Shown here: in pieces, positions 1 to 29,376 of the stretch
How positions within the stretch are numbered: position 1 is the stretch's first letter
Layout: each line of letters opens with the position of its first letter
DNA from: a virus
Length of the DNA stretch: 29,376 nt
Strand: one strand, 5' to 3'
Virus record (IMG/VR): IMGVR_UViG_3300025759_000476
Location: 1 to 29,376 of that record
The notes under the pieces: generated by a model
Database searches by the model: none
Seen by the model: only the letters and a program-made list of their open reading frames with translations
What the model was told of the DNA's origin: nothing
Program-made: the position numbers and the translations under genes

Positions 1-1
1 G

Positions 2-370
2 CTAGGAGTAGCGGCTAATGCAGTTTCTGGTTTCGTTGAAACTAAAAAATTAAAAACGGAAACAAAACTAACAGAGATAAAAGCAAATAAAAAAAGATTA
101 GAGGACATTGCTGCTGGTAAAATAAAATGGGAACAGTCTGCTATTGATCAAATGAAGGGAAGCTGGAAAGATGAGTTTGTTTTACTTAGTTTAATGATCC
201 CCGCAATTTGTTCATTCATAGGACCACTACAACCATACATAGCACAAGGCTTTGAAATTCTCTCTACCCTCCCTGACTATTATAAACATTTGTTATATTT
301 AGCGTGTTCAGTTTCACTGGGTTACCGCGCGGCACCTGGAGTAAAAGGTTTGTTTGGCAAAAAGAAATAA
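2..370 (+). CDS. Holin, 3TM GTA-type (5' end outside window)
   Basis: The reading frame is open from the first bases of the window, so the gene begins upstream. An ATG at 152 is internal: the codons before it encode a lysine/glutamate-rich helical stretch that belongs to the same protein. The visible part has a basic amphipathic segment, then GKIKWEQ and SWKDEF, then two hydrophobic segments (about 23 residues starting at EFVLLSLMIP, and one around HLLYLACSVSLGYR), and a lysine-rich end (GLFGKKK). This order matches the C-terminal part of the 'holin of 3TMs' family (GTA_holin_3TM), common in alphaproteobacterial phages and gene transfer agents. Such proteins act in the inner membrane at lysis. 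Being next to the integrase and, in a circular genome, downstream of the tail fibre fits a lysis gene. Family recognition is from pattern memory. Confidence 0.78.
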   Translation, partial: LGVAANAVSGFVETKKLKTETKLTEIKANKKRLEDIAAGKIKWEQSAIDQMKGSWKDEFVLLSLMIPAICSFIGPLQPYIAQGFEILSTLPDYYKHLLYLACSVSLGYRAAPGVKGLFGKKK

Positions 371-566
371 TAAAATAATTATATCTGGTTTGTGGTTTTT
401 TGAAAAAGATCGAACCCAACAAGAAGAATATAAGAATAATAATAAACCTTCTAAGTGTAAAGATTGTACACATACACCTATACATTCAAATGATGGAATG
501 CGAACTTGGATGTGTGGTAACTGTGAATTTAACGAATTTTCGCCAAAAAAAGTGTCTTTATTTTAA
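354..566 (+). CDS. Small zinc-ribbon protein
   Basis: A 70-residue protein starting at a TTG codon inside the end of the holin gene (17-base overlap), with AAAGG a few bases upstream as a possible ribosome site. Four cysteines form a zinc-ribbon pattern: C35-x2-C38, then C54-x2-C57. The hydrophobic start (IIISGLWFF) is followed by a charged linker. No family is recognised. The paired CxxC spacing and the tight overlap support a real gene over the overlapping frame at 400-600, which has no such pattern. It is the last rightward gene before the convergent integrase. Role unknown; such ribbons usually bind nucleic acid or a protein partner. Confidence 0.5.
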   Translation: MAKRNNKIIISGLWFFEKDRTQQEEYKNNNKPSKCKDCTHTPIHSNDGMRTWMCGNCEFNEFSPKKVSLF

Positions 567-615
567 GCACACAGCGCGTTGTAGCACTTCCCCCTTGTGA
601 TTGTACCCCCCTAAA

Positions 616-1839
616 TTACTCTAAATGTTGAGCTACTTCGTTAGATGCTGCTATAAGTTTTTCTGCATCATTCCAATCTTTATCTCTTTCATATAATTTA
701 GTCATATGTCTGCTGCTATGTCTTAAATGATCTTGGCTAGTCTTATCTAATTTTAAATACTTCCTATACACAGCTCCAAAACTTCTAAAATCATGGGTGC
801 TAATATCTTCATTCCATCCAGCTAATATAAATATTTTTTTTATATTTTTTAAAATAATACTATATGATTTGTAGTTACCATTACTTGCTGGAAATATTAA
901 TTGTTTAGTATTCGTTTTATTTTTTAATTCTTCTAACCATTCTATATATATTTTTGTAAATTCTTCAGATACAAAAACTAAATTGTTTGACTCTTTTGAT
1001 TTTGTATAACTTACCAAACCTGTTTTTATATCAATAGCTTTATTAATTAAAAAAGCATTCATCCTCACATCATAATCTCTTGTTTCTAAAGGTATTAATT
1101 CAGATATTCTAATGTTTCCCTCTAACAAAGCTCGAAGTAATATATAATAAAACTTCCCTGGATTATGTCTTTTAGGAAAAATAGTTGCTTGTTTTGCTAT
1201 TAATAATGCTTTGTTAACAATTAACATCGTTCTTTCAGGTCCATTAAAATTTAATATTGGCGGCACATATTTTTCTCTTCTTTTCCAGGCACTTGTAAAA
1301 CTTCCTCTTGGTACACTTTTTGTTATAAACATAGGCACACCCATATTTTCAGCAGCAGCTACGTTTAATATTGCACCTAATCGCATCCAAGAATTTTTGT
1401 TTTGTCTTAACCCCATGCAAGTAAGAAGTTTATTACTAAGTGATGTAAGCATTTGTAGGTTTACTTCTTTAACCATTATATCTTTTAATTTCTTTCCATT
1501 GTATTCTATATCTTTAATAGCGCTCCAAGAGTGTTCATAATCTCTTAGTGTGCTATCTTTAATAATTCCATTATCTCTTTTTCCTTCTTGTAATTTAATT
1601 TCTATTTGTGCTGCATCATCTATAGTTGCATTAGATACTGTATAAATATTATGTTTTACTTTATTCTTTTGCTCCGTTCTAACATCATCTAATTCACTAA
1701 TAGTAGCACCAAAAAATCTTTCTGTTTTAAATTTTTGTTTATCGTACACATCAAAATAATATTTATTATTTGTATTTTTTTTATTAACCTTACTTGTAGG
1801 TGTAGGTCTAATGTTTCTTACGCTAAATCGATTTATCAT
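616..1839 (-). CDS. int: Tyrosine-family integrase
   Basis: A 407-residue site-specific recombinase that would insert and excise the phage at a host tRNA gene. The catalytic set is visible: Arg244 (NIRISEL), Lys near 280-282 (YTKSK), His349-x-x-Arg352 (STHDFRS), His374 (LRHSSR) and the nucleophile Tyr383 (TKLYERD). Residues 1-60 look like an arm-binding domain and about 70-180 a core-binding SAM-like domain (TLRDYEHSW, MRLGAILNVA). Length is normal for phage integrases. The gene reads leftward, away from the attP-like site 168 bases upstream of its start, which is the usual arrangement. It converges with the holin/zinc-ribbon pair, and no clear terminator lies between them. Confidence 0.93.
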   Translation of the reverse strand: MINRFSVRNIRPTPTSKVNKKNTNNKYYFDVYDKQKFKTERFFGATISELDDVRTEQKNKVKHNIYTVSNATIDDAAQIEIKLQEGKRDNGIIKDSTLRDYEHSWSAIKDIEYNGKKLKDIMVKEVNLQMLTSLSNKLLTCMGLRQNKNSWMRLGAILNVAAAENMGVPMFITKSVPRGSFTSAWKRREKYVPPILNFNGPERTMLIVNKALLIAKQATIFPKRHNPGKFYYILLRALLEGNIRISELIPLETRDYDVRMNAFLINKAIDIKTGLVSYTKSKESNNLVFVSEEFTKIYIEWLEELKNKTNTKQLIFPASNGNYKSYSIILKNIKKIFILAGWNEDISTHDFRSFGAVYRKYLKLDKTSQDHLRHSSRHMTKLYERDKDWNDAEKLIAASNEVAQHLE

Positions 1840-1880
1840 ATAAAAAGGTATATAATATATGTGTAGAAAATAAAGCTAAT

Positions 1881-2123
1881 TCCTCATGTTTTTTCCTCAC
1901 GTTTTTAGTCATGCAACGATATGAAACTGTATGAAATTACCTAGGTTTATTTAAACTTGAATGAAACACAAAAGCCTGTAAAACTCTTATAAATTAAATT
2001 ATCTAGCTGGTTTGGGACCAGGGGGTCGAAGGTTCGAATCCTTTCTCCCCGACCACTTTTCCGCCATTTTTTAATTAAAGTTTATTCAAAAAACAAATTA
2101 GTAATGTTTTTAGTCACGTTTAT
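1881..2123. repeat. attP arm-type repeats around the core
   Basis: The 280 bases between the integrase and the next gene hold short repeats on both sides of the tRNA core. TCCTCATGTTTTT (1881-1893) is followed at once by TCCTCACGTTTTT (1894-1906), a 13-base tandem differing at one base. GTTTTTAGTCATG (1901-1913) recurs as GTTTTTAGTCACG (2106-2118), 12 of 13 identical, beyond the core. The common element is TCAYGTTT at 1884, 1897 and 2114. TATGAAA also occurs twice in tandem (1920 and 1930), with ATGAAAC again at 1961. Flanking repeats are typical of integrase arm sites and excisionase sites. The binding assignment is inference. Confidence 0.5.
2007..2055 (+). other. attP: attP core: 3' half of tRNA-Pro(UGG)
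   Basis: The site reads as the 3' half of a proline tRNA. It has an anticodon arm CTGGTTTGGGACCAG (anticodon TGG), a variable region GGGGTC, a T arm with GAAGG, loop TTCGAAT and CCTTT, then acceptor strand CTCCCCG, discriminator A and CCA. The matching 5' acceptor strand (CGGGGAG) and D arm are absent upstream, so this is not a working tRNA gene. Phages that integrate in tRNA genes carry exactly such a 3' segment, which restores the tRNA after insertion. It lies upstream of the integrase, with phage genes on both sides, so it is attP rather than attL or attR. The host target is inferred to be tRNA-Pro(UGG). Confidence 0.85.
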
Positions 2124-2353
2124 TTTAGCGTACCCCTGGTCTTTTTTAAATATACAATTCCACATTCGCTGCAAAAAGGAAAAGAATGAATGATTGCAGT
2201 AGCTTCTTTTCCACAATTATCAGATCTACATATAATTTTTTTACTCAATAATGTTTCCATAGCTTTTAATATTTTATTGTGATCTTCTTCACGCATATCA
2301 CTTTGTTTATTGCTTGGTAGCCATTTACCTTTAATTTTAAATTGTTCCGCCAT
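2120..2353 (-). CDS. Small zinc-ribbon protein, end of leftward operon
   Basis: A 77-residue protein when started at the ATG at 2353 (MAEQFKIKGKWL); a longer start at 2383 is possible but overlaps the upstream gene more. The second half carries a zinc-binding pattern, C42-x4-C47, then C61-x2-C64 (FCSEC). No family is recognised. It overlaps the upstream gene by 17 bases and is the last gene of the leftward early operon before attP. An excisionase is sometimes found at this position, but nothing in the sequence shows that role. Its stop codon overlaps one of the proposed arm repeats. Confidence 0.65.
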   Translation of the reverse strand: MAEQFKIKGKWLPSNKQSDMREEDHNKILKAMETLLSKKIICRSDNCGKEATAIIHSFPFCSECGIVYLKKTRGTLK

Positions 2354-2753
2354 ACGACTCATTTTCATCGTGTAATTCTTCACATTCTTTATAATGTTCT
2401 TTTTGTAATTCTTGTAAGTATGCTAACCATTTTTCTGGTTTGACGTTTTCGTGCAGCATGCCTACATTTCTAGCTACTCTTTTAATTCTAAAACTAATAA
2501 TTTCATCTTTATCATCTGTTTTGTAAAAAACTAAAAATCCTGGTACTTCAAATTTTAATGCTAATTTTTTTATTAGTGTGTAGGCTTTAAACTTTTGTCC
2601 TGTATCTTTTGCTAGTTCTATAAAAGCCAGGGGTTTATAACAATGTTTACACACCTCAACGCTATCTACATCGATCATGGCAATTCCCTCAAATTTACGA
2701 TGCCATTTGCTGTATGCTTCTTGTTTTAAATTACTATACCACTCTCTAGCCAT
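2337..2753 (-). CDS. Conserved phage protein, possible PD-(D/E)XK-like fold
   Basis: A 138-residue protein from the ATG at 2753; an upstream TTG at 2765 would add four residues. It contains MIDVDSVEVCKHC, then PLAFIELAKDTGQKFKA and then VPGFLVFYKTDD. Proteins with the pattern D-x-D-x-V/I-E-x-C, P-L-A-x-I-E, D-x-G-Q and a following Y/L-V-x-Y occur in many phages, usually without an assigned function. The strand order with acidic residues and a following lysine resembles small nucleases, but I cannot confirm a catalytic set. The start overlaps the stop of the LexA-like gene by 8 bases. The C-terminus is very acidic (ECEELHDENES). Confidence 0.7.
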   Translation of the reverse strand: MAREWYSNLKQEAYSKWHRKFEGIAMIDVDSVEVCKHCYKPLAFIELAKDTGQKFKAYTLIKKLALKFEVPGFLVFYKTDDKDEIISFRIKRVARNVGMLHENVKPEKWLAYLQELQKEHYKECEELHDENESYGGTI

Positions 2754-2952
2754 GTATAATTTCAACAGATCTTTTTTTGTATTTTAAATTTTTTACTTTA
2801 CCTCTTTCAACTAAGGCTTTTATTAAAGCATGAATACCTGACTTAGATTTTATATTCATGTGTTTTTGCATTTCTTCGTAAGAAGGTGACCATTCATTGT
2901 CTGCAATATATTTTTTTATGTAACGTAAAAGTTTAACTTGATTTGGTGTCAT
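2746..2952 (-). CDS. LexA-type winged-helix DNA-binding protein
   Basis: A 68-residue protein that is essentially only the N-terminal DNA-binding domain of LexA. It has MTPNQVKLLRYIKKYI, then SPSYEEMQKHMNIKSKSGI as the helix-turn-helix, then HALIKALVERGKVK and a short wing. LexA itself continues into a self-cleaving S24 peptidase domain, which is absent here: the gene ends at IIHG and the next gene starts at once. It could bind operators without being SOS-cleavable. It overlaps the 52-residue gene by 20 bases upstream and the next gene by 8 bases downstream, inside the leftward operon. Confidence 0.75.
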   Translation of the reverse strand: MTPNQVKLLRYIKKYIADNEWSPSYEEMQKHMNIKSKSGIHALIKALVERGKVKNLKYKKRSVEIIHG

Positions 2953-3091
2953 TTTTTATTTTATGTATTTCTTGTCGCAATTTAAAATTTTCATCTGTTT
3001 TTTTTGTTAAAAGTTTTTCCATAAATTCATCATTTAATTTTTTTTCTTTTTCCAAATCCGTAAATTTTTTTTTCCAATTTATGTCTGTCAT
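2933..3091 (-). CDS. Small charged coiled-coil protein
   Basis: A 52-residue gene in the leftward operon. Its ATG overlaps the TGA of the upstream gene as ATGA (3088-3091), a classic translational-coupling junction, and its end overlaps the next start by 20 bases. The protein (MTDINWKKKFTDLEKE onward) is rich in Lys and Glu with heptad-like leucines, so a coiled coil is likely. No family is recognised. Without it, about 135 bases between coupled genes would be empty, which would be unusual in this operon. Confidence 0.6.
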   Translation of the reverse strand: MTDINWKKKFTDLEKEKKLNDEFMEKLLTKKTDENFKLRQEIHKIKNDTKSS

Positions 3092-3327
3092 AATTCTTTA
3101 CGAAAATCTTTTATCAATCTTTTTATTTTATTAAGATACACAGCAGCATCTAAATTTTCCTCAATAGCATCATCAATCCATTCTAAAATATCTTTTGTTG
3201 ATGTAACCATTGTGTCACCATATTTTTTTATACCCATGTTTGATCTTGTTGCTAATCGTACTATTATTTCCTGGACCAATGGATCTTTTGACTCTTTGTC
3301 TAAATTTTTTGTATTTAATTCTGTCAT
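3088..3327 (-). CDS. MazG-like helical protein
   Basis: A 79-residue all-helical protein. The segment SNMGIKKYGDTM, then DILEWIDDAIEENLDAAVYL resembles short MazG-like or dATP/dGTP diphosphohydrolase-like phage proteins, in which the acidic E-x-x-D and E-E/D-x-x-D residues bind Mg2+ and the nucleotide. The family hydrolyses nucleoside triphosphates to monophosphates, which phages use to adjust nucleotide pools or stress signals. It is shorter than full MazG domains, so activity is uncertain. Stop and start are coupled with both neighbours (ATGA downstream; 4-base overlap upstream). Confidence 0.65.
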   Translation of the reverse strand: MTELNTKNLDKESKDPLVQEIIVRLATRSNMGIKKYGDTMVTSTKDILEWIDDAIEENLDAAVYLNKIKRLIKDFRKEL

Positions 3328-3551
3328 ATATTTTTATTACTAAACCATTCATCTAACTTATGTTCTGATATGACATATGTTTTGCCTAATTTTGTCATAG
3401 GTAAACCATGCGATAATCGTAAACGATGGACTCTATTTTTTATTGCTTGATTAGTAAGCTGCGGCTGGTTTTTAAATAATATTTTACCAACCGCAACCAC
3501 ATCCAACAATGATGTTAAGGAGGAATTAGAAGTTAGGTAATTCTTCATCAT
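3324..3551 (-). CDS. Helix-turn-helix DNA-binding protein (excisionase-like)
   Basis: About 75 residues. The core (VVAVGKILFKNQPQLTNQ, then AIKNRVHRLRLSHGLP, then TKLGKTYVISEHKLDEWF) has the helix-turn-helix plus wing layout of small MerR/excisionase-type proteins: two helices, then a basic hairpin, then a 'EHKLDEWF' end. Several starts are possible. ATG at 3551 (used here, with GAGAG upstream) or 3548 limits the overlap with the SSB-like gene to about 20-25 bases; 3572 overlaps it by 46. By fold it is a candidate for the excision or operon control factor, but the family match is weak. Confidence 0.65.
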   Translation of the reverse strand: MMKNYLTSNSSLTSLLDVVAVGKILFKNQPQLTNQAIKNRVHRLRLSHGLPMTKLGKTYVISEHKLDEWFSNKNI

Positions 3552-3867
3552 CGTTAGAACTCTCAACAACATTCTCTTTTGGTTTTTTATAACTTACCGC
3601 TTTTTCATATCCTTCTTCAAAAGGCACACATGATATTTTAAGTTGTGTTGCTTGACTTTTCTTTGTTTGTGTAACCCATGCGTTTAGATGCAGCTTAGTT
3701 CCAGCTTTAATAATAATATCTTCTTTAATAGTAAAACCACTAATATCTTTATTATCTTCTAAAGTTAGTGACTCACCTAAAGGATATTTTTTACCCTCAG
3801 CTAATTGTTTGTCCAAAAGTTCTTTTAACTCTCTTCCAGGATATAGATATAAATTTAATTCAGGCAT
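3526..3867 (-). CDS. Single-stranded DNA-binding-like protein
   Basis: A 113-residue protein that may coat single-stranded DNA during recombination and replication. A central beta-rich segment (IIIKAGTKLHLNAWVTQTKK, then ATQLKISCVPF) could form a small OB-like barrel. It is followed by a disordered linker and a very acidic end, SSNDDEELPNF. Bacterial SSB proteins end in an acidic tail with a terminal Pro-Phe pair that recruits partners; here Pro and Phe are separated by one Asn. The start codon overlaps the annealing-protein stop (TAATG), so the two are coupled. No direct SSB family signature is seen, so the call rests on the tail, size and neighbour. Confidence 0.5.
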   Translation of the reverse strand: MPELNLYLYPGRELKELLDKQLAEGKKYPLGESLTLEDNKDISGFTIKEDIIIKAGTKLHLNAWVTQTKKSQATQLKISCVPFEEGYEKAVSYKKPKENVVESSNDDEELPNF

Positions 3868-4544
3868 TATTTAAACTCCTTATTTTTTTTATCTAAAACA
3901 TTTATGACTTCTTTTTTTTCAATAGGTTTTAATTTTTCAAACCAATCTTTATAAGGTGCTTTAAATGTTTCTACTTCCCCAGGGTGAGATGCTTTTTCAA
4001 TTACGGCGGAAAAAGTTTGGACTTGTGTTACTAAATCCATTTTATCCCACCCATTAGGAAGTTTTTTGTGGAGTTGCGAGCTTGATTTTCCAGGCTTATT
4101 CCCGTTATCATCTACTCCACTTCCTGATTTCTCAGGAATATTGTTTTGATTTGCAAATGCTTGCAACATTTCATCACCAGATGGATATTCAGATCCCATT
4201 AATCCTAAATTACTCAAAGCTCTTCCGATTGATGACGTTTCCGCTACTTCTGCTGCACTTGTTTTATTTATAAAATTTGCATTTCTATTTTCCTCAGCAA
4301 TACCATTAGAAACTAAATTACCATTAACCCAAACACTTGTGACAGATCTGACATACATACCTTCATATGTTTGCTCAGTTATAATTTTTGCATCTAAACC
4401 AAAATGATTTCTAAAAATCCGTATTCTGTCTTGGACCATGACATACTGTTTGTTGCCTTTTGTTGGTACTTTTAATGTTTTTTCAATCTCTGCTAATTTC
4501 TTAACAGCTTTTCCCAGGACTATGTTAAAGTCAATAGCTTGCAT
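3867..4544 (-). CDS. Erf/Rad52-type single-strand annealing protein
   Basis: A 225-residue recombination protein that would pair complementary single strands, for genome circularisation and repair. The recognisable motif is AAEVAETSSIGRALSNLG at about 97-114, followed by GSEYPSGDEM. A-E-T-x-S-I/A-G-R-A-L-x-x-L-G is typical of Erf-like and DUF1071-like annealing proteins of the Rad52 superfamily. The N-terminal half has the expected beta-strand region (VRSVTSVWVNGNLVSNG). A Ser/Gly/Lys linker from about 138 leads to a C-terminal helical tail. Its neighbours, a RecB-like nuclease upstream and an SSB-like protein downstream, form a typical phage recombination set. Confidence 0.82.
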   Translation of the reverse strand: MQAIDFNIVLGKAVKKLAEIEKTLKVPTKGNKQYVMVQDRIRIFRNHFGLDAKIITEQTYEGMYVRSVTSVWVNGNLVSNGIAEENRNANFINKTSAAEVAETSSIGRALSNLGLMGSEYPSGDEMLQAFANQNNIPEKSGSGVDDNGNKPGKSSSQLHKKLPNGWDKMDLVTQVQTFSAVIEKASHPGEVETFKAPYKDWFEKLKPIEKKEVINVLDKKNKEFK

Positions 4545-4728
4545 CGACAGACTCAGTTGTTGCTTTAATATGTAACCAAACGTTTCTATGCTGCATTGGT
4601 GAAAATTTATTTATTTTTTTTCTAGCTGCACATTCTTTTTTTGTGTTGTTTTCTCTTTGCCATAAAATCCAATCATGCTTAGTTGCTATGATATTTTTTA
4701 TAACAACAGGTAAGTTTTTTATTGCCAT
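4531..4728 (-). CDS. Small protein between nuclease and annealing protein
   Basis: A 65-residue protein of unknown role, basic and tryptophan-containing (HDWILWQRENN, then RNVWLHIKATTE). Its start overlaps the nuclease stop by 10 bases and its end overlaps the annealing-protein start by 14 bases, so it is locked into the operon by coupling. No motif for metal or nucleotide binding is visible. The position suggests a helper of recombination, but that is only context. Confidence 0.6.
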   Translation of the reverse strand: MAIKNLPVVIKNIIATKHDWILWQRENNTKKECAARKKINKFSPMQHRNVWLHIKATTESVDASY

Positions 4729-5657
4729 AATTTATTAACCTCTTCCATTTCCTCGCTATTAAAATCTCTCCAATAAAATGAACTAAAATCTGGCTGTATA
4801 AATTTTGCCAAATCTTTAATGTTATTTGATTGTTGTAAAATATTTTGACGTACCATTTGTGTACGCCTACTTTGTTCAATAAAATTTTCTAAACTTTCAG
4901 GTTTTAATTTATCACAATTATCAGGAGTAAATATAATGTAATCATTTTCTTTGTGTCCTGATACATATAATAATATTGGTTCTAAATTTGTTGCTTTCCA
5001 ATAATGTGCAACTTGCAAAATGTGATTATAATCTGGTCCTGTTTTTTCTGTAGGTATGTTATTCTTACGATATAATAATTGATCTTTTTTTCCTCTCTTT
5101 CCCTTGCTCATCCATTTTGTTTTGTATTCAACAAAACGGGTAGGGGTAGCTATATCAATATATCCAATAGTGTGAACATCTATTCCAGGATGTTTATAGC
5201 TGCATAATTTTTGTGCCTGTAACTCTTCATCTAGTAATTTTAACTCGTCAACAGCTTTAAAAGAATTAAGTAATACAATAGGCAAAATATCTATAATTTT
5301 TTCAAAATGCTCTAAATCATCACCAGTAAATAAAAGTTTCTTTTCCTGGCAGTATTCTATTGCTGTTTCTATAGCTTTTTCTTTTGTATAACCGTCAAAA
5401 AGATAACTACCTAGGCTAAACGGGGGTATAGTAACTTCTTGGTCTGTAGTTGAATGTATAAAGGTTTGTGCTGTGTTTCCTTCAGCAGCAGTACCGCCAA
5501 TCATATTTGGTTTAGGCTTTCTTTTTCTTCTAAATTCAGAATTTTTTACAACATACATCCAAAACCAAAAATCAATAGGTTTTGTGTCCTGACTAGGTGA
5601 AAAATGGTCTAATTCGTGGTTTAAATAATATTCAGGGGTAATATCAAAACTATTCAT
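4719..5657 (-). CDS. PD-(D/E)XK nuclease (RecB/lambda-exonuclease-like)
   Basis: A 312-residue nuclease, first gene of the leftward operon. The catalytic core is clear: TIGYIDIATP supplies the metal-binding Asp (about 168), FVEYKTKW gives the E-x-K pair (about 177 and 179), and HILQVAHYW gives the Q-x-x-x-Y motif of RecB-type nucleases. An upstream GGTAAEGNTAQ helix fits motif I. Such proteins resect double-stranded ends to make the single strands used by the annealing protein two genes downstream. The start is taken at ATG 5657; a TTG directly before it is possible. A TATAAT lies only 15 bases upstream on this strand, so the leader would be very short. Confidence 0.82.
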   Translation of the reverse strand: MNSFDITPEYYLNHELDHFSPSQDTKPIDFWFWMYVVKNSEFRRKRKPKPNMIGGTAAEGNTAQTFIHSTTDQEVTIPPFSLGSYLFDGYTKEKAIETAIEYCQEKKLLFTGDDLEHFEKIIDILPIVLLNSFKAVDELKLLDEELQAQKLCSYKHPGIDVHTIGYIDIATPTRFVEYKTKWMSKGKRGKKDQLLYRKNNIPTEKTGPDYNHILQVAHYWKATNLEPILLYVSGHKENDYIIFTPDNCDKLKPESLENFIEQSRRTQMVRQNILQQSNNIKDLAKFIQPDFSSFYWRDFNSEEMEEVNKLWQ

Positions 5658-5659
5658 CA

Positions 5660-5705
5660 ACTGTTCCAGTACATTATAGGAACAGTATTAGCATTTTATC
5701 ACAAT
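5660..5705 (-). promoter_or_regulatory. Leftward promoter with operator sites (OL-like)
   Basis: On the minus strand a TATAAT (5678-5673) with a weak TGATAA at 17-base spacing faces the nuclease gene. Two possible regulatory elements overlap it. The perfect 8-base inverted repeat ACTGTTCC/GGAACAGT (5660-5667 and 5679-5686) brackets the -10 box. The 20-base element ATTGTGATAAAATGCTAATA (minus strand, 5705-5686) covers the -35 region and is repeated at 17 of 20 positions on the other side of the repressor gene. A bound repressor would block this promoter. Promoter and operator functions are inferred from sequence and position. Confidence 0.55.
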
Positions 5706-5732
5706 CGCTGTCAAACAATTGTTAAAAAATAA

Positions 5733-6377
5733 CTATTCTATGTGCATAATTGAGTCATTATCCATAATATCTGGTACAGCTTTTAAATTAACTGATCCTT
5801 CAAAAATGCAATTCCATTCAATTTTTAACCTTAATGTACTATTTCCATACATTGGCGTAAATGAATGTTTTTCATTTTTATCTGGTTTACCTAACCACCC
5901 AATGAGAAAATCTCCATTATCTCTTTGTATTAAATTAATTGTTCCATAACCTAATATATTTTTGATTTTTTTTCTTTGGTATTCAGTATTAAATACATAA
6001 CAAAGACCTTCGTAAAATTTTAATCTCCAATCTGTATCTCGATCTTGATTTCCTCTAAAAACAATACCTATGCTGCCAGCTCTTATTGCTGTTGGTATTT
6101 TTAAAATAGGTCTATCAAATTGAAACATATCAACTTTTGTTCCTGAATAAAATTGTCCAATTAATTCTAAATCTAATGGTGGAAATAATAAATCTTGTTC
6201 TCTAACACCTAAAACTCCCTCTTTGTAATTAGCTAATTGATGTGCAAATTTTTGAGTTAAAGCTGCTTTTTTATTTAAAACTTTATTAAAATGTATTGGA
6301 TCTATACCAATATCTGTTGCTATATCTTTTTGCTTTAATCCAGCATCACGAATAGCCGTCTTAAGAAAATCGTTCAT
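5733..6377 (-). CDS. CI-like phage repressor
   Basis: A 214-residue regulator from ATG 6377 (MNDFLKTAI); starts at 6392 or 6407 are possible but run into the operator region. Residues about 1-60 hold a Xre-type helix-turn-helix (LKTAIRDAGLKQKDIATDIG, then DPIHFNKVLNKKAAL). The C-terminal part is beta-rich (IPTAIRAGSIGIVF, then YGTINLIQ, DFLIGWLGKP, LRLKIEW) and resembles a dimerisation or S24-like fold. I see no convincing Ser/Lys self-cleavage pair or Ala-Gly cleavage site, so induction may not follow the lambda route. Divergent from the Cro-like gene and flanked by shared operators, it is the likely lysogeny repressor. Confidence 0.72.
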   Translation of the reverse strand: MNDFLKTAIRDAGLKQKDIATDIGIDPIHFNKVLNKKAALTQKFAHQLANYKEGVLGVREQDLLFPPLDLELIGQFYSGTKVDMFQFDRPILKIPTAIRAGSIGIVFRGNQDRDTDWRLKFYEGLCYVFNTEYQRKKIKNILGYGTINLIQRDNGDFLIGWLGKPDKNEKHSFTPMYGNSTLRLKIEWNCIFEGSVNLKAVPDIMDNDSIMHIE

Positions 6378-6380
6378 TAT

Positions 6381-6458
6381 TGCTAATGTCATAACAATTA
6401 TTAGCATTAAATGCTATTGTGAAAAAAAGCAAATAAAAAATTTAACTTGTGAAAAAAA
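6381..6458 (+). promoter_or_regulatory. Repressor/cro intergenic operators (OR-like)
   Basis: The gap between the repressor and Cro-like genes is dense in repeats. TGCTAAT (6381-6387) faces ATTAGCA (6400-6406). TAGCAT-TAA-ATGCTA (6402-6416) is a perfect inverted repeat. ATTGTGAAAAAAAGCAAATA (6416-6435) matches the OL-like element at 17 of 20 positions. TTGTGAAAAAAA occurs twice, at 6417-6428 and 6447-6458, exactly 30 bases apart, about three helical turns. TATTAGCATT (6399-6408) is identical to 5686-5695. This fits cooperative repressor binding over divergent promoters. No strong consensus promoter is seen in either direction. Confidence 0.55.
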
Positions 6459-6485
6459 AACAATTAATATAGAGATAAAAGCTAT

Positions 6486-6689
6486 ATGACGTTAAAAGAG
6501 TGGAAAATAACTCAAAATATTCACAGTTTTAGGGAATTAGCTGAGAAATTAGGGGTAAATTCATCAAGAAATCCAGCTAGATTAGTACAAAGATGGGTCC
6601 AAGGTGACTCAATACCAAGAGAAAAGCATTTAAAAATTATAATGAGGGTAACGGATGGCAAAGTCACACCGAACGATTTTATTTCCTAA
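6486..6689 (+). CDS. Cro-like helix-turn-helix regulator
   Basis: A 67-residue DNA-binding protein, first gene of the rightward early operon and divergent from the repressor. HSFRELAEKLGVNSSRNPAR then LVQRWVQGDSIPREKHL is a Xre/Cro-type helix-turn-helix with the usual 'W-x-x-G-x-S-I-P' segment after the recognition helix. Size and position match phage Cro proteins, which repress the repressor promoter and commit to lytic growth. The end overlaps the next gene by 35 bases. Confidence 0.75.
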   Translation: MTLKEWKITQNIHSFRELAEKLGVNSSRNPARLVQRWVQGDSIPREKHLKIIMRVTDGKVTPNDFIS

Positions 6690-6996
6690 GCATATAAAAG
6701 TTGGATCAGTGGACATATCTGTCCACCTTGTTGAAAATTTAGTTAGTATTTCTGAGGATGAAGGCAGTTATGATGGAACTAAACAATCTATAATACTTGA
6801 TAAATCAATCATAGAACGCTGTAATTCTTATTCTTTATTGTTAGTGCTGCATGAACTTAATCATGTCATTTTTGATCATCATCTTCTTAAATCGGCGGAA
6901 GAAGAGATTGTCGTTAATGCTTTTTCACACAGCACAGTACAAATAATGCGAGATAATCCTGTTTTTAAAGATTGGGTTTATCAATGTCTGACTTAG
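6655..6996 (+). CDS. HExxH metallopeptidase-like protein (ImmA/IrrE or SprT-like)
   Basis: A 113-residue protein with a clear zinc-peptidase motif: LLLVLHELNHVIFDHH gives H66-E67-x-x-H70, and acidic residues about 82-84 (AEEEIV) could supply the third ligand. This is the short form found in many phages near regulators. It resembles ImmA/IrrE or SprT domains, and ImmA in mobile elements cleaves the repressor to induce excision. The start ATG at 6655 has GAGGG seven bases upstream, inside the Cro-like gene. Lying directly behind a Cro-like gene and opposite a repressor lacking obvious self-cleavage residues, it could act on that repressor. That role is inference. Confidence 0.72.
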   Translation: MAKSHRTILFPKHIKVGSVDISVHLVENLVSISEDEGSYDGTKQSIILDKSIIERCNSYSLLLVLHELNHVIFDHHLLKSAEEEIVVNAFSHSTVQIMRDNPVFKDWVYQCLT

Positions 6997-7331
6997 GATT
7001 TACAGATTTAGAATATAAACGATTAAAAGAACTAGCAGCTATGGATAATTTATATCCAAGAGCCTTAGTTAAAGGGGGATTACTTGATTGGTGTATATCT
7101 GTTTGCAAATTTTATGGAATTACTGTTCCTGAATTTAGATCTAAAAAAAGAGATAGAATACTTTTTAAAGCTAGAGTCGATTTTACCTGGATAATTTTAA
7201 ATCATGTTCCAAAATATAACATGAATGAAATTGCCAAGTTTATGAATAGAGATCACACTACAATTATACATCAAAAGAAACAAAAACCTTTTGCTGCGGA
7301 AACTATTTGGCTTCAAAATGTTACTCGATAG
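6984..7331 (+). CDS. Stand-alone DnaA domain IV-like DNA-binding protein
   Basis: A 115-residue protein from ATG 6984 (a TTG at 6972 would add four residues). Residues about 40-100 follow the DnaA C-terminal domain: CKFYGITVPEFRSKKRDR, then RVDFTWIILNHV, then MNEIAKFMNRDHTTIIHQ. The last part matches the DnaA signature G-R-D-H-T-T-V-L-H, which reads DnaA boxes in the origin. The AAA+ ATPase and domain I are missing. It probably binds DnaA-box-like sites, either to place the host replisome on phage DNA or to compete with host DnaA. It overlaps both neighbours by about 13 bases and is followed by a replication-type winged-helix gene. Confidence 0.78.
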   Translation: MSDLGFTDLEYKRLKELAAMDNLYPRALVKGGLLDWCISVCKFYGITVPEFRSKKRDRILFKARVDFTWIILNHVPKYNMNEIAKFMNRDHTTIIHQKKQKPFAAETIWLQNVTR

Positions 7332-7923
7332 ATGGAAGTTATTAAGTAAGGTTATGTCTGATAACAGATTAACGTCTGCTAGTTCTCTTAAAGTTATGTT
7401 TTTTTTATTGAATAGAGAGAATAGTAAAACAAAAGCCTTATTTCCTAGTCATGCCAGGTTAGCTAAAGATACAAACATGAGTACAAGATCTGTTAGACGA
7501 GGTATTGATGAACTAATTGCAAAAAATTATTTAATAAAATTAAAAAAAGGTTCTCCAGGACGTGCTACTTCATATCAAATTAATTATATACACAGGACAG
7601 AATTGTCACAAACAGAGGACAAGATTGTCGTAAATATAGGGACAGAATTGTCCGACCAATCTACAAATAAATCTATTAATAAATCTAAACTAAATAATTT
7701 TATTAACAACATCACAAAGAATACTCATGCTGGTTATAAGCAAGTTAAAGAGGGGAAGAAGAAATCATATAATTCTGATGAAATGGTGGCTCAACGCATA
7801 CTTCAAAAGACTAATGATGTTTCTAAGTCAGAAGCCTATTTAACATTAAAAAAATCAGCTAATTGGGATGATAAAGTGCGAGCAGAAGAATTTGCCATAC
7901 ACCTTGGATGTCTAAAGAAATAA
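7318..7923 (+). CDS. Winged-helix replication protein
   Basis: A 201-residue protein (ATG 7318; a TTG at 7291 is possible). Its N-terminal part is a GntR/HTH_36-type winged helix: ASSLKVMFFLLNREN, then FPSHARLAKDTNMSTRSVRR, GIDELIAKNYLIKLKKGS, then the wing GRATSYQINYI. This is the layout of phage replisome organisers and of many phage 'helix-turn-helix' replication proteins. A Ser/Asn/Lys linker follows, and a C-terminal helical segment (YLTLKKSANWDDKVRAEEF) could contact a partner. Next to the DnaA-like gene it is the best candidate for the origin-binding or helicase-loading protein. No helicase or polymerase follows, so host enzymes are likely used. Confidence 0.7.
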   Translation: MLLDRWKLLSKVMSDNRLTSASSLKVMFFLLNRENSKTKALFPSHARLAKDTNMSTRSVRRGIDELIAKNYLIKLKKGSPGRATSYQINYIHRTELSQTEDKIVVNIGTELSDQSTNKSINKSKLNNFINNITKNTHAGYKQVKEGKKKSYNSDEMVAQRILQKTNDVSKSEAYLTLKKSANWDDKVRAEEFAIHLGCLKK

Positions 7924-8336
7924 AAACAAAGCACATAGAAAATTTATTTGATGAAGCAGCTAGGACCGATAGTCGGCTACCTTCAGCAATAAAAAAACAA
8001 AGCACAACAGCTCAATGGTTAGAAATGAAAGTTGAAAAGATGTATAAACATTCTTACCATGAAGCGCAGATATTATTGATCCCAAATAGTCGGCAAATTA
8101 GTCGGTGGTGGGTTGCAAGTACAATATTACGGGAAATAGTTGAGGAAAAAGATAAAAAAGACATTATCTGGTTAAAAGCAAAACGATTTCCCTGGACTCA
8201 GATTAGTCGGATTGTCGGATTAGATAGGCGTAAAGTTAAACGATTGTATGAGGAAGAAATAATATATATTCGGTTGTGGCTACAACTACATCAAAAGAAT
8301 AAAAAAATAAGTGACATGATTGACAAAATAATTTAA
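7908..8336 (+). CDS. DUF6362-like protein with C-terminal HTH
   Basis: A 142-residue protein recalling the DUF6362 family of alphaproteobacterial phages. The N-terminus has LFDEAARTDSRLPSA; the middle has SRWWVASTILREIVEE; the end has IIWLKAKRFPWTQISRIVG then DRRKVKRLYEEEI, a sigma region 4-like helix-turn-helix ('W-T-Q-I-S-R-I-V-G-L-D-R'). It is the last gene of the early rightward operon and the last before the late region, a place where phages often carry a late-gene activator or antiterminator. Function is unproven. It overlaps the upstream gene by 16 bases and converges with an HTH gene after 19 bases. Confidence 0.68.
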   Translation: MSKEIKTKHIENLFDEAARTDSRLPSAIKKQSTTAQWLEMKVEKMYKHSYHEAQILLIPNSRQISRWWVASTILREIVEEKDKKDIIWLKAKRFPWTQISRIVGLDRRKVKRLYEEEIIYIRLWLQLHQKNKKISDMIDKII

Positions 8337-8355
8337 CTAAAAGTATATAATAGTT

Positions 8356-8559
8356 TTATTTATCTTCTTTTAAAAAATTATACTTAACAGCTCTTTGTAA
8401 ATATTTATCAAGCCATCTTGGCGGTTTTGTTGGTCCAGAAATCCATCTTGAAATTATATTTCTGTCGTTTCCGTTTGCCTGGTCATATAAAAATTTGCAT
8501 AGATCCCCTTGGGTTAGTTCATGTTTTTTTAAAAATGCTGCTAGCTGCTTGGGTGTCAT
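8356..8559 (-). CDS. Small Xre-like helix-turn-helix protein
   Basis: A 67-residue putative regulator: TPKQLAAFLKKHELTQGDL then CKFLYD, then NIISRWISGPTKPPRWL. The pattern L-x-x-F-L-x-K-x-x-L-T-Q-x-x-L and the later I-S-R-W-x-x-G-x-x-x-P-P are typical of phage and plasmid HTH proteins. It is separated from the rest of the leftward cassette by a strong terminator, so it should have its own promoter. A minus-strand TATAAT (8572-8567) ends 7 bases before the ATG and no Shine-Dalgarno sequence is seen, so the message may be leaderless. Confidence 0.65.
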   Translation of the reverse strand: MTPKQLAAFLKKHELTQGDLCKFLYDQANGNDRNIISRWISGPTKPPRWLDKYLQRAVKYNFLKEDK

Positions 8560-8586
8560 AAAAGGGATTATATACTATTATATGAT

Positions 8587-8616
8587 AAAAAAAACCCCCT
8601 TAAAAAAGAGGGTTTT
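8587..8616 (-). terminator. Rho-independent terminator of leftward cassette
   Basis: On the minus strand AAAACCC and GGGTTTT form the base of a hairpin (8591-8597 with 8610-8616). Two more pairs inside follow one C/A mismatch, and the loop is TAAAAA. The hairpin is followed by eight T residues reading leftward. It lies 11 bases past the stop of the 50-residue gene and would end the 9697-to-8628 transcript. The rightward reading lacks a long T run, so it acts mainly leftward. Confidence 0.8.
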
Positions 8617-8627
8617 AGTCGGTTTAA

Positions 8628-8780
8628 TTAATCTTGTTTTTTTAGGTCTTTTATTAATTTTTTAAGATACATAATAGTTGTCGGTCCTGAATATATGCCT
8701 TCATTATTACATATTCTTTGTAGTTCTTTTATGGCTCTTTTAATTTTTTGATTTGCCAAATCGTCTGGGTTATCTCTCAT
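8628..8780 (-). CDS. Small charged helical protein of accessory cassette
   Basis: A 50-residue gene with a clear ribosome site: AGGAGC, six bases, then ATG at 8780. The protein starts MRDNPDDLANQKIKRAIKEL and ends with a basic helix (YLKKLIKDLKKQD). It has two cationic helices around a short IYSGPT turn. No family is recognised. It is the last gene before the terminator of the leftward cassette, 11 bases after the upstream membrane peptide gene. The good ribosome site and terminator argue that it is translated. Confidence 0.6.
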   Translation of the reverse strand: MRDNPDDLANQKIKRAIKELQRICNNEGIYSGPTTIMYLKKLIKDLKKQD

Positions 8781-8791
8781 TTTTTAAGCTC

Positions 8792-8872
8792 CTAGTAGTT
8801 ATGGATTAAATAAACTAGCGGTAAAAATACCGCTAATTCAAAGAGTGATGCTATAAATATAAATTTAAGCAT
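8792..8872 (-). CDS. 26-residue membrane peptide
   Basis: A short gene whose ATG (8872) overlaps the stop of the 184-residue gene (TAATG), so translation is coupled. The peptide begins MLKFIFIASLFELAVFLPL and ends YLIHNY. It is almost wholly hydrophobic with one lysine near the N-terminus, so it should be a single transmembrane helix. Phage membrane peptides of this size may act in exclusion, lysis control or regulation of host membrane proteins, but nothing here shows which. A second peptide of the same length stands at the head of the same operon. Confidence 0.45.
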   Translation of the reverse strand: MLKFIFIASLFELAVFLPLVYLIHNY

Positions 8873-9426
8873 TATTTAAGATTGTTTTTGATTAAACAAG
8901 AGTGATAAGTTTTGTTGATTGCTGTGTTGATCTTGTTGAGTGTTTTTTTCTCCTCAAGTTCTTTTTGCTCTCTATTTTTATTATCTTCTCTTAGTCTTAT
9001 CATGTCTAATGGATCACTTAGGTTATAAGTTCCAGTAGATTTGATTTCATATTTAACTGATTTCATCACATGATTAATTGATGACTTTTCACACAACTTC
9101 ATTTTTTGAAGTTCTTTTAATTGGTCATAATCAATTCTGTTTTTAAATGCGGCTATATCCTGGTCAGTTCCCCAAAGACCCAAGCCGTCAGTTTTAACAT
9201 GATTATCTTTATTAAATCCTAATACTAAAACAGCTTCATAAGTGTTTTTTTTAGGTTTACACCATTTATTAGTTTTAGGATTAAGAGTAGCATAGCAGAA
9301 GCGATCACCTCTGTTTTTAACTGTTTCTATCCAATAACGGCGTTTAGTTCTTAATCTAAAACCCCATGGATAACCATCAACTTCAACAGCATTATCAAAG
9401 CTGTCCTTATTATAAATGTATTTCAT
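8872..9426 (-). CDS. Unknown 184-residue protein of accessory cassette
   Basis: The largest protein in the leftward cassette. AAGGAG lies about ten bases before its ATG, which overlaps the upstream stop (ATGA at 9423-9426). The N-terminal half is beta-rich and aromatic (GYPWGFRLRTKRRYWIETVK, then RFCYATLNPKTNKW, TYEAVLVLGF). The middle has GLGLWGTDQDIAAFKNRID, and the C-terminus is a highly charged helix (NREQKELEEKK). I see no catalytic motif. Phage cassettes inserted between early and late regions in the opposite direction often carry lysogenic-conversion or defence genes. That is context, not evidence of function. Confidence 0.72.
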   Translation of the reverse strand: MKYIYNKDSFDNAVEVDGYPWGFRLRTKRRYWIETVKNRGDRFCYATLNPKTNKWCKPKKNTYEAVLVLGFNKDNHVKTDGLGLWGTDQDIAAFKNRIDYDQLKELQKMKLCEKSSINHVMKSVKYEIKSTGTYNLSDPLDMIRLREDNKNREQKELEEKKTLNKINTAINKTYHSCLIKNNLK

Positions 9427-9614
9427 TTTAAATATGCTCCTTGTTTAAAATGTTTTTGTGCGACTTTAATTGTGAAATCTTCGGACCATTCCGCTGGATA
9501 GTTGCGTCCAGGTGTTGACGGCAATTTCTTGCCATCAATAAAAACTCTGCGACCAATAAAAGATATTAACCCTTTTACTTTGCGAGCTTTAACTTCAACA
9601 ATAGTGATATTCAT
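9423..9614 (-). CDS. Small basic beta-rich protein of accessory cassette
   Basis: A 63-residue protein (MNITIVEVKARKVKGLISFI, then GRRVFIDGKKLPSTPGRNYP, then EDFTIKVAQKHFKQ). It is basic and strand-rich, of unknown family. The start is two bases after the stop of the upstream membrane peptide and the stop overlaps the next start (ATGA), so three genes are coupled in a row. A partner role for the 184-residue protein is possible from context only. Confidence 0.62.
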   Translation of the reverse strand: MNITIVEVKARKVKGLISFIGRRVFIDGKKLPSTPGRNYPAEWSEDFTIKVAQKHFKQGAYLK

Positions 9615-9616
9615 AA

Positions 9617-9697
9617 CTATTGAATGAAAATTAATATTAATGTGATAGCTGGAACCGTTCCAACCATCATGTAAAATAATATGTTTGATAAATTCAT
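9617..9697 (-). CDS. 26-residue membrane peptide, head of leftward cassette
   Basis: The first gene of the leftward cassette, with a near-perfect ribosome site AAGGAGG six to seven bases before ATG 9697. The peptide starts MNLSNILFYMMVGTVPAIT and ends LILIFIQ. It is one hydrophobic helix with a polar N-terminal cap and no charged residues. The strong ribosome site makes expression likely despite its size. No known family is recognised. Confidence 0.55.
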   Translation of the reverse strand: MNLSNILFYMMVGTVPAITLILIFIQ

Positions 9698-9789
9698 AGT
9701 AACCCTCCTTAATTGGTTAATTATAATATAATATATGATATAATATAAAATATGATAAATCAAACATTAAATATAAAAAAATAAAAAAA
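9698..9789. promoter_or_regulatory. Divergent AT-rich promoter region (cassette / late genes)
   Basis: These 92 bases separate the leftward cassette from the rightward packaging genes and must serve both. TATAAT occurs on the plus strand at 9722 and 9739. On the minus strand TTGATT (complement of 9757-9762) precedes TATCAT at a 17-base spacing. On the plus strand TTGGTT (9713) precedes TATAAT (9739) at 20 bases, longer than ideal. The sequence is a run of TATAAT-like units, so the exact promoters cannot be fixed by eye. Confidence 0.4.
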
Positions 9790-10065
9790 ATGACAGGACG
9801 ACCATTAAAAAAAATTCAATGCCAGGCGCGGCGTAAATATGACGGCAAGCAGTGCCAGGCTAAAGGTATAAAAACAAAGAAAGGGAGTTATATATGCAGA
9901 TTGCACGGGGGTCTAAGTACAGGACCGAAAACAATAGAAGGGAAAATAAAAAGTTTACAAAAACTAAAACAATATAAAAATAAAACTTATGAAGAAATCA
10001 GAGAAATTATTGAATTTAATAATATCCAGGCTACAGCTCGGGGAAACATTAACAAGCATTTGTAG
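9790..10065 (+). CDS. HGG-motif zinc-binding protein at start of packaging region
   Basis: A 91-residue basic protein with the widespread phage motif C-x-A-x(n)-C, then C-x2-H-G-G-x-S-T-G-P-K-T: CQARRKYDGKQCQAKG, then YICRLHGGLSTGPKTIEG. The three cysteines and the histidine probably bind zinc. Genes of this 'HGG-STGP' type often sit just before the small terminase gene in phages and prophages. Their role is not known; an HNH-like or DNA-handling role is sometimes suggested. The second half is a lysine-rich helix whose coding sequence overlaps the small terminase gene by 77 bases. Confidence 0.72.
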   Translation: MTGRPLKKIQCQARRKYDGKQCQAKGIKTKKGSYICRLHGGLSTGPKTIEGKIKSLQKLKQYKNKTYEEIREIIEFNNIQATARGNINKHL

Positions 10066-10453
10066 ATCAAAAGAAATGCCAAACTTGTCCACCGTTTATG
10101 ATTGGATGAATAAAGATAAACAATTAAAAGAAAACATATTAGACGCCAGGAGAATAGGCGCGATGACTTGGCTGGATAAAATGCAAGATTTATTAGACCA
10201 GGAAGTTGAACCTCAACAGGTACAATGGAACAGGGAAAGACTCCACCACTCACGATGGATGGCGTCAAAGCTCGTTAGTGTGTTTAATGATAAGGTTATT
10301 AATGAGAATATAGGAGAGCCACAAATCAAAATAGTATGGGATGATGGTTATTCGGAACGTAAAGACGAACAGCACGCGCGCACGATATCAAGTACGGATG
10401 ATATTAAAAATATTAAACATGACCAAACGCATGACAAAAGCAAAATAAACTAG
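9989..10453 (+). CDS. terS: Terminase small subunit
   Basis: A 154-residue protein that would recognise phage DNA and recruit the large terminase. The N-terminal helix-turn-helix is typical: LIISRLQLGETLTSICRS, then EMPNLSTVYDWMNKDKQLKE, then ILDARRIGAMTWLDKM, the pattern 'G-x-x-L-x-x-I-C-x-x-x-x-M-P-x-x-S-T-V-Y-x-W'. A central helical oligomerisation part (RERLHHSRWMASKLV) and a polar, flexible C-terminal tail follow. ATG 9989 is needed to keep the first helix (a TTG at 10010 is the alternative), which forces the long overlap with the HGG gene. Confidence 0.75.
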   Translation: MKKSEKLLNLIISRLQLGETLTSICRSKEMPNLSTVYDWMNKDKQLKENILDARRIGAMTWLDKMQDLLDQEVEPQQVQWNRERLHHSRWMASKLVSVFNDKVINENIGEPQIKIVWDDGYSERKDEQHARTISSTDDIKNIKHDQTHDKSKIN

Positions 10454-10600
10454 AGTTTATCTAGTGTGTTTCCCTGGTCTTGTATCGGTTATATGTTTGT
10501 TAATGTGATTATTAATATTAATTTAGAATATATCAGACCTCGGATCACGCCATTTTACTGTGCCAGGTATTTTATATTATGATGGGAGATTTAGACACTC

Positions 10601-10774
10601 ATGGACAGACAGATACAAGCACTCGTGCTGGTTGACGAAAAAAAGAAAAAAATAATTTTGGAAATGCAAAATTTTATTAACGATGAAGAAATGTTTGATA
10701 CAGCTAAATTTATAGTGGCTGCGTTAAATATAGAACAGGTTGATCCAAAAATTTTAGGAGAAACAATAAACTAA
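10601..10774 (+). CDS. Small protein before large terminase
   Basis: A 57-residue acidic helical protein (MDRQIQALVLVDEKKKKIIL, then EEMFDTAKFIVAALN). Its stop overlaps the large terminase start as TAATG (10772-10776), so it is probably translated and coupled. The ribosome site is weak (GGGAG about 12 bases upstream). No family is recognised. The 147 bases before it, after the small terminase stop, hold no gene I can support; they contain a 12-base palindrome ATTAATATTAAT near 10510. Confidence 0.5.
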   Translation: MDRQIQALVLVDEKKKKIILEMQNFINDEEMFDTAKFIVAALNIEQVDPKILGETIN

Positions 10775-12066
10775 TGAAAGTTATTAAAATACCTTACACA
10801 CCTAGACCACAACAACGAATGTTGCATGAGCAACTAGATAAATATCGTTTTGCGGTTGCGGTAATGCATCGTAGAGCTGGGAAAACTGTATTTGCAATAA
10901 ATCATTTAATTAAACTAGCCTTGACTAGCACTAAACGTAACTTTAGGGGTGCGTTTTTTTCTCCAACAAGGGTGCAATCTAAATTAGTTGCATGGGATTA
11001 TTTAAAAGAATTTTCTCGTAAGATACCTGGAACGAAATTTAATGAAACAGAATTACGAGCTGACTATCCTACGGGTGGAAGAATAACACTATTCGGAGCT
11101 GAAAATCCTGATGCTGCAAGGGGTCAATACTATGACTTTGTTGTTTGTGATGAATATGCTCAGATGGATGCAAGAATGTTTGCAGAAATTATTAGACCCG
11201 CTATCGCTGATAGGCTTGGCTCAGTTTGTTTCATAGGGACTCCCGCTGGAATGGGAAATAATTTTTATGATTTGTTTGAAGATGCAAAGTCATTACCCGA
11301 ATGGTTTACTTGTACGTTTAGAGCAAGTGAAACAGGATTAGTACCAAAAGAAGAATTAGAGTCGGCAAAAAAACTGATGACGGAAGATCAGTATGCACAA
11401 GAATTTGAATGTTCTTGGACAGCCAATATATCTGGTTCTATTTACGGAAAAACAATTCAACAAATGGAAGAGGATAAACAAATATCAAAGTTTCCATATG
11501 ACCCTGGTTATCCAGTTGATGTGTATTTTGATCTAGGAATTAGTGATCAAACAGTAATTTTGTTTACACAACAGGTTGGAAGAGCCTTAATTGTTATAGA
11601 TTGTTATGCTGATAGCAATAAAAGTCTTGACTACTACGCCGATTATATACGAAAAACAAATTATAATATCCGAAATTACGTTTTTCCTCACGACATAGAA
11701 CAAAGAGAACTATCAACTGGTCATTCTAGGAAGGAATATGCGTATAATATGGGGATGTCACCCCTAAAAGTGTGTCCAAAATTGTCCATAGAGGATGGTA
11801 TTCACGCTGGTCAGATATTATTAGCTAAAACCTACATAGATAGAGAGAAGTGTAAGCCATTTTTAGATGCGATGAAGTGGTATCATAGAAAGTGGATAGA
11901 TAAACAAAGAATTTTCTCTAAGCCAGTACATGACCATAGTAGTCATTATGCTGATGCTTGGCGAACTTGTGCTGTAGCAATACGTGAACTAGACTTAAAC
12001 AACAACAGGAGATTAGATAAGTTTGCTGTTGGAACAAATTATAACCCCTTGGGAGAAAGGATGTAA
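10774..12066 (+). CDS. terL: Terminase large subunit
   Basis: A 430-residue packaging motor. The ATPase domain has a Walker A-like HRRAGKT (32-38), adenine-binding PRPQQ near the start, Walker B FVVCDE (122-127) and a coupling motif GTPAGMGN. The C-terminal RNase H-type nuclease domain starts with VDVYFDLGISD (first metal Asp about 250), continues with ALIVIDCYAD, and ends with HDHSSHYADAWR carrying the last acidic residue. Length and order fit T7/BPP-1-like podovirus terminases. It would cut and pump DNA into the prohead through the portal. All catalytic residues appear present. Confidence 0.93.
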   Translation: MKVIKIPYTPRPQQRMLHEQLDKYRFAVAVMHRRAGKTVFAINHLIKLALTSTKRNFRGAFFSPTRVQSKLVAWDYLKEFSRKIPGTKFNETELRADYPTGGRITLFGAENPDAARGQYYDFVVCDEYAQMDARMFAEIIRPAIADRLGSVCFIGTPAGMGNNFYDLFEDAKSLPEWFTCTFRASETGLVPKEELESAKKLMTEDQYAQEFECSWTANISGSIYGKTIQQMEEDKQISKFPYDPGYPVDVYFDLGISDQTVILFTQQVGRALIVIDCYADSNKSLDYYADYIRKTNYNIRNYVFPHDIEQRELSTGHSRKEYAYNMGMSPLKVCPKLSIEDGIHAGQILLAKTYIDREKCKPFLDAMKWYHRKWIDKQRIFSKPVHDHSSHYADAWRTCAVAIRELDLNNNRRLDKFAVGTNYNPLGERM

Positions 12067-12069
12067 ATT

Positions 12070-12288
12070 ATGGGATTTTTAAAACCAAAACCACCAATGA
12101 TGCCAACATTACCAACACCTCCAGTAGTACCACCTGTAATTTCAGATGATTTGCCTGACTCAACTAAAGATAAAATTGATGCAGCTCTTAAAAATAAAAC
12201 AAAAGGGTACACGGAAACAATAATGACAAGCAATCAAGGTGATACAAGCGATGTTAAAACTAAAAAGAAAACTTTATTAGGTGCATAA
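12070..12288 (+). CDS. Small proline-rich protein before portal
   Basis: A 72-residue protein starting MGFLKPKPPMMPTLPTPP and ending KTKKKTLLGA. Small phage proteins with a proline-rich start, a central 'T-x-x-T' helix and a K-T-L-L-G end are common between terminase and portal in podoviruses of this kind, without known function. The last base of its stop overlaps the next start (TAATG). A structural or DNA-packaging accessory role is plausible from position. Confidence 0.65.
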   Translation: MGFLKPKPPMMPTLPTPPVVPPVISDDLPDSTKDKIDAALKNKTKGYTETIMTSNQGDTSDVKTKKKTLLGA

Positions 12289-12977
12289 TGGGAGCAAGTA
12301 CAGCAAAAGGTAGTAGCGGCGGCGGTGGCGGAAGTTATGGCGGCGGTGAAAGAGATAGAAACGAGCAAAAAAACGTAGTTAACAAAGTTAAAGTTAAAAC
12401 GGCTGCATCAAAAGCAAAAAATAAAGCATTAGCATCAGGAAATACTATGTATGGCGGTGCTGTGTCTAAAGGAATAGATGACGCTTTAGTTAAATCAAAA
12501 AACGTCAAAGTAGGTAGTTATTTTAAAAAAGTTGGCGGTGAATTTATACGACTAGATGCTGCTGAAGGAAAAAGATTATATAATCGTGGTGACCCAAGTG
12601 TATCTAGGTCAGTTATAGGTAACAAAACAAGCGCTAATTTAAAATACGGATCTGGTGGCGTAAGTACAGCGATGGGTACAGGTGATCCAAGTGGTGCATT
12701 AACATCAACAAAAATTTCTAGTGATATGTTAAAATCACAAAACAAAACTAAAGCATTATTGTTTGGTGGTGCATCGGCAATGATGGGTCCAATAGGAACG
12801 CCATTACGATTAGCTGCGGGAAAAGCAGCAGCAGATTATTTACAACCTGAAGAAGCCTATGCTGATTATACAAAAGGTTTTGAAGCAAAACAAATGGGTA
12901 AAAAATTTACAAGTGACAGAACAATTTTAGGTATCTTAGGACTTAAAGGTAATAAAAAAAATAAGTTAGGACAATAA
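12288..12977 (+). CDS. Glycine-rich unknown protein before portal
   Basis: A 229-residue protein coupled to the gene before it and directly adjacent to the portal gene. It begins with a glycine-rich tract (SSGGGGGSYGGG), followed by a basic Lys/Ala/Val helix (VNKVKVKTAASKAKNKAL), a Gly/Ser-rich middle, a hydrophobic stretch (LLFGGASAMMGPIGTPLRL) and a basic end (LGLKGNKKNKLGQ). Low-complexity, cationic composition suggests a virion or DNA-associated protein. No family is recognised. Confidence 0.65.
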   Translation: MGASTAKGSSGGGGGSYGGGERDRNEQKNVVNKVKVKTAASKAKNKALASGNTMYGGAVSKGIDDALVKSKNVKVGSYFKKVGGEFIRLDAAEGKRLYNRGDPSVSRSVIGNKTSANLKYGSGGVSTAMGTGDPSGALTSTKISSDMLKSQNKTKALLFGGASAMMGPIGTPLRLAAGKAAADYLQPEEAYADYTKGFEAKQMGKKFTSDRTILGILGLKGNKKNKLGQ

Positions 12978-13232
12978 ATGATTAAAGATCTTAGTAATCA
13001 ATTTTCACAGTTAAAAAATAAAAGACAGAACTGGGAAAGTCATTGGCAAGAAATAGCTGATTATGTTTTACCTCGTAGAGCAGATGTTAATATTGATAGA
13101 ACGGCTGGAGATAAAAGAACAGAAAGAATTTTTGACGGCACAGCACTTCATGCATCTGAGCTATTATCTTCTTCGTTACATGGAATGCAGCTACACCATG
13201 GTTTAGTATGCGTTTTAAAGACGAAAATTTAG
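12978..13232 (+). pseudogene. Portal protein, N-terminal fragment (frame broken)
   Basis: The first 70-odd residues are a normal podovirus head-tail connector start: FSQLKNKRQNWESHWQEIAD, YVLPRRADV, TERIFDGTALHASELLSSSL, HGM. After HGM the frame reads on for about 15 unrelated residues to a stop at 13230-13232. In the frame one base back, the bases from 13185 on encode NAATPWFSMRFKDENL, which is the expected continuation. The junction carries AATG, and one to ten bases appear to be missing, most simply by collapse between AATG repeats. The intact protein would run 12978-14548. A sequencing error, a real mutation or recoding cannot be told apart here. Confidence 0.8.
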
Positions 13233-14548
13233 CCATGGATGAAGAAAGTAGAGAGTGGTTAGAATCATGTACGCAAACAATGTATATTGCTCTTGATAGG
13301 TCAAATTTTCAACAAGAAATACATGAGCTGTATGTTGATTTAGTTACTTTTGGTACAGCTTGTATGATGATAGAAGAGGATGATCAAAAGTTTATACGTT
13401 TTTCAACAAGACACATAAAAGAAATTTATATTTCAGAAAACGATAAAGGTTTTGTTGATACTATGCATCGTGAGTTTAAGATGACAGCAAGAGCAGCCTA
13501 TACTCGTTTTGGTGAAAACTTATCAAAAAGAATTAAAACTGTTGCAAAAGATAATCCATATGATGAAGTAACAATACATCATTGTATAAAACCAAATGAT
13601 AAATTTAATCCGTACAAAGAAGATAATAAATCAATGGCGTTTACGTCTATTTATTATGATAACGAAGATCAAAAAGTTATATCTATATCAGGATTTGAAG
13701 AGTTTCCCGCTGTTATACCACGCTGGTTAAAATCATCGTCAGAAAATTGGGGTAGATCACCTAGTATGATTGCCTTGCCTGATATAAAAATGATTAACAA
13801 GATGGCTGAAACAACCATTAAAGCCGCACAAAAAATGGTAGATCCACCTTTACTTGTGCCTGATGATAGTTTTGTTTTACCAGTTAGAACACAGCCAGGG
13901 GGATTGAATTATTATAGATCTGGTACAAGAGATAGAATAGAGCCATTAAATATTGGTGCAAATACTCCTGTTGGTATTAACCTAGAAGAACAACGTAGAA
14001 ATGCAATACGACAAGCCTATTATGTTGATCAGTTGTTAATGTCACAAGATACAAGAATGACAGCAACAGAAGTTATGCAACGTAACGAGGAAAAAATGAG
14101 ATTACTTGCTCCTGTTCTTGGCAGATTGCAATCTGAAATGTTGCAACCATTAATAACAAGATGTTTTAATATTTTGTTAAGAAAACAAATATTACCTAAT
14201 CCACCTGTTGCTTTGCAAGGTCAAACTGTTGATATTGAATATGTTTCACCATTAGCAAGATCACAACGTACAGGAGAAGTACAGGCAATATTACGTTCAT
14301 TAGAAATCATATCACCATTAGCACAATCAATGCCAGTTATGGATTACATTGATAGTGATAAATTAGTTAAACATATTACGGATGTTTTAGGCGTACCACG
14401 AAAAGTATTACGTTCAGATCAGGAAGTTGCGGGTATGAGAGAAGAACAAGCAGCAATCGCTCAACAACAAGCTGAATTGGATCAAGCATCGCAATTAGCT
14501 GAAGCTGGAGGGAAAGCTGCTCCACTTCTCAAAGAACTAAATGGATAA
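13208..14548 (+). CDS. Portal (head-tail connector) protein, main part
   Basis: This holds most of the portal, the dodecameric ring through which DNA enters and leaves the head. Visible family features are EESREWLESCTQTMYIAL, FVDLVTFGTACMMIEED-like text, RFSTRHIKEIYI, GRSPSMIALPDIKMINKM, the QAYYVDQLL region followed by TRMTATEVMQRNEEKMRLL and LGRLQSEMLQPLITR, typical of the T7 gp8/Head-tail_con family. The C-terminus is a Gln/Ala-rich helix. The methionine at 13208 lies inside the conserved block; homologous residues (NAATPWFS) continue upstream in this frame to about 13185, where the frame should join the fragment starting at 12978. It may be non-functional if the break is real. Confidence 0.88.
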   Translation: MRFKDENLAMDEESREWLESCTQTMYIALDRSNFQQEIHELYVDLVTFGTACMMIEEDDQKFIRFSTRHIKEIYISENDKGFVDTMHREFKMTARAAYTRFGENLSKRIKTVAKDNPYDEVTIHHCIKPNDKFNPYKEDNKSMAFTSIYYDNEDQKVISISGFEEFPAVIPRWLKSSSENWGRSPSMIALPDIKMINKMAETTIKAAQKMVDPPLLVPDDSFVLPVRTQPGGLNYYRSGTRDRIEPLNIGANTPVGINLEEQRRNAIRQAYYVDQLLMSQDTRMTATEVMQRNEEKMRLLAPVLGRLQSEMLQPLITRCFNILLRKQILPNPPVALQGQTVDIEYVSPLARSQRTGEVQAILRSLEIISPLAQSMPVMDYIDSDKLVKHITDVLGVPRKVLRSDQEVAGMREEQAAIAQQQAELDQASQLAEAGGKAAPLLKELNG

Positions 14549-14765
14549 AGAACAAGAAGAAATAATAAAACAAATACGACAATCATATCAAATAGTTTTT
14601 TCTTCTAAAGAAGGTCAAATCGTTTTAAAAGATCTTGAAAGACGTACAGGTATTCATACTTCTACGTTTGATAAAGATCCTTATGTATCGGCTAATTTAG
14701 AAGGAATGCGAGCGGTAACATTGTTTATAAAATCAATGTTAATGAAAACACAGGAGAAAAAATGA
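14541..14765 (+). CDS. Bbp19-like small phage protein
   Basis: A 74-residue protein matching the pattern of the Bbp19-like phage domain: SYQIVFSSKEGQIVLKDLER, then TSTFDKDPYVSANLEGMRA, then LFIKSML. The motif 'F-x-x-x-x-G-x-x-V-L-x-D-L' followed by 'T-F-D-x-D-P-x-x-x-x-x-x-E-G-x-R' is shared by small proteins between portal and scaffold genes in BPP-1-like and related podoviruses. Exact function is not known; a head assembly role is likely from position. It overlaps the portal end by 8 bases and the scaffold start by 4. Confidence 0.72.
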   Translation: MDKEQEEIIKQIRQSYQIVFSSKEGQIVLKDLERRTGIHTSTFDKDPYVSANLEGMRAVTLFIKSMLMKTQEKK

Positions 14766-15601
14766 CAGAAGAACAGGTAACTGTTGAAGAGCAACAGTCT
14801 GAGCAAACTGTAACGGAAACACCAGTAGAAACACAACCACAAACTTTTATAGATACTTTACCTGAAGATTTACGAGGTGAAGCATCCTTACAAAGTATTC
14901 AAGATGTTGGACAACTTGCAAAAAGTTATGTTCATGCACAACGAATGGTAGGACAAGATAAAATTGCTGTGCCAGGAAAACACGCAACAGATGATGATTG
15001 GAAACAAGTCTATTCAAAGTTGGGTGTACCTGAAACACCCGAAGGGTATGAGGTTAAATATGAATTACAAGAAGGAGCAAGTGATCAACCAGTAAAAGAT
15101 TTTGTATCAAAAGCTCATACACTTGGTTTACTTCCTCATCAAGCACAGGGAATATTAGATTATTATTCTAGTTTAGAACAATCAGGACGTGATGAATTAG
15201 AAAAAAATAATACATTATCAAGACAAAATGCTGAACAGGATTTACGACAAGAATTTGGTTTAGCGTATGATAAACAATTATTAAAAGCAAATAATTTGTA
15301 TAACAAACATTTTGCTGAACAATTAAAAGATATAAAGTTACAAGACGGCAGCAATATTTTAAATCATCCTGGATTTGTCAAAGCATTAGCATCAATGTCA
15401 GATAAATTTAGTGAAGATAATATTGGAGTAGAACAAGAGGAAGGTGGACCTATGACACCAGATCAAGCGGAAAAAGAGATCAATAAAATACTTGGTGATC
15501 CTAATGGTCCGTATTGGAATAAAGGTCATCCAAATCATAATGCTGCTGTGCAAGAAGTTTTCCAACTTCAAAATATGAAGATGGGAATAGAGTCGGAATA
15601 A
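14762..15601 (+). CDS. Capsid assembly scaffolding protein
   Basis: A 279-residue, very acidic and Gln/Glu-rich protein, as expected for a scaffold that is lost during head maturation. The start is disordered (VTVEEQQSEQTVTETPVETQ), then FIDTLPEDLRGEASLQSIQD, LAKSYVHAQRMVGQDKIAVP, DDDWKQVYSKLGVPETPEGYE, a pattern seen in many podovirus scaffold/capsid assembly proteins. The helical C-terminal part ends with NHNAAVQEVFQLQNMKMG, likely the capsid-binding end. It lies directly before the capsid gene, the usual place. Confidence 0.85.
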   Translation: MTEEQVTVEEQQSEQTVTETPVETQPQTFIDTLPEDLRGEASLQSIQDVGQLAKSYVHAQRMVGQDKIAVPGKHATDDDWKQVYSKLGVPETPEGYEVKYELQEGASDQPVKDFVSKAHTLGLLPHQAQGILDYYSSLEQSGRDELEKNNTLSRQNAEQDLRQEFGLAYDKQLLKANNLYNKHFAEQLKDIKLQDGSNILNHPGFVKALASMSDKFSEDNIGVEQEEGGPMTPDQAEKEINKILGDPNGPYWNKGHPNHNAAVQEVFQLQNMKMGIESE

Positions 15602-15635
15602 TCCTAAAGGACTCCGTGACAATCTGAAAGTAGAT

Positions 15636-15678
15636 CGACTATCAGTCGTTAAATGAAGAATGATCCCTCAATCTGAGG
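15636..15678 (+). promoter_or_regulatory. Twin hairpins upstream of the capsid gene
   Basis: In the 121 bases between scaffold and capsid genes two small hairpins share the same design: CGACT-ATC-AGTCG (15636-15648) and CCTCA-ATC-TGAGG (15666-15678). Each has a perfect five-pair stem and the identical three-base loop ATC; they are 17 bases apart. No T run follows, so they are not ordinary terminators. They lie 45-87 bases before the capsid ATG, which has its own good ribosome site (AGGAG at 15712). They may stabilise or process the capsid message or bind a protein; the role is inferred. Confidence 0.5.
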
Positions 15679-15722
15679 AGAAATCAATCAAGCATTAACA
15701 ACTTAACTTATAGGAGATTAGA

Positions 15723-16595
15723 ATGTCTAATCAAATTACTACCGCATTTGTAGAACAGTATAGCCGTAACGTGTCTATGCTTTCTCAACAAATGGGATCA
15801 AAGTTGAGAGGTACTGTTGATGTGGAGTCTATAACTGGCAAAAATGCTTTCTTCGAACAAATCGGTGTAACCGCTGCTCAAAAGAAAACATCAAGACATT
15901 CAGACACACCACAAATTGACACCCCTCACGACAGAAGAAGAGTAAGTATGGATGACTATGAGTGGGCTGATTTAATTGACGATGTTGATAAAATCAGAAT
16001 GCTTATTGATCCAACTAGCTCTTACGCTAAAGCTGCTGCGGCAGCTATGGGTAGAAGTATGGACGATGTAATTATCAGTGCATTTAATGCGGCGGCTGAC
16101 ACAGGTGTTAGCGGCGGTACTTCAGTTGCATTACCATCAACTTCAAAATTTGCTACATCAAACCAATCAGATGGATTAACTTTAGCTAAACTACGTTCTG
16201 CTAAAAAATTCTTTGATGCGAATGATGTAGATCCAAGTCTAAGCAGATACATTGTATGTGGCGCTCAACAAATTTCTGATTTGTTAGGTGACTCAACAAT
16301 CACTTCTGCTGACTTTAATACTGTACGAGCTTTAGTACAGGGTGAAATTAATACGTTCTTAGGATTTAATTTTGTAACATCAAATAGATTACCTTTTGAT
16401 GCATCAAATACTGATGACAGATTATGTTTTGCCTATACTGAAGATGCAATTAAACTTGCTGTTGGTAAAGATGTTCAAGCTAAAATTAGCGAAAGAGCAG
16501 ATAAATCATACAGCACACAAGTTTATTACTGCATGAGCATTGGTGCAACTCGTATGGAAGAAACTAAGGTATTCCAAATACCTTGTAACGAATAA
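15723..16595 (+). CDS. Major capsid protein
   Basis: A 290-residue protein starting MSNQITTAFVEQYSRNVSML, with SQQMGSKLRGTVDVESITGK, FFEQIG, then TPQIDTPHDRRRVSMDDYEW and ADLIDDVDKIRMLIDPTSSY, AKAAAAAMGRSMDDVIISAF. This is the well-known start of a capsid family found in BPP-1-like and related podoviruses (HK97 fold expected). The middle (LTLAKLRSAKKFFDANDVDP, YIVCGAQQISDLLGD) and end (FAYTEDAIKLAVGKD, SIGATRMEETKVFQI) also fit. A strong ribosome site and a structured leader suggest high expression. It builds the head shell with the scaffold. Confidence 0.9.
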   Translation: MSNQITTAFVEQYSRNVSMLSQQMGSKLRGTVDVESITGKNAFFEQIGVTAAQKKTSRHSDTPQIDTPHDRRRVSMDDYEWADLIDDVDKIRMLIDPTSSYAKAAAAAMGRSMDDVIISAFNAAADTGVSGGTSVALPSTSKFATSNQSDGLTLAKLRSAKKFFDANDVDPSLSRYIVCGAQQISDLLGDSTITSADFNTVRALVQGEINTFLGFNFVTSNRLPFDASNTDDRLCFAYTEDAIKLAVGKDVQAKISERADKSYSTQVYYCMSIGATRMEETKVFQIPCNE

Positions 16596-16606
16596 GGAGA
16601 TAGAAA

Positions 16607-17050
16607 ATGGCAAGTGTTAAAAGTGTAGCAATCACTAATCTTGACGCTACTCCTAGCGTACTAAGTGATGGTGGCAATCATTCAAGCATGAAAGTTTGGC
16701 ACGATACTTACGAAGCTAGTTCGTTAGCAAGTGGATCGGATATTACGATTGCAAGAATACCAGCGGGATCTACAATTCACGATGTAGTTCTCAAATGTGA
16801 CGCATTAGGCGGATCTTCAACGTTAAAAGTAGGTACTTCTGCTGATGATGATTTATTCATTGGTGTTACAGGAACCTGGAACGCTGGCGGTCAAACTCAA
16901 TCTATGCAATCTGGCTCATCTGCGGGTGCACCAGTTGCAACAGTAACGGGTCTAGGTCACAAAGTAAGTACACAAACAGATATTATTATTACTACTGGTG
17001 GAGCATCCATCACAGGAACAATATTCTGTTGGGTATATTACACAGCATAA
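16607..17050 (+). CDS. Capsid cement / decoration-like protein
   Basis: A 147-residue beta-rich protein right after the capsid gene, with a good ribosome site (AAGGAGA). It has ASVKSVAITNLDATPSVLSD at the start, then ITIARIPAGSTIHDVVLKCD, SSTLKVGTSADDDLFIG, then a Ser/Gly/Thr-rich end finishing TDIIITTGG and IFCWVYYTA. The strand pattern and position match Bbp16-like cement proteins that sit on the head surface in BPP-1-type phages. No catalytic motif is seen. A strong terminator follows immediately. Confidence 0.7.
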   Translation: MASVKSVAITNLDATPSVLSDGGNHSSMKVWHDTYEASSLASGSDITIARIPAGSTIHDVVLKCDALGGSSTLKVGTSADDDLFIGVTGTWNAGGQTQSMQSGSSAGAPVATVTGLGHKVSTQTDIIITTGGASITGTIFCWVYYTA

Positions 17051-17058
17051 TTAACTAT

Positions 17059-17085
17059 GGGGGGATTTTCCCCCCCTTTTTTTTT
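17059..17085 (+). terminator. Strong Rho-independent terminator after cement gene
   Basis: Six G (17059-17064), loop ATTTT, seven C (17070-17076), then nine T (17077-17085). A perfect G-C stem with a T tract is about as strong as such signals get, and stands out in this AT-rich genome. It begins 9 bases after the stop of the cement gene. It would separate abundant capsid and cement messages from the tail genes downstream, by partial read-through or with a new start. Confidence 0.9.
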
Positions 17086-17096
17086 CAGGAAATACA

Positions 17097-17246
17097 ATGG
17101 CAAAACGAGGATTATACGCTAACATTCATGCAAAACGTAAAAGAATTGCTGCTGGTAGCGGTGAGAAAATGCGAAAAGTAGGAGCAAAGGGAGCGCCTAC
17201 ATCAGCAAATTTTAAACGAGCAGCAAAGACAGCTAAGAAGAGGTAA
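17097..17246 (+). CDS. Small Lys/Arg-rich phage protein
   Basis: A 49-residue, extremely basic protein with AGGAAA upstream of ATG 17097. The sequence MAKRGLYANIHAKRKRIAAG then SGEKMRKVGAKGAPTSANFK belongs to a short protein type seen in many marine phages near capsid and tail genes, recognisable by 'GLYANIHAKRKRI-AGSGEKMRK-GxKGAPT'. The charge suggests DNA binding or packaging with DNA in the virion, but the function is not established. First of three consecutive small basic genes. Confidence 0.72.
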   Translation: MAKRGLYANIHAKRKRIAAGSGEKMRKVGAKGAPTSANFKRAAKTAKKR

Positions 17247-17248
17247 TA

Positions 17249-17377
17249 ATGGCTTACGGAAAAAAAACTAAAATTAACAAAAAAAAAGGCGACTTAAATA
17301 AAGATGGAAAAATGTCAGGTTACGAAATGAAAAGGTCAATGGCTATTCAACGTAACATGAAAAAGAAAAAGAAATAA
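17249..17377 (+). CDS. 42-residue basic protein with a complete EF-hand loop
   Basis: A very small lysine-rich protein (MAYGKKTKINKKKG at the start, MKKKKK at the end) around a 12-residue EF-hand loop, DLNKDGKMSGYE. Positions 1, 3, 5, 9 and 12 are D15, N17, D19, S23 and E26; position 6 is the usual Gly (G20) and position 8 a hydrophobic Met. All key calcium-binding residues are present, though only one loop exists, so a pair would need dimerisation or the loop acts as in excalibur- or dockerin-type single loops. Two bases after the previous stop; its own stop overlaps the next start (TAATG). Confidence 0.62.
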   Translation: MAYGKKTKINKKKGDLNKDGKMSGYEMKRSMAIQRNMKKKKK

Positions 17378-17631
17378 TGGTCGCTAAAAAATATCAAAGT
17401 TCTACTGGCGGTTTAAATGCTGCTGGTAGAAAAAAATTTGGTGTTAAAGCACCAGTAAAAAAAGGAATCAATCCTAGAAGAGTTTCATTCGCTGCAAGAT
17501 TTGCGGGAATAAGTGGACCAATGAAAGATAAAAAAGGTAAACCAACTAGATTAGCTTTAGCTTTGAAAAAATGGGGATTTCGAAACAAAGAGTCAGCAAG
17601 AAATTTTGCAAACAAACATAAGAGGAAATAA
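17377..17631 (+). CDS. DUF6321-like small basic protein
   Basis: An 84-residue basic protein matching the pattern of the DUF6321 family: STGGLNAAGRKKFGVKAPVK, then NPRRVSFAARFAGISGPMKD, KKGKPTRLALALKKWGF. The family motif 'GL-x-x-x-G-R ... RR-x-S-F-x-A-R-x-x-G-x-x-G-P-M-K ... G-K-P-T-R-x-A-L-A-L-K-x-W' is complete. It occurs in phages of many aquatic bacteria and its function is unknown; the charge suggests contact with DNA. The stop and next start overlap by one base. Confidence 0.75.
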   Translation: MVAKKYQSSTGGLNAAGRKKFGVKAPVKKGINPRRVSFAARFAGISGPMKDKKGKPTRLALALKKWGFRNKESARNFANKHKRK

Positions 17632-18218
17632 TGGCAAGTGAAGTAGATATTTGTAACTCAGCATTAAATATGTTGGGAGCTAATAATATAATATCATTAA
17701 CAGAAGATAGTAAAAATGCTCGTTTAATGAACCAACGATATACATCTGTTCGTGATAGTATTTTTAGATCTCATTCGTGGAATTGTTTAATTAAAAGAGT
17801 ACAGCTATCAGCAGATACAGAAACACCAACACATGAATACGCAAAACAATATACATTACCATCAGATAGTTTGCGTGTTTTAAAAATAGGTGGTCATCAT
17901 AACGGATCATCATCTGATTTAGATGCTGGACAAAAATTTAAAATAGAAGGCAGAAAACTTTTAACTGACGAAACAACTGTTTTTTTAATTTATATTGCAA
18001 AAATTACTGATCCTAATGAGTATGATACACTTCTTATAGAAACTATATCAGCAAAATTAGCATCAGAATTATGTTATTCTATTACTGCATCAACTTCATT
18101 AGCTGGTCAAATGATACAACTATACGATGAAAAATTGCGTGAAGCTCGTCATGTTGACGCTACTGAAGGTACAGCAGAAAATTTAGACGCAAGTTCATTT
18201 ATTAATTCGAGGTATTAA
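17631..18218 (+). CDS. Tail tubular protein A (T7 gp11-like adaptor)
   Basis: A 195-residue adaptor that would join the portal to the tail nozzle. The start ASEVDICNSALNMLGANNII, SLTEDSKNARLMNQRYTSVR, DSIFRSHSWNCLIKR is the hallmark of the gp11 family (helical bundle with an early N-x-A-L-x-x-L-G and R-x-H-x-W-x-x-x). Then YTLPSDSLRVLKIGG and a C-terminal pair of helices (ETISAKLASELCY, IQLYDEKLREARHVD) follow. Length is normal for the family. It is adjacent to protein B, as in T7. Confidence 0.87.
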   Translation: MASEVDICNSALNMLGANNIISLTEDSKNARLMNQRYTSVRDSIFRSHSWNCLIKRVQLSADTETPTHEYAKQYTLPSDSLRVLKIGGHHNGSSSDLDAGQKFKIEGRKLLTDETTVFLIYIAKITDPNEYDTLLIETISAKLASELCYSITASTSLAGQMIQLYDEKLREARHVDATEGTAENLDASSFINSRY

Positions 18219-20218
18219 TGGCTAAAACAACTGTTGCCTTTACTAATTTTACGGCTGGTGAACTATCACCTAGGCTTGATGGCAGAACAGACGTTGGTAA
18301 ATATTTTAATGGATGTAAAACATTAGAAAATATGGTTGTGCATCCTCACGGAGCAGCATCACGCAGACCAGGTACTAAGTTTGTCCATGAAGTTAAAACA
18401 AGTTCAGCACAAACAAGATTAATACCTTTTGAATTTTCGACTACACAAACATACATTATGGAGTTTGGTAATCAGTATATTCGTTTTTATAAAGACCAGG
18501 GAATAATTACAGAAAGTAACAAAACTATATCGGCTGCAACACAAGCTAATCCATGTGTTGTTACTGCTACAAGTCATGGTTATTCTAACGGGGATCATGT
18601 TATTATTTCTTCTGTTGTAGGTATGACAGAACTAAATGGTAAAACATTTAAAGTTGCAAACAAAACAACAAATACTTTTGAGTTACAAAATGTTGATGGT
18701 ACAAATATTAATTCTACATCATTTACAGCTTATGCATCTGGTGGTGTCGCTAATAAAATTTATGAAATATCATCACCTTATGTAACAGCAGATATACTAA
18801 CAATAAAATTTGCACAAAGTGCAGATATTATGTACTTGGTGCATCCAAGTTATGCGATAAGAAAATTAACAAGATCAGGTCATACTAATTGGACATTATC
18901 TTCTCCATCATTAACTGGATCACCTTCGCCAACATTAAATAACGCTACAAATAAATATCCAAGTTCAGTAACTTTTTTTGAACAACGATTAGTTTTTGCT
19001 GGAACGAATGATAATCCACAATCAATATGGTTTAGTAAAAGTGCTGAGTTAGAAAATTTTACAACAGGTACAAATGATACAGATGCGATGGTTTATACGA
19101 TTGCATCAAACAAAGTAAATGCTATCCGATTTATGTCGGCTCAACGTTCTTTGTTAGTAGGTACTGTTGGCGGTGAATTTGTTGTAAGTGCATCTGGTAC
19201 AACACAGCCAATAACACCAACAAACGTACAAATACAAAAACAATCAAGTTATGGATCGGCTAATGTTGATGCGGTGCAAATAGAAAATGTTACGATGTTT
19301 TTGCAACGAGCAAAAAGAAAAATACGAGAGCTTACATACAATCTAAATATTGATCAGTATCAAGCAACAGATATGACATTGTTAGCTGAACACATATCAT
19401 TAAATGGTATAACAGAAATGGCATATCAACAAGAGCCTGATAGTATTTTATGGTGTGTTAGATCTGATGGTACATTATTAGGTTTTACTTATGCAAGAGC
19501 AGAAAGTGTTACAGGTTGGCATCGTCATATTATAGGTGGTAGCTTTGGTAGTGATAATGCTGTTGTTGAAAGTGTGGCGTCTATACCAACAGACTCAGAT
19601 GAAGATGAATTTTTCATTATAGTAAAAAGAACTATTAATAGTGTAACTAGACGATATGTTGAGCATTTAACTTTATTTGATTACGGCACAGATCAGACAG
19701 ATGCTTTTTATGTTGATAGTGGATTAACGTATTCAGGAAGTGCAGCAACATCTATTTCAGGATTAGATCACTTAGAAGGTCAAGAAGTAACTATACTTGC
19801 CAATGGATCTACTCATGCAAATAAAACTGTATCTAATGGATCTATAACATTAGACAGATCTGTTACAAAAGCACATATTGGTTTACCTTACACTTCTTTA
19901 TTACAAACAATGCGAGTAGAAACTGGGGGTGATGGTGGTACATCACAATCAAAAGATAAACGCATCCATGAAGTAACTTTACGTTTACATGAAACTGTTG
20001 GTGTTGAAGTTGGACCAAACTTAAATAACATGGAAAGAATACCTTTTCGATCTAGTGCAGCTAGTATGGATGCTGCTGTGCCACTTTTTACAGGAGATAA
20101 ACAAGTTGAGTTTCGTGATGATTTTAATACAGATGGATTTGTATTTATTCGTCAAACACAGCCTTTACCATTAACTGTAATATCTTGTTATCCTCGTATA
20201 ACAATTAATGACGGATAA
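18218..20218 (+). CDS. Tail tubular protein B (T7 gp12-like nozzle)
   Basis: A 666-residue beta-rich protein that forms the tail nozzle. The start is diagnostic: TTVAFTNFTAGELSPRLDGR, TDVGKYFNGCKTLENMVV, HPHGAASRRPGTKFVHEV, RLIPFEFSTTQTYIMEFG. Later segments NGDHVIISSVVGMTELNGKT (a small beta insertion) and FFEQRLVFAGTNDNPQSIWF, MTLLAEHISLNGITEMAYQQ, DSILWCVRSDGTLLGFTY, GWHRHIIGG are typical for this family in P22- and BPP-1-like phages. Fibres attach near it. It overlaps the next gene by 11 bases. Confidence 0.9.
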   Translation: MAKTTVAFTNFTAGELSPRLDGRTDVGKYFNGCKTLENMVVHPHGAASRRPGTKFVHEVKTSSAQTRLIPFEFSTTQTYIMEFGNQYIRFYKDQGIITESNKTISAATQANPCVVTATSHGYSNGDHVIISSVVGMTELNGKTFKVANKTTNTFELQNVDGTNINSTSFTAYASGGVANKIYEISSPYVTADILTIKFAQSADIMYLVHPSYAIRKLTRSGHTNWTLSSPSLTGSPSPTLNNATNKYPSSVTFFEQRLVFAGTNDNPQSIWFSKSAELENFTTGTNDTDAMVYTIASNKVNAIRFMSAQRSLLVGTVGGEFVVSASGTTQPITPTNVQIQKQSSYGSANVDAVQIENVTMFLQRAKRKIRELTYNLNIDQYQATDMTLLAEHISLNGITEMAYQQEPDSILWCVRSDGTLLGFTYARAESVTGWHRHIIGGSFGSDNAVVESVASIPTDSDEDEFFIIVKRTINSVTRRYVEHLTLFDYGTDQTDAFYVDSGLTYSGSAATSISGLDHLEGQEVTILANGSTHANKTVSNGSITLDRSVTKAHIGLPYTSLLQTMRVETGGDGGTSQSKDKRIHEVTLRLHETVGVEVGPNLNNMERIPFRSSAASMDAAVPLFTGDKQVEFRDDFNTDGFVFIRQTQPLPLTVISCYPRITINDG

Positions 20219-20657
20219 TTTATATTTAACAGCATTTTATTCTGAACACGCACATCACATGGTTACATCTATGATGAATGATCCGCATACAGAAATAGAT
20301 GCTAACTATCGAGATTTATTAAATAATTTAGAAGTACCTGAAATGTCATTTACTTCTATGTGCCAGGACAAGATTGTTTGTTCTGGTGGTATTATTCCTG
20401 TTTGGGATGGTGTGTTTGAAGGTTGGGTTATGGCATCTAATCTTATTTGGAAACACCGCATTAGTGGAGCAAGAATAATAAAAAAAGGAATGGATGAGCT
20501 AATCGAAGAATACAATGTTGTTCGTTTACAAACAGCCGTTAAAAAAGATTTTACACTTGGTCATAGGTTTGCTGAGTGGCTTGGTATGAAACAAGAGGGA
20601 TTAATGAAAAAATATCAAAACAATGAAGATTATTTTAGATATGCGAGGGTAATGTAA
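20208..20657 (+). CDS. gp13-like protein (GNAT-like fold)
   Basis: A 149-residue protein like T7 gp13 (DUF2833), which has an acetyltransferase-like fold and is needed for infectious T7 particles, though its exact role is unclear. Visible elements are the ICSGG-type strand KIVCSGGIIPVWDGVFEGWV, the ARIIKKGMDELIEEYNVVRL helix and FTLGHRFAEWLGMKQEGLMK, as in GNAT motif A/B ('G-H-R-x-A-E-x-L-G-x-x-x-E-G'). The gene lies between tail tube B and the first ejection protein, exactly as gp13 lies before gp14 in T7. Confidence 0.75.
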   Translation: MTDNLYLTAFYSEHAHHMVTSMMNDPHTEIDANYRDLLNNLEVPEMSFTSMCQDKIVCSGGIIPVWDGVFEGWVMASNLIWKHRISGARIIKKGMDELIEEYNVVRLQTAVKKDFTLGHRFAEWLGMKQEGLMKKYQNNEDYFRYARVM

Positions 20658-21322
20658 TGGCTCCTCCAATGATAATTGCGGCGGGTGTTAGTGCTGCTGG
20701 TAGTTTACTAGCTGGACAATCGGCTATGGCTGCTGGTCGTTTTCAACAATCAATGGCTGAACGTAATGCACAAATACTTGATCAAAAAGCAGAAGATGCA
20801 TTAACAATAGGTCAAAGAAATATACAACAAGCAGAAAAATTATTTGAGACAGCAATGGCTCAAACAGATGTATCTTTAGCAAGAGCTGGTGTTAAAATGA
20901 ATGAAGGTACACCACTTGCTATAGCAGAGCATAATTTATCAGAATTTGAATTACAAAAATTAAATATTGAATACGATGCAAATGTAGTCAGTTATGATTA
21001 TCTTTCACAAGCTGCTAATTCTAGAATGCAAGGTGAGTTAGCTATGTATCAAGCAAAACAACAAAGAACAGCATCATTTATAAGCGCTGCTGGAACAATG
21101 GTAGGTGCATATGCAACACAAAATTTATTAAATACACAAGCTACACAAAACGCTGAAATAATAAAACAAAGTCAAATTAATAATAAAATTATTACTGATA
21201 ATATGTTTAGTAATCAAAAAGATATTATTGATATAATTAATAATAATACCAAGCAAATTACAAATATTAAAAAAACTAACTCTTTAGCTTTTGCTAATCA
21301 ATTTCCAACAGGCGGGTTTTAA
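20657..21322 (+). CDS. Internal virion protein B (gp14-like ejection protein)
   Basis: A 221-residue Ala/Gln-rich helical protein. A hydrophobic start (PMIIAAGVSAAGSLLAGQSA) is followed by QQSMAERNAQILDQKAEDAL, a long helix, VSLARAGVKMNEGTPLAIAE, and ASFISAAGTMVGAYATQNLL. This is typical of gp14-like ejection proteins, which insert in the outer membrane as the first part of the DNA channel. The C-terminal part is Asn/Lys-rich. It is coupled to the neighbours by one-base overlaps on each side. Confidence 0.75.
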   Translation: MAPPMIIAAGVSAAGSLLAGQSAMAAGRFQQSMAERNAQILDQKAEDALTIGQRNIQQAEKLFETAMAQTDVSLARAGVKMNEGTPLAIAEHNLSEFELQKLNIEYDANVVSYDYLSQAANSRMQGELAMYQAKQQRTASFISAAGTMVGAYATQNLLNTQATQNAEIIKQSQINNKIITDNMFSNQKDIIDIINNNTKQITNIKKTNSLAFANQFPTGGF

Positions 21323-23721
21323 TGGTTGATATTCCTTTATTTACAAACAAAACAACACCACAACGTATAGCGGGTGTAACATCAAAAATACCTAACATAT
21401 CTAAAGCGGCTGTATTGCCTGGCAAAGCTATTCAAAATTTAGGTAACACATTATTAAAATCAGCAACACAAGATTATAAAAATAAATTAGATTTTGAAAA
21501 TAAAAAATTAAAACAACAAACAGATTTTGAAAACAAAACTTATAATCTAGAAAAACAAAAAGAATTACAAACTTACAAACAAAATGAAAATTTTAAAACA
21601 ACTGTTGATCAATTAGAACAAGAAGCAGATACAAAATTTCAAATAGCAGCATTACGAATTACACAAAAAAAGAATGTTGTTAACACAATTAATGAACTTG
21701 AAAATTTTTCTAACGAAAAAAAATATGAATTAGCAACATCTTCTGATCTAAATGATGTTGATGGTTTTCAAAAAATTTTAACCGATAAAGCAAATAGTTA
21801 TAAATTTAATGATGATGCAACAAAAATATTATTTGATAATGAATACGCAAAATTATTACAAAGTGAATCATTTAACGTAAGAAAAACAATACGACAAAAT
21901 ATTATTGATGTTGGTGTTGATACTTTTAATAATACAATCAATGATAGTATTTACAAAGCGGTATATGGAAATGACCATGACCGAGTAAAAGCATTTGATT
22001 ATTTATTTGGTACTAGCGGTGTTGTTAAAGAAATGGATGATGCTGGTCTTGTTGTAAATCCTGAAATTACTACCGACAAAATACGCAAAATGTATGGATC
22101 TGTATTGTTTGAAAAAATGGTTGAGGAAGAGCCACAAAAATTTTTAAATTATTTAAATAAAGAAAATTATCAAGATGAATTATCAAAATTTTTAACACCT
22201 AATCAAATAATTAATTTTCAAAAAGTTGCACAGAATAATGTTGATAGTGAGTTACGATCACAAATACAAACAGTAAAAAGTATATCAACAGATATTAAAA
22301 CACAACTAAAAGATCAAGAATGGATTATTAATAATACAACAAGAGGTAATTTACCAATACTTGAAAGTTTATTAGAACAAGCAGAAAATTTATCTTTACC
22401 AGGATCAGAAGAAGTTTTTGATCCAGCATTAGTTCAAGATATTCAAAATCTAATTAGTCTTGTTGATATTGTTGATGATTTTAAAGTTTTAAATAGTGAA
22501 CAACAAAATTTTATTATTCAAGATGTTGAGTCTAATCAAAATACATTAGTAAATGATGATGATGATTTAACAAATATATCAAGAATTGAAGCAACAAAAT
22601 TAGAAATATTTAAAAAAATACAATCTGATGTTGCAAAAAATATTGATGATGATGCTATTACAATGGCAAATAAATATGGTGTTATAGATAATATTGAGCG
22701 AGTTGATTTTGGTGCTGATTTATCTTCTGAAGAAGGAGTTGAAGCATTTTTTACACAGGTTGATAAAAGTATAGATCAGGCGTTAAAAGTACAAGCACAT
22801 TATAATTTATCATCACCACAATTTTTTACTAAAGAAACAGCAGAATTATTAAGCGATCAAATTGCTAATGCAAATGGACCAGATGAAATTTATCAAATGG
22901 CACAAATGATTAATGGTGCATATAGAGAGCATTCATTAGATGCTTTTCAACAAATATCAAAAGAAGCGCCTTTACTAGCTGAAATAGGAGGTCACATAAA
23001 TAATGGTAACGAGAAATTTGCATTAAATATTGCTAAAGGAATGATGTTAGAAAATGAAGTTTTTATTCCTGAATTTGAAAATTCATTTGCTTTTAAACAA
23101 ATTTTTACACAAACATTTGGTGACTCATTAAATGACAATCCTCAAACATTACAAACTAAAATAAATTCTATTAACAAAGTTATTGGCGTTATAGGTTTAG
23201 ATCAAGGTTGGTATAATAAAAATAAAACTTCTGAAAATATTATATCTTCTAATAAACCAGCTATTATGCAAATAATGGAAGAGTCAGTTGGTGCTACATA
23301 TAATGGTAATGGTAAAAAAATTACTGGTGGCACAATAGAGTGGATGGATAAAAAAGTTATATTACCACCTAATATGATGACACAAGGAATGAGTAATAGA
23401 GATTTTGAAAAACTTATTAATAAACAATTAGTTGATAATCCTAATGCCAATGCTTTACTAGAAAAAGCTGGTGGTAATCGAGGGTTACCAGTAGCCTCAC
23501 CTTTTATTAATGAAACTGAACAACAAGAAATACAATTAAATTCAAAAGAAATATTTGGGGGAAGTGCGCCTTATTTTTGGGATCAAATTGGTCCAGGATT
23601 GTATTTATTATCTTTGTTTGATCCAAATGATAAACCAATAAATCCTGAATACATAAATTATGCGGGTACAAATGAGCCTTTTATTTTTGATCTAGGCTCT
23701 ATTGTAAATGATATTCAATGA
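21322..23721 (+). CDS. Internal virion protein C (gp15-like ejection protein)
   Basis: A 799-residue protein close in size to T7 gp15 (747). After a short start (ITSKIPNISKA-like text) comes a long Lys/Glu/Gln coiled-coil at about 50-110, then an extended helical region rich in Asn and Asp, and a globular C-terminal part (NVIGVIGLDQGWYNKN-like, ILPPNMMTQGMSNRDFEKLI). It would form the periplasmic tunnel for DNA with its neighbours. Assignment rests on size, helical composition and gene order between gp14-like and the next large proteins; no signature motif is seen. It overlaps the next gene by 4 bases. Confidence 0.62.
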   Translation: MVDIPLFTNKTTPQRIAGVTSKIPNISKAAVLPGKAIQNLGNTLLKSATQDYKNKLDFENKKLKQQTDFENKTYNLEKQKELQTYKQNENFKTTVDQLEQEADTKFQIAALRITQKKNVVNTINELENFSNEKKYELATSSDLNDVDGFQKILTDKANSYKFNDDATKILFDNEYAKLLQSESFNVRKTIRQNIIDVGVDTFNNTINDSIYKAVYGNDHDRVKAFDYLFGTSGVVKEMDDAGLVVNPEITTDKIRKMYGSVLFEKMVEEEPQKFLNYLNKENYQDELSKFLTPNQIINFQKVAQNNVDSELRSQIQTVKSISTDIKTQLKDQEWIINNTTRGNLPILESLLEQAENLSLPGSEEVFDPALVQDIQNLISLVDIVDDFKVLNSEQQNFIIQDVESNQNTLVNDDDDLTNISRIEATKLEIFKKIQSDVAKNIDDDAITMANKYGVIDNIERVDFGADLSSEEGVEAFFTQVDKSIDQALKVQAHYNLSSPQFFTKETAELLSDQIANANGPDEIYQMAQMINGAYREHSLDAFQQISKEAPLLAEIGGHINNGNEKFALNIAKGMMLENEVFIPEFENSFAFKQIFTQTFGDSLNDNPQTLQTKINSINKVIGVIGLDQGWYNKNKTSENIISSNKPAIMQIMEESVGATYNGNGKKITGGTIEWMDKKVILPPNMMTQGMSNRDFEKLINKQLVDNPNANALLEKAGGNRGLPVASPFINETEQQEIQLNSKEIFGGSAPYFWDQIGPGLYLLSLFDPNDKPINPEYINYAGTNEPFIFDLGSIVNDIQ

Positions 23722-25739
23722 AATTTTATGATACACAAAACGCTTTAGAAACTAAGCGTATAGAGTCAGAATACCAAAAAGCTAGTTTGTTACCAGCAGA
23801 CAGTTATGAAATATATTCACGAACATTAGAAAATACAAAAGCATTTGGTTTATCTGCATCTAAATCGTGGAACGCTATGGATGATTATTCTAAAGCTAAT
23901 GAGGAAATAAAAAATAAATTTGGTGTAGATCTTCCTAATCCTTTAACAGATATAATAACTGATGTACCAGGATTAGATTACACACCGACAGTATTTTTTC
24001 AAGATTATAAAAAAAATATAGATTGGTGGAATAACGAAGTACAAAAATTACAAGAAAATAATCCTGAAACAGAATTTAAATCATTTCAACAATTTCAAGA
24101 TGAACGAGCAGCACAATACAGAGAAGATGAATTTTTATTAAATGAAAAACAACGAGCAGCTAGAACTTTTATGCAAAAGTATGGTGCAAGTTTTTCAGCC
24201 GCTTTTGTTGGTTATATGCAAGACCCCCTTGTTTTAACATCTTTACCTCTTAGTGCTGCTTATTCTATACCAAAAAATTTTGGTCTTGCGTCTTTAAAAA
24301 TAGGATTGTTTGAAGGTGGTCTTGAAGCTGGCAGACAAGCTATGATTGAAACACAAGTGCAGCCATATCGTAAAGAATTAGAAATGAGTTATGGAACGCA
24401 ACAAGCATTAACAAATATATTTGGCGCAGCTATTGGTGGTGCTGTTTTAGGTCCAACGGCTTTTGCTGGTTTCAAAGGGATTGGTGCTGGTGCTAGAGCT
24501 ACAGGTAGAGGATTTTTATCTGCAAAAGATTTAGTTAATATGAAATTATTTCCTGAAAATTTTTTAGGAAAAAAACTTAATAAACTTGTATCACAAACAG
24601 ATTTAGATACGCCACTTGATGAAGTATTTAAAAAAGCAAAAACACAAACATTATTAGATACGTTTGATGATTTACCTAAAAACATTACATCAAAAGAAAA
24701 ATATCAAGATATTATTTATAAAACAAAACAAGCTGTATTAGAAAGTGAACAAAATCCTTATGCAAACACAGTAGAAGGTGAACGTTTACACGATAAAAAT
24801 TTTAAAAAAGCATACAATCAAGTTGAAAAAGATGAGCCAATAGACATTGTTGATGAGTCGAATGTTGAATTAAAAAAACCAGATATTGTAAAAACAATTA
24901 ATACGGAAGAAGGTAAACTTGCGGGATTAGAAGAAGTATATGAGTCATTACCTGATACAAAAGAAATATTACCGCAAAAGAAAAAATTAAAAACACAAAT
25001 TAATAAAGCAAAAAAAGAAATTAAATCTTTAAAAAAACAACTTGCTGAAAAGTTTCCTGATCCAACTTTACCGCCAAGTTTAATAACACCTGAAGAGCCA
25101 AAGACACAAACATTCTTACAATGGTTATCTAAAAATAAAATTAAATCTGATGATGGAAATATTGGTGACGTTAAAGCTATACTAGATAAGTCAACTTTTC
25201 GTTATACAAAAAAAAATGGTTTTAGTTTGGATGATTTATTAACAAGAGCTAGAGAAGATGGTTGGTTACCACCAAAACCAGATGGTGTGGATGATTTAAG
25301 TATAAATGATGTTTTAAATTTAATTAGTGAAAATCCTGTAAATCCTAAAGATCAAACTAAAATTGCTGAATTTGATGCAACAATACAAGTTATTCAACAA
25401 ACAATAGATGAATTAGAAAGTGCTGGAATAGATCCTGTTGGAATGACAGATGATCAAGTTACACAAGCATTACAAAAATTAGAAAATAATGTTGATCAAA
25501 AAGATCTGGTTAAATTTAGAGATGAAGATTATATTGATGAATTTGCTGATGACTCTTTTAATGATTATATGGATTTTATAGAAGAAAATAAAATACCAGG
25601 TAAAACAGAATTAGTGTTAGAAGTTGCAGAAGATGGTACACCTTCTAAAACAACAACAGCAAAACAATTAGCGGATGAACTTGCACAGGAAAAACGAATG
25701 ATTGATGAGTTGGCTAAATGTGAAGGATTGGATTTATAA
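23718..25739 (+). CDS. Large ejection protein, part 1 (gp16-like region)
   Basis: A 673-residue protein. The start is helical and Asn-rich; about residues 150-200 hold FMQKYGASFSAAFVGYMQDP and SLPLSAAYSI, and about 235-262 a Gly/Ala-rich membrane-active stretch (IFGAAIGGAVLGPTAFAGF, KGIGAGARATGRG). Then come charged low-complexity helices (KKKLKTQINKAKKEIKSLKK) and a C-terminal acidic part. This pattern of a hydrophobic Gly/Ala segment between helical arms recalls the large polyvalent or gp16-like ejection proteins. No lytic transglycosylase motif (E-S-x-x) is seen. Its stop overlaps the next start, and the two together approximate gp16 in size. Confidence 0.6.
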   Translation: MKFYDTQNALETKRIESEYQKASLLPADSYEIYSRTLENTKAFGLSASKSWNAMDDYSKANEEIKNKFGVDLPNPLTDIITDVPGLDYTPTVFFQDYKKNIDWWNNEVQKLQENNPETEFKSFQQFQDERAAQYREDEFLLNEKQRAARTFMQKYGASFSAAFVGYMQDPLVLTSLPLSAAYSIPKNFGLASLKIGLFEGGLEAGRQAMIETQVQPYRKELEMSYGTQQALTNIFGAAIGGAVLGPTAFAGFKGIGAGARATGRGFLSAKDLVNMKLFPENFLGKKLNKLVSQTDLDTPLDEVFKKAKTQTLLDTFDDLPKNITSKEKYQDIIYKTKQAVLESEQNPYANTVEGERLHDKNFKKAYNQVEKDEPIDIVDESNVELKKPDIVKTINTEEGKLAGLEEVYESLPDTKEILPQKKKLKTQINKAKKEIKSLKKQLAEKFPDPTLPPSLITPEEPKTQTFLQWLSKNKIKSDDGNIGDVKAILDKSTFRYTKKNGFSLDDLLTRAREDGWLPPKPDGVDDLSINDVLNLISENPVNPKDQTKIAEFDATIQVIQQTIDELESAGIDPVGMTDDQVTQALQKLENNVDQKDLVKFRDEDYIDEFADDSFNDYMDFIEENKIPGKTELVLEVAEDGTPSKTTTAKQLADELAQEKRMIDELAKCEGLDL

Positions 25740-28255
25740 TGCCTAGTTTTAGAGAATGTATAGTCAAGGCACATAAGGGTAAATTAATTAACGATACCCA
25801 GCGTGATGAAATGCTTTCTATGTTTGATGATAAATTAGAAATGTTTTCTAAAACATTAGCTGAGTCAGAAGCAACACAAGCAGCAAGTAACGCAACTTTT
25901 AAATTATTAAAAAAACAAACAAAAACAAAAGCTATTGAAAATACTATTTCTGTAAAAAAATTAAATGATCTAAAAAAAATAATTAGTGAATACAAAAATA
26001 TTAATGAAGAAGTTGATGTATCACAAGGGTTTAGAGCTATACATGGTAAGGCTGAAGGTAAACGTATAGTACAAAATTTAGAAATACGACAAAGAACAGT
26101 ATTTGGTAGTTTAACAAAAAATCTATCTGACTTAATGGAAGCATATGCGATGCCATTAGTAAGACGATATAAAAGAGCAAATCCAAAAGCATTAGTTGAT
26201 GAAATGTTTAATCCTAGCAGCACAGGAAATAAAGGTGCTGAAATTATGGCAAAAGCATTAACTGAAACTTTTGAAAAAGCCAGGGTGTTACTAGCAAAGC
26301 AAGGTGTCTTAGTTAACAAAGATCTGAATTGGAAATTTCCACAATCGCATAACACAAGAGCTATTGAAAAAAGTAAAATAGGAAAACAAGGTTGGGTTGA
26401 TTATATAAAACCATTATTAGACAAATCAAAAATGGTTGATGATAAAACAGGTTTAACTTTTGATTTATTGCCTGAAGCAGAATTTACAAAAGCATTACAA
26501 GCATCCCATCGAAATATTATGACCGATGGATTAGGTAAAGGAAAAAAAACAGGATTAAAAAAATTTCAAGAAAGTCGTTTTTTAATATTTAAAGATGCTG
26601 ATAGTTTTTATTCGTACAATGAACGATTTGGATCTGATCCCGTGCAAATGGTATATGAACAATTAGACGTTATGTCGAGAGCTATTGCTGAAACACAATT
26701 ATTTGGTCCAAAGCCAAATGTTGTTCGAAACACTTTAAAACAATTTGTTTTAGAAGAAACGGATAAAACTGTTGATGGATTAAAAAGAAAACGAATAGGT
26801 GGTGTTATACCAAGGTTTAAAGAACGAGGTAGAGTTAATACTTTTTTAAAAAAAGCAGATTTAGAATATGATTTATTTGTTGGTAGAGGTCATTTATCTG
26901 TAGATGGAGTTGCAGCAAAAATAGGTAGTGATGTTCGTAATGTATTAACAGGATCATTATTAGGTGGATCAGGAATAACAGTTTTGTTTGGTGATTTAGC
27001 TACAACATTTAATTCTGCTGCTATTCGTGGTTGGTCACCTTTTAAAGCTGTAGTAAATAGTTTAGGAGAACAATTTACAGGTAAACAAGGCAGACAGGAT
27101 GCAGCATACTTAGGAGTTATTTTAGATGATCTTATTCAAAATAATATGGCGTTATCTCGTTTTATGGATGACTCAGACTCAGGTGGATTAGCTAAAGTAT
27201 ATGCAACAAGTTTATTACGACTTGGTGGAGTTTCACGATTTACACAACAAGCAAGAAATGCTGGAGCTAAATTTATTTTATCTGACAGTGGTATAGGTCA
27301 ATATACAAAACACTCTTTTGATGAATTAGTTACTTTATCAAAAGGTAAATTTAATAAATATGGCAAAACTATAAAGTTATTACAAACTTACGGCATTACA
27401 AAATCTGAATGGGATATTATTCGTACAACAAAAAAACATAATCCAAGAGGTAATTTAAAATTTATTGATCCAGGAGAAATAGCAGCTCGAACAGATATAG
27501 ACGAAAATTTGGCTGGTGATATTGCTAGTAAATTTATGGATATGGTTTTAACAGAACAAGATCATATGGTTGTTGTCAATTCACTACGTCAACAAGCGTC
27601 AACTTCTGTTGCTCCTAGAGGTACAGTTATAGGCGAGCTTGGACTATCAGCTTTTATGTTTAAAAGTTTTCCTATTAATGTCATTATTCATAACATACAA
27701 AGAGCATTTAGTGTTCCCCCTGGTGCATTAAATAAAACTAAATACGCAACAACATTACTTTCAGGAATGGTTTTAACAGCCGCAGCTACAATGCTTACTT
27801 ATGATGTAATAGGTGGTCGTGATCCAAGAAGAGTACTCGATAAAAAATTTTGGATTGAAGCTATTGCGCGAAGTGGTGCTTTTGGTCCAGTTGGTGATGC
27901 TGTATTAGGGAAACCTGATGCAAGACATTTTGGAGAGTTAGCTAGTGGTCCAGTTATATCTTTATTAAAAGATACTTACGGCATTACTCTTGGTCCATTA
28001 CTAGCGATGGGTACTGATCAAGAATATAATTATGGTGGTAAAGTGTCAAAATTTGTTAAAACTTGGTCACCAAAACCATGGTATGGTAAATTAATTTTAC
28101 AACGATATGTTTTTGATCAATTAGATAAACAGTTAAACGATAATCATTATTCTAGGCAAAGTAGGCTAGATCAGTACGTTTATGAACGAGGAAGTGATTA
28201 TTGGTGGCGTCCTGACGAATTATCGCCAGAAAGATTGCCAAAATTTAGTCAATAA
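25739..28255 (+). CDS. Large ejection protein, part 2 (gp16-like region)
   Basis: An 838-residue protein starting PSFRECIVKAHKGKLINDTQ, a short helical module that often starts the second part of large virion-borne polyvalent proteins. It has a helical middle (MPLVRRYKRANPKALVDEMF, TETFEKARVLLAKQGVLVNK), a Gly/Ser hydrophobic part at about 400-420 (LTGSLLGGSGITVLFGDL), a module with LRLGGVSRFTQQARNAGAKF, and another hydrophobic stretch at about 670-690 (LLSGMVLTAAATMLTYDVI). The end RQSRLDQYVYERGSDYWWRP is basic and aromatic. Together with the gene before it this is probably the inner-core ejection protein that spans the inner membrane. No enzyme motif is recognised. Confidence 0.62.
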   Translation: MPSFRECIVKAHKGKLINDTQRDEMLSMFDDKLEMFSKTLAESEATQAASNATFKLLKKQTKTKAIENTISVKKLNDLKKIISEYKNINEEVDVSQGFRAIHGKAEGKRIVQNLEIRQRTVFGSLTKNLSDLMEAYAMPLVRRYKRANPKALVDEMFNPSSTGNKGAEIMAKALTETFEKARVLLAKQGVLVNKDLNWKFPQSHNTRAIEKSKIGKQGWVDYIKPLLDKSKMVDDKTGLTFDLLPEAEFTKALQASHRNIMTDGLGKGKKTGLKKFQESRFLIFKDADSFYSYNERFGSDPVQMVYEQLDVMSRAIAETQLFGPKPNVVRNTLKQFVLEETDKTVDGLKRKRIGGVIPRFKERGRVNTFLKKADLEYDLFVGRGHLSVDGVAAKIGSDVRNVLTGSLLGGSGITVLFGDLATTFNSAAIRGWSPFKAVVNSLGEQFTGKQGRQDAAYLGVILDDLIQNNMALSRFMDDSDSGGLAKVYATSLLRLGGVSRFTQQARNAGAKFILSDSGIGQYTKHSFDELVTLSKGKFNKYGKTIKLLQTYGITKSEWDIIRTTKKHNPRGNLKFIDPGEIAARTDIDENLAGDIASKFMDMVLTEQDHMVVVNSLRQQASTSVAPRGTVIGELGLSAFMFKSFPINVIIHNIQRAFSVPPGALNKTKYATTLLSGMVLTAAATMLTYDVIGGRDPRRVLDKKFWIEAIARSGAFGPVGDAVLGKPDARHFGELASGPVISLLKDTYGITLGPLLAMGTDQEYNYGGKVSKFVKTWSPKPWYGKLILQRYVFDQLDKQLNDNHYSRQSRLDQYVYERGSDYWWRPDELSPERLPKFSQ

Positions 28256-28270
28256 TTTTATTGTACTTTA

Positions 28271-28302
28271 TTGACACTTATATTAGATATTAAGAATATA
28301 AT
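28271..28302 (+). promoter_or_regulatory. Candidate promoter before tail fibre gene
   Basis: TTGACA (28271-28276) is a perfect -35 box and TATAAT (28297-28302) a perfect -10 box, but the spacer is 20 bases, longer than the usual 16-18. Directly after it TAGAC-GTTTCT-GTCTA (28302-28317) can form a small hairpin. They lie in the 99-base gap between the last ejection gene and the tail fibre, one of the few gaps in the late region. A separate fibre promoter is plausible; the spacing leaves doubt. Confidence 0.4.
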
Positions 28303-28354
28303 AGACGTTTCTGTCTAAATTTTCTTTTTTCATAACATTTTAGGATAATTAAGG

Positions 28355-29376
28355 ATGACTATTTCATCAACAACTACTAAAAATTCATATAGTGGTAATG
28401 GGTCAAGTACGGCTTTTAACTATACTTTTAAAATTCCTACATCTACGGATATAGAAGTTATTGTACGTTCCAGTAATGGTACTGAGTCAGTTAGAAGTGA
28501 AGGATCAGGATCTACAAATTACGGCATTTCAGGTATTGGGAATAGTGGTGGGGGAACTGTTACTTTTGTTACAGCGCCTTTATCAACGGAAACTGTTGTA
28601 CTTCGTAGAAACACAGCTAAAACACAAGCTACTGATTATGTTGCTAATGATCCATTTCCAGCAGAGTCACATGAGTCGGCATTAGATAAGCTAACAATTA
28701 TAGGTCAAGATTTACAAGAACAAGTTGATAGATCTATTAAATTGTCCAGGACTAATACAATGTCCTCAACAGAATTTACAGTTGGATCTTCAGATCGTGC
28801 AAATAAAATTCTTGCTTTTGATAGTTCAGGAGAGATCCAGGTAACGCAAGAGCTAGGAACATTTAAAGGTAACTGGGGTGCATCTACTAGCTATCAAGTT
28901 AGAGATATTGTCAAAGATACATCAACTAATAATATTTTTATTGCCTTAACAGCTCATACATCTTCTGGCTCACAGCCACTAACAACGAATACGGATAGTG
29001 CTAAATGGAGTTTATTAGTAGATGCTGCATCGGCAACGACAAGTCAAACTGCTGCCGCTACAAGTGCTACAGCTGCTGCAAGTTCCGCTACTGCTGCTGC
29101 ATCAAGTGCTTCAACAGCATCTGGTCATAAAGATACAGCAACGACAAAAGCAAGTGAAGCTGCATCATCCGCTACAGCTGCGGCATCATCCGCTACTTCT
29201 GCTGCTGCAAGTTATGATAATTTTGATGATAGATACTTAGGAGCAAAATCTTCTGATCCATCTGCTGATAATGATGGCGATAGTTTAATTACTGGTGCTT
29301 TATATTTTAATACATCAAACAATGTAATGATGGTTTACACAGGAAGTGCCTGGGTAAGAACAACACCATCATCTTC
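28355..29376 (+). CDS. Tail fibre protein (3' end outside window)
   Basis: The frame is open from ATG 28355 (TAGGA about nine bases upstream) to the window edge, 340 codons. The start TISSTTTKNSYSGNGSSTAF and NYTFKIPTSTDIEVIV, then TVTFVTAPLSTETVVLRRNT, FPAESHESALDKLTIIGQDL is the T7 gp17 N-terminal domain type that docks fibres to the tail tube. A YQVRDIVKDTSTNNIFIAL beta module follows, then an Ala/Ser/Thr-rich coiled stretch of about 60 residues (repeats like SSATAAA), then SYDNFDDRYLG and a GALYFNTSNNVMMVYTG strand pair. The receptor-binding end is missing. It would decide host recognition. Confidence 0.87.
   Translation, partial: MTISSTTTKNSYSGNGSSTAFNYTFKIPTSTDIEVIVRSSNGTESVRSEGSGSTNYGISGIGNSGGGTVTFVTAPLSTETVVLRRNTAKTQATDYVANDPFPAESHESALDKLTIIGQDLQEQVDRSIKLSRTNTMSSTEFTVGSSDRANKILAFDSSGEIQVTQELGTFKGNWGASTSYQVRDIVKDTSTNNIFIALTAHTSSGSQPLTTNTDSAKWSLLVDAASATTSQTAAATSATAAASSATAAASSASTASGHKDTATTKASEAASSATAAASSATSAAASYDNFDDRYLGAKSSDPSADNDGDSLITGALYFNTSNNVMMVYTGSAWVRTTPSS

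Follow-up and report, generated by a model that had tools for sequence, protein, structure and literature searches.

What does a phage do with a stand-alone DnaA domain IV, encoded directly upstream of a replication initiator gene of its own? The initial annotation of this locus offered two answers: the protein either points the host initiation machinery to the phage origin or blocks host initiation. To choose between these and other readings, it is necessary to consider the protein itself, the genes around it, the way in which these genes vary among related phages, and the DNA sites that the protein could use. The window, that is, the whole stretch of DNA that was analysed, comprises 29,376 bases; it is a linear fragment from IMG/VR that breaks off inside a tail-fibre gene. 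Its relevant features are collected in Table 1.

Table 1. Features of the window relevant to the DnaA-like gene, with the basis of each assignment
Feature	Position	Strand	Basis
Tyrosine integrase	616-1839	-	Pfam
Probable attP next to the integrase: truncated tRNA-Pro (UGG) gene, 3' half with terminal CCA	2003-2055	+	
Repressor-like HTH protein, divergent from the cassette	5733-6407	-	PHROGs
Small HTH protein in the cro position	6486-6689	+	Pfam, PHROGs
113-aa protein with HExxH-like stretch HELNH (phrog_1233), conserved cassette member	6655-6996	+	PHROGs
Stand-alone DnaA domain IV protein, 115 aa, start codon ATG	6984-7331	+	Pfam, PDB matches, AlphaFold/Foldseek
Parts of the DnaA-like protein: conserved N-terminal helix; HTH domain	residues 8-21; residues 33-113		
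Lambda-O-like replication initiator (HTH_36), 201 aa, start ATG at 7318	7318-7923	+	Pfam, PHROGs
Three in-gene iterons, GGACAGAATTGTC and close copies, 22/23-bp spacing; candidate origin	7594-7652	+	
AT-rich tract with 12-bp repeats adjoining the iterons; candidate unwinding element	7658-7740		
DUF6362 protein (PF19889), end of the operon, just ahead of the late genes	7908-8336	+	Pfam, predicted model
Small terminase gene	9989-10453	+	
Large terminase gene	10774-12066	+	HTVC010P-type homology

The identity of the protein is confirmed: it is a lone DnaA domain IV without the AAA+ part, as initially annotated, and Pfam and the PDB agree on this. The Pfam family PF08299 (Bac_DnaA_C) matches residues 40-98 with 45.9 bits (curated cut-off 31.5 bits; E 5.8e-12), while no AAA+ family in Pfam matches any part of the 115 residues. 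All PDB sequence matches at E<=10 are DnaA chains. A profile of the 14-sequence family gives six significant matches in the PDB, every one of them DnaA (best 1.4e-7), and PF08299 is recognised in all 14 relatives at E<=0.01. The structure comparison that had been proposed as a check points the same way. In the AlphaFold model (mean pLDDT 82), the helices follow one another as in domain IV. The ten best Foldseek matches of this model in the PDB are all DnaA, with probabilities of 0.97-1.00, TM-scores of 0.54/0.65 (3pvp) and 0.53/0.64 (1j1v), and modest E-values of 4e-3 to 0.3.

With bacterial DnaA domain IV (1J1V, 3PVP) the phage protein shares both the fold and the main DNA-contact residues. 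Alignment to E. coli DnaA places Arg399, Asp433, His434, Thr435 and Thr436 at R56, D90, H91, T92 and T93, so that all five are retained; the E. coli variants R399A and T435M are reported to be defective in DnaA-box binding (PMC5742627). The differences from bacterial DnaA are the absence of the AAA+ domain and of domains I-II and a sequence identity of 18-22% in the structural alignment. The N-terminal helix of the phage protein, in which E10 and K15 are invariant across the family, is without counterpart in domain IV.

Relatives of the locus were gathered via the terminase; a direct search with the DnaA-like protein gave no relatives among viral contigs and one distant match only among bacterial genomes. 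In 11 of 29 related virus records, an intact DnaA_C reading frame lies at the same place. This conservation, together with a dN/dS of 0.12-0.34 among close relatives, a sign of purifying selection, indicates that the gene is real and functional.

The gene content characterises the phage as temperate and of the HTVC010P type: the integrase, the probable attP, the repressor/cro pair, the large terminase (TerL) and the virion genes, which are those of a T7-type podovirus, are all consistent with this. TerL is 49-53% identical to that of HTVC010P-type pelagiphages over 94-97% of the protein, and for this reason the host is probably, not certainly, a SAR11-like bacterium. The half-gene of tRNA-Pro predicts, as the probable attP, integration into the host tRNA-Pro gene. 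The initial observation that polymerase and helicase are missing holds beyond the window, where, as it is a fragment, absences alone are weak: DnaB_C and DNA_pol_A are absent both from it and from 14 further records of related or reference phages. Primase was looked for solely via the PHROGs annotation of the reading frames. Dependence of the phage on host helicase and polymerase is thereby supported.

The DnaA-like gene is the third member of a five-gene cassette, in the order cro-like gene, HELNH protein, DnaA-like gene, O-like initiator and DUF6362. This order is identical at all 11 DnaA_C loci of the related records and was seen in further relatives too. Every relative that bears DnaA_C and includes the region also has the HELNH protein, which is missing from most relatives without DnaA_C (one of these, L051, has it). 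The predicted model of the DUF6362 protein has sigma factor region 4 as its best match, with a probability of 0.97 but a weak E-value of 0.99, and the protein is possibly a late-gene activator or anti-terminator. It is also found in phages without the DnaA-like gene; used as a query, it returned no viral relatives. Between DUF6362 and the late genes, a strong stem-loop with T tracts on both strands (8591-8616) is a candidate bidirectional terminator.

The next member of the cassette bears directly on where the phage begins its replication. The O-like gene, whose first 14 nt are also the last 14 of the DnaA-like gene, encodes a protein matching PHROGs phrog_678 ('replication initiation O-like') at E 2.4e-10 and, weakly, DnaD-like helicase loaders. 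In lambdoid origins, iterons and an AT-rich tract lie in the middle of the O gene (PMC7466680), and the layout is the same here: an N-terminal HTH, mid-gene iterons and an adjacent AT-rich tract are common to lambda O/ori-lambda and the O-like gene, and the 80 bases after the iterons are 76% AT. The arrangement differs from ori-lambda in that three iterons rather than four were found in the window and no P-like helicase-loader gene was recognised among the reading frames scanned.

The iteron period is a property of the group and not only of the window. In a comparison of 26 related O genes, the best score for three copies averages 32.6 of 42 at a period of 22, compared with 20.6-23.8 at all other periods from 15 to 30. 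At period 22, 20 of the 26 genes score 30 or more; among the 390 combinations of a gene with another period, 1 does. The iteron sequences vary among these genes, but their position (around base 270 of the gene) and spacing are constant, and the 22-bp period occurs whether or not the DnaA-like gene is present. The iterons and AT-rich tract of the O gene are consequently the better candidate for the phage origin, and replication is most likely begun there by the O-like protein, which would use host helicase and polymerase. For the idea that the DnaA-like protein directs host machinery to the phage origin, this is unfavourable: the adjacent O gene has iterons and an AT-rich tract of its own, and this layout is kept in relatives without the DnaA-like gene and stays unchanged when that gene is swapped.

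Such swaps show that the DnaA-like gene is an exchangeable module, replaced as a unit. For most of 19 kb, the two related records L014 and L016 show 93-96% identity, and the identities of their proteins are 95% for the HELNH protein, 96% for O and 99% for DUF6362, but 41% for the DnaA-like protein; the breakpoints in DNA identity coincide with the ends of its gene. The pair L021/L042 has the same pattern (80, 44, 88 and 90% in gene order, the DnaA-like protein being the second), and L008/L016 is the opposite case, in which the DnaA-like protein is 95% identical and its neighbours are more diverged. From these patterns it follows that the gene moves independently of O and the iterons. Within the DnaA_C group it is also the fastest-evolving member of the cassette, with a median pairwise protein identity of 37% compared with 52-62% for the other members.

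Sister phages, in which the terminase is 71-75% identical to that of the window, have an unrelated protein of about 100 aa in the slot that separates cro from O. This protein (8059-8385 in L069, 3389-3709 in L067) carries the pattern MISSK..NP....W.DP.ED..GW and has weak matches to an unknown PHROG only. In L051 and L084, the slot is taken by a different short protein of about 70-80 aa.

The recognition helix varies as well. In the window it reads RDHTTIIH, as in DnaA, and could bind DnaA boxes; in relatives it reads RHHTS, RHHTN, RHHTV, RDHTM, RNHNS, RKHNI or RKHNY. Among the 14 relatives, Asn replaces Thr435 in four and Asp433 is missing in nine. Since L014 and L016 share the K-H-N recognition type, this pair is uninformative on a change in specificity.

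No DNA site for the DnaA-like protein was found in the phage sequence examined. The search of the phage for DnaA boxes, proposed in the initial annotation, gave chance-level counts and no enrichment: seven occurrences of TTWTNCACA in the window against 6.7 expected, and seven of TTATCCACA with one mismatch against 10.3 expected. The exact TTATCCACA box is absent from the window and from 12 other loci scanned, an absence within chance. Two DnaA-box-like sites, TTTTTCACA at 6418 and 6448, fall within a 21-bp direct repeat in the gap that separates repressor and cro. They were rejected as DnaA_C targets, as relatives show a TTGCAA-type sequence there regardless of the recognition helix, and they look like promoter or operator elements. 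The iterons were likewise rejected as a target: they are present without the DnaA-like gene, and the types of recognition helix and iteron, inspected by eye, do not co-vary.

Taken with a probability of roughly 0.45, the favoured reading is that the DnaA-like protein is a transcription regulator, in preference to an origin accessory or a blocker of host initiation. It would bind phage promoters and contact host RNA polymerase in the manner of GafY, possibly acting jointly with the sigma-4-like DUF6362 protein of the same operon. Several lines of evidence argue for this. In lambda, the regulator cII lies between cro and O, and the slot considered here is the cII position. Where unrelated proteins occupy this slot, the O gene and its 22-bp iterons persist; the DnaA-like gene, for its part, is swapped alone, evolves fast and changes its recognition helix. 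DnaA_C proteins also occur in other settings. An unannotated Mu-like prophage on Rhizobium lusitanum plasmid p_1 encodes one of 248 aa (L097, 3728-4474, minus strand), flanked by the genes of a B-like transposition ATPase and Gam; Mu-like elements replicate by transposition, and no theta origin is expected in them. Lytic flavophages that possess their own primase have the domain too. The weak resemblance of the DUF6362 model to sigma region 4, just ahead of the late genes, adds to the argument, as does the precedent of GafY, a lone DnaA domain IV that activates transcription. Some points count against the regulator reading: no DNA site for the DnaA-like protein was found, the shared reading-frame end with O would equally fit a replication role, and the DUF6362 protein has a sigma-4 likeness with an E-value near 1 and occurs without the DnaA-like gene.

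The overlap of reading frames with O, directly downstream, is the starting point for a rather unlikely alternative, in which the protein, bound close to the phage origin, assists O in opening the DNA or recruiting host DnaB, partly replacing DnaA. The phage has no helicase of its own, and in the related lytic pelagiphages HTVC204P and HTVC100P, which have no strong O-like match, the DnaA_C genes carry the annotation DNA replication initiation. However, relatives that lack the DnaA-like gene still have O and its iterons, which the swap in L014/L016 also left unchanged, and the surroundings of the candidate origin yielded no second set of sites. In DnaA, it is the AAA+ domain and domain I that recruit the helicase, and both are absent here. 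Interference with host initiation, in which the protein would sit on the DnaA boxes of the host, at oriC or elsewhere under DnaA control, and so stop new rounds of host replication, is improbable. The part of this earlier proposal that stands concerns the window protein, which has its box-contact residues intact; as the phage sequences scanned contain no TTATCCACA box, binding would fall on the host, but that absence does not exceed chance. The proposal fits the family poorly, because relatives have lost contact residues while host DnaA boxes are conserved: the substitution of Thr435 and the losses of Asp433 would not be expected in a protein aimed at the conserved host box.

Two further readings have to be weighed. 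The exchange of this gene alone between near-identical phages, the unrelated alternatives in its slot and the diversified recognition helix would suit a superinfection or inter-phage specificity factor, whose exchangeable alleles tell a phage from its relatives. This reading, which overlaps with that of a regulator, is nevertheless doubtful, given that the repressor is a separate gene and no co-swapped cis site was found. Apart from the DnaA-like gene, only an accessory-gene block and a milder divergence of repressor and operator differ between L014 and L016; the block (5742-6258 in L014, 7694-8168 in L016) consists of small minus-strand genes. A role modelled on HdaB, in which the protein titrates Hda, host DnaA stays active and replication is promoted, is very improbable. 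In its first description, HdaB was a lone DnaA domain IV that worked via Hda (Frandi and Collier 2020, as cited in PMC9632790), but the same gene has been reinterpreted as GafY, with the replication effects put down to production of the gene transfer agent (GTA) (PMC9632790).

GafY of Caulobacter crescentus (formerly HdaB) is the best-characterised lone DnaA domain IV and corresponds to the N-terminal part of Rhodobacter GafA; it activates GTA promoters together with IHF and sigma70, which it contacts (PMC9632790, PMC11150451). GafZ, with which it is paired, is an anti-terminator that carries a sigma-like HTH (PMC11150451). The likeness to the window, compared by description, lies in a stand-alone DnaA domain IV in a phage-like system, and the HTH of GafZ is weakly paralleled by DUF6362. 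The systems differ in that GafY acts for a gene transfer agent and shares its operon with GafZ alone, whereas here the O-like gene separates the DnaA-like gene from DUF6362. PF19889 gave no match in Caulobacter, so by the Pfam model DUF6362 is not GafZ. It is a tentative and on balance unlikely extension of the favoured reading that exchangeable DnaA-domain-IV specificity regulators and a sigma-4-like operon partner switch on late transcription, as the counterpart in free-living phages, possibly the ancestor, of GafYZ.

The presence of a DnaA_C domain in this kind of phage is already known from pelagiphages and flavophages. HTVC204P gp23 and HTVC100P gp21 have the same Pfam domain (E 5e-18 and 1e-15) in phages with related virion genes, and share with the window protein a turn before the recognition helix that is one residue shorter. 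They differ in length (175-178 aa), in their N-terminal region and in their setting after nuclease and annealing-protein genes; no iterons were found beside these DnaA-like genes. Small stand-alone DnaA_C proteins have also been annotated in Flavobacterium Muminvirus and Microcystis phage Mae-JY35, which are unrelated phages with different gene neighbourhoods. Chen et al. 2019 reported DnaA in every HTVC010P-related genome that they examined (PMC6811365), and for Polarivirus skadi the use of host polymerases, a helicase loader and rolling-circle-like replication have been proposed (PMC10504331). In the open-access literature searched, neither the in-gene iteron origin nor the exchange of the DnaA-like gene turned up in an earlier report, and priority is uncertain.

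For the temperate group, the evidence argues against a literal reading of the annotation 'DnaA, replication initiation', because these phages have a lambda-style origin of their own and the DnaA-like gene is a swapped accessory. The candidate origin within the O gene is concrete and testable, and would serve phages without polymerase or helicase that are related to those of very abundant marine bacteria. The small DnaA-like phage proteins, in turn, may be linked to the GafY type of transcription activator.
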